Assembly (NCBI GenBank): GCA_018711625.1
Contig: DVID01000028.1
Coordinates: forward strand, 1-53,046
Source: Candidatus Limicola stercorigallinarum
GTDB taxonomy: Bacteria; Actinomycetota; Coriobacteriia; Coriobacteriales; Coriobacteriaceae
DNA length: 53,046 bases
Reading direction: 5' to 3'
Part shown: one piece after another, positions 1 to 53,046 of the stretch
How positions within the stretch are numbered: the first letter of the stretch is position 1
Layout: each line of letters opens with the position of its first letter
Notes under the pieces: model-generated
The model's input: only the letters and a program-made list of their open reading frames with translations
Told to the model about the DNA's origin: nothing
Databases searched by the model: none
Position numbers and translations under genes: made by a program

Positions 1-38
1 CGTTCATCCTGAGCCAGGATCGAACTCTCCGTCCAAGA
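1..38 (-). rRNA. 16S ribosomal RNA, 5' end only
   Basis: Read on the minus strand, the first bases give GAGAGTTCGATCCTGGCTCA, which is the universal 27F region at the start of 16S rRNA. Only the first few tens of bases are inside the window; the rest lies beyond the left edge. The exact mature 5' end cannot be fixed from this; about position 38 is the usual distance upstream of the primer site. The operon runs leftward, away from the rest of the window. Confidence 0.93.
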
Positions 39-600
39 TCATATGCTTGGGCCGTCGAGCCGGCCTGACATCGCTTCCGCTGACCGGATCCATCTGGCCT
101 GTCCTTATCTCGCCTGTCCCTAAAGGAACACGGTTCTTCGATCTCTCAAGGTAGATGGTTCATATTCGATGTCGACGTGTCTCCACGTCGCTCCACGTCT
201 GTCCTCGGTGCGTGCGGGCTCCCAGCCCTGCACGCTCCCTCGCGATATCCGGTTCTCAAGGTACCCGCCGCGGCGCCGGTCGCGCCGGTGCCGTGCGGCA
301 AGGGGATATATTGCCAGACCCCGGCGGCCGCGGGGGCGGGAATCGGGGCCTCCACAATGTGCACACAAATCGGCAGGCTTCTCTTGCGCGTCCTTTTCTT
401 CCTGTCTGCCCACCTTTTGGCATTTGACCAGGCATTTTCATCTCAATCAAGAAGGCTCTTCTCTATGGCGCGCAAATTGCGCTCAATCTGTACATGGTTG
501 CCATTCTTCTCTATAGCGAGTGAATCGCGCGTGAATCCTTCTCAATTCTTACGAGACGGGCACCTTCTCTATCCAATGCTCTGCCCCACATATTCAAAGT
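39..600 (-). promoter_or_regulatory. rRNA operon promoter and leader region
   Basis: About 560 bases without a credible gene lie upstream of the 16S start. On the minus strand the motif ATAGAGAAG occurs at 458-466, 506-514 and 564-572, with a variant (ATAGAGGCGAAG) at 605-616, that is, at intervals of about 44-58 bases. Each copy contains a -10-like hexamer (CATAGA, TATAGA, GATAGA, TATAGA). This suggests a tandem promoter array or repeated leader element for the rRNA operon, as is common for rRNA. Good -35 boxes are not obvious, except TTGAAT 18 bases upstream of GATAGA at 564-572. The inner part (40-440) is GC-rich leader in which no further element is recognised. Confidence 0.5.
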
Positions 601-622
601 ATTGCTTCGCCTCTATAGAACA

Positions 623-652
623 AAAGCGGGCCGCCAGGGGACGACCCGCTTT
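623..652 (-). terminator. Intrinsic terminator of infC-rpmI-rplT
   Basis: An 8-bp inverted repeat, AAAGCGGG (623-630) and CCCGCTTT (645-652), lies about 70 bases downstream of the rplT stop. Read on the minus strand the stem ends in CCCGCTTTTG, a short T-run, as expected for a rho-independent terminator that ends the translation operon before the rRNA promoter region. Confidence 0.75.
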
Positions 653-722
653 ATACAAGCTGTGGTGCTATATGCGTCTGCGCGTTACTTGTTCCTTGAG
701 GACGCGCTTACGTAACGGAGCT

Positions 723-1082
723 TTAGGCCTCGAGCGCCTTCTTGGCGATCGCAGCAAGCTCGTTGAAGGACTCGGTGTCCTCGTAGGCCATCTGCGAGAG
801 AACCTTGCGGTCGAGCTCGATGCCGGCAAGCTTCAGGCCGTGCATGAACTGCGAATAGGAAAGGCCGTTCAGGCGCGCAGCGGCGTTGATACGGGTGATC
901 CAGAGGCTGCGAATCTCGCGCTTCTTGTTGCGACGGTCGCGATACTGATACTGCAGCGAATGCTGGACCTGCTCTTTAGCATGCTTATACGTACGCGAAG
1001 CGGCACCATAGTAACCCTTCGCACGAGCCATTACGGTACGGCGCTTCTTCTTGGCGGAGACTGCTCGCTTAACGCGTGCCAT
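723..1082 (-). CDS. rplT: 50S ribosomal protein L20
   Basis: The 119-residue product is the full usual length of bL20 and begins MARVKRAVSAKKKRRTVMAR, the basic N-terminal extension that threads into 23S rRNA. The family's conserved patch YRDRRNKKREIRSLWITRIN follows at about residues 47-66, and then NGLSYSQFMHGL. L20 is an early assembly protein of the large subunit, and in several bacteria it also represses its own operon by binding the infC-rpmI-rplT leader mRNA. It is the last gene of infC-rpmI-rplT, 47 bases after rpmI, and is followed by a terminator hairpin. The identification is secure. Confidence 0.98.
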   Translation of the reverse strand: MARVKRAVSAKKKRRTVMARAKGYYGAASRTYKHAKEQVQHSLQYQYRDRRNKKREIRSLWITRINAAARLNGLSYSQFMHGLKLAGIELDRKVLSQMAYEDTESFNELAAIAKKALEA

Positions 1083-1129
1083 TTCTCATCAACTCCTTGT
1101 GAGTTCGAACGGATGAATAACAGATCGCG

Positions 1130-1321
1130 TTAGGCAAGACGCGAAACGACCGTCTTGCGGTCGGCGGAGGAAACGACGGTCTCCTGACGGAAGCCACGCT
1201 TACGCTTGGTGGTCTTCTTGGTGAGGATGTGGCTCTTGAACGCCTTGCCGCGAACGAGCTTGCCGGTACCGGTGACGCGGAAGCGCTTCTTGGTGCCGCT
1301 GTGGGACTTCATCTTAGGCAT
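1130..1321 (-). CDS. rpmI: 50S ribosomal protein L35
   Basis: The product has 63 residues and starts [20 protein letters not shown], the diagnostic bL35 N-terminus; it is lysine/arginine-rich throughout, as expected for a small rRNA-binding protein of the large subunit. The start is the ATG at 1321. The frame stays open upstream to 1450, but that stretch overlaps the end of infC and does not look like L35. It lies 28 bases after infC and 47 bases before rplT in the conserved gene order infC-rpmI-rplT. Confidence 0.97.
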
Positions 1322-1349
1322 GAAACTCTCCTTTATTGCTTCTCTGAAC

Positions 1350-1904
1350 CTACTTCTCGTCGCTCTTAGCTGCCTTCTCATCGAAGGCTCCCTTGATGGG
1401 CGCGAGCAGCATGAGCATATTTCGACCTTCCAGCTTCGGGGCCGACTCAACCGTAGCGTACGGCTTCAAATCGTCGGCGAGACGCTCGAGCACGTTCAGA
1501 CCCTGCTCCGGATGTGCCATCTCGCGGCCACGGAACATGATGGTGATCTTCACCCGAGCGCCCTTTTTCAGGAAGCGCAGAACGTGGCCCTTCTTGGTCT
1601 CGTAATCGCCCACGTCGATCTTGGGACGGAACTTCATCTCCTTGACCTCGACGCGAGACTGGTTCTTACGAGCCGCCTTGGCTTTCATGGCCTGCTGGTA
1701 CTTGTACTTACCATAGTCCATGACCCTGCAGACCGGAGGATCCGCATTGGGCGCAATCTCGACGAGGTCGAGACCCTGCTCATCAGCGACACGCTGCGCA
1801 TCGCGGATGCCGAAGAGGCCCAGCTGGGAGCCGTCGACACCAATCAGGCGACACCTGCTTGCGGTGATCTCGTCGTTGATACGCGTGTCATCGTGCTTAG
1901 CTAT
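1350..1904 (-). CDS. infC: Translation initiation factor IF-3, probable ATA start
   Basis: The product binds the 30S subunit, blocks premature 50S joining and proofreads start-codon pairing. The sequence shows the N-domain signature [20 protein letters not shown], the linker region [19 protein letters not shown] and the C-domain with [14 protein letters not shown]. No ATG sits at the expected place. A strong Shine-Dalgarno (GGGAGGT) on the minus strand is followed, with about 8 bases spacing, by ATA-GCT-AAG-CAC-GAT-GAC, which gives a 184-residue protein of normal IF-3 length. The frame extends to a GTG at 1958, but that start would lie inside a hairpin (1929-1957) and has no ribosome site. 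IF-3 genes are known for rare start codons (ATT in E. coli) that let IF-3 repress its own translation; ATA here fits that logic. The family call is certain, the start is strongly inferred. Confidence 0.95.
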
Positions 1905-1928
1905 TTTTCTTACCTCCCTCAAATGAAA

Positions 1929-1957
1929 TGACCCGGAGCCAGGAGGCATCCGGGTCA
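1929..1957 (-). promoter_or_regulatory. Leader hairpin (attenuator-like) before infC
   Basis: A 9-bp inverted repeat, TGACCCGGA (1929-1937) and TCCGGGTCA (1949-1957), with an extra inner GCC/GGC pairing, lies immediately upstream of the infC ribosome site. On the minus strand the stem is followed by TTTCATTTG and then the Shine-Dalgarno. This could be a transcription attenuator, a terminator read through under some conditions, or part of an L20/IF-3 control structure. Confidence 0.5.
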
Positions 1958-2187
1958 CATACGCACATCACACAAACGTAAACGCTTGCATCATCTGTGT
2001 TGTAGAACCAGACAGCTACCTCAAGGCGCCGAAAGGTGGGGGCATATGCCCCGCTTCGTAAAGACATCGCCGAGCGATGCGTGCCACATAGTAGCACAGC
2101 GTGCCGTCTCTCCTCACACCATCAAGCAATCTTCACGGAGAAGGTTGCTCATAGGAACAAAGATGCCCCCAGCAGGCATGATAATGA
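1958..2187 (-). promoter_or_regulatory. infC operon upstream region
   Basis: About 230 non-coding bases lie between tRNA-Leu and the infC leader hairpin. On the minus strand a -10-like TACTAT lies at 2088-2093, without a convincing -35. A perfect 14-bp palindrome GGGGCATATGCCCC is at 2039-2052 and a small hairpin with arms CATCGC/GCGATG lies just upstream. A structured leader is likely, but no known riboswitch class is recognised. Confidence 0.4.
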
Positions 2188-2274
2188 TGGTGCCCGAGGT
2201 GAGACTCGAACTCACACGTTGTTGCCAACGGCAGATTTTGAGTCTGCTGCGTCTGCCAATTCCGCCACTCGGGC
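2188..2274 (-). tRNA. tRNA-Leu (anticodon CAA)
   Basis: On the minus strand the sequence folds as a class II tRNA: acceptor GCCCGAG pairs with CTCGGGC, followed by discriminator A and a genomically encoded CCA at 2188-2190. The D-arm contains GGCGGAATTGG, the anticodon stem GCAGA/TCTGC encloses the loop CTCAAAA (anticodon CAA), a variable arm is present, and the T-arm reads GAGTTCGAGTCTC. The long variable arm and the CAA anticodon identify a leucine tRNA reading UUG. Confidence 0.96.
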
Positions 2275-2307
2275 ACGGCACGGGGTACATGGTAGCATAT
2301 GCCGCGG

Positions 2308-3741
2308 CTATTGCAGCGCACGGATTTCAACGAGCTCGATGGTGCGGCGCGTTTCGTTATCGTCGCAGCCGCGCCCTGCAACGCTTGCCTCCCCCATCTG
2401 ATTATCAAACGGATCCCAGCGCACGCCATCACACGGTGGCGTCAGCTCGGCCTCAAAGCGGCTGTTGGCAACCATGCGCCAGGGATCAAGGTTGCCGAAG
2501 TAGTGCTGCCGACGCTTCTCCTCGCCCAGCCGGCGCGCGGATGAGCCAAAGGAGCAGTCTGCCCAGCGCCATCCCAAGCCATCGACATAGAACTGTGCCC
2601 AGTCATGCGGACCCACGTAATCGGGCGAAACGTAGAGACCGCTCTGCCAGCGAGCTGGAATGCCCGCACACCGGCACATGGTGATAAACGTAAGGGCAAA
2701 TACCCCGCAGTCGCCACGGCGCGATTTGAGACACGAGTCTGCAATGGCATCGAGTTGCGCATATGCCGGCTGGAAGCGGTAATCAACCGTGCCGGTGATG
2801 AACTCGTAGATAGCACGTGCGCGCTCAAGCGGAGTGGTGGCCTGAGCAACAACCTGCTCGGTCACCGCGCGCACATAGGGCGTAAACATGATGTGAGGAG
2901 CATCTTCAGCTAGATCATCTGCATCAAACGAGGCGGCACCGGACGCTTCGTCGCACGCCGCCGCTCCAGCCGAGCTCAGATCGAAATATGTTGCCGAACT
3001 GCGGTAGCGATAGGTAACTGAGAACTTTCGCTTCTCGCTCGAAGACCAAAATGCCGTTCGAGCCAAAGCCGTCTCAGGAGCTATCTCCACGCCCGGCGTA
3101 GCCTCAAGCACCTCGATGGCACTCTGCTGAGCGCATGCCGCAGGAAGCGGCAACCACGCATGCACCACTTCGCCCGGAAGCGCTCCGGGCACCTCGATGG
3201 TTGCACGGAGCGTTATATCGTATGCTGCCGTGCCGGTCTTGTGCATCTGCTCCAGCATTGCATCGCGCGCTGCGGTGTCGTCGGGTGCATCGGGCAGCAA
3301 GCCAGGCACCTCGTTGGGGTACTTACGCAGCGAGTCGAGGAAGTTGTCCAGGAAGCGCTGCTCACCTTCCACATACCGCCAATCGATGCGATTGCGCGCT
3401 ATCAGCTCATCGAGCATATCCTCGGTAAAGCTTGGCCATTCGGCCCGGATGAGCGAGAGTGCCTGGGCACGAGTTACGCAAAACTGCCGCGCGAGGCGCC
3501 CCATGCGGTGCCGCTCAGCACGCAAACAGGCAGCAAACGCTGGCTCAGGGTCGCTTGCGAGCGCACGGTCACAGGCAGCGCACGCCTCCTTAAGCCTGCC
3601 CGCCGCTTTAAGGCGCGCAATCTCGGGCGGCAGCCCCTGGGCAAGATGCCGATAGTCGTCGTTCGTAACAACGTCGGTGCAGCCCACCGGGCCAGCCATA
3701 ACCAGCTCGTCCGCCGCCGGATACTCCGTCTTAACCTCCAT
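2308..3741 (-). CDS. Transglutaminase-like superfamily protein
   Basis: This is a 477-residue protein with a C-terminal transglutaminase-like (papain-fold) domain. The Cys-His-Asp triad is visible: C345 in RRGDCGVFAL, H379 in VGPHDWAQF and D395 in RWADCSFG. The N-terminal 300 residues hold a helical region (30-160) and a beta-rich region (175-255) typical of the Tgm-core N-terminal extension. There is no signal peptide, so it is probably cytoplasmic. Members of this superfamily act as peptidases or amidases as often as cross-linkers, so the substrate is unknown. The ATG at 3741 follows an AAGGGGG ribosome site. It is a single gene, transcribed toward tRNA-Leu. Confidence 0.85.
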   Translation of the reverse strand: MEVKTEYPAADELVMAGPVGCTDVVTNDDYRHLAQGLPPEIARLKAAGRLKEACAACDRALASDPEPAFAACLRAERHRMGRLARQFCVTRAQALSLIRAEWPSFTEDMLDELIARNRIDWRYVEGEQRFLDNFLDSLRKYPNEVPGLLPDAPDDTAARDAMLEQMHKTGTAAYDITLRATIEVPGALPGEVVHAWLPLPAACAQQSAIEVLEATPGVEIAPETALARTAFWSSSEKRKFSVTYRYRSSATYFDLSSAGAAACDEASGAASFDADDLAEDAPHIMFTPYVRAVTEQVVAQATTPLERARAIYEFITGTVDYRFQPAYAQLDAIADSCLKSRRGDCGVFALTFITMCRCAGIPARWQSGLYVSPDYVGPHDWAQFYVDGLGWRWADCSFGSSARRLGEEKRRQHYFGNLDPWRMVANSRFEAELTPPCDGVRWDPFDNQMGEASVAGRGCDDNETRRTIELVEIRALQ

Positions 3742-3858
3742 AGAAGCGTCCCCCTTCTCTCATTGCCACTCTCGATTTACCATGGGAACAGGCACAGATG
3801 GCGCATGCCACATGTCCCGCCCTGTGTGCCAGTCCCCATAGCAAATCGCCAAAACGCC

Positions 3859-3940
3859 GGAATCCCCCGGGAGGATACCGCGCGCATATCCCGCAGGCAC
3901 TAGGCCGAGGACATCCGCATGGGAACTCCCGGGGGATTCC
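3859..3940. terminator. Long inverted repeat downstream of fba
   Basis: Two perfect 15-bp arms, GGAATCCCCCGGGAG (3859-3873) and its complement CTCCCGGGGGATTCC (3926-3940), are separated by 52 bases. They lie about 22 bases beyond the fba stop. The arms are very GC-rich and could end or protect the fba transcript, but the large loop and missing T-run are atypical of a simple terminator. Confidence 0.45.
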
Positions 3941-3962
3941 AGGTGGAAGTTTCAGTCAGGCC

Positions 3963-4829
3963 TTACGCCTTGTTGACGGAGCCAAACTCCTCCATGAGCT
4001 CCTTGGTGCGCTGCACGATGGCGTCGCGGCCGGGCTTGAGGAGCTTGCGGGGATCGTAGCCCTTGCCCTGCTGATCCTTGCCAGCCTCGATGTAGGAACG
4101 CGTGCCAGCAGCAAAAGCAAGCTGGAGGTCGGTGTTCACGTTAATCTTGGCAACGCCCATGGAGATGGCCTTCTGAATCTGATCCACCGGGATGCCGGTG
4201 CCACCATGCAGAACGAGCGGAAGGTCGCCCACCTCAGCCTTGATCTCGGCCAGGCGGTCGAAGGAAAGGCCAGCCCAGTCGGCCGGATACACGCCGTGGA
4301 TGTTGCCAATGCCGCAAGCAAGGAAGTCAACGCCCAGGTCGGCAATCTGCTTGCACTCAGCCGGGTCGGCGAGCTCGCCGTTGGAGGCAACGCCGTCCTC
4401 GACGCCGCCGATGCCGCCTACCTCGGCCTCGATGGAGAGACCCTTGGAATGGGCGAGCTCCACGAGCTCCTTGGTGCGGTCGAGGTTGATCTGGAAGGTC
4501 TCCTCGTGGGAGCCGTCGTACATGATGGAGGTGAAGCCAGCCTCGATGCACTTGAAGCAGTCCTCATACGAACCGTGGTCGAGGTGCAGAGCAACGGGAA
4601 CCGTGATGTTCAGGGCCTCGACAGCGGCCTTGACCATATCGGCGCAAACCTTGTAGCTGCCCATCCACTTGGCAGCACCGCCGGTGCACTGCATGATGAG
4701 CGGGCTCTGGGCCTCCTCGGCGGCCTGCAGGATGGCAAGCGTCCACTCGAGGTTGTTGGTGTTGAAGGCGCCGAGCGCGTAGTGGCCGGCCTCAGCCTTC
4801 TTGAGCATCTCTGCTGCGTTAACGAGCAT
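3963..4829 (-). CDS. fba: Class II fructose-1,6-bisphosphate aldolase
   Basis: This zinc-dependent enzyme of glycolysis and gluconeogenesis interconverts fructose-1,6-bisphosphate with DHAP and glyceraldehyde-3-phosphate. The 288-residue length fits the class IIB type. Visible features are the catalytic/metal pair D84 and H85 in VALHLDHGSYEDC, the glycine-rich GGIGGVEDG, the metal-site histidines in GNIHGVYP and VLHGGTGIP, and the phosphate-binding NVNTDLQLAF. The ATG at 4829 follows GGGAGG. The gene is monocistronic with its own upstream region (4830-5012). Related tagatose-bisphosphate aldolases look similar, so substrate specificity is slightly uncertain; with no galactitol or tagatose genes nearby, the glycolytic role is preferred. 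Confidence 0.92.
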   Translation of the reverse strand: MLVNAAEMLKKAEAGHYALGAFNTNNLEWTLAILQAAEEAQSPLIMQCTGGAAKWMGSYKVCADMVKAAVEALNITVPVALHLDHGSYEDCFKCIEAGFTSIMYDGSHEETFQINLDRTKELVELAHSKGLSIEAEVGGIGGVEDGVASNGELADPAECKQIADLGVDFLACGIGNIHGVYPADWAGLSFDRLAEIKAEVGDLPLVLHGGTGIPVDQIQKAISMGVAKINVNTDLQLAFAAGTRSYIEAGKDQQGKGYDPRKLLKPGRDAIVQRTKELMEEFGSVNKA

Positions 4830-5012
4830 GTAGAACCTCCCAAAACAAGGTGTCCAGTGACTTCATAAGTGTACCACGCCAGCACGGGCGAGCAGCGATT
4901 CCTTGCCGGCTCCGCACCATGTGATTTGCGTCTCGAAACATCCCCTGGTGAGTACATGCGGCCGCCATGGGCGCGGCGCGGGTATCCTAGTTATCGCGAC
5001 CCCATGGCCCTC

Positions 5013-5036
5013 CTCTGCCGGCGCCCGCCGGCAGAG
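5013..5036 (-). terminator. Hairpin downstream of the AEC permease
   Basis: An 11-bp perfect inverted repeat, CTCTGCCGGCG (5013-5023) and CGCCGGCAGAG (5026-5036), lies 45 bases past the permease stop. There is no T-tract. It probably ends the permease transcript upstream of the fba promoter region. Confidence 0.5.
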
Positions 5037-5080
5037 CCCGAGAGGCACCCCGCCAGCCCCACCGGAACATGCACATGCCG

Positions 5081-6001
5081 CTATATGACCGCCAGCGCCA
5101 AGCCCAAGACGAGCGGCATGCTCACCATGCTTAAGAGCGTGGTGAATGCGACGAGCCCCACGCCCAACTCGGAGTCTTTACCATATTTCTTGGCGAACAC
5201 CGCTGTGAGCGCCGCCGCGGGAGCGGCGATGGCGATGATCACCGTAAGGCGGACGTCTGCCGCCACCGTGGGAAAAAGCAGCATGAACCCGACGGTGGCG
5301 AGCGGTATCACCACGAGCCTCAAGAAACTCACCTGGTACATGCGCGGCTGCACGATGAGCCTCTGAAAATCAACCTGGCCCAAATAGGTGCCCAGCACAA
5401 GCATCACCAGGCCGGTGTTGACATCGCCGAGACTCTCGATGGCCATGGTGACGGGCTCGGGGAACCGAAACCCAGTCAAGAAGCAGGCGAGGCCTATGAA
5501 AAGCGAGAAGATCGCAGGGTTGAGCAGGATGTTCTTAACCGAGACCTGGCTCTTGTCACCCGAGATCTGCAGCACGCCATATGTCCACACGAGAATGGTG
5601 GACGCCAGGTTGGAGGCGGTGAGCTGGAACACCATCTCGGGGCCAAGCACGCTTCTCACCAGCGGAATGCCGATGAAGCCGCAGTTGGAGAACACCACCC
5701 CGTAGCGCGCGAGCCCGCTTTCGGGCTTGCGGAACACCCCGTGCGCGAGCGCGATGGACGCGAGCATGATGATGAATGTCACCAAAAAGCAGAACAGAGC
5801 GTTGACGAGCACTTCGGGCTCGAACGCCACGAAAAGCGATTGCACGGTGAGGCAGGGCGTCGATACGTAAATGACCACATCGGCCATCTGCGAAGCTCCC
5901 CTCGCATCGATCCACTTGGCCTTATATAGCACCAAGCCCAAGATCATAACGATGAACATCATGATGATCTGATTGATGAGCACGATGGTTGATTCGCTCA
6001 C
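5081..6001 (-). CDS. AEC family (auxin efflux carrier-like) permease
   Basis: This is a 306-residue integral membrane protein with about ten hydrophobic segments arranged as two five-helix halves, for example 8-27, 63-90, 122-145, 164-180 and a final helix near the C-terminus. The central FSNCGFIGIPLVRSVLG matches the family's conserved N-x-x-F-[ML]-G-x-P motif around helix 4. Bacterial AEC members include malate and other organic-acid permeases; the substrate here cannot be told. The start is a GTG at 6001 preceded by GGGAAGG. It lies just downstream of the beta-glucoside operon on the same strand but behind a hairpin, so it is probably separate. Confidence 0.85.
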   Translation of the reverse strand: MSESTIVLINQIIMMFIVMILGLVLYKAKWIDARGASQMADVVIYVSTPCLTVQSLFVAFEPEVLVNALFCFLVTFIIMLASIALAHGVFRKPESGLARYGVVFSNCGFIGIPLVRSVLGPEMVFQLTASNLASTILVWTYGVLQISGDKSQVSVKNILLNPAIFSLFIGLACFLTGFRFPEPVTMAIESLGDVNTGLVMLVLGTYLGQVDFQRLIVQPRMYQVSFLRLVVIPLATVGFMLLFPTVAADVRLTVIIAIAAPAAALTAVFAKKYGKDSELGVGLVAFTTLLSMVSMPLVLGLALAVI

Positions 6002-6042
6002 TGCCTTGCCTTCCCGTTCTCGTCTACCCTTCCCCCACAGCC

Positions 6043-6073
6043 GCGCCCGGCATCAATCACAGACGCCGGGCGC
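6043..6073 (-). terminator. Terminator hairpin of the beta-glucoside operon
   Basis: GCGCCCGGC (6043-6051) pairs perfectly with GCCGGGCGC (6065-6073), 14 bases past the stop of the last glucosidase gene. No T-run follows on the minus strand. The position suggests the 3' end of the seven-gene operon. Confidence 0.55.
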
Positions 6074-6087
6074 AGGAGTTTTTGGCT

Positions 6088-9169
<3,082 letters not shown>

Positions 9170-9253
9170 TCAGAGTTAGAGCTGGCGAGGAGCAGGTGCG
9201 CCCGTCCGCGGGAGCCATGCACGGTGGTGGAGGTGCACGGCACCCCTTGGGTG

Positions 9254-10786
<1,533 letters not shown>

Positions 10787-10838
10787 TTATGCCAACAGGG
10801 ATATGTGTGGAAACGTGCAGCGTCTGATTTGCGCGGGC

Positions 10839-12137
10839 CTACGCGGCAGCGGCAGCCTGCTCTTTATCCCACTGACGGTTGGCAACCATGACAAACGGAA
10901 TCCAGACAAGGGTGCCCACGACGAGCATGATGACCTGGATCACAGCACCCTGCCAACCGTGACCGACAATCGCGTTCAGGATAATCGGGATACCGAAAGG
11001 CACGTCGACTGTGTTGCAGGGCATGAAGCCAACGTTCGTCGCGAAAAGCGCGATGGCGGTCATGATCGGGCTGCAGAACAGGAACGGAATAGCGAAGGTC
11101 GGGTTGAGAACCAGCGGATAACCGAAGACGACGGGCTCGGAGATGCCGCAGATGCCCGGGAGCAGCGCGAGCTTGGCGATGGCGCGGTGGTCATCACGCT
11201 TGGAGAAGATGAACGTTGCGAAGATGAGGCAGAGCGTGCCTCCGGCGCCACCGACGGTGGCGAAGGCGCACCAGAAGCCCATGGTGAAGACCTGGTCGGG
11301 AGCCGCACCGGCGGCAGCAGCAGCGGTGTTGGCGGCGATGGCGGCCGCGAACATGGCGTTGCGGATCGGGGTGATCATGAGGCCGCCGTGGATGCCGAGG
11401 ACCCAGAAGAGGTTCGACACGAAGACCATGGCCAGCACGCCCATCGGCGAGTTGAAGATGACCTCGAGCGGGGCCTGGAGCACGTCGTAGATCCAGTTGT
11501 TGATGTAGTCACCCGTGGCGAGGTGGAACACCACGCCGAAGATGGAGGACACAGCCAGGGTGATGAACACCGGGATCATGATGTTGAAGGAGCCGGCGAT
11601 GCCCGCGGGCACGCTCGGCGGCATCTTGATCTTGATGGCGTCGATGGAGGTCAGCCAGATGAAGAACGAGCCGAAGATAAGCGCGGTGAGCATGCCGATG
11701 AAGAGGCCCTGGGCACCAAAGATGGTGTTATCCATAGCTGCGATGGCAGACTCAAGACCCTCGACGCTCACGCTGGAGGGAACCATCGAGATGAAGGCGG
11801 CTACAGCCACGACGCCCGTGGCGTGCTCGGGGCCGCCCTTCTGCTTGGCGAGGTTCATGGCGATCAGGAACACGATGGGGATCGTCATGAACGACATGGT
11901 GCAGAAGTTGATGGCCGTGAAGGCCGGATCCAGGGCGGCGAGCTGCGGGATCCAAATACCCAGACCCGTCGTGGTGGAGGAGATGAGGGTCTTGAGCAGG
12001 GTGCCCATGGAGCCGATGATGATAAAGGGCATGAACGCCGTGAAGGCATCCTTGATGGCCGTCAGGTATTTGTTGTCACCGATAACTTCGGAGACGGTCA
12101 TCATGGTGTCTTCGAATTTTTCGCCAAATGAAGCCAT
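10839..12137 (-). CDS. PTS lactose/cellobiose family IIC permease
   Basis: This 432-residue membrane protein is the sugar-translocating EIIC of a lactose/cellobiose PTS. It has about ten hydrophobic segments, the starting MASFGEKFEDTMMTVSEVIG, the conserved region NLFWVLGIHGGLMITPIRN and the GISEPVVFGYPLVLNP segment that holds the substrate-binding glutamate of the family. Length and order match CelB/ChbC types. It works with the IIB and IIA proteins just upstream. Diacetylchitobiose, cellobiose, lactose and aryl-beta-glucosides are all possible; the three 6-phospho-beta-glucosidases favour cellobiose or plant beta-glucosides. Confidence 0.93.
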   Translation of the reverse strand: MASFGEKFEDTMMTVSEVIGDNKYLTAIKDAFTAFMPFIIIGSMGTLLKTLISSTTTGLGIWIPQLAALDPAFTAINFCTMSFMTIPIVFLIAMNLAKQKGGPEHATGVVAVAAFISMVPSSVSVEGLESAIAAMDNTIFGAQGLFIGMLTALIFGSFFIWLTSIDAIKIKMPPSVPAGIAGSFNIMIPVFITLAVSSIFGVVFHLATGDYINNWIYDVLQAPLEVIFNSPMGVLAMVFVSNLFWVLGIHGGLMITPIRNAMFAAAIAANTAAAAAGAAPDQVFTMGFWCAFATVGGAGGTLCLIFATFIFSKRDDHRAIAKLALLPGICGISEPVVFGYPLVLNPTFAIPFLFCSPIMTAIALFATNVGFMPCNTVDVPFGIPIILNAIVGHGWQGAVIQVIMLVVGTLVWIPFVMVANRQWDKEQAAAAA

Positions 12138-12176
12138 GTCAACCTCCTTGAGGGTATAGTGAACGCGAGTTTATAC

Positions 12177-12266
12177 ATGGGACGGAACAACCCATGTTCC
12201 ACATCGTGCCTTGGCGTATCCACGATGCGGCGACTTGCGATGAGGCGTCTTGCAGGGCGCCTCATC
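12177..12266 (-). repeat. Cluster of three hairpins between IIB and IIC
   Basis: Three successive inverted repeats fill the 142-base gap: CATGGG/CCCATG (about 12177-12196), CATCGTG/CACGATG (about 12202-12227) and GATGAGGCG/CGCCTCATC (12239-12266). None has a T-run. They probably shape mRNA stability or differential expression of the small IIA/IIB genes against IIC. Confidence 0.55.
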
Positions 12267-12279
12267 ACGTAAACGCACC

Positions 12280-12591
12280 TTACTTATGGAAATCGGCGTA
12301 GAGGTCCTCGGCCTGCTTCAAGACGGCCGGACCGTTGCAGCTGCCGTACGCCGTGGGCTCGATGACAGCAACAGGGGCGGTGCCGTTGACCGTCTTGGTG
12401 AGCTTGCGCTGCAGATGGCGGACCTGCGGACCCAGCAGCAGAACGTCGAACTGACCGATCTCGTTGGCGACTTCGCCCTGCTCGACGGCCCAGATCTTGT
12501 AGTCCTTGCCCTGTTCCTTGGCAGCCTCCTCCATCTTGCTCACCACGAGCGAGGTGCTCATGCCTGCGCAGCAGCAGAGAAGAATGTTCAT
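12280..12591 (-). CDS. PTS lactose/cellobiose family IIB
   Basis: The 103-residue cytoplasmic EIIB passes phosphate from IIA to the incoming sugar through a cysteine. The N-terminal P-loop-like [20 protein letters not shown] shows the active-site Cys8 followed by the family's AGMSTS. Its length matches stand-alone CelA/ChbB proteins. The run of three cysteines before the motif is unusual, since most members have one. It lies 45 bases after the IIA gene. Confidence 0.93.
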
Positions 12592-12636
12592 AACCTACTC
12601 CTTTCCTCGGGCGCCCTACTGCGCCATTTGGTTGAA

Positions 12637-12957
12637 TTACTTCGCAGCGGCCTGGTCGCGGTAGAGCTCGATGAAGCGCTCCGCAAGGTCGCTGGCCATG
12701 ATGGCCATAGTGAGGTGGTCCTCGGCATGCAGAAGGATGATGTTGATATCGACAGGCTGGCCGTTCGCCTCGGCCTGCGTGAGCTCAAACTGAAACTTGT
12801 GAGCCGCCGTCATCTCGCTCTGCGCCTCGGAGAGCAGCTTGTCGGCCTCATCGAAGTTGCCATCGTGCGCGGCATCGATAGCCATGAGCGCCGAAGATTT
12901 GGCGTTGCCCGCATGCAGAATAATCTGCAGCGCATTCTCATACTTGGATTCGTCCAT
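12637..12957 (-). CDS. PTS lactose/cellobiose family IIA
   Basis: The 106-residue trimeric helical EIIA accepts phosphate from HPr. The motif IILLHAEDHLTMA holds the phosphorylated His77 and the conserved His81. The ATG at 12957 lies only 2 bases after the TAG of the regulator gene, and its ribosome site (AAAGGGAG) lies within the last regulator codons, so the two are translationally coupled. Together with IIB and IIC it forms a complete transporter. Confidence 0.93.
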   Translation of the reverse strand: MDESKYENALQIILHAGNAKSSALMAIDAAHDGNFDEADKLLSEAQSEMTAAHKFQFELTQAEANGQPVDINIILLHAEDHLTMAIMASDLAERFIELYRDQAAAK

Positions 12958-12959
12958 CT

Positions 12960-14879
12960 CTACTCCCTTTCTGTTGGCGAACCGTATTCTTGCAGCAACA
13001 CCAAAAGCGTTTCCCAGTCCTGGTGGTCAACAAGCTCCTGGATAGCTTCCTGGCTGGTGAGCAGACCGACCATGCCCCGATAAAACGAGTCGAGGTCTTT
13101 GTTCTTGCTCTTGGAAATGGATATGAGGAACACCGCTCGCACAGGCTGGCTGTTCCACTCGACGGGGCGGTCGAGCAGGCCAACGCACACGAAGGTGTCG
13201 TCGGTGACTGCTTCGGCGGGGTGCGGCATGGCGACCATGTTGCCGAAGGAGGTTTGCGCAGCGCGTTCGCGCTGGTCGACCAGGGCACGGAAGTTCGCCG
13301 GAACCTGGCGGTGGATATGCACCTGGTCGCACAGGACATCGATGACCTCGGATTTGTCCATAGCCTGGATATGAGGCACGAACAGGTCGGGGTCGAAATA
13401 ACGCCTCAAGGCATCGGATGCCGAGTCGGTGAGGATCGTTCGAACGGTGCGGACATCGCTGTCGCCCAGGAAGAACTCGACCTGCCGCACGGGAACCGGA
13501 AGCTTGCGGTCAATGGGCACCGTGGTGAACACATAGTCGATGCTGGTGAAGTCGACCTTATCGATATGCGAAACGTCACAGGTTTGGATGGTCCCCACAA
13601 GCGCGCCAAACTCCTGGCGATAGCGCCACTCGAGCAAGCGGGCGCTCCCCTGCCCCGAGGCGCACACCACCAAGATGTTCTTACGCGGCATCTCGGTTTT
13701 CTGGCGTTCGATCGCGAGCGCGAAGGCGAGCGCGATGTAACCCATCTCGTCCTCAGAGGGGGTGCTGCCATAGTGCTTGGAGAGGACCGCTGAGCTGTCG
13801 AGCGCCATGGCGTACGCAAGCGGGAACCGCTTCTTGATATCGGAAAGCAAGGGGTTCTCGATGCTCATGCTGTATTTGAGGCGCACGGAGAGCGGCACGA
13901 TGTGACGTGCCAGGTTCATGCGAAGCTCGAGGTCGTTGCGCAAATCGAAGTGGTAGGCGCTCCACACCACCTCGAGCATCTCAGAAACCACACCCCACAC
14001 CTCGTCTGAGATGACCAGGCCCGTGTCGTCGCCGGAGGGCGTCTCGTACAGCGAGCGCTTTCCAGCGAGATGGATAGAGATGTAACCGATCTCCTCGTCA
14101 GGGAGGTCGATGGCGAGCTCATGCTCGACGGCGGTGGCGATCTTCTCCGCCACCTCGTAGCACCGCGAGGAACGCAGCTGGTCGAGTTGCTCGGGCTCCA
14201 TGGGGACAAGGCAGCCCTCTTTGATGCGTGCCACCGCGACGGCGATATGCACCACGAGGTTCTGATAGGCGGCCGAGTTGATCTGGAACGACTCGGCGTT
14301 GATGGCATCGTTCACACAGCGAGCGACCACGTCGAGCATCGCGCGGTTGTTCGACGAGCTGGAATCGAGCAGCTGATCGAGCGTGAGGTTCGCCAAGCAT
14401 AGACGACGCGACATCTCAGGTCCCGCCACACGAATGCCGTAGTGCGGGCGACGCTCGAGCGTGAGCCCAAACCGACCAAGCTTCTCCTCCACACGCTTAA
14501 GGTCGTTGGAGATGGCGTTGCGCGACACGAACAGGATGCTCGCAAGGTCATCGATGGTGATCCAAGATGAGCGCGACAGCAGGTCGGAAAGCAGGTAGTC
14601 GACGCGCTCCTCGGGTGTCGAGGGAATGCTCCGCTTCGAGATGCCGTCGTCCATCTGCATGAACGCGGCAAACCTGTCTGCATCTTCCACAACAACCTGG
14701 TATCCGCCTCCACGCTGCTTGACAATGTAAGCCGCCCCCTCAAGGGCATCGTTCGCACGATGCACGTAGGTACGGATGGTGCGGTCACTCACCTGAAAAT
14801 AAGAGGCGATCACCTGGGGAAGGGCATCGGGATGTGCCTGAATATATTCGACCAGATCGCGTTCTTGCGAACCAAGCAC
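12960..14879 (-). CDS. BglG/LicR-type PRD transcriptional activator
   Basis: This regulator of about 639 residues has the full multidomain layout: an N-terminal HTH (VIASYFQVSDRTIRTYVHRA), a second winged-helix region (LASILFVSRNAISNDLKRVE), two PRD modules with conserved histidines (for example EIGYISIHLAGKR and EMGYIALAFALAIE), an EIIB-like domain with Cys in ILVVCASGQGSARLLEW, and a C-terminal EIIA-like domain with His in FGNMVAMPHPAEAV. PTS components phosphorylate such proteins and tie activity to sugar flux. The GTG at 14879 behind GGGGGAG is preferred; a GTG at 14909 lacks a ribosome site. First gene of the operon, it likely activates its own transcription. Confidence 0.92.
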   Translation of the reverse strand: MLGSQERDLVEYIQAHPDALPQVIASYFQVSDRTIRTYVHRANDALEGAAYIVKQRGGGYQVVVEDADRFAAFMQMDDGISKRSIPSTPEERVDYLLSDLLSRSSWITIDDLASILFVSRNAISNDLKRVEEKLGRFGLTLERRPHYGIRVAGPEMSRRLCLANLTLDQLLDSSSSNNRAMLDVVARCVNDAINAESFQINSAAYQNLVVHIAVAVARIKEGCLVPMEPEQLDQLRSSRCYEVAEKIATAVEHELAIDLPDEEIGYISIHLAGKRSLYETPSGDDTGLVISDEVWGVVSEMLEVVWSAYHFDLRNDLELRMNLARHIVPLSVRLKYSMSIENPLLSDIKKRFPLAYAMALDSSAVLSKHYGSTPSEDEMGYIALAFALAIERQKTEMPRKNILVVCASGQGSARLLEWRYRQEFGALVGTIQTCDVSHIDKVDFTSIDYVFTTVPIDRKLPVPVRQVEFFLGDSDVRTVRTILTDSASDALRRYFDPDLFVPHIQAMDKSEVIDVLCDQVHIHRQVPANFRALVDQRERAAQTSFGNMVAMPHPAEAVTDDTFVCVGLLDRPVEWNSQPVRAVFLISISKSKNKDLDSFYRGMVGLLTSQEAIQELVDHQDWETLLVLLQEYGSPTERE

Positions 14880-15372
14880 GTCCTCTCCCCCTCTCTTGTT
14901 GGTGTCCACGAGTTGTGTTCAGCTTGTGATTCCACCTTAAGGGCGACCCTTTTTAAGTTCCACAACGCCTAGTTCCAACTTAGCTGGAAGTGACCCAGAT
15001 GAAACAGCGAACGATTTCTCCATTGTTTCCAAAAGAAAGAGAATGCGCTGCTCAGACGGTTGTTTTATAGAGAGAGAAGATATGCGTGTGAACGTGCGCG
15101 GCAAGCGCCGCGCGCCACACGGAACGGCATGTAGGAGAGCTCGGCACTTTCTGGAAATACAAGCTCACCCATGAACGGTAGGAAAAACTCGACAAGCGGC
15201 GTGTTGGTACTTGATTGAGCAAATATGCACATTGGCGTTGAAATAGATATCGTTCACGGATAAGGCTTGCAAAGCTAACGAATGTGAAACGGCTTGAAAA
15301 CATCAGCGCTGCCCACAAGCGCCCCTCATAGCCGTACGGAGTACCTTTATCTCAAACGCCTTTTACCTACTT
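14880..15372 (-). promoter_or_regulatory. Beta-glucoside operon upstream region
   Basis: About 490 bases without a convincing gene; the right half is clearly lower in GC than its surroundings. Near the regulator start lie AAGGGCGACCCTT (about 14939-14951, a 5+3+5 palindrome) and two direct copies of AGTTCCA about 17 bases apart (from about 14953), followed by TGGAA. These are candidate sites for the PRD regulator. A GC-rich hairpin GCGCGGC/GCCGCGC at 15096-15113 may end transcription of the upstream hydrolase gene. An 88-codon open frame at 15052-15318 has no ribosome site or recognisable motif. Confidence 0.4.
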
Positions 15373-16071
15373 CTATAAACCAACCTGCATGAACGGATTG
15401 GTGGCCAACTCCTGGCCGATAGTGGTGCTCGAACCATGACCTACCAGGCACAGGGTTGCTGGCGGCAGGGCTGTGCCCAGCTTGGCCAGCGAGCGCACAA
15501 TGGCCACGTCATCGCCGCCTACCAAGTCGGTGCGGCCATGGCTACCCGGGAACAGCGTGTCGCCCACAAAGGCAACCGGCCCCTCTTCAGTCGCAGCGAA
15601 AAGGGTCATGCCACCCGGCGTATGGCCCGGCGTCGCCAAGGCCTGAAGCTGCACGTCGCCCACCGCGATAACGTCCCCCTCGGCCAAAGGGCAATCGGGC
15701 GCCCCGGGGCTCGGCGTGTCGATGCCCCACGAGCTTCGCTGGTGAGCGATATTGGCATCAACCATAGGCACGTCGGGTTCGCTCAAATAGAAGGGTACGC
15801 TCGGAAACGCCCGGCGCATACCTGCGACGCCTCCCACGTGGTCCGCATGCCCATGCGTGCAGATGATGCCCTTGAGCTTCACATCCGGGTGCTCCGAGCG
15901 CAGCCGTTCCGCCAAGGCCTCACCGTCCCAAGCGGGATCGATCACCACGGCCTCGTCGCCCGAAACCGCCACGTACGTGTTGGTCTCAATGGGCCCGTTC
16001 ACATACACGCTGATGGTCATATGCCCGCGCGGCGTCCAATCGGGCGTGAACGTAGGGGTCGAAGTTTCCAT
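15373..16071 (-). CDS. Glyoxalase II-like MBL-fold hydrolase
   Basis: This 232-residue metallo-beta-lactamase-fold hydrolase has the metal motif THGHADHVGG at about residues 87-96, then GHTPGGM, FVGDTLFPGSHGRTDLVGG and a final GHG. This pattern matches the YcbL/glyoxalase II-like group that cleaves thioesters such as S-lactoylglutathione or related low-molecular-weight thiol adducts. The start at 16071 follows AAAGGA; a longer frame to 16116 has no site. It lies 75 bases downstream of rel and is probably in the same operon. Confidence 0.88.
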   Translation of the reverse strand: METSTPTFTPDWTPRGHMTISVYVNGPIETNTYVAVSGDEAVVIDPAWDGEALAERLRSEHPDVKLKGIICTHGHADHVGGVAGMRRAFPSVPFYLSEPDVPMVDANIAHQRSSWGIDTPSPGAPDCPLAEGDVIAVGDVQLQALATPGHTPGGMTLFAATEEGPVAFVGDTLFPGSHGRTDLVGGDDVAIVRSLAKLGTALPPATLCLVGHGSSTTIGQELATNPFMQVGL

Positions 16072-16146
16072 GAGATTCCTTTCTGGCGGGTTGGCAGCAC
16101 CAAAAGCGCCGGGCATCAGCCGCGCCCTTACCGTCTTCGTGCAGGC

Positions 16147-18489
16147 TTACCCGCGTCGCTTCATCTGAGCACCGCCCTCACCCGGCATCAACCGGCGGGC
16201 GTCGTATACGCTGTCTACCCTGCTGATGGCTGCCAAGAGTGGATCGAGTCCGCTGGCGTCAGAAATCTCCACCAAGAAGCGCAACACTGCCGTGCCGTCA
16301 CGGCTCGTGGAGGTCGCAGCAGAAAGAATGTTGGCCCCGGCGTCGCCAATGGCGATGGTCACGTCCTTCAAAAGGCCCATGCGGTCAAGGCACTCAACCA
16401 CAATCTCCACCTGGAAGTTCACATCGGCCGCGTTATCCCACTCAACCTCTATCATGCGCTCGGAATGCTCCATGAGGCCTTTGACGTTGGGGCAGCTGGC
16501 ACGGTGCACCGAGACGCCACGGCCGCGGGTGATGAATCCCACGATGTCATCCCCGGCCACCGGATTGCAGCAATGTGCCAGACGCACCAGCAGGCCAGTA
16601 TCCTCGGTTCCCTTTACGCGAACGCCCGACGAGCTTTTGCGCGGGGTACGGGGCGGGCGACGGCTTCCACGCTGTGGCTGCTCCTGCGCCAGCTCCAGCT
16701 TGGGCACATCTGGTTTGGGATCAAGGATGTGAGCCACCTTGTTACCCACCAGACGCGGCGCCACCTTGCCCGAGCCGATGGCGGCAAACAGGTCTTCAAG
16801 CTGGCGATAGTTAAGCTGCTCGCACACCGCGTTGAGCGCACGCGTGGAGCGCGGCGTGGAGATACCATAACCACGTTTGCGCAGGTCTTTTGCCAAAATT
16901 TCGCGACCAGCGGCGGCGTCTTCGTCTTTGGTGGCCGCGGCAAAGTAGCGGCGAATCTTCGACTTTGCCGAAGGCGTGCGCACGATATTTAGCCAGTCGC
17001 GCGACGGCTTGGAGTTCTTGTTGGTGAGAATCTCCACGCGGTCACCCGTCACCAGCTCGTGCGTAAGCGGCGCCACAACGCCATTGACCTTGGCGCCAAC
17101 GCAATGGTTGCCCACCTCGGTGTGAACCGCATAAGCAAAATCAAGCGGCGTGGCACCAGCACGCAGGCTCATAACCTCGCCCTTGGGCGTAAACACAAAG
17201 ATCTCTTGATCGTAGAGATCGACCTTCAGCGAATGCAAAAACTCCTTGGGGTCGTCGATATCGTCGGAGGCGACCCAGTCAAGCGAATGCTTGAGCATGT
17301 TGATCTGGTCGTCCAGCCGCTGCGCCTCGCGCGTCTTGGTTGCCGAGGAGCCGCCCGACGTTTTGTACAGCCAGTGCGCTGCAATGCCGTATTCGGCCTG
17401 CTCATGCATCTCGTAGGTGCGAATCTGAATCTCCAGTGGTCGCGCCATGGTGCCGATGACCGTGGTGTGGAGCGACTGGTAGTTGTTGAGCTTGGGCATA
17501 GCGATATAGTCTTTGAAGCGGCCCGGCATGGGGTGCCACAGCGAGTGCACCGCGCCCAGCGCCGAGTAGCAATCGCCCACCGTGCGGGTGATGATGCGAA
17601 GCGCCACCAGGTCGTAGATCTGGGAGAACTCCTTGCCCTTGCGCTTCATCTTTTGGTAAATCGACCAATAGTGCTTGCAGCGCCCGTTGATCTGAAAATC
17701 GGTCATACCCACCCGGTGCAACTCATCGGTGAGGGTCTTGATGGTCTCGGAGAGAAAGCGCTCGCGCTCTTTGCGCGACTCGGCCACCATACGCGCGATG
17801 CGCTGGTATGCCTCGGGCTCCAAGTAAAAGAACGAGAGGTCTTCGAGCTCCCACTTGATGGACGACATACCCAAACGGTCGGCAAGCGGGGCATACACGT
17901 CCATGGTTTCGCGCGCCTTGAACAGCCGGCGGTCCTCGCGGAGCGCCGCAAGCGTGCGCATGTTGTGCAGGCGGTCTGCCAGCTTGACGATGATCACGCG
18001 AATGTCTTTTGACATGGCGAGGAACATCTTGCGCAGGTTGAGCGCCTGCTTCTCATCCATGCTGTCAACTTCGATATTGGTGAGCTTGGTCACGCCATCT
18101 ACCAGCTCAGATACCGTCTCGCCAAAAAGTGTGCGCACGTCGGCGAGCGATACCTCGGTGTCCTCGACGGTGTCATGCAAAAGTGCTGCACACACCACAT
18201 CGCAATCCATCTTGAGCTCCGCCAAAATGATGGCAACCTCAACCGGATGGTTGATGTAGGGCTCGCCCGAGCGGCGCCGCTGGTTGGAGTGCTTCTCAGC
18301 GGCAAAGCAATAGGCATGCTCCATCTTGGCGTCATCGGTCTCGCTCATATACTTCTCGCACAGCTGCGCGAGCTTGTCGTAGTTGTCGGCCTGAATTTCG
18401 GGAGGCACATCATCAGCCCGGGTGTAGTGTGCCATCTTGTCGAATGGCTGAAGCGACGCGTCGTGCGCCGCGCGGGTTGCTGCGTCCAT
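16147..18489 (-). CDS. rel: Bifunctional (p)ppGpp synthetase/hydrolase
   Basis: The 780-residue RelA/SpoT homologue makes and degrades the stringent-response alarmone. The HD hydrolase domain carries H81 (PYINHPVEVA) and the H105-D106 pair in AALLHDTVEDTEVS. The synthetase domain shows RLHNMRTL, YDLVALRIITRTVGDCYSAL and PGRFKDYIAMPKLNNYQSLH. A TGS domain (IFVFTPKGEVMSLRAGATPL) and a C-terminal ACT domain (VEIVVECLDRMGLLKDVTIA) follow. Both catalytic sites look complete. The ATG at 18489 lies 10 bases after the RecJ-helicase stop with its ribosome site in between, so coupled expression is likely. Confidence 0.96.
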   Translation of the reverse strand: MDAATRAAHDASLQPFDKMAHYTRADDVPPEIQADNYDKLAQLCEKYMSETDDAKMEHAYCFAAEKHSNQRRRSGEPYINHPVEVAIILAELKMDCDVVCAALLHDTVEDTEVSLADVRTLFGETVSELVDGVTKLTNIEVDSMDEKQALNLRKMFLAMSKDIRVIIVKLADRLHNMRTLAALREDRRLFKARETMDVYAPLADRLGMSSIKWELEDLSFFYLEPEAYQRIARMVAESRKERERFLSETIKTLTDELHRVGMTDFQINGRCKHYWSIYQKMKRKGKEFSQIYDLVALRIITRTVGDCYSALGAVHSLWHPMPGRFKDYIAMPKLNNYQSLHTTVIGTMARPLEIQIRTYEMHEQAEYGIAAHWLYKTSGGSSATKTREAQRLDDQINMLKHSLDWVASDDIDDPKEFLHSLKVDLYDQEIFVFTPKGEVMSLRAGATPLDFAYAVHTEVGNHCVGAKVNGVVAPLTHELVTGDRVEILTNKNSKPSRDWLNIVRTPSAKSKIRRYFAAATKDEDAAAGREILAKDLRKRGYGISTPRSTRALNAVCEQLNYRQLEDLFAAIGSGKVAPRLVGNKVAHILDPKPDVPKLELAQEQPQRGSRRPPRTPRKSSSGVRVKGTEDTGLLVRLAHCCNPVAGDDIVGFITRGRGVSVHRASCPNVKGLMEHSERMIEVEWDNAADVNFQVEIVVECLDRMGLLKDVTIAIGDAGANILSAATSTSRDGTAVLRFLVEISDASGLDPLLAAISRVDSVYDARRLMPGEGGAQMKRRG

Positions 18490-18499
18490 GTGTGCCCCC

Positions 18500-21400
18500 T
18501 TACTCCTGTGATTGCGCCCGGGGAACAATCGGGCGGTTTACTCGTGCAAGCATATCACGGGCGGGCGCTTCGAGCGCCCAGCGCCTAAACGTATCGAAGG
18601 CGCTCCGCGCATGCAGGCCTTCGAGATAGCGAATCGATGCCGTGAGCGCCATGTGACCAGGATGGTCGACCATCTCGATGCGACGCGCATCGTCTATGCC
18701 ACGCACCCGCGCAAAACCCAGCTCCTCAAAGATGGCAAGGCCCGCGTCCACGCTCCGCTCGTCCACCGGCGTGCGTGCATCGATGGCAAGGCACATGTTT
18801 GCGATGTCGATGTTACTCGCCGGAAAGCCCTGCTCCCCCGTTTTGCTATGGTGCGCACGCCACATGGTTTGGAGCGCACGATACATAATCACCAGCTCTC
18901 CGCGCTCTGGAGCTGCGACATCGAGCAGGCGCTCATTAATACGAGCATCGCGCGTGCAATAGAGCAGGTGAATCCAAGCTGTATTGCCGTCACGACCCGC
19001 ACGTCCGCTCATTTGGTTGAACTCGGTGGACGAGAAGGGCATGTGGTAGAGCACCACATGGCGGATATCGGGCAGATTGACACCCTCACCAAATGCGGAG
19101 GTTGACACAATGCAGGTGAGGCGACCTTGACGGAACCCCTCCTCTACAAGCGCCCGCTGCACACGGTTGATACCCGCGTGGTAAAACGCGATCGCCCCTG
19201 CAAGCTCGGGCACGCGCTTGCGCAGCGTGCGAACAAGCTGAAGGGACTGGTCGCGAGAATTAACGTACACCACGCATTTTTCGCCCGTGGCGACAATGGA
19301 TACAAGACGGTTCTCGCGGCTGGCGATATCGCGGTCGTCCTCAATGCGCAGATTCTCACGGACCGTCTCGTCAACCACGGTGCGCGTAATGCCACAAAGC
19401 TGGCAGATGGCGTTGGTTACACCAGCATCGGCCGTCGCGGTGACGGCAAGCACCTGGAGCCTTCCGAGCTCCTGGATAACCTGAGGAAGCTCGAGGTAGG
19501 CGCTGCGTTCACCCGCAGCGGCGGCTGCATGATGCGCCTCGTCCACCACGAGAAAGCCCATGCGCCCCGTACGCGCAAAGCGCGCGCGATGGATAGCAAG
19601 AAACTCAGGCGTGGTAAGCACAATATCAAGGCTACCATCGGCGAGCCGAGCAAACGTGGTGCGACGCACCGCCTCGGGCGTATCACCCGTAAGCACGGCG
19701 GCACGCACGCCCAGCTTGGCGCAAGATGCCATGAGATGATGCGCTTGATCGGCAACGAGCGCACGCAAGGGATATACAAACACGCTTGCACGCCCATGAA
19801 GAATGGCCTCGCGCAGCGCATGCACCTGGAAAATAAGCGATTTGCCGCGGCCCGTGCCCATAACAGCAAGCACACTCTCGCCCTGCGCAAGCGCATCAAG
19901 CGCCTGGCACTGCGCCGGATGCGGCTCAGCCGCACCAATAAAGGTGTGCAAGAGCGAGCGCGTAAGCTCGTCGTAAGAGCATGCCGCCAAAAGGACGCGA
20001 CGCCGGGCCCCCGCCGCACGGTCTGTTTCTGAAGTAGACGCCTCGGGTGCAACGGATGCCGCGGCCTGCTCTGCCGCAAGCTGCACCTCCTCGGGGCTTG
20101 CGACGGCCTGCACGAGCGCAGGAGCCTGTGCCGCTGCAGGCGTAACGGCGTCGGATGCCGCAGCGTCAGACGCGGCAGTGCCGGCGGCGCCATCTTCGCA
20201 CGTGCGCCGCAGGATATCCTTGACCATGAGCTTGGGCTTCACGCGGCCCTGCCAGTGCTCGGCAACCGCCTCAAACACCAGGTCAACCACGCTATCGCAT
20301 GCACACAGCTCATCTATGTGCGGCGCGCGGAACATAATCGCGGCCACACTTGCCACGCCATCCGTCGCCGTAAAGCGCATATGGTCGCCCGTGCGCCCCA
20401 CGCATGCGCGATCTTGCATGGTCACGCCGGTAGCCGCCAGCAGGGGCACTTTGTTCCCCTGGCCAAAGGGCTCAAGCAGAGAGATCTCTTGAATGGTGTC
20501 GATATCAAGCTCAGAAAGCGAAACGGTGGAGGCAACCTCGCCCGTATCTTCAAACGCATCGGCTGGCAAATCAGAAAGCACATGGTCTAGGCGTTCACGC
20601 AGTGCATCGAGCCTATCGGCCGGGAGCGTCACGCCAACCGCGCCCGCGTGGCCGCCAAACCGTGTAAGCAAATCCGAGCAACGCTCAACCGCATCGAACA
20701 GATTCACCGAACCCACGGAGCGGCCTGAGCCACGCGCAACACCATCTTCTATAGAAAAGAGCAGGCACGGCACGTGGAAGCGATTGACAAGCCGGCTTGC
20801 CACAATTCCCTTGACACCCTCATGCCAGCCTTCGCCACCCACCACAATCACGCGGCCACCGGTGTAGGTTTGCTCAACGCGCGCCATGGCATCATCGGTA
20901 AGCGCCGCCTCAATGTCGCGACGCTCCTGGTTAATCTCTTCCAACTGAGCTGCAAGGCGGCCTGCCTCAACGGGATCCCGCGCTAGAAGCAAATCGAGCG
21001 CCAGCGTAGGATCGGCCATGCGGCCCGCCGCGTTAAGACGAGGAATGAGCGAGAACGAGAGCGCGTCAGCAGTGATAGAGGCCAGATCTGTTTTGGTCAT
21101 CGCCGCAAGCGCCACATATCCAGGGCGTGTGGTGGCACGCATCTGGGCAATGCCGTCGGCCACAAGCGCACGGTTTTCGGGCGTAAGCGGCATCATGTCG
21201 CTCACCGTGCCGAGCGCTGCAACCTCGGTGTACGAGCGCCAAAGCGCGGGCATGCCCCTGCGCCGTCCTAGCTCGTGCACCAGCTTGAGCGCCACGCCAG
21301 CGCCTGCAAGCTCATGCGAGGGGCCCGATGTAACCAGCTTGGGATCGGTGAGCGGCACCCCCTGGGGCACCATGTCCGAAGGCTCATGATGGTCGGTCAC

Positions 21401-21907
21401 CACAAGATCAATACCTCGCTCGCGCAGGTAGGCAACCTCATCACGAGCAGCTATGCCGTTGTCGACGGTAATCACGAGCGTAGGCGCACACGCCTCCACC
21501 ACGCGATTGAGCGCCGGCTCAGAAAGGCCGTACCCCTCTTCAAAGCGGTGCGGAATAAAGGGGTGCACCTGCGCTCCCAACGCACGAAGCGCCTCGGTGA
21601 GCAAACACGTAGAGGTGATGCCGTCCACGTCGAAGTCACCAAAAACAGCAATGGTTTCGCCATGCACAAGCGCCGCCTCTATACGATCGGCAACTTCACG
21701 CATGCCAGGGATGTCGAGAGGGTCGCACCAATCGCGCTCAAGAGAGGGCGTAAGAAACCGGCGACCATCCGCAACCGAGCCGATGCCATGTGCCACCATA
21801 ATGCGCGCCACAAGCGGTTTGACCCCCAGGTCCTGGGCAAGCTCATCGGCGAGCGCGGGGTTTTGCGGCGCCATCGCCCAACGGCGCGTGGTCTTAAGCG
21901 ACGACAT
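18500..21907 (-). CDS. recJ: RecJ exonuclease fused to a RecQ-like helicase
   Basis: The 1135-residue protein combines two enzymes. Residues 1-570 are RecJ: DHH motif I DFDVDG (91-96), TDHH (171-174), and DHHA1 RFGGHAGAVG (417-426). An Ala-rich linker of about 65 residues follows. Residues 635-1000 are a superfamily 2 helicase: GTGRGKS (684-690), DEAH (789-792), AVTATAD and QMSGRAGRDG (965-974). The last 150 residues do not show a clear RecQ zinc site. RecJ is a 5'-3' single-strand exonuclease that normally works beside RecQ in recombination repair; here the unwinding and degrading steps are on one chain. The ATG at 21907 follows AAGGGGG. First gene of recJ-rel-hydrolase. Confidence 0.92.
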   Translation of the reverse strand: MSSLKTTRRWAMAPQNPALADELAQDLGVKPLVARIMVAHGIGSVADGRRFLTPSLERDWCDPLDIPGMREVADRIEAALVHGETIAVFGDFDVDGITSTCLLTEALRALGAQVHPFIPHRFEEGYGLSEPALNRVVEACAPTLVITVDNGIAARDEVAYLRERGIDLVVTDHHEPSDMVPQGVPLTDPKLVTSGPSHELAGAGVALKLVHELGRRRGMPALWRSYTEVAALGTVSDMMPLTPENRALVADGIAQMRATTRPGYVALAAMTKTDLASITADALSFSLIPRLNAAGRMADPTLALDLLLARDPVEAGRLAAQLEEINQERRDIEAALTDDAMARVEQTYTGGRVIVVGGEGWHEGVKGIVASRLVNRFHVPCLLFSIEDGVARGSGRSVGSVNLFDAVERCSDLLTRFGGHAGAVGVTLPADRLDALRERLDHVLSDLPADAFEDTGEVASTVSLSELDIDTIQEISLLEPFGQGNKVPLLAATGVTMQDRACVGRTGDHMRFTATDGVASVAAIMFRAPHIDELCACDSVVDLVFEAVAEHWQGRVKPKLMVKDILRRTCEDGAAGTAASDAAASDAVTPAAAQAPALVQAVASPEEVQLAAEQAAASVAPEASTSETDRAAGARRRVLLAACSYDELTRSLLHTFIGAAEPHPAQCQALDALAQGESVLAVMGTGRGKSLIFQVHALREAILHGRASVFVYPLRALVADQAHHLMASCAKLGVRAAVLTGDTPEAVRRTTFARLADGSLDIVLTTPEFLAIHRARFARTGRMGFLVVDEAHHAAAAAGERSAYLELPQVIQELGRLQVLAVTATADAGVTNAICQLCGITRTVVDETVRENLRIEDDRDIASRENRLVSIVATGEKCVVYVNSRDQSLQLVRTLRKRVPELAGAIAFYHAGINRVQRALVEEGFRQGRLTCIVSTSAFGEGVNLPDIRHVVLYHMPFSSTEFNQMSGRAGRDGNTAWIHLLYCTRDARINERLLDVAAPERGELVIMYRALQTMWRAHHSKTGEQGFPASNIDIANMCLAIDARTPVDERSVDAGLAIFEELGFARVRGIDDARRIEMVDHPGHMALTASIRYLEGLHARSAFDTFRRWALEAPARDMLARVNRPIVPRAQSQE

Positions 21908-22103
21908 GGCGCACCCCCTTTGCAAGCCCTCCGCAGAGCGTAGGAGCAGCAAACGAGATGCACGTGTGTGCTTTCTCGGGCGTGCGATACAATGTGGCGC
22001 CGCGGCTGCCAACAGGGCAACCGCGCATACGGAATACGCGTTTCATGGCGAACGTCCTTGTAATGATGCCCGCTGCGGCGGGCCGAGATGTTGTTCGCCC
22101 TGT

Positions 22104-22109
22104 ATTATA
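22104..22109 (-). promoter_or_regulatory. Probable -10 box of the recJ-rel operon
   Basis: On the minus strand a perfect TATAAT lies about 195 bases upstream of the recJ start; the -35 region (near TTTATG, 16 bases upstream) is weak. The remaining 21908-22264 gap holds the recJ leader with small GC-rich inverted repeats and nothing else that I recognise. Confidence 0.5.
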
Positions 22110-22264
22110 CGCGCCACCCCGGACACATAAACGGGCTCCCGGCGAGCGGCCGGATTCCTCCCGTTATCCGCTTGCCCCTACCGTCCATCCGTCTTTTATG
22201 CCCGTTTGCGTCTTAGCGATAGCGAGTGGATGGGGCAATCGCGTCAGACCGGTTTGTTCCGCAA

Positions 22265-23683
22265 TCAATGGCGGGGCGCAATACGGCTTGCGGAGCTCAA
22301 GCCACGGGTGCGCGCCCGGGTAGGCCGAGGTGCCACCGGCGTTGCCACACGCGTTGCTGGTGGCGCACCAGCCCGGCCGCGTGGGCGCACATCTGCCTGG
22401 TGTGTTGCCGCTGCCCCGCCGCGTACCCGCGGACGCGACGTGTGCTGGCGCTCGTGCGAAAGCGCCTCCCAGGGAACAAACGCACCCATACACCCCACGG
22501 CAACTGCAGCAAACACAAACGCAGCCACCAAGGCAGAACGCTCCGCAACATGCACGCCCATGCCAATTGCTCCCCATACCACAGCTATGCCAAACGCCAC
22601 ATCGTCAAAAAGACGCCGTGCGATGAACGTCAAGCAGAACAAGAAGCCTATGACAGCGATGGTAAACACGCCCGGCACCAGCGCTTCATGCTCAGCTGCT
22701 GGCCCCACCAGAGCACTCAAGGCTGCCAGAACAAGCACCACAAACCAGCCTGCCGCAAACGAAAACGGCAATGAACGTGTAGGAGATGCCGCCATGCGCT
22801 CAGCCACAAAAAGCGCTCCTGCGGCCACGAGCGCCACCACCATGGCAATCAAAGCGGGCACTAATGCCTGCAGATGCCACGCAACCATCCACGTTGCAGT
22901 GGCAGCAATAAGCGTCACAAACCAGGTATATATGCTGCCCTGGGTAGGGCCCGCGTGCTGGCGAGACGGCATGCTGGGCCTTGGCACTACCAGCCACACT
23001 GCCCACAAAAGCACCACCACAACCCAGGCAATCATGGTGTACCCTGCAGGCATGATCCATGCATAAGAGGTGTTGGCCACCGTACCAAGCGTCGTTCCAC
23101 CCAGCGGCAACACCTCAAAAGCGAAGGAAAGCACCGCCAAAGCTGCCAGCGCAAACAGAGCAAGCTCGCGCGGGCGTGGCACACGAGGTGTGGAATTGGC
23201 CGCCTCCGGACGTGCGGTTTCCTGCTGCACCCGCGCGTGCAATGCTGCGGCGCGTGCCTCATGTGGCCTATGGACCTGCGCCGCGCCGCCACGAGAATGA
23301 CGCTCCTCAACGCGCGTATCGCGGACGTGTGGCCTTGGCGCCGCGGAAGTATGCGCCCCCCGTCCCCGGGTTGCACGGGAGCCACCCGGACGAGCGGCAG
23401 ATGCGCGCACTCCTCTGGAGACGGGAGCTCCCCCTTCATGAAGCTGCTCACGGTGCGGTGACTCAACGCGTGGCAGGGGTTGCGTAATCTGAGGCGGGTT
23501 GAACCGTGTGCCCACCGGCTGGTATGGCCGAGGCGAAGCTTCCAACGTAGCCCTATGAGCAGGCCGATACCGAGCTGCCGCCGCGCTCGAAGCCGCACGG
23601 GAGCTATCGGCACGACGCCCCATACGGGGTGCCCGCCGAAACGTAGGATGCTGCGACACCTGCGGCACGGCCCCTCCCCTCAT
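22265..23683 (-). CDS. Multi-pass membrane protein with long basic disordered ends
   Basis: This 472-residue protein has three parts. The first 165 residues are very rich in Arg, Ala, Pro and His and lack hydrophobic segments. Residues 170-410 contain about seven to eight membrane helices, including SYAWIMPAGYTMIAWVVVV, which recalls the TspO/MBR-like (tryptophan-rich sensory) helix 1-2 region. The last 60 residues are again Arg/Pro/Ala-rich. The function is unknown; the TspO-like resemblance is weak. The start is uncertain: ATG at 23683 is used, while a GTG near 23659 behind GGGGAGGGG is an alternative. It is a single gene, divergent from the hydrolase at 23997. Confidence 0.7.
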   Translation of the reverse strand: MRGGAVPQVSQHPTFRRAPRMGRRADSSRAASSAAAARYRPAHRATLEASPRPYQPVGTRFNPPQITQPLPRVESPHREQLHEGGAPVSRGVRASAARPGGSRATRGRGAHTSAAPRPHVRDTRVEERHSRGGAAQVHRPHEARAAALHARVQQETARPEAANSTPRVPRPRELALFALAALAVLSFAFEVLPLGGTTLGTVANTSYAWIMPAGYTMIAWVVVVLLWAVWLVVPRPSMPSRQHAGPTQGSIYTWFVTLIAATATWMVAWHLQALVPALIAMVVALVAAGALFVAERMAASPTRSLPFSFAAGWFVVLVLAALSALVGPAAEHEALVPGVFTIAVIGFLFCLTFIARRLFDDVAFGIAVVWGAIGMGVHVAERSALVAAFVFAAVAVGCMGAFVPWEALSHERQHTSRPRVRGGAAATHQADVRPRGRAGAPPATRVATPVAPRPTRARTRGLSSASRIAPRH

Positions 23684-23996
23684 CAAGCTATGTGGGCTCC
23701 CTCAAATTCTTATGCATCAGTGTAGCCTGCCGAATGCAGGCAGAACGGCGCAATGTGCCACCTCAAACGCGAGCGGAGTTCAAAAACCGCCCGACGCGCC
23801 CTCGCTCTGTAAGCAATACGTTTCATGGCAATGCCGCGCATGCCCATCCACGGGCACACGCCCGCCTCGCTGCCCACTCCCCGTTAATAACTAACCGTCC
23901 ACCTTGCATTCTTGGCTCTTCACCTGCTTACCTGGTTTTGCACGCAAGTTCGGGGAATACCTTACTCAATTCTGAAAGTGCGTTTGGGAGGCAAAC
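23684..23996. promoter_or_regulatory. Divergent intergenic region
   Basis: Just over 300 bases separate the membrane protein and the MBL hydrolase genes, which read away from each other. The only clear element is the hydrolase ribosome site GGGAGG before 23997. Candidate -35/-10 pairs are poor and no inverted repeat stands out. Confidence 0.3.
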
Positions 23997-24659
23997 ATGA
24001 CACTCGACACTTCTCTTCCCCAGCTTCGCGTTATAACGCACAGCTTCATTCGCCTTGAGGGGTCCGATGGAACGGTGATCTATGTTGACCCCTATCGTGC
24101 GGAAGACACCCCGCACGATGCCACCTTCGTGCTTATCACCCATGCGCACTTCGACCATTTCTCACCCGAAGACATCGACGCCGTGAAAAACAGCACCACC
24201 ACGCTAGTGGCACCCGCCAGCATGGCAGGCGATGTGGCGCGCGCCTGCATTGGCGAGGGCGTGCATCTCGTTGAACCCGAGCAGACGCTCCAGCTGGGCC
24301 CGCTCACCATCGAGGCGGCGCCCGCTTACAACACCGACCCCAGCCGCCTGGGGAAACACCCGCAATCCAATGGCTGGCTGGGGTATGTGGTAACGCTCGA
24401 CGGCATCCGGTACTACGTTGCAGGAGATACCGATCAAGGACCCGAAAACTCCCGGGTAGCATGCGATGTTGCCCTGGTGCCTATTGGAGGCACCTACACC
24501 ATGGATGCCCTGCAGGCGGCAGCGTTTGTCAACGACCTGAAGCCGCAGGTGGCCGTTCCCATCCACTTTGGATGCCTTGTGGGCACCGCAGCAGATGCCG
24601 AGACATTTGCCCAGCACGTCAACCCCTCAATTGACGTGGTGCGCAAGACCGAGCGCTAG
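23997..24659 (+). CDS. MBL-fold metal-dependent hydrolase (UPF0173/L-ascorbate lactonase-like)
   Basis: A 220-residue metallo-beta-lactamase-fold protein. The metal motif is THAHFDHFSPED (about residues 49-60); further ligands are in YYVAGDTDQGPE and AVPIHFGC. The compact length and the GDTD motif fit the beta-lactamase-like UPF0173/UlaG-related group rather than glyoxalase II or RNase Z. The natural substrate is unknown. The start follows TTGGGAGGCAAAC, and a 17-bp terminator hairpin follows the stop, so it appears monocistronic. Confidence 0.88.
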   Translation: MTLDTSLPQLRVITHSFIRLEGSDGTVIYVDPYRAEDTPHDATFVLITHAHFDHFSPEDIDAVKNSTTTLVAPASMAGDVARACIGEGVHLVEPEQTLQLGPLTIEAAPAYNTDPSRLGKHPQSNGWLGYVVTLDGIRYYVAGDTDQGPENSRVACDVALVPIGGTYTMDALQAAAFVNDLKPQVAVPIHFGCLVGTAADAETFAQHVNPSIDVVRKTER

Positions 24660-24678
24660 GATCTTGCCAACGCTATTT

Positions 24679-24723
24679 CGCATGTGCCCCGTGCCATCTG
24701 TGAGCAGGCACGGGGCACATGCG
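24679..24723 (+). terminator. Strong terminator-like hairpin
   Basis: A 17-bp perfect stem (24679-24695 with 24707-24723) encloses an 11-base loop about 20 bases after the hydrolase stop. A second small hairpin GCGCCA/TGGCGC overlaps its end (24721-24737). No T-run follows, as is usual for strong stems in this GC-rich genome. Confidence 0.7.
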
Positions 24724-24915
24724 CCATGCCGTGGCGCAAGCAGATAGCATGAGGCATCGCATAGCTTCACGCCACCGTTGGTAAACGGTTATCACCCGGC
24801 AAGCCGCACGTGCCGGTCGCCTGTTTTGATGTGCGACAATGGGGCACAATTCACCGCAAAGAACAGGCATCTGCGCGGAGGCGCATTGCGCGCACCGCGC
24901 ACGAACGGAGGCGCT

Positions 24916-25386
24916 ATGGCAATAGAAAAGGTTCGCACATTTTTGCGTGAGCGCGGCTTTGAAGGTCGCGTGCTGGAGTTTGACGTATCGAGCGCAACGG
25001 TGGAACTTGCTGCCCAGGCAGTGGGCTGCGAACCCGAGCACATCGCAAAAACCCTTTCGTTTTATGTAGGCGACCGCGTGGCGCTCATTGTTGCCGCGGG
25101 CGACGCACGCATCGACAATCCCAAGTTCAAGGCACAATTCCACACCAAGGCGAAGATGCTCAAGGCCGAGGACGCAGAACCGCTTATTGGACATGCGGTG
25201 GGCGGCGTTTGCCCCTTTGCCGTCAACGATGGCTGCGACGTATACCTTGACGCATCACTGAAGCGCTTTGACCTCGTATATCCCGCATGTGGAAGTTCCA
25301 ACAGTGCTATTGGACTCACCCTTGCCGAGCTCGAAGAGCTCTGCGCCCCCTGCACGTGGGTGGATGTATGCAAGCTGCCCGCGTAG
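24916..25386 (+). CDS. YbaK/EbsC family aminoacyl-tRNA deacylase
   Basis: This 156-residue YbaK/ProX-type editing domain removes mischarged amino acids from tRNA (Cys-tRNAPro in the best-studied member). Visible are the conserved lysine in HIAKTLSFYVGD, VALIVAAGDARIDN, the glycine loop GHAVGGVCPFAV and the DLVYPACGSSNSAIGLTLAEL end. The ATG at 24916 behind GGAGG gives the usual length; a longer frame from 24778 has no site. The next gene follows after 47 bases on the same strand. Confidence 0.92.
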   Translation: MAIEKVRTFLRERGFEGRVLEFDVSSATVELAAQAVGCEPEHIAKTLSFYVGDRVALIVAAGDARIDNPKFKAQFHTKAKMLKAEDAEPLIGHAVGGVCPFAVNDGCDVYLDASLKRFDLVYPACGSSNSAIGLTLAELEELCAPCTWVDVCKLPA

Positions 25387-25433
25387 CGGCAACCAAGCGA
25401 AGCTTGTAGAGATGCAAAACAAAAGGAGCGACC

Positions 25434-25715
25434 ATGGACTCAACTCGCTATATCGTGTGTGACGACGCCATTCAGTATGTCGACGACCAAGGCACCGTAC
25501 TTGCCGAGGTAACCTTCCCTGCCTGTGCAGAGGGCGTAGTGGATATCAACCATACCTTTGTTGACCCCTCACTTCGCGGCCAGGGCATTGCGGGCGAGCT
25601 TATGCGGCGCACCGTGGAGGCGCTGCAAGAACGCAACCTGCACGCTCATACAAGCTGCTCCTACGCTGCCACGTGGTTCGACCGCCATCCGGAGCATGCA
25701 GGCCTCCGCGCTTAG
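25434..25715 (+). CDS. Small GNAT-type N-acetyltransferase (YjdJ-like)
   Basis: The 93-residue compact GNAT domain has the acetyl-CoA loop LRGQGIAGELMRRTVEAL and a C-terminal YAATWFDRHPEHAGLRA, characteristic of the short YjdJ/NATD1-like subfamily. These use acetyl-CoA or a related donor; the acceptor is unknown. The start follows AAAAGGAGCGACC. It lies in a short run of same-strand genes after ybaK. Confidence 0.88.
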   Translation: MDSTRYIVCDDAIQYVDDQGTVLAEVTFPACAEGVVDINHTFVDPSLRGQGIAGELMRRTVEALQERNLHAHTSCSYAATWFDRHPEHAGLRA

Positions 25716-25798
25716 TGCACATCCCCGTGCTTCGAGCGAACCTGCCCGCCATCGACCTTCCACCTTGCCCAACCAACACCCCTTCTGAGAGGCCTTCC

Positions 25799-26782
25799 AT
25801 GAAGCTCTTTGCGTTTGCCCTCCGCCCCTTTGATGAGTTGCCCGCGCTCGAGGCCATGAGCCGCGACGAGGGATTCACCTTTGCGTGGACCGACGAGTAC
25901 CCCACCCTCGAAAACGCCCACCTCGCCGAAGGCGCGGACGCCCTGAGCATCATCACCAACCCCATGACGCCCGAGCTTCTCGACTGCTACTACGCCATGG
26001 GTATCAAGTCCATTGCCACCCGGTCCATTGGCTACGACCATATCGACATCGCCCACGCCGCCGCACGTGACATACGCATTGCGCACGCCGCCTATCCACC
26101 CGAAGGCGTTGCCGATTACACGATTATGCTTATGCTCATGGCGCTCCGCCGCACCAAACTGGTGTTCAAGCATGCCGCCTGCCAGGACTTTAGCCTTGAG
26201 GGCAAGCTGGGCCGGTCGCTTGCATCGTGCACGGTAGGCGTGGTGGGAACGGGCGCCATTGGCTCGTGCGTGGTGCGCGAGCTGGCAGGCTTTGGCTGCC
26301 ACATCCTTGCCTACGACCCCTACCCTAACGAGAACCTGCTCACGAGCGTGGACTATGTTGACCTCGATACGCTGCTTGCAACGTCCGACGTGGTGACGCT
26401 CCATGCCCCCGGCCTGCCCGAGAACCACCACATGATTGATGCCGACCGCCTTGCCCGCATGCGGCCAGGTGCCATCTTGGTGAACGCGGCACGCGGCGCC
26501 CTGGTAGACACCGCAGCCCTGGTGGACGCGCTTGAGTCGGGCCATCTGGGCGGCGCCGCGCTTGACACCATCGAAAACGAGGTGGGCCTTTATTACCTCG
26601 ACCGCAGCCGTGATGTGCTTGCCAACCGCGACCGCGCAGTGCTCATGGCACTCCCCAACGTGATCGTGTCGCCCCATATGGCGTTTTACACAGAGGAGGA
26701 CGTGGAGCACATGGTGCGCAGCAGCACGGGTGCGCTCTTGGCGTTTGACCACGGGGAGAGCTCGCCCTTTGAGGTGCACTGA
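25799..26782 (+). CDS. VanH-like D-lactate / D-2-hydroxyacid dehydrogenase
   Basis: This 327-residue NAD-dependent D-2-hydroxyacid dehydrogenase would reduce pyruvate to D-lactate or a similar reaction. The Rossmann motif is VGTGAIG (149-155); catalytic residues are R232 (NAARGALVD), a glutamate near 259-261 (ENEVGLYY) and H293 (SPHMAFYTE). TRSIGYDHID, VADYTIMLMLMALR and GGAALD match VanH and fermentative D-LDHs closely. No vanA-type ligase or vanX dipeptidase is near, so a fermentative role is likelier than glycopeptide resistance. The ATG at 25799 follows GAGAGG. Confidence 0.9.
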   Translation: MKLFAFALRPFDELPALEAMSRDEGFTFAWTDEYPTLENAHLAEGADALSIITNPMTPELLDCYYAMGIKSIATRSIGYDHIDIAHAAARDIRIAHAAYPPEGVADYTIMLMLMALRRTKLVFKHAACQDFSLEGKLGRSLASCTVGVVGTGAIGSCVVRELAGFGCHILAYDPYPNENLLTSVDYVDLDTLLATSDVVTLHAPGLPENHHMIDADRLARMRPGAILVNAARGALVDTAALVDALESGHLGGAALDTIENEVGLYYLDRSRDVLANRDRAVLMALPNVIVSPHMAFYTEEDVEHMVRSSTGALLAFDHGESSPFEVH

Positions 26783-26791
26783 GGAGAGGCC

Positions 26792-27496
26792 ATGCAAAAC
26801 GTACCAGTGTGCATTCGTCACGAGCTTGAGGCGCTTGCCGACCCCTCTTACCGCAGCTTCCAGGCAAAACTCGTGCCCACTGTTGACCCCGAGCGCATCC
26901 TGGGCGTGCGCACGCCGGCACTCCGAGCCTATGCCAAAACGCTCGTGCGGGAGCGCCCGGATGACGCCCGCGCGTTTCTGAGCACCCTTCCCCATGAAAC
27001 GTACGACGAGAACAATCTCCACGGTGAGCTCATCGGGCGCGTGGCAGCCACGCCAGAGGAAGCCTTTGAGCTCCTCGATGCCTTTTTGCCGCATGTCGAC
27101 AACTGGGCAACCTGCGACCTTATACGCGTACCCGCCTTTAGACGCAACCTAGACCTCGTGCTCGAGCACATTCAGGGCTGGATAACGTCTGATCCGGAAT
27201 ACATGGTGCGCTTTGGCGTGGTACAGCTCATGACGCTCTTCTTGGACGACGCGTTTGCGCCCGAGCAGCTCGAGATGGTGGCGCGCATCACTCGGCCGGA
27301 GTACTACATCAATATGGCACGTGCCTGGTATTTCTCGTTCGCCCTCATCAAACAGCCCGAAGCTACCTTGCCGCTATTTGAACGCAGGCCCTGCGCACTT
27401 GATGCCTGGACGCATAACAAGGCACTTCAAAAAGCGCGCGAGAGCAGGCGCATCACGCCAGAGCAGAAAGCTCGGTTCCAGGAGCTCAAGGTTTGA
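26792..27496 (+). CDS. DNA alkylation repair protein (AlkD-like HEAT repeats)
   Basis: A 234-residue all-helical protein of the AlkC/AlkD family. Known members flip or trap alkylated bases without a base pocket and use a Trp/Asp pair; W105 and D109 in HVDNWATCDLIR fit. RILGVRTPALRAYAK and YINMARAWYFSFALIKQPE are also typical. It probably excises bulky or cationic alkyl-purines. It starts 9 bases after the dehydrogenase stop, so the two are probably co-transcribed although functionally unrelated. Confidence 0.88.
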   Translation: MQNVPVCIRHELEALADPSYRSFQAKLVPTVDPERILGVRTPALRAYAKTLVRERPDDARAFLSTLPHETYDENNLHGELIGRVAATPEEAFELLDAFLPHVDNWATCDLIRVPAFRRNLDLVLEHIQGWITSDPEYMVRFGVVQLMTLFLDDAFAPEQLEMVARITRPEYYINMARAWYFSFALIKQPEATLPLFERRPCALDAWTHNKALQKARESRRITPEQKARFQELKV

Positions 27497-27507
27497 CCCT
27501 GAGCGGC

Positions 27508-28866
27508 CTACGAGGCACTCACGAGCGTGCGCTCGCACACCGCGATTGTCACCAGATAGTACAGCCCTAGCACGATAAGCGTGAACGCAACGGTACCTCC
27601 CGCAAAGAGGGCGAAATCAGCCGCGCCCATCAACAATGACAACAGGCCAATGAGTGAAAATCCAAAGATGCAGTGCACACACGCCATAAGGGTGGGCGTA
27701 GCAAAACTTGCGCCTACCTGAATACGCAGCGAGCCGCGCATGAGGCGCACGGGCGTGCCCAGAACGGCAAGCGTGCGGTATCCGTGAATGGCATCTGACG
27801 CCTGCGAAAGCTGCTGCAGAGCCAAAATGGCCGCCGCTGCAATCAAAAATGCTGCCCCATAGAACACGCAGGCAAAGGCTATGGATGCCAGGGCATCTGC
27901 TCCAGCCGTATCGGTTCCGGTGCGCAGGCCCACACTAAACGCCAGGCCGGCAACCGTCATGCACATCGATGCGGCAAGAAGTACACATTCGGCCGCAAGC
28001 GCCATGCATCCGCTCTCGGCGCGCGCTTCAACGCTGCGCACGGTAAACGGCATAAGCCCCGTCCAGTAACGCGCGGCACGCCGGCGCAAACGCTCAGGCA
28101 CACGCACCGAAAGTACGCGAAACAAGAAGTAAGTACCTCCGAGCGCAATGAAGCCCATAGGAATGATGAACACAATGAAGTAGCCCGGCCCCAACAGGCA
28201 TGTTCCCCACACAAACGCCAACAAGATTGCCGCGGCTATTCCTTGGATGCGCATCGAACGTGCGCCGGCGAGCAAACGCCGTTCTGGCGCACGATCGGCC
28301 TGCATGAGCTCAATAAGAGGCCGCTTCCATATACCCCTTACCGATACTACAGCTGCGATAAACGTGATGACGGCAAACGAGATGGCGCAGGTGGTTGCCG
28401 CAGATGTTGAAAACGTAAACACCGGCTGCCAGGCTACACCAAACACAAAGGCGGCCACCAGCCCAAAGGCAGGCGAAAGCACCAGCCCCAGCGCAAGGCC
28501 GGCCACCAGCGCGACCACACCCACTACGGCGCTCTCAAGCGCAAGCACCCATGACACATGCCGTGGACGCAGGCCAAGCAGCAGATACATGCCGAACTCG
28601 CGCTTGCGGCGGCGCAACAAAAAAGCGTTGGCATACCCTAGCAAAAAGACAAAGATCACATCGATGAACACGGCAAACGCCTGAAGGACACCACCCGCCT
28701 TGGCAAATGCCAGGCGCTGCATCTCGGTTAGATCGAGCGCCAGCAGGTAGCTGTTTGATGCCAAAAAGGAATAAAGCAGGCACGCGGCAAAGGCAAGCGT
28801 AAGAAAATAGACCGAGAAATCGCGCAGGCTACGACGCACATTGCCCAAAGCGAGCTTAACAAGCAT
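27508..28866 (-). CDS. FtsX-like ABC permease without adjacent ATPase
   Basis: The 452-residue membrane protein begins MLVKLALGNVRRSLRDFSVY and has about ten hydrophobic segments. The region RRKREFGMYLLLGLRPRHVS is the coupling segment typical of BceB/FtsX permeases that export or sense antimicrobial peptides. Usual BceB proteins have about 650 residues with a large extracellular domain; that domain is missing or short here. No ATP-binding partner flanks the gene: it is convergent with the alkD-like gene and divergent from the flavodoxin-ferredoxin gene. It is either an orphan half-system served by a distant ATPase or a leftover. Confidence 0.8.
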   Translation of the reverse strand: MLVKLALGNVRRSLRDFSVYFLTLAFAACLLYSFLASNSYLLALDLTEMQRLAFAKAGGVLQAFAVFIDVIFVFLLGYANAFLLRRRKREFGMYLLLGLRPRHVSWVLALESAVVGVVALVAGLALGLVLSPAFGLVAAFVFGVAWQPVFTFSTSAATTCAISFAVITFIAAVVSVRGIWKRPLIELMQADRAPERRLLAGARSMRIQGIAAAILLAFVWGTCLLGPGYFIVFIIPMGFIALGGTYFLFRVLSVRVPERLRRRAARYWTGLMPFTVRSVEARAESGCMALAAECVLLAASMCMTVAGLAFSVGLRTGTDTAGADALASIAFACVFYGAAFLIAAAAILALQQLSQASDAIHGYRTLAVLGTPVRLMRGSLRIQVGASFATPTLMACVHCIFGFSLIGLLSLLMGAADFALFAGGTVAFTLIVLGLYYLVTIAVCERTLVSAS

Positions 28867-29047
28867 GAGGCCCTCCCAACAGATTTATGCGGCATATCAA
28901 GCCGAACACGAGCCTCATTCTCGCGTGTGTGGGAGCGCGTAGCCATCGATTTGGCTTACGATGCGGTTACGGTTTTGTAAGGTGATAAAGGATGCATGGA
29001 GCGGTACGCGAGCGGCATCGATCACGCAACGTCGAGAGGGGCCCAGC

Positions 29048-29830
29048 ATGGACATCACAAACGTAAAGGCGCTCTATTTTACGGGTGCAGGCACAACCAA
29101 GCAGGTAACAGAGCGGTTTGTTCAGGCCTGCGGCCTGCCGGCAGATCTTTTTGATGTCACGCCCTTCGGTGCGGAAGTGCCCACGTGCACCGCGCACGAC
29201 CTTGCTGTATTTGCCGTGCCCTCCTACGGCGGACGTATACCGGCGCCCATGGCCGAGCGCATCAGCCGCATCTCTGGAGACAACACGCCTGCCGTGCTTT
29301 TGGTAACCTATGGCAACCGCGCGATTGATGACACGCTCATCGAGCTTGCCGATGCCGTGAGCGAGCGGGGATGTATCCCTGTGGCAGGCTGCGCCGTGGT
29401 GGCACACCATTCGCTCATGGTTAACGTTGCCGAAGGACGGCCCGACGCCGATGACCTTGCTGTGCTCGACGCCTGCGCTGCCGGCGTGGTGGAGCGACTG
29501 GGCGCCGCTGCAACCGTGCGCGACGCTGAGCTTGGCACGATTCCTGGCAACCGGCCGTACCGCGCCTTCGGCGGCGTTCCCTTCCATCCCGAGACGGCAG
29601 CCGATGTGTGCGTCAGCTGCGGAGCCTGTGCTGCGCAATGCCCCGTGCGGGCAATCGACCCCGCCGCACCGAGCACCACCGATATCGAGCGCTGCATTTC
29701 GTGCATGCGCTGCATCGCCGCCTGCCCGGTGGGGGCACGCAGCATCTCTGGCGGTGACGCGCTTACCGCGGCACGCACCGCTTTTGCCGAAAAATGTGCC
29801 CAGCGGCAGGAAAGCTACACGGTCATGTAG
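29048..29830 (+). CDS. Flavodoxin-ferredoxin fusion (EFR1-type ferrodoxin)
   Basis: A 260-residue electron carrier. Residues 1-160 form a flavodoxin-like domain (ALYFTGAGTTKQV phosphate loop, AVPSYGGRIPAP). The C-terminal part has two [4Fe-4S] motifs: C188/191/194/198 (CVSCGACAAQCP) and C216/219/222/226 (CISCMRCIAACP). Such proteins shuttle low-potential electrons in anaerobes and often serve anaerobic sulfatase- or reductase-type partners; the partner here is unknown. The ATG at 29048 follows GAGAGGGG. Confidence 0.92.
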   Translation: MDITNVKALYFTGAGTTKQVTERFVQACGLPADLFDVTPFGAEVPTCTAHDLAVFAVPSYGGRIPAPMAERISRISGDNTPAVLLVTYGNRAIDDTLIELADAVSERGCIPVAGCAVVAHHSLMVNVAEGRPDADDLAVLDACAAGVVERLGAAATVRDAELGTIPGNRPYRAFGGVPFHPETAADVCVSCGACAAQCPVRAIDPAAPSTTDIERCISCMRCIAACPVGARSISGGDALTAARTAFAEKCAQRQESYTVM

Positions 29831-29837
29831 GTAAAGC

Positions 29838-29883
29838 AGAGCCCCGCCTGAGCCGCGCACAGGCGCCGCACAGACGGGGCTTG
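29838..29883. terminator. Shared terminator between convergent genes
   Basis: AGCCCCG (29840-29846) pairs with CGGGGCT (29875-29881) in the 69-base gap between the flavodoxin-ferredoxin gene and the zinc-ribbon gene. The inner sequence is also GC-rich. It can serve both directions. Confidence 0.6.
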
Positions 29884-29899
29884 AGGTGAACCCGGGGAA

Positions 29900-30196
29900 C
29901 TACTCGCCGCCAAAGATCTCCATGATGTCGCCCAAGGCCGACATGGGGCTCTTCTTTTTCTTGTAGTCCTTGCGATACTTCTCCTCGCGACGATACCTGT
30001 CGTCGGGGCGGAAATCATCGTCGCGGTGGCGATCATCGTCGCGGTAGCCATCCCGCGCGTCTCGCGCACGCTCCACAATCTTGTCGAGCTCGCCGCGGTC
30101 AAGCCAAATTCCGCGGCACTCGGGGCAATAATCAATCTCCACGCCATTCTTCTCGCTCATGAGCAGTGTGACGTCTTTGCATACCGGGCACTTCAT
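29900..30196 (-). CDS. Zinc-ribbon (zf-TFIIB-like) small protein
   Basis: A 98-residue protein with a four-cysteine zinc ribbon at the N-terminus (MKCPVCKD and IDYCPECRGIWLDRGELDKI), followed by a highly charged Asp/Arg/Lys-rich disordered stretch and a short C-terminal helix ending EIFGGE. It matches the widespread zf-TFIIB family of unknown role. The ATG at 30196 with GGGAG is preferred to an upstream open extension. Confidence 0.85.
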   Translation of the reverse strand: MKCPVCKDVTLLMSEKNGVEIDYCPECRGIWLDRGELDKIVERARDARDGYRDDDRHRDDDFRPDDRYRREEKYRKDYKKKKSPMSALGDIMEIFGGE

Positions 30197-30462
30197 GGTA
30201 ACTCCCTCATGGTCGCCAGCGCGTAGGCACTGGTGGCGGTCATTGGGCAGGTTATACCCCCAAACACCCCGCATCTATGCATCGGGCGAAGCACAATGAC
30301 AGGAGGAGCGCAGCGACAGACCATGACGCTGGAAGGCAACACAGGATGTATGGGCGCCGCAGCATCCATGAGGCAAGCCTGAAAGGCGCTCATCGTATAG
30401 GTAGCGGCTGTCCTGTGGGGTACAAGAAGGACATCTAACTCACAACCGCAAAGGAGTTCATT

Positions 30463-30813
30463 ATGCCCACCATTAAAACCCATGCCTCCGTGGCCATCTC
30501 CGAAGACGCACGCCGCATCCTCAAGGCGGCCTACGGTAAGGCTATCGCCCATGTGCCCGGCAAATCCGAGCAGTGGCTCATGTGTGTCTTTGACGGCGAC
30601 GCCCCCATCTACATGGGCGGCAACGATTCCGAGCCAAGCGCGCTTATCGAGGTGAGCGCTTTTGCACAGGGCGAGGTACCCGCGAGCGCTTGGCAGGCCA
30701 TGACCGAAGAGCTCACGCCCGTGGTGGCCGAAACGCTCGGTATCGACCCGGCACGCATCTACATAAGCTACAGCTCAACGCCCAACTTTGGCTGGAACGG
30801 CAGCAACTTCTAG
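30463..30813 (+). CDS. MIF-like tautomerase
   Basis: A 116-residue homologue of macrophage migration inhibitory factor and phenylpyruvate/D-dopachrome tautomerases. The catalytic proline is at position 2 (MPTIKTHASVAIS), exposed after Met removal; the active-site lysine is K34 in VPGKSEQWLM. The C-terminal IYISYSSTPNFGWNGSNF matches the end of MIF proteins (GWN-G/N-S-x-F). Full length and start (AAAGGAG ribosome site). It probably acts as a keto-enol tautomerase; an effect on the host is speculative. It is isolated between a divergent small gene and repeats. Confidence 0.9.
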   Translation: MPTIKTHASVAISEDARRILKAAYGKAIAHVPGKSEQWLMCVFDGDAPIYMGGNDSEPSALIEVSAFAQGEVPASAWQAMTEELTPVVAETLGIDPARIYISYSSTPNFGWNGSNF

Positions 30814-30853
30814 ACACCCGCCGCAACGCCCGGCACACGCAATATGAGCCGCC

Positions 30854-30892
30854 GGATGGGTTGGATGGGACCCGTCCCCATCCAACCCATCC
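30854..30892 (+). repeat. Dispersed hairpin repeat, copy 1
   Basis: A 16-bp perfect stem (30854-30869 with 30877-30892) around a 7-base loop, containing GGGACCCGTCCCCATCC. It follows the tautomerase gene by about 40 bases and may also terminate it. Confidence 0.75.
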
Positions 30893-30945
30893 ACTGCCGG
30901 CGTGGCTACGCCATGTTCTGCCGCTCCTTGGATTGTCATCCAGGT

Positions 30946-30974
30946 GGATGAAACGACCCCGTCCCCATTCATCC
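30946..30974 (+). repeat. Dispersed hairpin repeat, copy 2
   Basis: GGATGAA and TTCATCC arms enclose ACGACCCCGTCCCCA. This is a near-consensus copy, 54 bases after copy 1 and in the same orientation. Confidence 0.75.
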
Positions 30975-31077
30975 TTCGGTTGTAAGCAAGTAATGCGAAC
31001 CACCTTGCTGTTGTACCTCGGTGCCTCGCCACAACCGGACACCGAGGTGCACAGCGATCGAAGGAAGGCTCGGCTCC

Positions 31078-31221
31078 ATGAACAATGACGAAATGCGCGC
31101 AAAGCTCATTGCGCACCTTATCGCGGAGCGCGCCGATGGGCGCAACGCTGTCGTCCCCGACGGTGCAGACGGACAGCGCGCGCTGCTGCGGTCCCGACCC
31201 TGTCTGTACGCGATTTCGTAA
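31078..31221 (+). pseudogene. N-terminal fragment resembling a macrodomain ADP-ribose hydrolase
   Basis: A good ribosome context leads into 47 codons beginning MNNDEMRAKLIAHLIAERAD and continuing to QRALLRS, then the reading ends after a few unrelated residues. The N-terminus resembles bacterial protein-ADP-ribose hydrolases (macrodomain family), where a motif like LLRSLMNVRPP would follow. The rest of such a gene is absent, so this is probably a truncated remnant; the assignment rests on a short stretch and is tentative. Repeat copies 1 and 2 lie just upstream. Confidence 0.4.
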
Positions 31222-31323
31222 CCAGCGCGCCGTCTTTGCGATCCTGGTACGGCTGCCCTCGTCAGAGACCTCTTGGGTCAGCGATAAGTCTAGCAGATTA
31301 AGATGCAAGCGGTCCGGCTTCGC

Positions 31324-32475
31324 TTACGCCACGCCGTGCGGAAACACCTCCAAAAAGAGCTCGCGACGGCGTCGAATAAACGCCGCCGTCCTCCTCGCAA
31401 GCGGCAGGCCCAGCTTTCGTGCGATGGATTCCAACCTCAACTCAAGGCTCTCAAGCCGCGCCATGTGCTCATGGGTCACCTCAAACACCTGGAATCCCAT
31501 GGCCTCAAGGCCGGCCATCCTGCCGTTGCGCTCCTCAAAACCCATGCGGTCAGCATGAAAACGCTTGCCTTGGACCTCAATCACCCCGCGTTGCTCGGGA
31601 AAGAGCGCGTCGGCAACACAGGACTGCTGCCCGGCAATGCGGCGCGCGGGCTCGGAAAGCGCGACGCGCCGATTGAGGAAGGGCCGCGGCCATCCCTCGC
31701 CTCCCAGGCGTGCGCTCAGCCCATAGAACAGATAGAACTGACTTTCGAGCGGAGAACCCGAGCCATCATGCGCGCTGAGCACCGCACGACGCAACAGCCT
31801 GATTCCAGCGACCCCCTCCTTGCGAGCGCAGAAAGCAGAAAGTTTCTCGCAGCTGGTGAGGGGTGGCCGCTTCCAGAGACCGTCGAACACCCCACTGCGA
31901 TCCACACAGGGAGACCACGTGGAGGCGTCACTCCAGGCGTCGCCCAAAGGAAGCGGACGCCCGGCATCATCACTATACGCGGTGATAGGAAACGGTCTGG
32001 ATAACGACATCAAGTAGCTTTGCACCAGAGCGGACGTTGCGGCTTTCGCGCGTTCCGTTTTTGCAGAAACAGCGTAGATGCCGCATGCCTCGAGGCAACG
32101 CTGCACCAGCCGGACAAACGTCTCGGTACGTGCCAGGTCGAGCAGCGTGCGCTCAATGGAGAGCACAAACAGCCCGTTACCCAGATCAATAAGGTCCGCA
32201 GGGGACAGATCGCTTGGTAGAGGATGTGGCACGATGAGCTTCGAAGCTCGGGCTGACCTCAAACTATCCCCCATAAGATGAACGGGAACCGGAATACCCT
32301 TTAAATCAGTTGCAAGCCGTATAGCAATTGCCCGTGCGCCTTCATTCGCGTTGCTACGCGGAAACGTCACTATGCCGTGTTCATGAGATAAGGCCTCCTC
32401 CAACGTGGACAAATCACGAATAGCCGGAGGCGTAGCGTGGAGATACCACGCGGAAATGCCGCAGATGACAACCAT
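31324..32475 (-). CDS. Protein with C-terminal PD-(D/E)XK nuclease-like domain
   Basis: A 383-residue protein. The N-terminal 130 residues (ALSHEHGIVTFPRS to IERTLLDLARTE) resemble the layout of AbiEi-type/transcriptional-regulator-like proteins of abortive infection loci. The C-terminal part shows a restriction-like nuclease core: E244 (SPLESQFYLF), D289, and E300 with K304 in GVIEVQGKRFHADR, as in Vsr/DUF559-type folds. The function is probably DNA-directed defence or a self-standing toxin-like nuclease. The ATG at 32475 follows AAGGAG. It is a single gene between remnants and a palindromic element. Confidence 0.65.
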   Translation of the reverse strand: MVVICGISAWYLHATPPAIRDLSTLEEALSHEHGIVTFPRSNANEGARAIAIRLATDLKGIPVPVHLMGDSLRSARASKLIVPHPLPSDLSPADLIDLGNGLFVLSIERTLLDLARTETFVRLVQRCLEACGIYAVSAKTERAKAATSALVQSYLMSLSRPFPITAYSDDAGRPLPLGDAWSDASTWSPCVDRSGVFDGLWKRPPLTSCEKLSAFCARKEGVAGIRLLRRAVLSAHDGSGSPLESQFYLFYGLSARLGGEGWPRPFLNRRVALSEPARRIAGQQSCVADALFPEQRGVIEVQGKRFHADRMGFEERNGRMAGLEAMGFQVFEVTHEHMARLESLELRLESIARKLGLPLARRTAAFIRRRRELFLEVFPHGVA

Positions 32476-32743
32476 AACAGGCTCCTTGAAGCACATATCG
32501 CACTCGGGCCCCGCTCGCTGCGCGGCGGGGAGCAACCGCCGACCCCATCGCGCACGCATCAACCCAGCTCTCATCTGCCGGCGTAGGATTTGGTATACCC
32601 TTATACTCGCGTTTCGTTCACCATGCGGAGCACAAAGCAACTGGCACTTCAAAATCGTTAGAATAGGTGCCAAGATTGGCATGCGCCCTAGGCCGTGCAA
32701 GGACATGTACGGCACCAAGACCCGCAAAACGGCATCCAGAAAA
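32476..32743. other. Upstream region of the PD-(D/E)XK gene
   Basis: About 270 bases leading to a palindromic element. It contains a GC-rich hairpin around 32508-32532 (arms GCTCCCCGC and GCGAGCGGGGC, imperfect) just before the gene start, and -10-like TATAAG and GTATAC on the minus strand near 32590-32610. No further gene is seen. Confidence 0.35.
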
Positions 32744-32886
32744 AAATGAACGCGGTTATCCGACGTTTTACGGACAGCTTCAAAACAGCAGCAAATGTGA
32801 CACCTCTTCTACCTGGGCTTTCTTTGCTGATAAAGGTCAATCTATTTGAAGCGTCGGGTCAAAACGTCGGATAACCGCGTTCATTT
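32744..32886. mobile_element. 143-bp palindromic element with 26-bp terminal inverted repeats
   Basis: Perfect 26-bp arms (32744-32769 and 32861-32886), beginning AAATGAACGCGGTTATCC, flank a 91-base core whose outer part is also imperfectly self-complementary (CTTCAAA with TTTGAAG, CAGCAAA with TTTGCTG). The core contains CTGGGCTTTCTTTGCTGAT, an apex also found in two other elements of this window. It encodes no protein. It looks like a MITE-type non-autonomous element or a structured RNA cassette. No clear target-site duplication was seen. Confidence 0.75.
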
Positions 32887-33052
32887 GCATCCGGGTTCCC
32901 AAATTGGCGAAGACAACCACTTCCGGCCTTCGGCTTGCAATGCCGCGCCCTGTTGGCAGCCGACCGTCCCCCTGGTCATCGAACCCCCGCGCTGCCTAAC
33001 GACCGTCGTCAGCCAACGGCAAGCAACCTATCGGGGGTGGGTAAAACCGGCG

Positions 33053-33058
33053 TACAAT
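33053..33058 (+). promoter_or_regulatory. Probable -10 box of the HD gene
   Basis: TACAAT lies 36 bases upstream of the HD hydrolase start; a matching -35 is weak. Confidence 0.4.
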
Positions 33059-33093
33059 ACGGGACGCAGAGAATAAAAGAACCAGGAGAGACC

Positions 33094-33960
33094 ATGGGAG
33101 AGACCGCCGTTATTGACCGCGCGCATGCGCTCGAGGCATTTCATCACTATGTTGAGCCCTACGATGCGAACAATCCCCGCATCGCGCTCAAGGTCGAGCA
33201 TACGCTGCGCGTGGCAGAACTTGCCGACCGTATTGCAGCTGGCAGCGGATTCACCGAGGCGGGGCGAGACGTCGCCTGGCTCTGCGGCCTCCTTCATGAC
33301 CTGGGGCGTTTCGAGCAGCTCCGGCGCTGGGACACGTTCAACGACGGAGACTCAGTGAATCACGCGACTCTCGGCGCCAACATCCTGTTCGGTGAGAGCT
33401 CTGTCGCTTTCGCAACAGCGGAGTCTGACGACGATTTCTTTTCACGTCATAATCGCACCGCGGGATCCATCCGCGCGTTTTGCGACGACTCCGCGCTCGA
33501 TGACATGATTCGTGCAGCCGTCGCTCACCACAGCGACTTCCGTCTGCCCGAAGCGCTCGACGTGCGCACGCACGCCATCTGTGACGTGGTGCGCGACGCC
33601 GACAAACTGGATATCCTGCGCGTCACCTGCACCGACACCGTAGAAACCGTACTGGGCGTAAGCGAAGATGAGCTGCTGGAAAGCACGGTCTCCCCCGCCG
33701 TTGAGGATGCATTTTTCGCCCATCGTACCGTTGCACGGGCGGAGCGCAAAACACCGGCGGATTACCTAGTAAGCCTTGCCTGTTTTACCTATGAACTCGT
33801 GTACCCCACGAGCTTGGAGATTGGCTTGGAACAAGGTTTCCTGTTCCAACCCTTCGAGCGTCCTTTTGGCATCGAGGAGCCATTCGCCACGCCCGAAACA
33901 CGCTTCCTCATGAACCAAATGGACGGCCACCTACGCATCTGGATTGACGAGCGGCTATAA
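33094..33960 (+). CDS. HD-domain phosphohydrolase
   Basis: A 288-residue HD superfamily protein. Metal ligands are visible as H36 (VEHTLRVAEL), H68-D69 (GLLHDLGRFEQ), a further histidine pair in AAVAHHSDFR and the aspartate of DADKLDILRV. This H...HD...D pattern is that of small-molecule phosphohydrolases or nucleotidases; the substrate is not identifiable. Start at 33094 with AGGAGAG. It is convergent with the ABC transporter pair. Confidence 0.87.
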   Translation: MGETAVIDRAHALEAFHHYVEPYDANNPRIALKVEHTLRVAELADRIAAGSGFTEAGRDVAWLCGLLHDLGRFEQLRRWDTFNDGDSVNHATLGANILFGESSVAFATAESDDDFFSRHNRTAGSIRAFCDDSALDDMIRAAVAHHSDFRLPEALDVRTHAICDVVRDADKLDILRVTCTDTVETVLGVSEDELLESTVSPAVEDAFFAHRTVARAERKTPADYLVSLACFTYELVYPTSLEIGLEQGFLFQPFERPFGIEEPFATPETRFLMNQMDGHLRIWIDERL

Positions 33961-34137
33961 GCAAGCACCACCATGTCGCTCGATTGAATCGCCCAGCCAG
34001 TTGCAGGGCCTCTGACCCCAGAGCCTCTTCAGGCCCAGGGCGAGGCCGCGGGCGGCCACAAAGCCCACGAAAGACCCGCAACGAAACCGCTCGGGCACGC
34101 AGAGCCGCGCGCCTTCAACATCGAAGATGCGCATACC
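33955..34137 (-). CDS. Possible 60-residue ORF downstream of the ABC pair
   Basis: An open frame MRIFDVEGARLCVPERFRCG continuing to RHGGACL follows the ABC gene on the same strand by 43 bases and overlaps the HD gene stop by a few bases. It has no recognised family and no strong ribosome site. It may be a remnant or spurious. Confidence 0.25.
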   Translation of the reverse strand, partial: GMRIFDVEGARLCVPERFRCGSFVGFVAARGLALGLKRLWGQRPCNWLGDSIERHGGACL

Positions 34138-34180
34138 GACGCGACGCAGGGTTCGCCAGCAAACGACCAACCTCACGTCT

Positions 34181-35956
34181 CTACAGGGTCCATGCGGCGC
34201 TTTCGGTTTGAAGTCGCACCATACGGGCGAAGAGGCCGCCTGCTGCCAAGAGCTCGTCCGGCGCACCCTGCTCGGCCACGCGGCCCGCTTCTAGCACCAC
34301 GACCTTATCGGCTGCCATAACGGTGCGCATGCGGTGTGCAATCACAATAACCGTCCTGCCAGCGAGGAGCCGTGAAAGCGCCTCTTGTACGCGCGTCTCG
34401 TTCTCTACGTCCAGGCTCGCCGTGGCCTCATCCAGAAGCACAATTGGCGCATTCTTCAATAGGGCCCGGGCAATCGAGATACGCTGGCGCTCGCCACCCG
34501 AGAGACGCGTACCGTTCTCACCAATCATCGTGGCATAGCCTTCGGACATCCGCGCAACAAACTCATCGCAGTTGGCTGCACGTGCCGCCGTCAACACCTC
34601 CTCGTCGGAAGCCCCACGCCGTCCCAGGCGGATGTTCTCCATCACGGTGTCGTCGAAAAGCGTCACGTCCTGGAAGACCACCGAAAAGTCACGCAACAAC
34701 ACCTCGGGGTCCACGCTCGCCACGTCCACGCCACCCACTGTCACGCGACCGACGCTGGCGTCCCAGAGCCGGCAGGCGAGGCGCGCGCAGGTGGATTTGC
34801 CCGACCCGCTCGGCCCCACAAGCGCCGTGACCTCACCCGTACGCGCCGTGAACGAAACATCGCGGAGCACCTGCTCCCCGCCCTGCTCATAAGCAAAGCC
34901 CACGTGATCAAACACCACGTTGTGTCCCGACGGCGCGTACTCCTCGCAACCGGCAGCCAGCGGCTCCTCGAAGAAACGCTTCATGCGAGAAGCAGCCGTG
35001 CGTGCTGAGAAAAGCTCGGCGATAAGCATGAGCGCCTGGTCAAAGGGTGCATAGATACGGCTCACCACGAGCAGGAAACAGAAAAGGGTGAGAAAATCGC
35101 ATGAGCCTTCGAGCACGAGAGCTGCGCCAGCCAGCAGCGTGGTGGCAAATCCCAAGCGCAACACCACCTGTGCTCCATTTACGCAGATGCCACACGCCAA
35201 CTCGCTGCGGATGGCGGAGCGCTCAGCAGCGTCAACGCTTTTGTACACACGATCGAGATAACGGTCCTCCTGATTGGTGGCGCGCACCTCACGCACGCAC
35301 TCAAGCGCCTCCTGCACCAACTCGGAGGTTTTGAGCCCCGCCATGCGTGTTGCGCGCATGAGCGGCTGGAGTTTGGAACGTACGCCAAACAGCAGCAGCA
35401 ATGCCACCGGGCCCGACCACATCGATGCCACAGCCAACCGTGCGTCAAACAGCAGCAGGCACACGAAGGCAATGGCCATAGTGGCATAGGCACCGTAAAG
35501 CTCGGGCAACACGTGGCTGTAGGCATGCTCGGTGGTCTTGACATCGGTCATGAGCGTCTCGGTGAGGTCGGCAAGGTCGCGCCGGCCAAAGAACGAAAGA
35601 GGAAGCCTGCGCAGACGCTCGGCGAGCGCGATGCGCTGACGTCCGCTCTCCTTATAGATGACACCATACTGGTAGTAGTACTGGAATCGCTCGCACACAA
35701 ACAGCACGACAAGGTACGCGGCGAGCGCTATCACCCAACCCGCAAGGGGCACGTCGAGCGGATCGAAGCCGAGCGTACCCCATGACCCCAGCTCAATCGC
35801 ATCCCCCGTGAGCCGTGCTACGAGCGCGCTCATGGCTGCGAACACGAAGCCCACGCCGGCAAAGACCACAAGGTTCGTGACCGTGGTCCATATGGCACCC
35901 AGCTTGACATTTCTCACGCCCTCATCCGTAAGGGCATATTTCTCCTTGATGGACAT
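34181..35956 (-). CDS. ABC exporter-fold transporter, canonical half (YbtQ/IrtB-like)
   Basis: A 591-residue half-transporter with an N-terminal six-helix membrane domain (to about 310) and a C-terminal ATPase. Walker A is GPSGSGKST, signature LSGGERQRISIARALLKNAP and Walker B VLLDEATASLD, all canonical. Its ATG directly follows the TAG of the upstream gene (TAGATG), so the two are translationally coupled and form a heterodimer. Such pairs under AraC control include YbtPQ and IrtAB, exporter-fold proteins that import metal-siderophores. The ferrochelatase nearby supports an iron or porphyrin role; drug export cannot be excluded. Confidence 0.88.
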   Translation of the reverse strand: MSIKEKYALTDEGVRNVKLGAIWTTVTNLVVFAGVGFVFAAMSALVARLTGDAIELGSWGTLGFDPLDVPLAGWVIALAAYLVVLFVCERFQYYYQYGVIYKESGRQRIALAERLRRLPLSFFGRRDLADLTETLMTDVKTTEHAYSHVLPELYGAYATMAIAFVCLLLFDARLAVASMWSGPVALLLLFGVRSKLQPLMRATRMAGLKTSELVQEALECVREVRATNQEDRYLDRVYKSVDAAERSAIRSELACGICVNGAQVVLRLGFATTLLAGAALVLEGSCDFLTLFCFLLVVSRIYAPFDQALMLIAELFSARTAASRMKRFFEEPLAAGCEEYAPSGHNVVFDHVGFAYEQGGEQVLRDVSFTARTGEVTALVGPSGSGKSTCARLACRLWDASVGRVTVGGVDVASVDPEVLLRDFSVVFQDVTLFDDTVMENIRLGRRGASDEEVLTAARAANCDEFVARMSEGYATMIGENGTRLSGGERQRISIARALLKNAPIVLLDEATASLDVENETRVQEALSRLLAGRTVIVIAHRMRTVMAADKVVVLEAGRVAEQGAPDELLAAGGLFARMVRLQTESAAWTL

Positions 35957-37765
35957 CTATGCCACGCCCCCTTCGACGCTCGAGATTCTCCAGGTCACAG
36001 CCTGCTCGTAGTCGGCCCACATGCGCGCGTACAAACCGCCCGCCGCCACGAGCTCGTCGTGCGTGCCCTGTTCCACCACATGTCCTTGATCAAGCACCAC
36101 AATCTTGTCGGCATTTCGCACGGTAGAAAGACGATGCGCCACCATGAGCACGGTACGGGGCGCGCCATCCCGTCCGCGTGCAAGGCGTTTGAAGGCGGTT
36201 TGAATCTTGACCTCGTTCTCGGGATCAGCAAAGGCTGTAGCCTCATCGAGCACGACGATGGGCGCATCCTTGAGAATGGCGCGGGCAAGCATGAGCCGCT
36301 GCACCTCGCCGCCGGAGAGATGCACGCCCGCAGTTCCGTACACGGTATCCACGCCATCGGGGAGTTTGACAAGAATGTCGTCGCACTGAGCAGCGGAAAG
36401 CGCCGCCAGCACTTCGGCACGGCTCGCAAGCGGTCGCGCCGCACGCACGTTTTCCAGAATGGTCTGCGAGAAGAGGCGGTTAGCTTGAAACACAAAAGCC
36501 ACGCGCTCCATCAGGTCGTGCGGATCCATGGCGCGCACATCCACGCCACCCACGGTCACGCACCCAGCATCCACGTCCCAAAAGCGTGGCACAAGAGAAG
36601 CCACAGTGGTTTTACCGCCTCTCGAAGGCCCCACAAGCGCTACGGTGGAGCCAGCTGGCACGGTAAAGCTCACATGATTGAGTGCAGGAGCCTCTGCCCC
36701 TTCGTAGGTAAAGCTCACGTCATCAAACACCACGGCGTTACCCTGAAGATGCGCGGGCGCGGCAGGCGCCTCAATCACCGGAGCAGCCAACACGTCCTCC
36801 ACGCGATGCACCGCATCCGCCGCCGACTGGAACGCCTCGGACATAAACATCACGCGCGTCATGGCTGTGGGAATCACAGCTGAGAAGATGGCGTAGAAAG
36901 CAAAATTCGTTGCGAGCCGCGCAATATCTGGCTCCCCGGGCACGATGCACACGAGCACCGGCACAAGAAACACCGCCGCCGCGCTGATAAACGTTAACGA
37001 GAGCGATTGGGGCGTTTGGCACCATTTCACGGCGTAATCCTGAGCAAGACGCGTAAACTCCTCAATGGCATCATGAAAAGCTCGGAACGAGTACACCGTC
37101 TGCTGGAACACTTTGACTACGGGAATTCCGCGCACATACTCGGTGCCCGTCTTGTTCATCTTCACAAGCGATTCCATGTAGCGCGTCATGAAATCCATGC
37201 CACGGCCACCCATCATGTAAAACATGCAGGCGAGGCTCACGGCGACCGGTACCAGGCACGCCGCACCTAGACGCCAGTCGAACACGAAGAACAGCGCGAG
37301 CATGCCTGCGATCATGGCGACAGATCCCGCCGTATCGGGCAACTTGTGGGCAAGCAGGCCTTCCGTCTCGGCCGCGCAACCGTCCACCACGCGGCGCAGC
37401 GCTCCCGACGCATGCGTGTCGAAGTATCCCAAGCTCGCATGCATGAGGTGCTCCGTGGTTTGCTTGCGCATGTTCGAGGCGCAACGAAAGGCTGCGAGAT
37501 GTGTGCACATAAGCCCTGCGAAGTACAGCGCAATGCTTGCGACCGCAAAGCCAAGCGCCCACCAGCCGTATGCCGCGATATCGGTAGCTGCAGCCCAATG
37601 GGGTGCCACAGCGATAAGGTCGCGCGCGGCAAACCAGATACACACGTACGGACCAAAGCTCACAAGCATGGAAACCGCTGAAAGCACACAGCCCAGGTAG
37701 GTAAGCGCGCGCCGCGGACCCGCAAAAGCGAGCAACCGGGAAACCGCTCCCTGTTGGTTGGACAT
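35957..37765 (-). CDS. ABC exporter-fold transporter, half with altered Walker A (YbtP/IrtA-like)
   Basis: A 602-residue half-transporter, membrane domain then ATPase. The Walker A reads GPSRGGKTT (379-387): Arg382 replaces the invariant glycine of GxxGxGK[ST]. The signature HLSGGEVQRLMLARAIL and Walker B VVLDEATAFADPENE are otherwise good; DEATAFADPENE is typical of siderophore-type half-transporters. The altered site suggests one degenerate ATP site, as in many asymmetric heterodimers, although this position is normally kept. The ATG at 37765 follows GAGGAGG with 5-base spacing. First gene of a two-gene operon divergent from an AraC regulator 49 bases away. Confidence 0.88.
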   Translation of the reverse strand: MSNQQGAVSRLLAFAGPRRALTYLGCVLSAVSMLVSFGPYVCIWFAARDLIAVAPHWAAATDIAAYGWWALGFAVASIALYFAGLMCTHLAAFRCASNMRKQTTEHLMHASLGYFDTHASGALRRVVDGCAAETEGLLAHKLPDTAGSVAMIAGMLALFFVFDWRLGAACLVPVAVSLACMFYMMGGRGMDFMTRYMESLVKMNKTGTEYVRGIPVVKVFQQTVYSFRAFHDAIEEFTRLAQDYAVKWCQTPQSLSLTFISAAAVFLVPVLVCIVPGEPDIARLATNFAFYAIFSAVIPTAMTRVMFMSEAFQSAADAVHRVEDVLAAPVIEAPAAPAHLQGNAVVFDDVSFTYEGAEAPALNHVSFTVPAGSTVALVGPSRGGKTTVASLVPRFWDVDAGCVTVGGVDVRAMDPHDLMERVAFVFQANRLFSQTILENVRAARPLASRAEVLAALSAAQCDDILVKLPDGVDTVYGTAGVHLSGGEVQRLMLARAILKDAPIVVLDEATAFADPENEVKIQTAFKRLARGRDGAPRTVLMVAHRLSTVRNADKIVVLDQGHVVEQGTHDELVAAGGLYARMWADYEQAVTWRISSVEGGVA

Positions 37766-37793
37766 AGATTCCTCCTCGTCCGATTCCTTGTTT

Positions 37794-37809
37794 GTTAGCA
37801 TGGTCTAAC
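37794..37809. promoter_or_regulatory. Candidate operator GTTAG-N6-CTAAC
   Basis: GTTAGCATGGTCTAAC is a perfect 5-bp inverted repeat with 6-base spacer in the 49-base divergent space between the ABC pair and the AraC gene. Similar 16-base sites occur before the DUF3793-flavodoxin operon (51946-51961 and 51994-52009). A DtxR/IdeR-type iron repressor or the AraC protein itself are candidates. Confidence 0.5.
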
Positions 37810-37814
37810 TTACT

Positions 37815-38861
37815 ATGGATGCGGTTGGACCCCATGCCTTTGGAGCAGAATTGGGACGAATTCGAAAAACAGCGCACCTCTCTGAGCTCTATATGCCACA
37901 GGTCGAGCAGTTTGGCGTGAGGCTCGAACAGCACGGCGACGCACTTATGGGGAGCGTTTCCAACGAGCGCGCCGATGCTGCGGTCTGCGTATATCGCATT
38001 GGCGATTTTGGGGTTGTGACCTCGCATCGCATCCTCGTCAAGCGGGATATGCTCTTTTGCGAGCACGCTCTCCCAGGGCTCAGCGTAGCATCGCTTTCGG
38101 CCGATAGCTTGGCGCTCTGCCCCATCGACCAGCCCACACGCGCGCGTCCAGCAGGTAACGTGGCGATCTTTGGACAAGACACGCGCGAGCTCACCACGCC
38201 GCTGCGTGCGGGCAGCATCCAAAATGCAACGTCTATCACCCTGCTACCCGAATGGTTTAATCATTGGGATTCGAAGGGCGTGCGCACCGCCCATATCATC
38301 ATGGAAACCGTCGCAGAAGCGTGTCCAGGCGATTTGGCCACCTGGCTCGATACAACGCTGCACGGCATGAGTCCGCTCTTTGGTGGGAAGCTTCTGAGCA
38401 GTGGTGCTGCCGCACAGTGTGTCGACCGCATCGCCTCCAACGTGGCAACCTGGCATGTGGAGCGCGAGCGCGCAGAGCAGGAAGCCGGCACGCTTGTGCA
38501 AACGCGCCTTGTTCGTGCGGCGCGGCGAGCAATCGCCCTCCATCTCGGCGATGCGCTCACGATCGACGGCCTTGCGCATGACCTGTTCACAAGCCGCACG
38601 CGCCTTTGCGCCGCCTTTCGGCAGGAGACGGGCGAAAGCATCGGCTCCTATATTCGGGAGGCACGCATGAGGCGGGCGCGTGAGTTGCTTCGCTGTCCTC
38701 TCTGCAGTATCACCGAAGTCGCAGATGCAGTGGGATATTCCCGCACGTCAAGCTTCACGGTTGCCTTCGAGCGGGCGCACGGATGCTCCCCCACCGCCTG
38801 GCGTAACCTTGTAACCCCTGGTGGAAGCGAGCATCAGGAACACGGCGCCGCCAAACTATGA
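37815..38861 (+). CDS. AraC family transcriptional regulator
   Basis: The 348-residue protein has a C-terminal double HTH: LTIDGLAHDLFTSRTRLCAAF, then ITEVADAVGYSRTSSFTVAFE and the closing HGCSPTAWR. The N-terminal 240 residues are a ligand-sensing part with no recognised cupin motif. Similarity in arrangement to YbtA (AraC regulator beside siderophore half-transporters) suggests it activates the divergent ABC genes in response to an iron-chelate. The start codon ATG at 37815 lies inside the very short divergent region, so the regulator may autoregulate. The stop overlaps the convergent ferrochelatase by 6 bases. Confidence 0.88.
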   Translation: MDAVGPHAFGAELGRIRKTAHLSELYMPQVEQFGVRLEQHGDALMGSVSNERADAAVCVYRIGDFGVVTSHRILVKRDMLFCEHALPGLSVASLSADSLALCPIDQPTRARPAGNVAIFGQDTRELTTPLRAGSIQNATSITLLPEWFNHWDSKGVRTAHIIMETVAEACPGDLATWLDTTLHGMSPLFGGKLLSSGAAAQCVDRIASNVATWHVERERAEQEAGTLVQTRLVRAARRAIALHLGDALTIDGLAHDLFTSRTRLCAAFRQETGESIGSYIREARMRRARELLRCPLCSITEVADAVGYSRTSSFTVAFERAHGCSPTAWRNLVTPGGSEHQEHGAAKL

Positions 38862-39842
38862 GCCGATGCGCGCAATAAGCTGGGCGATGAGCTGGGCATG
38901 AGGGAGTGCATCATTCAGACAGGGCACATACCCAAACGTTGTTTCATCCGCATCCGGACGCGTGCGCATATATAGCACATGTAGTTCGTGCCCCACATCG
39001 AAGAGCGTCTCTAAACAGTCGACCGAAAACCCGGGGCAACAAACGACAAGGCGCTTCATGCTGGTGCGTGCAAGCTCCTCAACGCGCGGCGCCGTGAAAG
39101 GACCTGTCCATTTCCTGCCATCTTCAAAACGCGACTGGAAAGAGAGGCTCCAGGCATCTCTGGGCAGCCGCAGCGCTTGGGCAATGCCGTGCGCCGAACG
39201 TTTGACCTGCTCAACATAGGTATCACCACGCCGCACATGAGCCTGCGGAATCGCATGAAATGACAGCAGCAGATGGTCCTTCGCGGGATTGAATCCGCTC
39301 GCGTGCACAGCACTAGCCACAGCGGCCTGATATGCCGGCTCGTCACCATATCCCGATGTCAACATCTTGCTGGTTGGATGCCAGCGCAGCAGGTCATACG
39401 CCTGGTCGAGTGCATCTGCAGCAACACCCGTGGTCGAATATGCCGTTTGTGGATAGAGCGGAATTGCGATCACGCGTGTGCAGCCCGCATCGCGTAGCTC
39501 CGCAAGTACCGTCGTCAACGAGGGTTCACCAAACACCATCGCCGCACGAACGCAAGGCGTATATGCTGGTCGCATCTCGGCGCAGCAGGCGGCGACACGC
39601 TCTGCCAGGCGAGTGCACCCCGCCACCAGAGGAGAGCCTTCGCTGCTCCAAATAGAGTGGTAACGTGCGGCCGATACCTCCGCCCGACGAGGAACAATAG
39701 CGTGCGTCACAATCATGCGCCAAAGCGGCTCCGGCAGTGGGCGAATATGTTTATCCATGAGAAACGTGGTGAGATAACTGCGCACCGCTTCGGCAGTAGG
39801 CGCCACTGGAGACCCCGTATTGATAAGCACCACACCGTCCAC
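38856..39842 (-). CDS. hemH: Ferrochelatase
   Basis: This 328-residue enzyme inserts Fe(II) into protoporphyrin or coproporphyrin. Conserved residues: VLINTGSP at the start, H196 in LLLSFHAIPQ (metal/porphyrin base) and E278 in CCPGFSVDCLETLFD. The C-terminus lacks an extra [2Fe-2S]-binding tail. The start is GTG at 39842 behind GGGGGAT. No other heme biosynthesis gene is in the window, so the enzyme may serve porphyrin salvage, or work in reverse to strip iron from heme; both are inference from context (ABC pair and AraC regulator next door). Confidence 0.93.
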   Translation of the reverse strand: MDGVVLINTGSPVAPTAEAVRSYLTTFLMDKHIRPLPEPLWRMIVTHAIVPRRAEVSAARYHSIWSSEGSPLVAGCTRLAERVAACCAEMRPAYTPCVRAAMVFGEPSLTTVLAELRDAGCTRVIAIPLYPQTAYSTTGVAADALDQAYDLLRWHPTSKMLTSGYGDEPAYQAAVASAVHASGFNPAKDHLLLSFHAIPQAHVRRGDTYVEQVKRSAHGIAQALRLPRDAWSLSFQSRFEDGRKWTGPFTAPRVEELARTSMKRLVVCCPGFSVDCLETLFDVGHELHVLYMRTRPDADETTFGYVPCLNDALPHAQLIAQLIARIGS

Positions 39843-39883
39843 AATATCCCCCGCTGCAGGTAGCCACGTAGATTACAAGCGAA

Positions 39884-39896
39884 ATGATAGTATCAT
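39884..39896. promoter_or_regulatory. Operator-like palindrome upstream of hemH
   Basis: ATGATAGTATCAT is a perfect 6+1+6 palindrome about 40 bases before the ferrochelatase start. The GATA/TATC halves recall Fur-type boxes. It also lies upstream of the truncated kinase gene on the other strand. Confidence 0.45.
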
Positions 39897-39995
39897 GAGG
39901 GTTATACACTGCATACTTTTCTGGACATGTCCGAGGTGTATCCGAGATGCCACCTTAGGATGCAGCGAGCACAATACAACCAAATTGGAGAGGCC

Positions 39996-40220
39996 ATGAC
40001 CAACCGCCTCGACGCACCCTCCCCCGCTCTGGAGCGCATGCTCGTCATCGGGAGTCCCGGTGCTGGTAAGAGCACGCTCGCCCGCAGGCTGCGCGACACG
40101 CTTGCGCTGCCGCTGGTATACCTTGACATGATTTGGCACAAGCCGGATGGCACCAACGTCACGCAAGCTGAATTCGACGAGCGTCTTACGGAGGCATTGC
40201 GCGGCGAGCGCTGGATTATC
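39996..40220 (+). pseudogene. Truncated P-loop kinase (FlaR/topology-modulation-like), 5' part
   Basis: Starting at a well-placed ATG (TTGGAG site), about 75 codons match the N-terminal half of FlaR-type adenylate kinase-like proteins: MLVIGSPGAGKSTLARRLRD (P-loop), PLVYLDMIWHKPDG and EALRGERWIID. After WIID, where the family continues with G-N-Y, the match stops; 5 bases later lies the stop codon of the convergent XRE gene. The 3' half is deleted or replaced, and the frame runs on antisense through the neighbour without function. Confidence 0.75.
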
Positions 40221-40225
40221 GACAT

Positions 40226-41050
40226 TCAGAGACGATGTTTACGGCCATTGAGCCAGAAGATGAGCAGGGTGACCGCACCTCCCACTACGGCAAACCAGCC
40301 TCGCGGAGAGGCAAATGCGTCCGTCGCAACACCGAGAGCCGTAGCTCCCACAACCCAAAGGCCCGGTAGGATCGCCGCTGTCCACACCGACTCGGTGTGG
40401 CGCCCCAACGCACGCGAAGCCGCGAACGCCACGACCACCCCAACTACAACCGCAAGGCCGATAAATGCCTTGCGGTCAAGTAGAATATCGCCCACTACAA
40501 GCACGCCGATGCCAACAGCAAGTCCCGCAAACACCTGTAACACAAGGCGCATCCCAAGGGCAGCGCCGCTCTCGCGCGCCGCCTCAACAGGCGCACCGGT
40601 CGCCGCACCAAGGAGCTCCGCCGCGCTCTTAGCCTCCCGGTCGCCCTGAGTTCGCCGCGCCACAACCGCAACAAGCGACGAGGCCAGTACAAGGACCGCA
40701 AGCAGCAAACGCAGCACCGGCTCTAAATATTCGCGTCCCACCACCGCCGTAATGGCGAGCGCCGTAATCACGACCACCTCAACCGTAGCCAACACAACGG
40801 CAAAAACCTTGGTCCGCTGCTCGTCCTTCTCCACCATCTCGCGCATCTCGTCCACGTCCCCTTTCACCAGTTCGTCGATTGTGGTGCCAAAGAGGCTTGC
40901 GAGCAGAAGCATGCTCTGGACATCCGGCAGGGTCTTGGAAGTCTCCCAGTGACTAACCGTGACGCGACTCACATAGAGGTGCTGGGCGAGCTCCTCCTGT
41001 GAAAGACCCAACCGACGACGATGCTCTTTTATCTGGTTGCCGATGTTCAT
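40226..41050 (-). CDS. XRE-family regulator with C-terminal membrane helices
   Basis: The 274-residue protein has an N-terminal HTH_3 (IKEHRRRLGLSQEELAQHLYVSRVTVSHWETSKTLPD region, residues 7-43), a short linker rich in Glu, and about six membrane helices from residue 80 to the end. Such membrane-tethered XRE regulators are common in Gram-positive bacteria and usually govern a nearby transporter or stress gene; no partner is obvious here. The ATG at 41050 follows GGGAGTGGC. The 3' end lies exactly at a rearrangement junction with the truncated kinase. Confidence 0.85.
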   Translation of the reverse strand: MNIGNQIKEHRRRLGLSQEELAQHLYVSRVTVSHWETSKTLPDVQSMLLLASLFGTTIDELVKGDVDEMREMVEKDEQRTKVFAVVLATVEVVVITALAITAVVGREYLEPVLRLLLAVLVLASSLVAVVARRTQGDREAKSAAELLGAATGAPVEAARESGAALGMRLVLQVFAGLAVGIGVLVVGDILLDRKAFIGLAVVVGVVVAFAASRALGRHTESVWTAAILPGLWVVGATALGVATDAFASPRGWFAVVGGAVTLLIFWLNGRKHRL

Positions 41051-41205
41051 GCCACTCCCGTCTCACGCTTCTCTTTGGTCACCTTCAACGTAACAAGGGG
41101 GGGGTGCCAAGATGCAGTATAAAGTGGTTTACAGTGTGCATGACCTGCGTTTTTCTACATGACGAGATTGGAGTGAAAAAGACCTTTCCCTACCCCTCTG
41201 GCGAG

Positions 41206-41847
41206 CTACCGCCCTTTGCGCGCCACGGCAATGCAGGCGGTCGTGCCCACGCGGTGCCAGCTCACCTCGGTGAACCACATGCCGAGGATTGCCCGCAGCT
41301 CAGCCTCCGAGTAGATGCGCACGTCGCCCTCATGAGAATGTGGCATCCACGCGTTCATGATGGCGCGCGCCGGAGCCGGCTGCCATGCATCTCCGATGAC
41401 GAGCGTGCCACCTGGCGCCAACACGCGCCACATTTGAAACGTTGCACGCTCGGGATCGGGGTAGTGGTGGAACGAATCGTTGCACCACGCCGCATCGAAG
41501 CTTGAATCTCGGAACGGAAGACGCTCGACGTCGCTGAGAACCACCTCGGCGCGATTCCCTAGACGGTTCTGGGCTGCAGCAACCATACGCGGGGACAGGT
41601 CGACGCAGGTGAGGCGTGCGTCAGGCACCTCATCAAACACCTGTTCGGCCAGCGCACCTGTTCCACAGCCGAGGTCGAGCAGACGCGGTGCGGCAACGTC
41701 CACAATGGCCGCGGCCACCTCGTACACGACGTAAGGGTAGAGCTTCCGTGCGTGCTCCCCCTCTATCCCCTTGTCGTACGTTGCCGCCTGCACGTCAAAC
41801 GTCTGACGCGAGCGCTCCTTCAACAATTCTTCGTTCGTCTTGCCCAT
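41206..41847 (-). CDS. Class I SAM-dependent methyltransferase
   Basis: A 213-residue enzyme with SAM motif I LLDLGCGTGALAEQV (57-71), acidic loop LTCVDLSPRMV, and later DAAWCNDSFHHYPDPE and VLAPGGTLVIGDAW. This is the UbiE/Methyltransf_11 layout acting on small molecules; the substrate is unknown. The ATG at 41847 follows AAAGGA. Upstream lies a site nearly identical to the operator of the adjacent tetR gene, so it is probably the main target of that repressor. Confidence 0.9.
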   Translation of the reverse strand: MGKTNEELLKERSRQTFDVQAATYDKGIEGEHARKLYPYVVYEVAAAIVDVAAPRLLDLGCGTGALAEQVFDEVPDARLTCVDLSPRMVAAAQNRLGNRAEVVLSDVERLPFRDSSFDAAWCNDSFHHYPDPERATFQMWRVLAPGGTLVIGDAWQPAPARAIMNAWMPHSHEGDVRIYSEAELRAILGMWFTEVSWHRVGTTACIAVARKGR

Positions 41848-41860
41848 ACCTGTTCCTTTC

Positions 41861-41879
41861 TGTTGAGCAATGTTCAATA
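41861..41879. promoter_or_regulatory. Second TetR operator, before the methyltransferase
   Basis: On the minus strand TATTGAACATTGCTCAACA differs at only two positions from the core of the tetR operator at 42540-42572. It lies between the tetR terminator and the methyltransferase ribosome site. Confidence 0.7.
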
Positions 41880-41889
41880 CTCTTGCTTG

Positions 41890-41915
41890 AAAAGAGCCCC
41901 GGCAACAACCGGGGC
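41890..41915 (-). terminator. Intrinsic terminator of the tetR gene
   Basis: GCCCCGG (41896-41902) and CCGGGGC (41909-41915) form a 7-bp stem followed on the minus strand by TCTTTTC. It separates tetR from the methyltransferase, which therefore has its own promoter. Confidence 0.75.
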
Positions 41916-41922
41916 GAAATGT

Positions 41923-42513
41923 TTACGGCAGCGCCTCCCCCGAGCGGAACTCGGCAAGCAATGCACGGAGGTAGCGACGCGCCGCCGCGAGGGCACGATC
42001 GTCTGGCATGCCTGGACCCGAGACCAGGCCAACGCAGCCGTACACCATGATGGCCGCAAGCTCATCGGTGTCCGCGGCCGTTGTTCCCCGCACGGCGGCA
42101 TCTGCCTCCAACGCCTCCTGCAGGTGCGGACGTACCACCTCGCACATAGCAAGCGAAAGCCGATCGTGCAGCGCACCGTGTCCCTGCGCGTGGAAGAACT
42201 CCGCATAGGGATAGCCGCCATGACGTGCACCCGTCTCAAGTGCACGCTCGATCTTTTCGTCCAGTGGCACGCCGCGCTCGTCAAGCACCTCGCACACGCC
42301 TTCGGCGCAGCGGCGCGCATAGTCCTCGATAGCCTCCGCGAACATCCGCTCCTTGGAGTCGAAATAGTGGTACGCCAGCCCCGGAGCCACATGCGCCGCA
42401 CGCGCCACCGCGCGGACGGACACATTGTCGTAGCCTTCCTCGGCAAAGAGCCGCATGGCGCAGGCCAAGAGCTCGCGCCGGCGCTCCTCGGGGTCTTTCA
42501 CGGTCCTCGGCAT
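41923..42513 (-). CDS. TetR family repressor
   Basis: The 196-residue protein has an N-terminal TetR HTH: AMRLFAEEGYDNVSVRAVAR then AHVAPGLAYHYFDSKERMF. The C-terminal ligand domain is unassigned. The ATG at 42513 is preferred (GGAGGTGACATGT spacing); open frame continues upstream into the operator. A long palindrome directly upstream and a second copy before the methyltransferase indicate autoregulation and control of that gene. Confidence 0.9.
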   Translation of the reverse strand: MPRTVKDPEERRRELLACAMRLFAEEGYDNVSVRAVARAAHVAPGLAYHYFDSKERMFAEAIEDYARRCAEGVCEVLDERGVPLDEKIERALETGARHGGYPYAEFFHAQGHGALHDRLSLAMCEVVRPHLQEALEADAAVRGTTAADTDELAAIMVYGCVGLVSGPGMPDDRALAAARRYLRALLAEFRSGEALP

Positions 42514-42539
42514 ACATGTCACCTCCATGGCAGGATCAT

Positions 42540-42572
42540 AGTGCTGTATTGAACATTGGTCAATACAGCACT
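42540..42572. promoter_or_regulatory. TetR operator (13-bp inverted repeat)
   Basis: AGTGCTGTATTGA and TCAATACAGCACT are perfect inverted arms with a 7-base spacer (ACATTGG), 27 bases upstream of the tetR start. Length and position are typical of an autoregulatory operator. Confidence 0.8.
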
Positions 42573-42596
42573 GCATACTAAATTGCAAAAAGCCAC

Positions 42597-42875
42597 GTTA
42601 CTTGTAGGAGATAGAGCGAACCTGCCCTCTTCCATTGCCCGGGGGATTGCCATCCAACCCGCCGCCGATGGAAAAACGGAGTCGAGGTGTGACGCGCCGC
42701 GAAAAAACTATCTAATTTCAGTACCTAAATCACGATACGACACGTAGACCCCGCTTTCAGCCGATCGCCAACTGGGCTTTTGCTGATGAAATGAGGGGTC
42801 TACTTCAGGATGTTGGGAACATGGTTCTGAAATGGCACTATTATTTTCCCGGACCATGCCAAATCCGCCCAAAAA
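42597..42875. repeat. Long dispersed repeat with palindromic core, copy B
   Basis: About 280 bases clearly homologous to 46131-46397. The core (42715-42833) is a long imperfect palindrome: ATTTCAGTACC outer arm with GGTTCTGAAAT, GTAGACCCC (42744-42752) with GGGGTCTAC (42795-42803), and CAGC with GCTG around the apex CTGGGCTTTTGCTGATGAAA. No coding content. The apex is shared with the 32.7-kb element. Confidence 0.75.
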
Positions 42876-42945
42876 CGCGATCAGCCGTACAGGCTCTGCA
42901 ACAGAATTTGTCACGTTACCATGATAGAAGCCCTCTGAAACAGCC

Positions 42946-43077
42946 CTAGCAACCAAACCAAGAGTCTTGACCAGAACGCCAACGACATTGAAGGTCCCAT
43001 TGCCGTGTAGATGCGGATGTTCTTTGATCCGTGCCGGAAGCTTTGCCTGTACGAAGCACATCCTCCTCATAAACCAT
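42946..43077 (-). pseudogene. Decayed paralogue of the PGPGW-like gene
   Basis: On the minus strand the start region reads MVYEEDVLRTGKASGTDQRT, closely matching the N-terminus of the gene at 44272-44637 (MKTGARRTGEAAGTDQGTST). The DNA match covers about 60 bases (for example CTTTGATCCGTGCCGG against CTTGATCCGTGCCAG on the plus strand). Beyond that the copy is frameshifted and stops, and the membrane segments are not preserved. Confidence 0.55.
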
Positions 43078-43080
43078 GGT

Positions 43081-43109
43081 GAATGAGATGAACCTGTCGC
43101 CATCCATCC
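43081..43109 (+). repeat. Dispersed hairpin repeat, copy 3 (divergent)
   Basis: GAATGAGATGAACCTGTCGC then CATCCATCC matches the consensus with several changes, in the same orientation as the other copies. It lies between the decayed paralogue and the HxlR gene. Confidence 0.5.
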
Positions 43110-43112
43110 CAG

Positions 43113-43445
43113 TTATTGCGGCCGATGCTCCTCGCCCCACAAACAAAGCTGATCGAGCACCCGCATGAGAGAAGCCCCCAATTCCGTCAAAGAGTACTCG
43201 ACCTTAGGCGGAATCTGAGGATATTCGCAACGAACAACCAGGCCGTCACGCTCGAGTTCGCGCAGATTTGCCGAGAGTGTTTTGTCCGCGATGCCGCCTA
43301 GATAGCGGCGCATCTCGTTGAAGCGCACCGGCTCGTATTCCATGAGGCAATAGAGGATGGCCGCCTTGTGCTTACCCTGGATGAGGGACATGGTATAGCT
43401 GTACCCAGTGTCGCCGTACCGCGCGTCCGCAATATTCGTTGGCAT
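43113..43445 (-). CDS. HxlR family transcriptional regulator
   Basis: The roughly 110-residue winged-helix protein shows the HxlR layout: YTMSLIQGKHKAAILYCLME, FNEMRRYLGGIADKTLSANL and ELERDGLVVRCEYPQIPPKV with VEYSLTELG. These regulators often sense redox or electrophile stress and control a divergent enzyme gene, here the flavin reductase. The ATG at 43445 with AAGGGG is preferred; ATGs at 43460 and 43466 would add up to seven residues. Confidence 0.92.
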   Translation of the reverse strand: MPTNIADARYGDTGYSYTMSLIQGKHKAAILYCLMEYEPVRFNEMRRYLGGIADKTLSANLRELERDGLVVRCEYPQIPPKVEYSLTELGASLMRVLDQLCLWGEEHRPQ

Positions 43446-43488
43446 GCCTTGCCCCTTCATGCTCATGAAGAGCGCTTACTTAATTGTA

Positions 43489-43513
43489 AGTACCTGACTT
43501 TAAAGTGGGTACT
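43489..43513. promoter_or_regulatory. HxlR operator with nested palindrome
   Basis: AGTACC (43489-43494) and GGTACT (43508-43513) flank a perfect 10-bp palindrome ACTTTAAAGT (43497-43506). The site is in the divergent gap between hxlR and the flavin reductase and resembles published GTAC-type HxlR/YodB operators. Confidence 0.7.
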
Positions 43514-43579
43514 AGTATCTCCTACGACTATACAGAATACTTAGGTGCAAGGACAAACACTATACCGAGAGGGGCAATC

Positions 43580-44140
43580 ATGAAGAAAAGCTTGGGCAAC
43601 ACTGGTGAACTGTTCCCGCAGTCGGTGTTCATCATCGCGAGCTACGGCGAGGACGACACGCCCAACGCCATGAACGCCGCCTGGGCAGGCGAATGCACCC
43701 GCCACGAAATCTGCTTCAACATCGGTGATCACAAGACCACCGAGAACATCGTCAAACGCGGCGCCTTCACCGTAGCACCAGCCGATGCGGCCAACGTGGT
43801 CACGGCCGATTACTTCGGCATCGCCACGGGCAAGCGTGTCAACAAGGCTGAGAAGAGCGGACTCACCTTCACCCGCTCCGAGCATGTGGATGCACCGGTG
43901 ATTGAGGAGTATCCGCTCACTATGGAGTGCAAGGTCAGCGAAATCGATGGCGACGAGCACGGTGCGCGCATTGTGGGCAAGATCGTGAATGTGCTTGTTG
44001 ATGAAAACATCCTCGACGCCAACGGCAAGGTGGATTTTGGCAAGTTCAAGCCGCTCGTATACGACGCTTCTCACATGACCTACCGCGTGGTGGGTGAAGA
44101 GGTTGGCGGCGCCTGGAACATCGGCAAGCCGCTCGTGTAA
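43580..44140 (+). CDS. Flavin reductase-like FMN-binding protein
   Basis: A 186-residue flavin reductase-domain protein: FPQSVFIIASYGEDDTPNAM near the start, AAWAGECTRHEICFNI and NIVKRGAFTVAPADAANVVT follow the family. It probably binds FMN and reduces flavin, quinones or electrophiles with NAD(P)H. The start at 43580 follows GAGAGGGG. Divergent from hxlR, whose operator sits in its promoter. Confidence 0.9.
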   Translation: MKKSLGNTGELFPQSVFIIASYGEDDTPNAMNAAWAGECTRHEICFNIGDHKTTENIVKRGAFTVAPADAANVVTADYFGIATGKRVNKAEKSGLTFTRSEHVDAPVIEEYPLTMECKVSEIDGDEHGARIVGKIVNVLVDENILDANGKVDFGKFKPLVYDASHMTYRVVGEEVGGAWNIGKPLV

Positions 44141-44203
44141 GAAAAGACGCAGGGCCCGCCGTTCGAGTGTTCAGACAGCGAGCTTATCGACATCGCAACG
44201 CTG

Positions 44204-44258
44204 GGATAGATGAGGCGAAATGGCATCATCCCTATCCATCGGTCTGTCCCATCCATCC
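44204..44258 (+). repeat. Dispersed hairpin repeat, copy 4 (extended, divergent)
   Basis: GGATAGATGAGGCGAAATGG followed by CATCATCCCTATCC forms an imperfect hairpin, and GGTCTGTCCCATCCATCC follows directly, resembling the 3' half of the consensus. It separates the convergent flavin reductase and PGPGW-like genes. Confidence 0.5.
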
Positions 44259-44271
44259 GCAAAAAGCTCAC

Positions 44272-44637
44272 CTATGTTTGGGGTGTGCGCGCCCTTTTGT
44301 GCTGTGCGGCAGATTGCGCGGCACGCGTAATCTGCCGTTTGGCAGCACGTGCCATTTTTGAAGCTGCTGCGTCCAAGCGCTTCTCGATATGCAGCGGTTT
44401 GCGACCAGAAAAAGTGCGCTGCCCTCGGCTCATAAGGGCAACGCCTCCTGCAATTGCCGCTACACCCGGTCCGGGCAGGATGCACATGGCCACGCCCGCT
44501 ATCGCAAGCACGCCACCAGCGGCCATCTGAACTACTCCCTTTACCTTGCTCCCAAACGGCACCGTTTGCCGCTTGGACGTAGACGTTCCTTGATCCGTGC
44601 CAGCAGCTTCACCTGTACGGCGCGCGCCCGTCTTCAT
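44272..44637 (-). CDS. Small PGPGW-like membrane protein
   Basis: A 121-residue protein with one hydrophobic hairpin, VVQMAAGGVLAIAGVAMCIL and PGPGVAAIAGGVALM, matching the PGPG-containing putative transmembrane family, and a basic C-terminal tail (KRLDAAASKMARAAKRQ). The function is unknown. The ATG at 44637 follows TAGGAG with slightly long spacing. A decayed second copy lies 1.5 kb to the left. Confidence 0.65.
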   Translation of the reverse strand: MKTGARRTGEAAGTDQGTSTSKRQTVPFGSKVKGVVQMAAGGVLAIAGVAMCILPGPGVAAIAGGVALMSRGQRTFSGRKPLHIEKRLDAAASKMARAAKRQITRAAQSAAQHKRARTPQT

Positions 44638-44989
44638 AAATCATCACTCCTACAGGGAATGAACAACACGTTGATGCGCGTGTACCCTACGCCAAGCAGA
44701 GTAGACAAGCTGCAAGAAAAACTTAGGAGCGGTGATGGTTCAAACGACCCCGTCCCCAAACAACCCATCGCAGGACGCCGGGGGCGTGCGTCATCGCTCA
44801 CGGACGAGCTTGACACGTTTGAGCCGAAAGACGTGGTCGGTACAACGAGTCAGATCATACTCGATGCGAAACCGCTTACCGGCACAGCAGTGAAGGCAAA
44901 CAGCGCCACAGCAGCCACCTCGCTGAGATACCCCCCCCCACAGCCGAGACACGCGTGAGCCCAAGTGAAAGCTACCACCTCTCATTGAT
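44638..44989. other. Intergenic stretch with repeat and possible gene remnant
   Basis: About 350 bases. It holds repeat copy 5 and a C9 tract (about 44931-44939). On the minus strand 44797-44880 reads KRFRIEYDLTRCTDHVFRLK, which looks like protein sequence but lacks a start, so it may be the end of a lost gene. Nothing else is recognised. Confidence 0.3.
44732..44769 (+). repeat. Dispersed hairpin repeat, copy 5
   Basis: GATGGTTCAAACGACCCC then GTCCCCAAACAACCCATC. The core CAAACGACCCCGTCCCC is near-consensus, and the flanks GATGG-TT and AA-CCCATC pair. Confidence 0.7.
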
Positions 44990-45033
44990 GTACGTTGTTG
45001 CGTACGATATCATATACGTACGCAACAACGTAC
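44990..45033. promoter_or_regulatory. Toxin-antitoxin operator (17-bp inverted repeat)
   Basis: Perfect 17-bp arms GTACGTTGTTGCGTACG (44990-45006) and CGTACGCAACAACGTAC (45017-45033) around an AT-rich centre lie directly upstream of the antitoxin ribosome site. CGTACG is itself palindromic in each arm. It is very likely the autoregulatory site bound by the antitoxin or the complex. Confidence 0.8.
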
Positions 45034-45046
45034 GTTGGAGGCAAAT

Positions 45047-45298
45047 ATGACATCTATTAGCGCAACCGCTCTGCGAAAGAACCTGTATAACATCATCGCG
45101 CAGGTAAACGAAAACTGCATTCCCGTCGCCATCACCAACACCCGCGGCAGAGGCGCTGTGCTTGTCGGCGAGGACGAGTGGGCCGCCATTGAGGAGACAC
45201 TCTATCTCATGGGGATACCCGGTATGGCTGAGTCACTCATCGAGGGACGCGACACTCCTACCGAGGATTGCGTCGATGAGTCCGAGCTGGAGTGGTAG
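45047..45298 (+). CDS. Phd/YefM family antitoxin
   Basis: The 83-residue protein starts MTSISATALRKNLYNIIAQV and contains ITNTRGRGAVLVGEDEWAAI, the Phd/YefM N-terminal DNA-binding fold; the acidic tail EDCVDESELEW is the likely toxin-binding part. Start at 45047 with GGAGG. Its stop overlaps the toxin start, the usual coupled order antitoxin-toxin. Confidence 0.92.
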   Translation: MTSISATALRKNLYNIIAQVNENCIPVAITNTRGRGAVLVGEDEWAAIEETLYLMGIPGMAESLIEGRDTPTEDCVDESELEW

Positions 45299-45597
45299 AT
45301 GTGTGGCGCGTTATCTTCACCAAGCAGGCTGCAAAAGACGCCACGAAGCTTAAAGCCGCCGGTTTGGACGGGAAAGCCAAGCGGCTCATCGAAGTCGTGC
45401 GCGCCGACCCCTTCGGCACTCCCCCAGCGTATGAGGGCCTTGTTGGAAGTCTCGCGGAGCTGTACTCCCGGCGCATCAATCTACAGCACCGCTTTGTCTA
45501 CTCTGTCGATGCAACTCCCGCCGAGCAGGCTGGTGTGCAGTATGAGGGAACCGTCAAGGTCGTCCGCATGTGGACGCAGTACGAAAGCGTTCACTAG
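45292..45597 (+). CDS. Txe/YoeB family toxin (ribosome-dependent mRNase)
   Basis: The 101-residue RelE-superfamily toxin has VWRVIFTKQAAKDATKLKAA, GLDGKAKRLIEVVRADPFGT, the conserved NLQHRFVYSVD and the C-terminal VRMWTQYESVH (YoeB has an essential C-terminal His/Tyr region). The end is YESVH instead of the usual [WS]HY, a small difference. The insertion TPAEQAGVQYEGTV before the last strand is longer than in E. coli YoeB. The start is a GTG at 45292 or 45301; the former overlaps the antitoxin. Confidence 0.9.
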   Translation: MVDVWRVIFTKQAAKDATKLKAAGLDGKAKRLIEVVRADPFGTPPAYEGLVGSLAELYSRRINLQHRFVYSVDATPAEQAGVQYEGTVKVVRMWTQYESVH

Positions 45598-45661
45598 CCC
45601 TCGCCGCACGTTGGCACAACCGTGAATCGGCTTAGGCCACATCGCCTCAAAGAACCAGTTA

Positions 45662-46078
45662 CTAAGCGTGAAAAAGGATGGCATCGCGCAGCCAAGCGGC
45701 ACAGCCGGGAACATTGCGGTCGTAGTAAGCCGCAAAGCGTTCGTCCGCCACGTATGCCTCAGAAAGCGCGCGATGAGCCTCCGCCGAGTAAGAAGGCCAG
45801 GTGTAACTAAGCCAACGGCGGTGTAGATCGCAGACGCGCTCGCCCTCCGGGCCGCCTGGGTCGACAGCCGTGCGCACAGCAGCCTCCAACATCTCGCGAA
45901 TCTTTATCTCAAGTTGCTGCCATGCAGCAAAATCCTCCTCGCTCATACCCAGCATCTTCCGGTTACTCTCATCCACCGCGCGGTCTCCGTAACGCTCGCG
46001 CGCCTCGGCGCCATAACGGCGCTCGTTGTCCTCAACGGTCTTGCGCTTGAGGCTTTCAAACTTCTCGGCATCACTCAT
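45662..46078 (-). CDS. Free-standing TipAS-type antibiotic-recognition protein
   Basis: A 138-residue protein matching the C-terminal drug-binding domain of TipA: KRKTVEDNERRYGAEARERY, MLGMSEEDFAAWQQLEIKIR, RRWLSYTWPSYSAEAHRALS and FAAYYDRNVPGCAAWLRDAI. In TipAL the domain is attached to a MerR HTH and binds thiopeptides; here only the binding domain exists, as in TipAS, with no MerR HTH nearby. A role in sequestering a peptide ligand is inference. Start at 46078 with GGGGAG. Confidence 0.88.
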   Translation of the reverse strand: MSDAEKFESLKRKTVEDNERRYGAEARERYGDRAVDESNRKMLGMSEEDFAAWQQLEIKIREMLEAAVRTAVDPGGPEGERVCDLHRRWLSYTWPSYSAEAHRALSEAYVADERFAAYYDRNVPGCAAWLRDAILFHA

Positions 46079-46130
46079 AATCGCATCTCCCCTCATCTCG
46101 GCGAGCGTACGCTCAACGGCGCAAAAAGCG

Positions 46131-46397
46131 ACGTTGCTTATATGGGGTATAGCGAGCCCGCCCTCTTCCGTTGTCCAAGAAAATCGCCATCTGGCCGCCG
46201 TCGAAGGAGCATCGAGGGCAGCGGTGAGAAAAAACTATCTCATTTCAGTACCTAAATCGAAGGACGGTGTGTAGACCCCGTTTTCAGCCAATCGCCAACT
46301 GGGCTTTTGCTGATGAAATCAGGGGGCTACTTCAGGATGTTGGGAACATGGTACTGAAATGACGCATTTTTTTCTCGGACCGCGCCAAATCGACTAA
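46131..46397. repeat. Long dispersed repeat with palindromic core, copy C
   Basis: Homologous to 42597-42875 along its length. The core is bounded by perfect 13-bp arms TCATTTCAGTACC (46240-46252) and GGTACTGAAATGA (46350-46362). GTAGACCCC near the left and GGGGGCTAC on the right pair imperfectly. The apex CTGGGCTTTTGCTGATGAAA is identical to copy B. Confidence 0.75.
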
Positions 46398-46462
46398 CGC
46401 GGCATGACAATCGCGCGCGTCACGCGCTTAGGGAACCCGGCAACCACAAGCTCGTATCTCCG

Positions 46463-46690
46463 TCAGCCTGCGAACGCTGCAAGCGCAGCGCCGCGGGCAT
46501 GAATGAGCGTCGTATCGAAGAGCGGCACCTTGGTGTCCTCGGGATGGACGAGGAGCCCAATCTCCGTGCAGCCAAGAATGACACCCTGTGGCCCGCGGGC
46601 TGCTAGGTCATCGACGATGCACAGGAACTCCGCACGGGACTCAGCGCGGATCCTGCCCCGGCACAACTCGTCAAAGATGAGACGGACCCG
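46463..46690 (-). pseudogene. C-terminal fragment of an aspartate/glutamate racemase
   Basis: The last 75 or so codons match the racemase C-terminus: RLIFDELCRGRIRAESRAEF, then GVILGCTEIGLLV (with the second catalytic Cys in GCTE) and VPLFDTTLIHARGAAL. The N-terminal two thirds, including the first catalytic cysteine, is absent. The break lies exactly at a dispersed hairpin repeat (46676-46702). The fragment cannot be active. Confidence 0.82.
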
Positions 46691-46702
46691 TCCCCAATCA
46701 TC
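46676..46702 (+). repeat. Dispersed hairpin repeat, copy 6
   Basis: GATGAGACGGACCCGTCCCC then AATCATC. It sits at the broken 5' end of the racemase fragment. Confidence 0.7.
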
Positions 46703-46714
46703 CAATTGCTCGCA

Positions 46715-47383
46715 TCAGGAGTTATCAGCCAAAATCTGAGCAGCCTCGTCTGGAGTTGGAATGGTGTCCGTATCATATTCTGTTCTCACGTCATTGTTGG
46801 GCACACCATGGATTCGAATTGTAAATGCATTTCTATCAATATACGCTTCAACGCCAACACCAACTAATTTGGCAATGCCGTTATCGGGGGTGAACGATGC
46901 GGCAATTGAGGCGAATAGCTCACCTTGCGGGTTAGTAACCATCTCATACCCGTTGGTGTGATACCCCATTTTGCTCATTTCGTACTGCAAGCGACTAGGG
47001 ATATCATCCTCCCAATAAGCATATGCCTCAGACAGGGTATCGAAGCCGCACGAGTTGGCGAACTCGCTCACAGACAGGCCGTCCGTATATGCCTCTGCGT
47101 CCTCGTACGCCTGGATCTTATCGGTGTCTGGGTCGGTCGACGTGGTGGCAGTGGTCTCGTCGGCAGCGCTGTTGGGAGCGGAAGCCTCAGCACTGGGTGC
47201 ATCCGTACCAGTCGAGCCTGCCTGATCGCAGCCAACCAGCGCCACAGAGCCGGCAACCGCTGCCACCAACGCGGCACCCGTAACAAAAATGCGCCCGAAG
47301 CGGCGCTTGTATCCAGCCTCGCGCGCGCTGATGTCGACGTGCTCCTCGGAAGGATTCTTTGCCGGGTTGATACGTTTGTTCAT
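46715..47383 (-). CDS. Putative lipoprotein with unusually long N-terminal tail
   Basis: A 222-residue secreted protein. A hydrophobic stretch IFVTGAALVAAVAGSVALVG ends in Cys52 with a lipobox-like LVGC, followed by a Ser/Thr/Ala/Asp-rich linker and a domain of about 130 residues with FANSCGFDTLSEAYAYWEDD. The signal is preceded by about 31 hydrophilic residues, longer than a normal lipoprotein signal; the protein may instead be a type II membrane-anchored protein. The function is unknown. The ATG at 47383 follows a GGGGGA-rich site. Confidence 0.7.
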   Translation of the reverse strand: MNKRINPAKNPSEEHVDISAREAGYKRRFGRIFVTGAALVAAVAGSVALVGCDQAGSTGTDAPSAEASAPNSAADETTATTSTDPDTDKIQAYEDAEAYTDGLSVSEFANSCGFDTLSEAYAYWEDDIPSRLQYEMSKMGYHTNGYEMVTNPQGELFASIAASFTPDNGIAKLVGVGVEAYIDRNAFTIRIHGVPNNDVRTEYDTDTIPTPDEAAQILADNS

Positions 47384-47481
47384 TCCCCCACCATCCCTTT
47401 CCGCCCCATGTGGCAAAAGCGACTATCCGTCAACTTGCCACCATGGTAACCCCCTACAAGCGCGGCGTCAGTAAAAAGAGC

Positions 47482-47510
47482 GGATGAAATGAACCCATCC
47501 CCAATCATCC
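47482..47510 (+). repeat. Dispersed hairpin repeat, copy 7
   Basis: GGATGAAATGAACCCATCCC then CAATCATCC. Its right end supplies the stop codon of the small HTH gene on the minus strand. Confidence 0.7.
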
Positions 47511-47642
47511 AGCATTCTCGGGAATAACCCAGGTCTTGCCAATCAACTCGGCACCAGGAACGCGCCCTTCCGCACAGTAATTGCGAGCCGTTCGCTCGGA
47601 AACTCCCCAGAGTCGCGCCATCTCGGCAACCGTAAAAGCCAA
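47505..47642 (-). CDS. Small HTH (excisionase/MerR-like) protein, likely truncated
   Basis: Forty-five codons from a TTG at 47642 behind GGAAGGTGG: the product starts with a helix-turn-helix, MARLWGVSERTARNYCAEGR, and continues PGAELIGKTWVIPENAG before TGA. This fits the HTH_17/excisionase group (Y-C-x-x-G-R-[IV]-P-G-A), which usually has a further basic tail; that tail is missing because repeat copy 7 begins here. Nested palindromes upstream (47660-47716) suggest it binds its own promoter. Confidence 0.65.
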   Translation of the reverse strand: MAFTVAEMARLWGVSERTARNYCAEGRVPGAELIGKTWVIPENAG

Positions 47643-47659
47643 AGCACACCACCTTCCGG

Positions 47660-47716
47660 TATCGGCAAAATAAATCGATTTTTTATCTCTAGATAATCCA
47701 GTTTAGTTTGCCGATA
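47660..47716. promoter_or_regulatory. Nested palindromes upstream of the small HTH gene
   Basis: Perfect 10-bp arms TATCGGCAAA (47660-47669) and TTTGCCGATA (47707-47716) enclose an AT-rich region that itself contains TTATCTCTAGATAA (47683-47696). This looks like an operator with two half-sites around a promoter. Confidence 0.6.
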
Positions 47717-47746
47717 GCGGAACCTTCATCAGCCAAAGGCACCGCG

Positions 47747-48094
47747 CTACTCGTTGATGCCAGCCACCTGGTCGAGGCGCATCGCTATGAGCCGGCGACG
47801 GCCTTTCTTGGTGGTTGCCTCCATAAGCACCCACTCGTCATCCACGTCGACCACCGTGCCGGCAAGCTCCACAACGTTGCCGCCCAGCTCGTTCACGACC
47901 GCATGGGCATCAGCCAGGTTGAGGGTACACGGCGTACCCACACGCTCGCGCAGGAGGTCGCGCAGGCCTTTTTGTCGACGTCCTTCCGCCTCAGGCCGCG
48001 CAAGACGGCGTATCTCCTTCTTGGTAGGCATGGCGGCCATGATGTATATGACGAGCACGAACGTGACCATGCTAAAGGCATCGTACACATCCAT
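47747..48094 (-). CDS. Small membrane-anchored protein
   Basis: A 115-residue protein with one N-terminal membrane helix (MVTFVLVIYIMAAM), a basic stretch (TKKEIRRLARPEAEGRRQK) and a small beta-rich domain (GTVVDVDDEWVLMEATTKKG). No family is recognised; the layout recalls helper proteins of membrane-linked regulators. It starts 3 bases after the stop of an XRE regulator, so the two form an operon and probably work together. Confidence 0.75.
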   Translation of the reverse strand: MDVYDAFSMVTFVLVIYIMAAMPTKKEIRRLARPEAEGRRQKGLRDLLRERVGTPCTLNLADAHAVVNELGGNVVELAGTVVDVDDEWVLMEATTKKGRRRLIAMRLDQVAGINE

Positions 48095-48097
48095 GGC

Positions 48098-48553
48098 TCA
48101 CGCCTCCCCATCAACCGATATGGCGCAAACGTCCGCCAGGTCGATGAGCTGGATCGTCTGCGCAGACGTAACCTTGGGCTTGCCGAGCGTGGCAGTCTTG
48201 ACCGTGCACGACACACGAAGCCACCCCTCGGTCACGTCAAGGATTGTTGCATCGGGCATCATCTGATCCGCATGCTCGATCGTGCCCTTCTTGCCCACGA
48301 GCGCCCGTAGTACATGCAGGTCGCGCGGGCGCGCACCGCGCCCGGAGCTCACCACGCCCACCTCGTTGCTCACCAAGTCATCGAGCGTCACGCCGTAAAG
48401 ACGAGCAAGTTCTGCCGCTTTGTCGAGCGCGGGCGAGCCTTGCCCAAGCTCCCAGTTGCTAACCGTCTGGCGCGCCACGCCAATAGCCGTAGCAACTTCC
48501 TGCTGGCTCATACCTGCACCTCGGCGAAGCGCCGCAAGCTTCTCGTTGAGCAT
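48098..48553 (-). CDS. XRE-family regulator
   Basis: The 151-residue protein has an N-terminal HTH_3 (LRRGAGMSQQEVATAIGVAR, then QTVSNWELGQGSPAL) and a C-terminal domain of about 70 residues that resembles, in its strand-rich pattern (TILDVTEGWLRVSCTVKTAT), the domain of the following membrane-anchored protein. This suggests a paired sensor or a heteromer. The ATG at 48553 follows GGAGGAGGG. First gene of a two-gene operon. Confidence 0.88.
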   Translation of the reverse strand: MLNEKLAALRRGAGMSQQEVATAIGVARQTVSNWELGQGSPALDKAAELARLYGVTLDDLVSNEVGVVSSGRGARPRDLHVLRALVGKKGTIEHADQMMPDATILDVTEGWLRVSCTVKTATLGKPKVTSAQTIQLIDLADVCAISVDGEA

Positions 48554-48787
48554 AGGCCCTCCTCCACAAGAACGTTGGACTGCCGCACAACAACGCTGGC
48601 GGCGTCAACCTCGCTCTCATTGTCGCAGCACGAGGAGACACAAGCCAGCAAATCCCCTTGGCAATGCTGCCAAAACGCTTGGCACGGGCACATCGGGCAT
48701 GAAATGAATGCCATGGGCGGCGGGCGTCAATCTTTCTGCGCGCCAGGCATCGCCCTTTAGGCACGCCACACAACACCTTAGATAGGC

Positions 48788-49348
48788 TCAGGGATGATAC
48801 GGGCAAGCGCCGCCTATGCATGCCGTGTTCTGCCCAGAGATCACACAGACAGAATCTGAATCGGCTAGCGGGAGCTCCACGCCAAGCGCCCGCGAGAACC
48901 ACGGCGTCGCTTCGCGCACGGCAATGCGCGCATCGCGCTTGCAACAGCGCGGAGCGCCGGCATGAGCGATCTTCTCAAGCAGATCTGCCACCATGAGCTG
49001 TGTTTCGCTCCAGCCCTCGGGTTTGAGCGGAGCGTTGCCCTGGACGATCGCGAGCGCCATACCGCACGATGCCGCGGCCCCACACACGCCCCAACGTGCG
49101 CACGAGCCGCCAGGAACACAGGACGCCCGCTCCGCCAACTCGTCGAGCTGCGACCCCAGATCCATCTCAAACCCCGCGTTTGCAGCGGAAGCGAGCAGCG
49201 CCGCACCCGTGAGCATGTGATGCACAGGGCCAAATGCCGGGCACTCCGGTGCTGCCATCAGCTCTTCCAGCACCTCCGAGGGGCACGTAGATTCACTCTG
49301 CAGACATAGCGCCTTGACCCATGCAAACTCAGTCGAAGCTCCGCTCAT
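48788..49348 (-). CDS. DUF5714-type cysteine-rich protein
   Basis: A 186-residue protein with ordered cysteines: CVPGGSCARWGVCGAAASCG, GAPRCCKRDARIAVREA and CIGGACPYHP. This matches the DUF5714 family of anaerobes, often beside radical-SAM or methyl-transfer genes; the cysteines probably bind a metal or Fe-S cluster. No such partner lies adjacent here. The ATG at 49348 follows GGGAGGGG. Confidence 0.8.
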   Translation of the reverse strand: MSGASTEFAWVKALCLQSESTCPSEVLEELMAAPECPAFGPVHHMLTGAALLASAANAGFEMDLGSQLDELAERASCVPGGSCARWGVCGAAASCGMALAIVQGNAPLKPEGWSETQLMVADLLEKIAHAGAPRCCKRDARIAVREATPWFSRALGVELPLADSDSVCVISGQNTACIGGACPYHP

Positions 49349-49457
49349 GCCGCTCCCCTCCCGCTGACGCATTCGTGTCGACCGACATCAATCTATGTAC
49401 TATATCGAAGCGGCGCCACCTTTGTTGGCTCATCGGGAGCGAACGGGCTGTTTCTTG

Positions 49458-50384
49458 CTACCGCCGGCGCTTGCCACGCCTGCGGCGCGAGCCACCGAAG
49501 CTCAACCATCCATTCCGGCGGAAGAAGATAATCTCGCAGGCAGCAATAACCAGGCACGCCACAACCACGATCGGATAACCCCACGGGCTGTCGATAAGCC
49601 CCATGTGCGGGAAATTCATGCCATACCATCCCGTGATAAACGTGAGCGGCATGGCGATAGTGGTCACGACCGTGAGCCATTGCATCACGTTGTTCTGCCG
49701 CACATCGATGCTCTCTTGATACAGGCTGTGCACCTGCAACCCATAGTCCTGCACCGATTCGAGCCGTGTGGCGAGCCTGCTGAGCTGGCGCGCGAGGGCC
49801 CGGAGCCGTGCGCGATCGGCTGGCGCCACAAAAGGAAGGCCTTCGTCGGCGAGCTCCTCGGTAAGGTCGGACATCCCCTGGTAGAACGTGTCGAGACCAA
49901 GCAGCTTGCGCGTATCACCCATCATCTTGCCGCGGTCGATGCGCACACGCCCCTCCAGAATCTGCTCTTCGAACAGCTCAAAGTCCTCATGCACGCGCGA
50001 AAGTGCAGCCGGATGATCCCGCAGCAATTCCCGCAGCACGGCGCACAGCACACCCGCCGGCCCATCAACGGGAACCTCGTCCTCAACCGCCCGATTAAGC
50101 GCGGCCGCGCACGCCTTGCCCTCGTCAACAAGCAGCAGGCGATTGGAGCCCAGTACAAACCCGAAACGCCACCCACCAGCGGGGGCAGCAACAAGCCCCG
50201 CCACGCCTGAAGCGTCGCGTTCCGCAAAGGGGATCGTCGTGTGCTCCAGCTGGGAAAATACAGCGCGTTGCTCTGATGTTAGCTCGGGAGAATGTGAAGC
50301 GTCGTGCACCACAACAACCACGGCCGCACCGTCCAGCGCGCCTGGAGCAAGACATCTGTTCGCAACATGCCAAGCTTGACCCAT
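49458..50384 (-). CDS. CorA-like divalent cation transporter
   Basis: A 308-residue CorA superfamily protein: a cytoplasmic domain with long helices (residues 120-240, LARQLSRLATRLESVQDYGL), then two C-terminal membrane helices with the selectivity motif YGMNF between them (TFITGWYGMNFPHMGL) and a basic tail SRRRRGKRRR. It transports Mg2+ or a related ion as a pentamer. The ATG at 50384 has the best ribosome spacing (GGAGG); ATG at 50390 and GTG at 50402 are alternatives. Confidence 0.9.
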   Translation of the reverse strand: MGQAWHVANRCLAPGALDGAAVVVVVHDASHSPELTSEQRAVFSQLEHTTIPFAERDASGVAGLVAAPAGGWRFGFVLGSNRLLLVDEGKACAAALNRAVEDEVPVDGPAGVLCAVLRELLRDHPAALSRVHEDFELFEEQILEGRVRIDRGKMMGDTRKLLGLDTFYQGMSDLTEELADEGLPFVAPADRARLRALARQLSRLATRLESVQDYGLQVHSLYQESIDVRQNNVMQWLTVVTTIAMPLTFITGWYGMNFPHMGLIDSPWGYPIVVVACLVIAACEIIFFRRNGWLSFGGSRRRRGKRRR

Positions 50385-50688
50385 CTGCATCGCCTCCTGC
50401 ACCGATGATAACGCCTGGCGGCAGGAAACGAGTCGATGCGCCTCCCGAATACGCTATGCGCGCCAGCGCAGGAGCAAAGGAGCGCAGGCAGCACGGCACC
50501 GAGCAGCGACGCGTGCCCACCCACGGCACAGCCCATGCACGCCGCCGTGCGCGACGCGCAACCCCCAACCACCTGTCTATGGAGACATCCTCGGTGTAGC
50601 CACTGCTCTCGCAGCACCAGCGGCAAAAATCCTCCACCTCGGTGCCGTCTGCCCTCTACACGCCTGTAGTCGAATGCTTGACGCCGCG
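50385..50688. other. Intergenic stretch with a possible decayed ORF
   Basis: About 300 bases. On the minus strand from about 50637 a frame reads EDFCRWCCESSGYTEDVSID then RWLGVARRARRRAW, which looks protein-like (a CxxC-type start) but degrades after about 40 codons and has only a GTG start without a clear ribosome site. It may be the remnant of a small gene. Confidence 0.3.
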
Positions 50689-51108
50689 TCACACAAGCGA
50701 CGCGCCGAGCGACTTGCAGGCGGCCGAAGCCTCCTCGTCGGGGTAGTCCTTGGCGATAACCGTCTCGGCTACCGTGATGCCCGCCATCTCGGCACGATCG
50801 CGCCAAAGATCCATCCACTCGCCGTCAGCCCAATCGTAGCTGCCGAACAACGCGACCTTGCGCCCCGGAAGCTCGGGCTCGACCTCATCCCACATGGGTT
50901 CGAACTCTTCACTCTCCAACTCCTCGGACCCCATCGCAGGGCACCCGAAGGCGAACGCGTCGTAATCCCCGAGCGCGGACGTGGAGAAATCCGCGCAGAC
51001 GATCACATCCGCCTCGGCACCCGCGTCGCGCGCACCCTCGGCGACAAGCTCCGCCATGGCTTCGGTGTTGCCGGTGCCGCTCCAGTACACCACCGCTATC
51101 CTGCTCAT
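50689..51108 (-). CDS. Flavodoxin
   Basis: A 139-residue short-chain flavodoxin: FMN phosphate loop VVYWSGTGNTEAMAELVAEG, AFGCPAMGSEELE and VALFGSYDWADGEWMDLW. It carries low-potential electrons in place of ferredoxin, often under iron limitation. The ATG at 51108 follows AAAGGA. It lies 62 bases after a DUF3793 gene, a frequent partner, and the operon is preceded by candidate iron-type operator sites. Confidence 0.93.
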   Translation of the reverse strand: MSRIAVVYWSGTGNTEAMAELVAEGARDAGAEADVIVCADFSTSALGDYDAFAFGCPAMGSEELESEEFEPMWDEVEPELPGRKVALFGSYDWADGEWMDLWRDRAEMAGITVAETVIAKDYPDEEASAACKSLGASLV

Positions 51109-51170
51109 ATGTTTATCCTTTCTGTTGAAGGCCGGCCCGCTGCCGGCCTGGGGTACCAAAAGACAGAGGA

Positions 51171-51923
51171 CTACGCCACCCTGTTGCCAACCGGATCGCG
51201 CGCCAAGTCAAGCAGGGACGCGCCGGCGTCGTAGAGCGCCCGCGCCCGGCGCGTGCAGCGCTTGTACCGCGCAAACCGGTACTGCGCCCCACGCACGTCG
51301 CTATACACCTTCCAGCAGCCGCAGCAGAGAAACGCGCGTCCCTCGTGCGCGATGAAACCCTGCACGTCGGCGGCGGGATATCCCAGGAAATAGCCCACCT
51401 CATGCGGAACGGCTTGCTCATCGAACCGCCTTGCAAGATGCTCTATGCAGATGGAGACGCGCTCTTCATCAAGGATTTGACCAAACGGGTCGGAATGGGA
51501 CCGCGCGGAATCGCCCCCGTCGGCGCGCCGTCTCCCCGCGTGCACGGGATACCCAAGCTGCGCGAGGTCTCGCGTGATGGCGGGATCTCCCATATGGCGC
51601 TCGACAAGCGAAGGTCGATAGGCGTACACGAGCGCGCCGAACGGTCGCCACGCGATGACGCGGCAACGCATGCCTTCGCCGGATAGCAGGTTGTCGAACC
51701 GCTCCACCACCTGCGAAAGCGCGCGGCGACGAGAGGCGCACGGATCGGCCTGCTCCGCCGGGGCATCGAGCGTCCGACACCGTTCTTTCGAACACGCGGG
51801 ACAATCCGAGACGAAGCGCCCTCGAAAGGTGAAAAGGTTGGCAGGCTTCACCCTGAAAAGCACGGGTGCGCACGACCGAACCATTGCGGCCTCAAACGAT
51901 CGAAGCGATATCGGCAGTTCCAC
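51171..51923 (-). CDS. DUF3793 family protein
   Basis: The 250-residue protein has a cysteine-containing middle (CPACSKERCRTL) and the family's C-terminal core HEVGYFLGYPAADVQGFIAH, LCCGCWKVYSD and YKRCTRRARALYDAG. DUF3793 proteins usually sit beside a flavodoxin and iron-transport genes in anaerobes, suggesting a role in iron homeostasis; the biochemical function is unknown. The start is GTG at 51923 behind AAAGGGG. The leader and start region can form a long-range hairpin (51911-51920 with 51968-51977). Confidence 0.9.
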   Translation of the reverse strand: MELPISLRSFEAAMVRSCAPVLFRVKPANLFTFRGRFVSDCPACSKERCRTLDAPAEQADPCASRRRALSQVVERFDNLLSGEGMRCRVIAWRPFGALVYAYRPSLVERHMGDPAITRDLAQLGYPVHAGRRRADGGDSARSHSDPFGQILDEERVSICIEHLARRFDEQAVPHEVGYFLGYPAADVQGFIAHEGRAFLCCGCWKVYSDVRGAQYRFARYKRCTRRARALYDAGASLLDLARDPVGNRVA

Positions 51924-51945
51924 GGCATCCCCTTTGGCCGTAAGA

Positions 51946-51961
51946 GTTAGTCTTGTTTAAC
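51946..51961. promoter_or_regulatory. Candidate operator, site 1 (GTTAG-N6-TTAAC)
   Basis: GTTAGTCTTGTTTAAC is 23 bases upstream of the DUF3793 start and matches 12 of 16 positions of the site between the ABC pair and AraC at 37794-37809. Confidence 0.45.
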
Positions 51962-51993
51962 TTACCAGAACTGCCGACGGCTTTCCATAAAAA

Positions 51994-52009
51994 GTTAGTT
52001 TTGGTTATC
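51994..52009. promoter_or_regulatory. Candidate operator, site 2
   Basis: GTTAGTTTTGGTTATC, flanked by AAAAA and TTTTT, lies 48 bases from site 1 and matches it at 13 of 16 positions. Together the two sites would bracket the DUF3793 promoter. Confidence 0.4.
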
Positions 52010-52040
52010 TTTTTGTCTCAGTCAGCGGCGCGCGCCATGC

Positions 52041-52129
52041 TTACCGGGCTGCGGTGAGCCCGCTCTCGCCCAACTCGCTCCACCGGTTTGCGATGTAGGC
52101 AGCGTGCTCGGCCATCAGGTCGTAGCCCA
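52041..52129 (-). pseudogene. C-terminal gene remnant cut at a repeat
   Basis: On the minus strand, directly after repeat copy 8, the frame reads GYDLMAEHAAYIANRWSELG and ESGLTAAR before TAA. It has the character of a protein C-terminus but no start; the family is not identified. The rest of the gene is absent, and the break coincides with the repeat. Confidence 0.5.
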
Positions 52130-52158
52130 GGATGAAACGACCCCGTCCCCATCTATCC
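52130..52158 (+). repeat. Dispersed hairpin repeat, copy 8
   Basis: GGATGAAACGACCCCGTCCC then CATCTATCC, the closest copy to consensus. It lies at the junction with the 52041-52129 remnant. Confidence 0.78.
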
Positions 52159-52207
52159 ATAGCGCCTAACCGCACGAACGGGCCGTAACAACTCGTCTCA
52201 GCATGAG

Positions 52208-52327
52208 CTATGCGCGCCAACGCCGGAGCGTGGGCAGTATCGTCCCCAAAAGCGAGGCCGCCTCGTCCGTCGTCCAGCCCATAGCTTCCGCCATGCGCGG
52301 GGCGCAGTGCTCAATCATCTCGTCCAT
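52208..52327 (-). CDS. Possible 39-residue ORF or remnant
   Basis: An ATG behind TTGAGGA starts MDEMIEHCAPRMAEAMGWTT and ends LPTLRRWRA. The frame is also open upstream toward the MmcQ/YjbR gene end (RRGRYVEDIT), so it could be a small second cistron or the tail of a lost protein. No family is recognised. Confidence 0.35.
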   Translation of the reverse strand: MDEMIEHCAPRMAEAMGWTTDEAASLLGTILPTLRRWRA

Positions 52328-52377
52328 GGTGATGTCCTCAACATAGCGTCCCCGTCGAGCAACAAACTGTTGCGCGG

Positions 52378-52761
52378 CTACTCACCGACTATCTCGCGTT
52401 GCACGCGCTTTGGCAGCTTGGCAAAAACGAGGTCATAGCTCATGTCACAGAGGCCGAGCGCAAGGTCCTCAGGCAGGTCGGAATTCAGGTCGATGGAGAT
52501 CCATGTGCGACCATCGGAGTAGTAACCAGGCAGAATAGCGTTTGGATACTCAGCTCGGAGCTCTAGGATGCGATCAGAATCGCACTTGAGCGAGAGGAGA
52601 TGACGCCCTGCGTAGGGAGCCTTTGCATCCATCCCCGCCGTAAACTCGCAGGCAAACTGCTTGCCGCCAACCCAGTACACCATCCAGCCCCACTTCTCGT
52701 GGAGCGCCTTGCTGGCGCCGGGGCGCGAGAGCAGGCGGGCGTCTATGCACGAGAAGTCCAT
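52378..52761 (-). CDS. MmcQ/YjbR family protein
   Basis: A 127-residue protein of the YjbR fold (CyaY-like, possible DNA binding): SKALHEKWGWMVYWVGGKQF, LLSLKCDSDRILELRAEYPN, ILPGYYSDGRTWISIDLNSD and LCDMSYDLVFAKLPKRVQRE. The typical P-G-Y-Y/H...W motif is present. The role is unknown. The ATG at 52761 follows GAGGAG. It is divergent from the DUF3788 gene. Confidence 0.88.
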   Translation of the reverse strand: MDFSCIDARLLSRPGASKALHEKWGWMVYWVGGKQFACEFTAGMDAKAPYAGRHLLSLKCDSDRILELRAEYPNAILPGYYSDGRTWISIDLNSDLPEDLALGLCDMSYDLVFAKLPKRVQREIVGE

Positions 52762-52873
52762 GGCGCATCTCCTCTGGTCGGGCTCACTCTCCCGATTATA
52801 CCGGGCGCGCCACCGGACCCGCCGCATCCATGGGATAATGGGGGCAACCGGAACCCGGACGAGAGGGGCGCCC

Positions 52874-53046
52874 ATGACCGCCGACGCCTACCAAGAGAGA
52901 CTCGCCGAGCTGCTCGGCCCCTCGCTCGTCGAGGTGTGGAGAGGGCTCTGCTCCGCCATCGAGGGGCGCTACGAGATGGAGCGCGCCTGGGGGCCGGGCG
53001 GAAAGCGGTGGGACCTCGAGTGCAAGTACCGCAGGGGCGGCAAGAC
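52874..53046 (+). CDS. DUF3788 family protein, 5' part
   Basis: From an ATG behind GAGAGGGG the first 57 codons read MTADAYQERLAELLGPSLVE and later KRWDLECKYRRGGKT, where the K-Y-R-[RK]-G-G-K-T pattern is typical of the DUF3788 family. The gene runs off the right edge. The function is unknown. Confidence 0.78.
   Translation, partial: MTADAYQERLAELLGPSLVEVWRGLCSAIEGRYEMERAWGPGGKRWDLECKYRRGGK

Follow-up and report, generated by a model that had tools for sequence, protein, structure and literature searches.

The window, i.e., the whole stretch of 53,046 nucleotides that was analyzed, contains a palindromic element of 143 bp at 32744–32886 (145 bp if one flanking base per side is counted). It belongs to the family that we call A, and its plus strand was set by the central motif. 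The left arm AAATGAACGCGGTTATCCGACGTTTT (32744–32769) and the right arm AAAACGTCGGATAACCGCGTTCATTT (32861–32886) are perfect inverted repeats of each other, 26 bp each, and enclose 91 bp. They form the top-ranked inverted repeat pair of the window. An earlier sequence-only reading had described perfect 26-bp terminal repeats around a non-coding element, and both points were borne out: the two arms are fully complementary, and the element showed no coding capacity. The conserved, asymmetric central motif lies on the plus strand at 32808–32825 (approximately TCTACCTGGGCTTTCTTT in this copy; consensus CTACCTGCGSTTTTGTT). Two inner repeat positions are placed around the axis at 32815, at distances d = 25–34: the left one at 32781–32790 (consensus CCGAGTAGAC) and the right one at 32840–32849 (consensus GTCTACTCGG). 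Both are degenerate in the window copy.

The element is located in a 618-bp intergenic gap, and the genes on either side are divergent. To its left, on the minus strand, lies a gene for a protein of 383 residues (31324–32475), whose start codon is 268 bp away from the element and which we refer to as the partner gene; the earlier reading had overlooked it. Two further elements in the window, at 42702–42846 and 46229–46373 (both on the plus strand), have the same core and different arms, and were assigned to family B. They carry the same motif in the same register, which confirmed the apex that had been noted as common to the three elements. Elsewhere in the window, three copies of long direct repeats were found at 6095–10669, approximately 1.5–1.6 kb apart. 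They look like three tandem paralogous genes, and an encoded GGATAANQ-like motif presumably indicates glycoside hydrolase family 1.

The search for more copies, which the earlier reading had proposed, yielded ten further full 143-bp copies on other contigs of the same genome. Thus, eleven full family-A copies were extracted, including the window one, all with the same end points and a length of exactly 143 bp. Where the DNA search aligned them end to end, they showed 69–72% identity to the window element. The same family-A element was observed at the end of contig C27 and at the start of C25 (L027 and L028), apparently due to an assembly break in the repeat. Including the two others in the window, about 50 elements in the genome have the core of the window element and different arms. 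A core of 88 nt, laid out in the consensus as CCGAGTAGAC...CTACCTGCGSTTTTGTT...GTCTACTCGG, is common to families A, B, and C and keeps one register in all of them. Invariant columns in the three families comprise a single A of the left inner repeat as well as A, C, G, and T columns within and around ACCTG..TTTT. RNAalifold predicted no pair and no common RNA structure in the core; therefore, the search model R1 was built on sequence only.

R1 matched the window element at 32772–32855 with 40.8 bits. In the whole genome, it matched 57 places at E ≤ 1, about 50 of them strongly, and added family D (arms AAAAACTTTTCGATTTGTTGCAGTTT) and family E. The core was present in 43 of the 60 related genomes, many of which are drafts, with up to 41 cores in a single relative. 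Only three records, all coriobacterial, were obtained by a strict-pattern contig scan: Enorma massiliensis, Collinsella provencensis, and one Coriobacteriaceae MAG. Viral contigs contained neither a core match nor a relative of the nuclease-like protein, and plasmids gave no match. Within family A, the mean identity was 0.58 for the core and 0.89 for the arms, in line with the diverged core noted earlier. This description holds within the family; between families, the short motifs of the core and their spacing are the sole shared part. Runs of T occur at the ends of many copies. Elements were also found adjacent to or abutting one another, often with different arms (L115, 1342–1412 and 1501–1580; L198, 7189–7257 and 7573–7627; G000:C43:5139–5424).

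The arms are unrelated between families, yet they are centered on one core position. A palindrome was detected in 109 of 123 elements, and the distance between its axis and the ACCTG anchor was 4.0 nt in 95 of these 109 and 3.5 nt in 11, whatever the arm sequence. For 74 non-redundant copies, the pairing of symmetric positions in the arms (d = 45–72) was mostly 0.7–1.0 as compared with an expected value of approximately 0.3–0.5, giving z scores of 5–15. Partial symmetric pairing at d = 25–34 corresponded to CCGAGTAGAC and GTCTACTCGG, and axis-symmetric pairing was absent at d = 1–24 and 32–44 (given also as approximately 35–43). The constant axis position and the pairing at d = 45–72 indicate a fixed arm–core distance that does not depend on the arm sequence. 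In family A, arms of the same copy matched each other better than swapped arms (12 non-pairs versus 29 expected); this effect was weaker in family B and absent in family D.

The folding energy of the window element strand was −64.2 kcal/mol, relative to −31 ± 3.6 kcal/mol for dinucleotide shuffles (z = −9.4). Rfam revealed no family at the element. Selection on the fold, one of the two explanations offered from the sequence, thus holds for the arms, which covary within family A and across families; it does not extend to the core, where no common structure was obtained.

The ORF comparison around all elements repeatedly returned one protein family of approximately 385 residues, to which the partner protein belongs. 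Its C-terminal part resembles DUF559/Vsr-like domains of the PD-(D/E)XK type. With an E-value of 3e-4, a profile search matched the C-terminus to PDB 3r3p (‘Mobile intron protein’), an entry that we take to be I-Bth0305I, an EDxHD homing endonuclease. The Pfam profiles DUF559 and MTES_1575 were detected in 12 and 7 of 22 members, respectively. Positions S-P-x-E, D, E, and H do not vary among the members, and residues E244, D289, E300, and H307 of the partner protein are invariant among its relatives. For the N-terminal part, the profile searches pointed faintly to AbiEi. The window protein alone had no Pfam match, and its single-sequence AlphaFold2 model was discarded as too poor (pLDDT 41). 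Because of the remote profile matches, the missing Pfam match, and the unusable model, we label the protein DUF559/Vsr-like and probably a nuclease, a remote assignment with weak E-values. Homologues of the gene were identified in 48 of the 60 genomes; G004 contains neither a core nor a homologue.

The gene and the elements proved to be closely linked. A core was found within 600 bp of the gene at 18 of 30 homologue loci, as compared with 0.42 expected. A palindrome scan located palindromes of 100–200 bp near most of the remaining loci, and about one locus in ten had no element. In 40 kb of control loci, the scan returned three palindromes, each overlapping an R1 core match. The elements usually lie 70–300 bp from the gene ends. 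At seven loci (L199, L201, L202, L203, L206, L219, and L229), elements lie on either side of the gene. The arms of the two sides are clearly alike at six of these, the exception being L219, where the right-hand match is weak.

The genome contains six paralogues of the partner gene, and five of them adjoin their own palindrome. The window gene is paired with family A, the paralogue on C28 sits between two family-D copies, and those on C48, C6, and C26 each adjoin a palindrome of their own. The C48 palindrome has nine more copies, the C26 palindrome has three, and that of C6 shows scattered arm matches. No palindrome was found at the paralogue on C45, and no partner gene was found in this genome for families B, C, and E. 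The family-D partner gene (L229, G000:C28:7408–8559) contains one in-frame TGA and hence may be decaying, though D is one of the most numerous families. At the same locus, single degenerate D-arm-like sequences occur at 2917 and 1420, between the gene and the two flanking elements. For 20 distant homologues from families elsewhere in the order, inverted arms with 14 perfectly matching nt were present within 1 kb of 9, and shuffled sequences had none; at one of the distant loci, L268, weak core matches were seen on both sides. Protein and arm distances correlated weakly (Mantel test, p = 0.11 for the N-terminal and p = 0.007 for the C-terminal part).

Evidence of movement came from an element in G047. 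The joined flanks of this element are continuous in four sister species (G040, G048, G050, and G051), which show the empty site; the junction reads ...GCGTTAAATGG|AAACGCCGCC..., with one base differing in G050. The insertion consists of a 29-bp tail in addition to the palindrome. The target duplication check suggested earlier gave a negative result at this one site. The arms of the G047 element match palindromes near nuclease-like genes in G048 and G050. A dispersed repeat of the CCAGATAAAACCGACCAAAATAAACCTGTCCCTTTTTGG type lies next to the insertion site (query 158–209); it has many copies in G040, G046–G048, G050, and G051.

Family B was also found nested in family D, in the order D left half, B, and D right arm, with at least six composite copies. 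In five relatives that have the neighboring HD gene, this gene showed no trace of the gene–element pair next to it; the gene order was also different there. Some elements are old, such as the one at G051:C11:49797, which occupies a single site across six species and speaks against constant movement. The proposal of recent mobility is thus supported at the level of the family, by the multiple copies, the empty site in four sister species, the nested families, and the HD-gene comparison; it does not cover the window copy.

With these results in hand, we describe the elements as a superfamily with matched partner genes, whose members have moved. We infer that the partner gene is the mover of the palindromes. 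On balance, we favor the explanation that the window element is a non-autonomous mobile palindrome of this Coriobacteriaceae superfamily, moved by a cognate DUF559/Vsr-like protein. Each family would have its own inverted arms of approximately 16–30 bp and a cognate gene for a DUF559/Vsr-like protein of approximately 385 residues, which would adjoin copies with the same arms or sit between them. The protein would act as a nuclease that, probably as a dimer, recognizes the two arms; these may be read along with the central motif, folded as a hairpin or cruciform. It would cut or nick at the arms, and DNA repair would then copy the element to new sites. The autonomous form would be the gene flanked by two elements, and the 143-bp copies would move in trans.

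A more general and more tentative claim is that a DUF559/Vsr-like PD-(D/E)XK nuclease alone may mobilize short palindromes with enzyme-specific arms, as a separate transposition class that makes no target duplication. The pairing of families and genes suggests an undescribed bacterial route for spreading tiny parasitic DNA; no earlier description of these elements was found in the part of the literature that was searched. If the explanation is true, it provides a function for many uncharacterized DUF559-like proteins of Coriobacteriaceae and their relatives, adds one more type of nuclease to the enzymes spreading short repeats in bacteria, and accounts for much of the repeat content in one common gut bacterial group. 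The recognition can be tested directly, as many arm–nuclease pairs occur in nature.

The main rival explanation is that the partner protein functions chiefly as a DNA-binding regulator like AbiEi and the palindromes are its operators, serving its own gene first and then a regulon; in a variant, they are binding sites with a chromosomal role. AbiEi binds inverted repeats. The faint N-terminal AbiEi signal, the usual distance of the elements from the gene ends, the location of the window element between divergent genes, and the presence of at least one element at a site shared by six species are consistent with such a role. We nevertheless consider it unlikely, given that the gene can be flanked on both sides, nested families occur and each comprises many copies, the G047 insertion is species-specific, and the protein has a nuclease-like domain in which acidic residues are invariant. 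An identity as ordinary MITEs, moved by DDE transposases with the same terminal inverted repeats, appears improbable. It would account for inverted arms of approximately 26 bp, multiple copies, the lack of coding capacity, and the intergenic location in the window. However, no target duplication was seen at the empty site, a core common to families with unrelated arms would be unexpected, and the comparison of flanking ORFs led to the DUF559-like family with no evident transposase family. No DDE transposase bounded by these arms was evident in the flanks examined, for which Y1_Tnp was the sole transposase profile used.

If the element were maintained for its transcript, as a structured RNA or a bidirectional terminator, this could explain the very stable fold and the runs of T that end many copies. 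We give this reading little credence, considering that no Rfam family and no consensus RNA structure of the core was found, that the conservation consists of short sequence motifs at fixed spacing, and that no terminator is needed between divergent genes, where the window element is located. Finally, it is highly improbable that the elements are REPINs moved by the RAYT (Y1 HUH) transposase of the genome. One Y1_Tnp gene is indeed present, and the overall shape, a spacer between two inverted arms, is the same; the RAYT gene, however, has its own palindromes of 89 and 96 bp with other arms, and G011, G014, G015, G020, G021, G023, and G045 contain cores without a Y1_Tnp match. The identity was rejected on these two grounds, namely the other palindromes at the RAYT locus L252 and the cores in the seven genomes, and the REPIN/RAYT system coexists with the cored elements in the genome as a separate entity. 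A 29-nt GTCCCC hairpin repeat of the GGATGAAACGACCCCGTCCCCATTCATCC type occurs seven times in the window (30859–30887, 30946–30974, 43081–43109, 44737–44765, 46675–46703, 47482–47510, and 52130–52158). It partly resembles the palindromes flanking the RAYT gene (G000:C44:50047), and these repeats are probably the REPs of the genome.

Among known systems, bacterial MITEs, including Correia/NEMIS, are multicopy elements of 100–160 bp with terminal inverted repeats of approximately 26 bp, and the window elements resemble them in each of these respects. They differ in the lack of target duplication at the empty site, in that no transposase with these ends was found, and in the core shared between families. 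Compared with structured RNAs in Rfam, the element has neither a match to a curated family nor a covarying consensus structure in the core. AbiEi-type regulators of type IV toxin–antitoxin systems show a faint profile similarity to the N-terminal region of the partner protein, which is joined here to a nuclease-like domain. To the EDxHD homing endonucleases, DUF559, and MTES_1575, the similarity is remote and C-terminal (the E-value of 3e-4 and the Pfam profiles), with conserved E, D, E, and H. Homing endonucleases of this type have one homing site and cut its uninterrupted allele, whereas the partner gene is associated with dispersed palindromes; unlike them, it was seen with no intron or intein, and its protein has an additional N-terminal region of approximately 190 residues.

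The closest parallel in outline is the REPIN/RAYT system. Its dispersed short elements consist of two inverted arms separated by a spacer, with compensatory arm changes; copies flank a single gene, and each of several families of elements has an enzyme of its own (PMC3116915, PMC3733652). The present elements share the inverted arms, the spacer, and the compensatory changes, in outline only, as their arms are not REP hairpins; they also share the single flanked gene and the several families with their own enzymes. The partner proteins differ, a Y1 HUH transposase in that system and a DUF559/Vsr-like protein here. The GTAG (or CGTC) tag found at the foot of REPs is absent here, where the arm ends differ by family and have no common tag, and the conserved central motif common to families with unrelated arms occurs here only. 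The elements may thus be likened to REPIN/RAYT with an unrelated enzyme, since the putative nuclease would copy arm-bounded elements via DNA repair.
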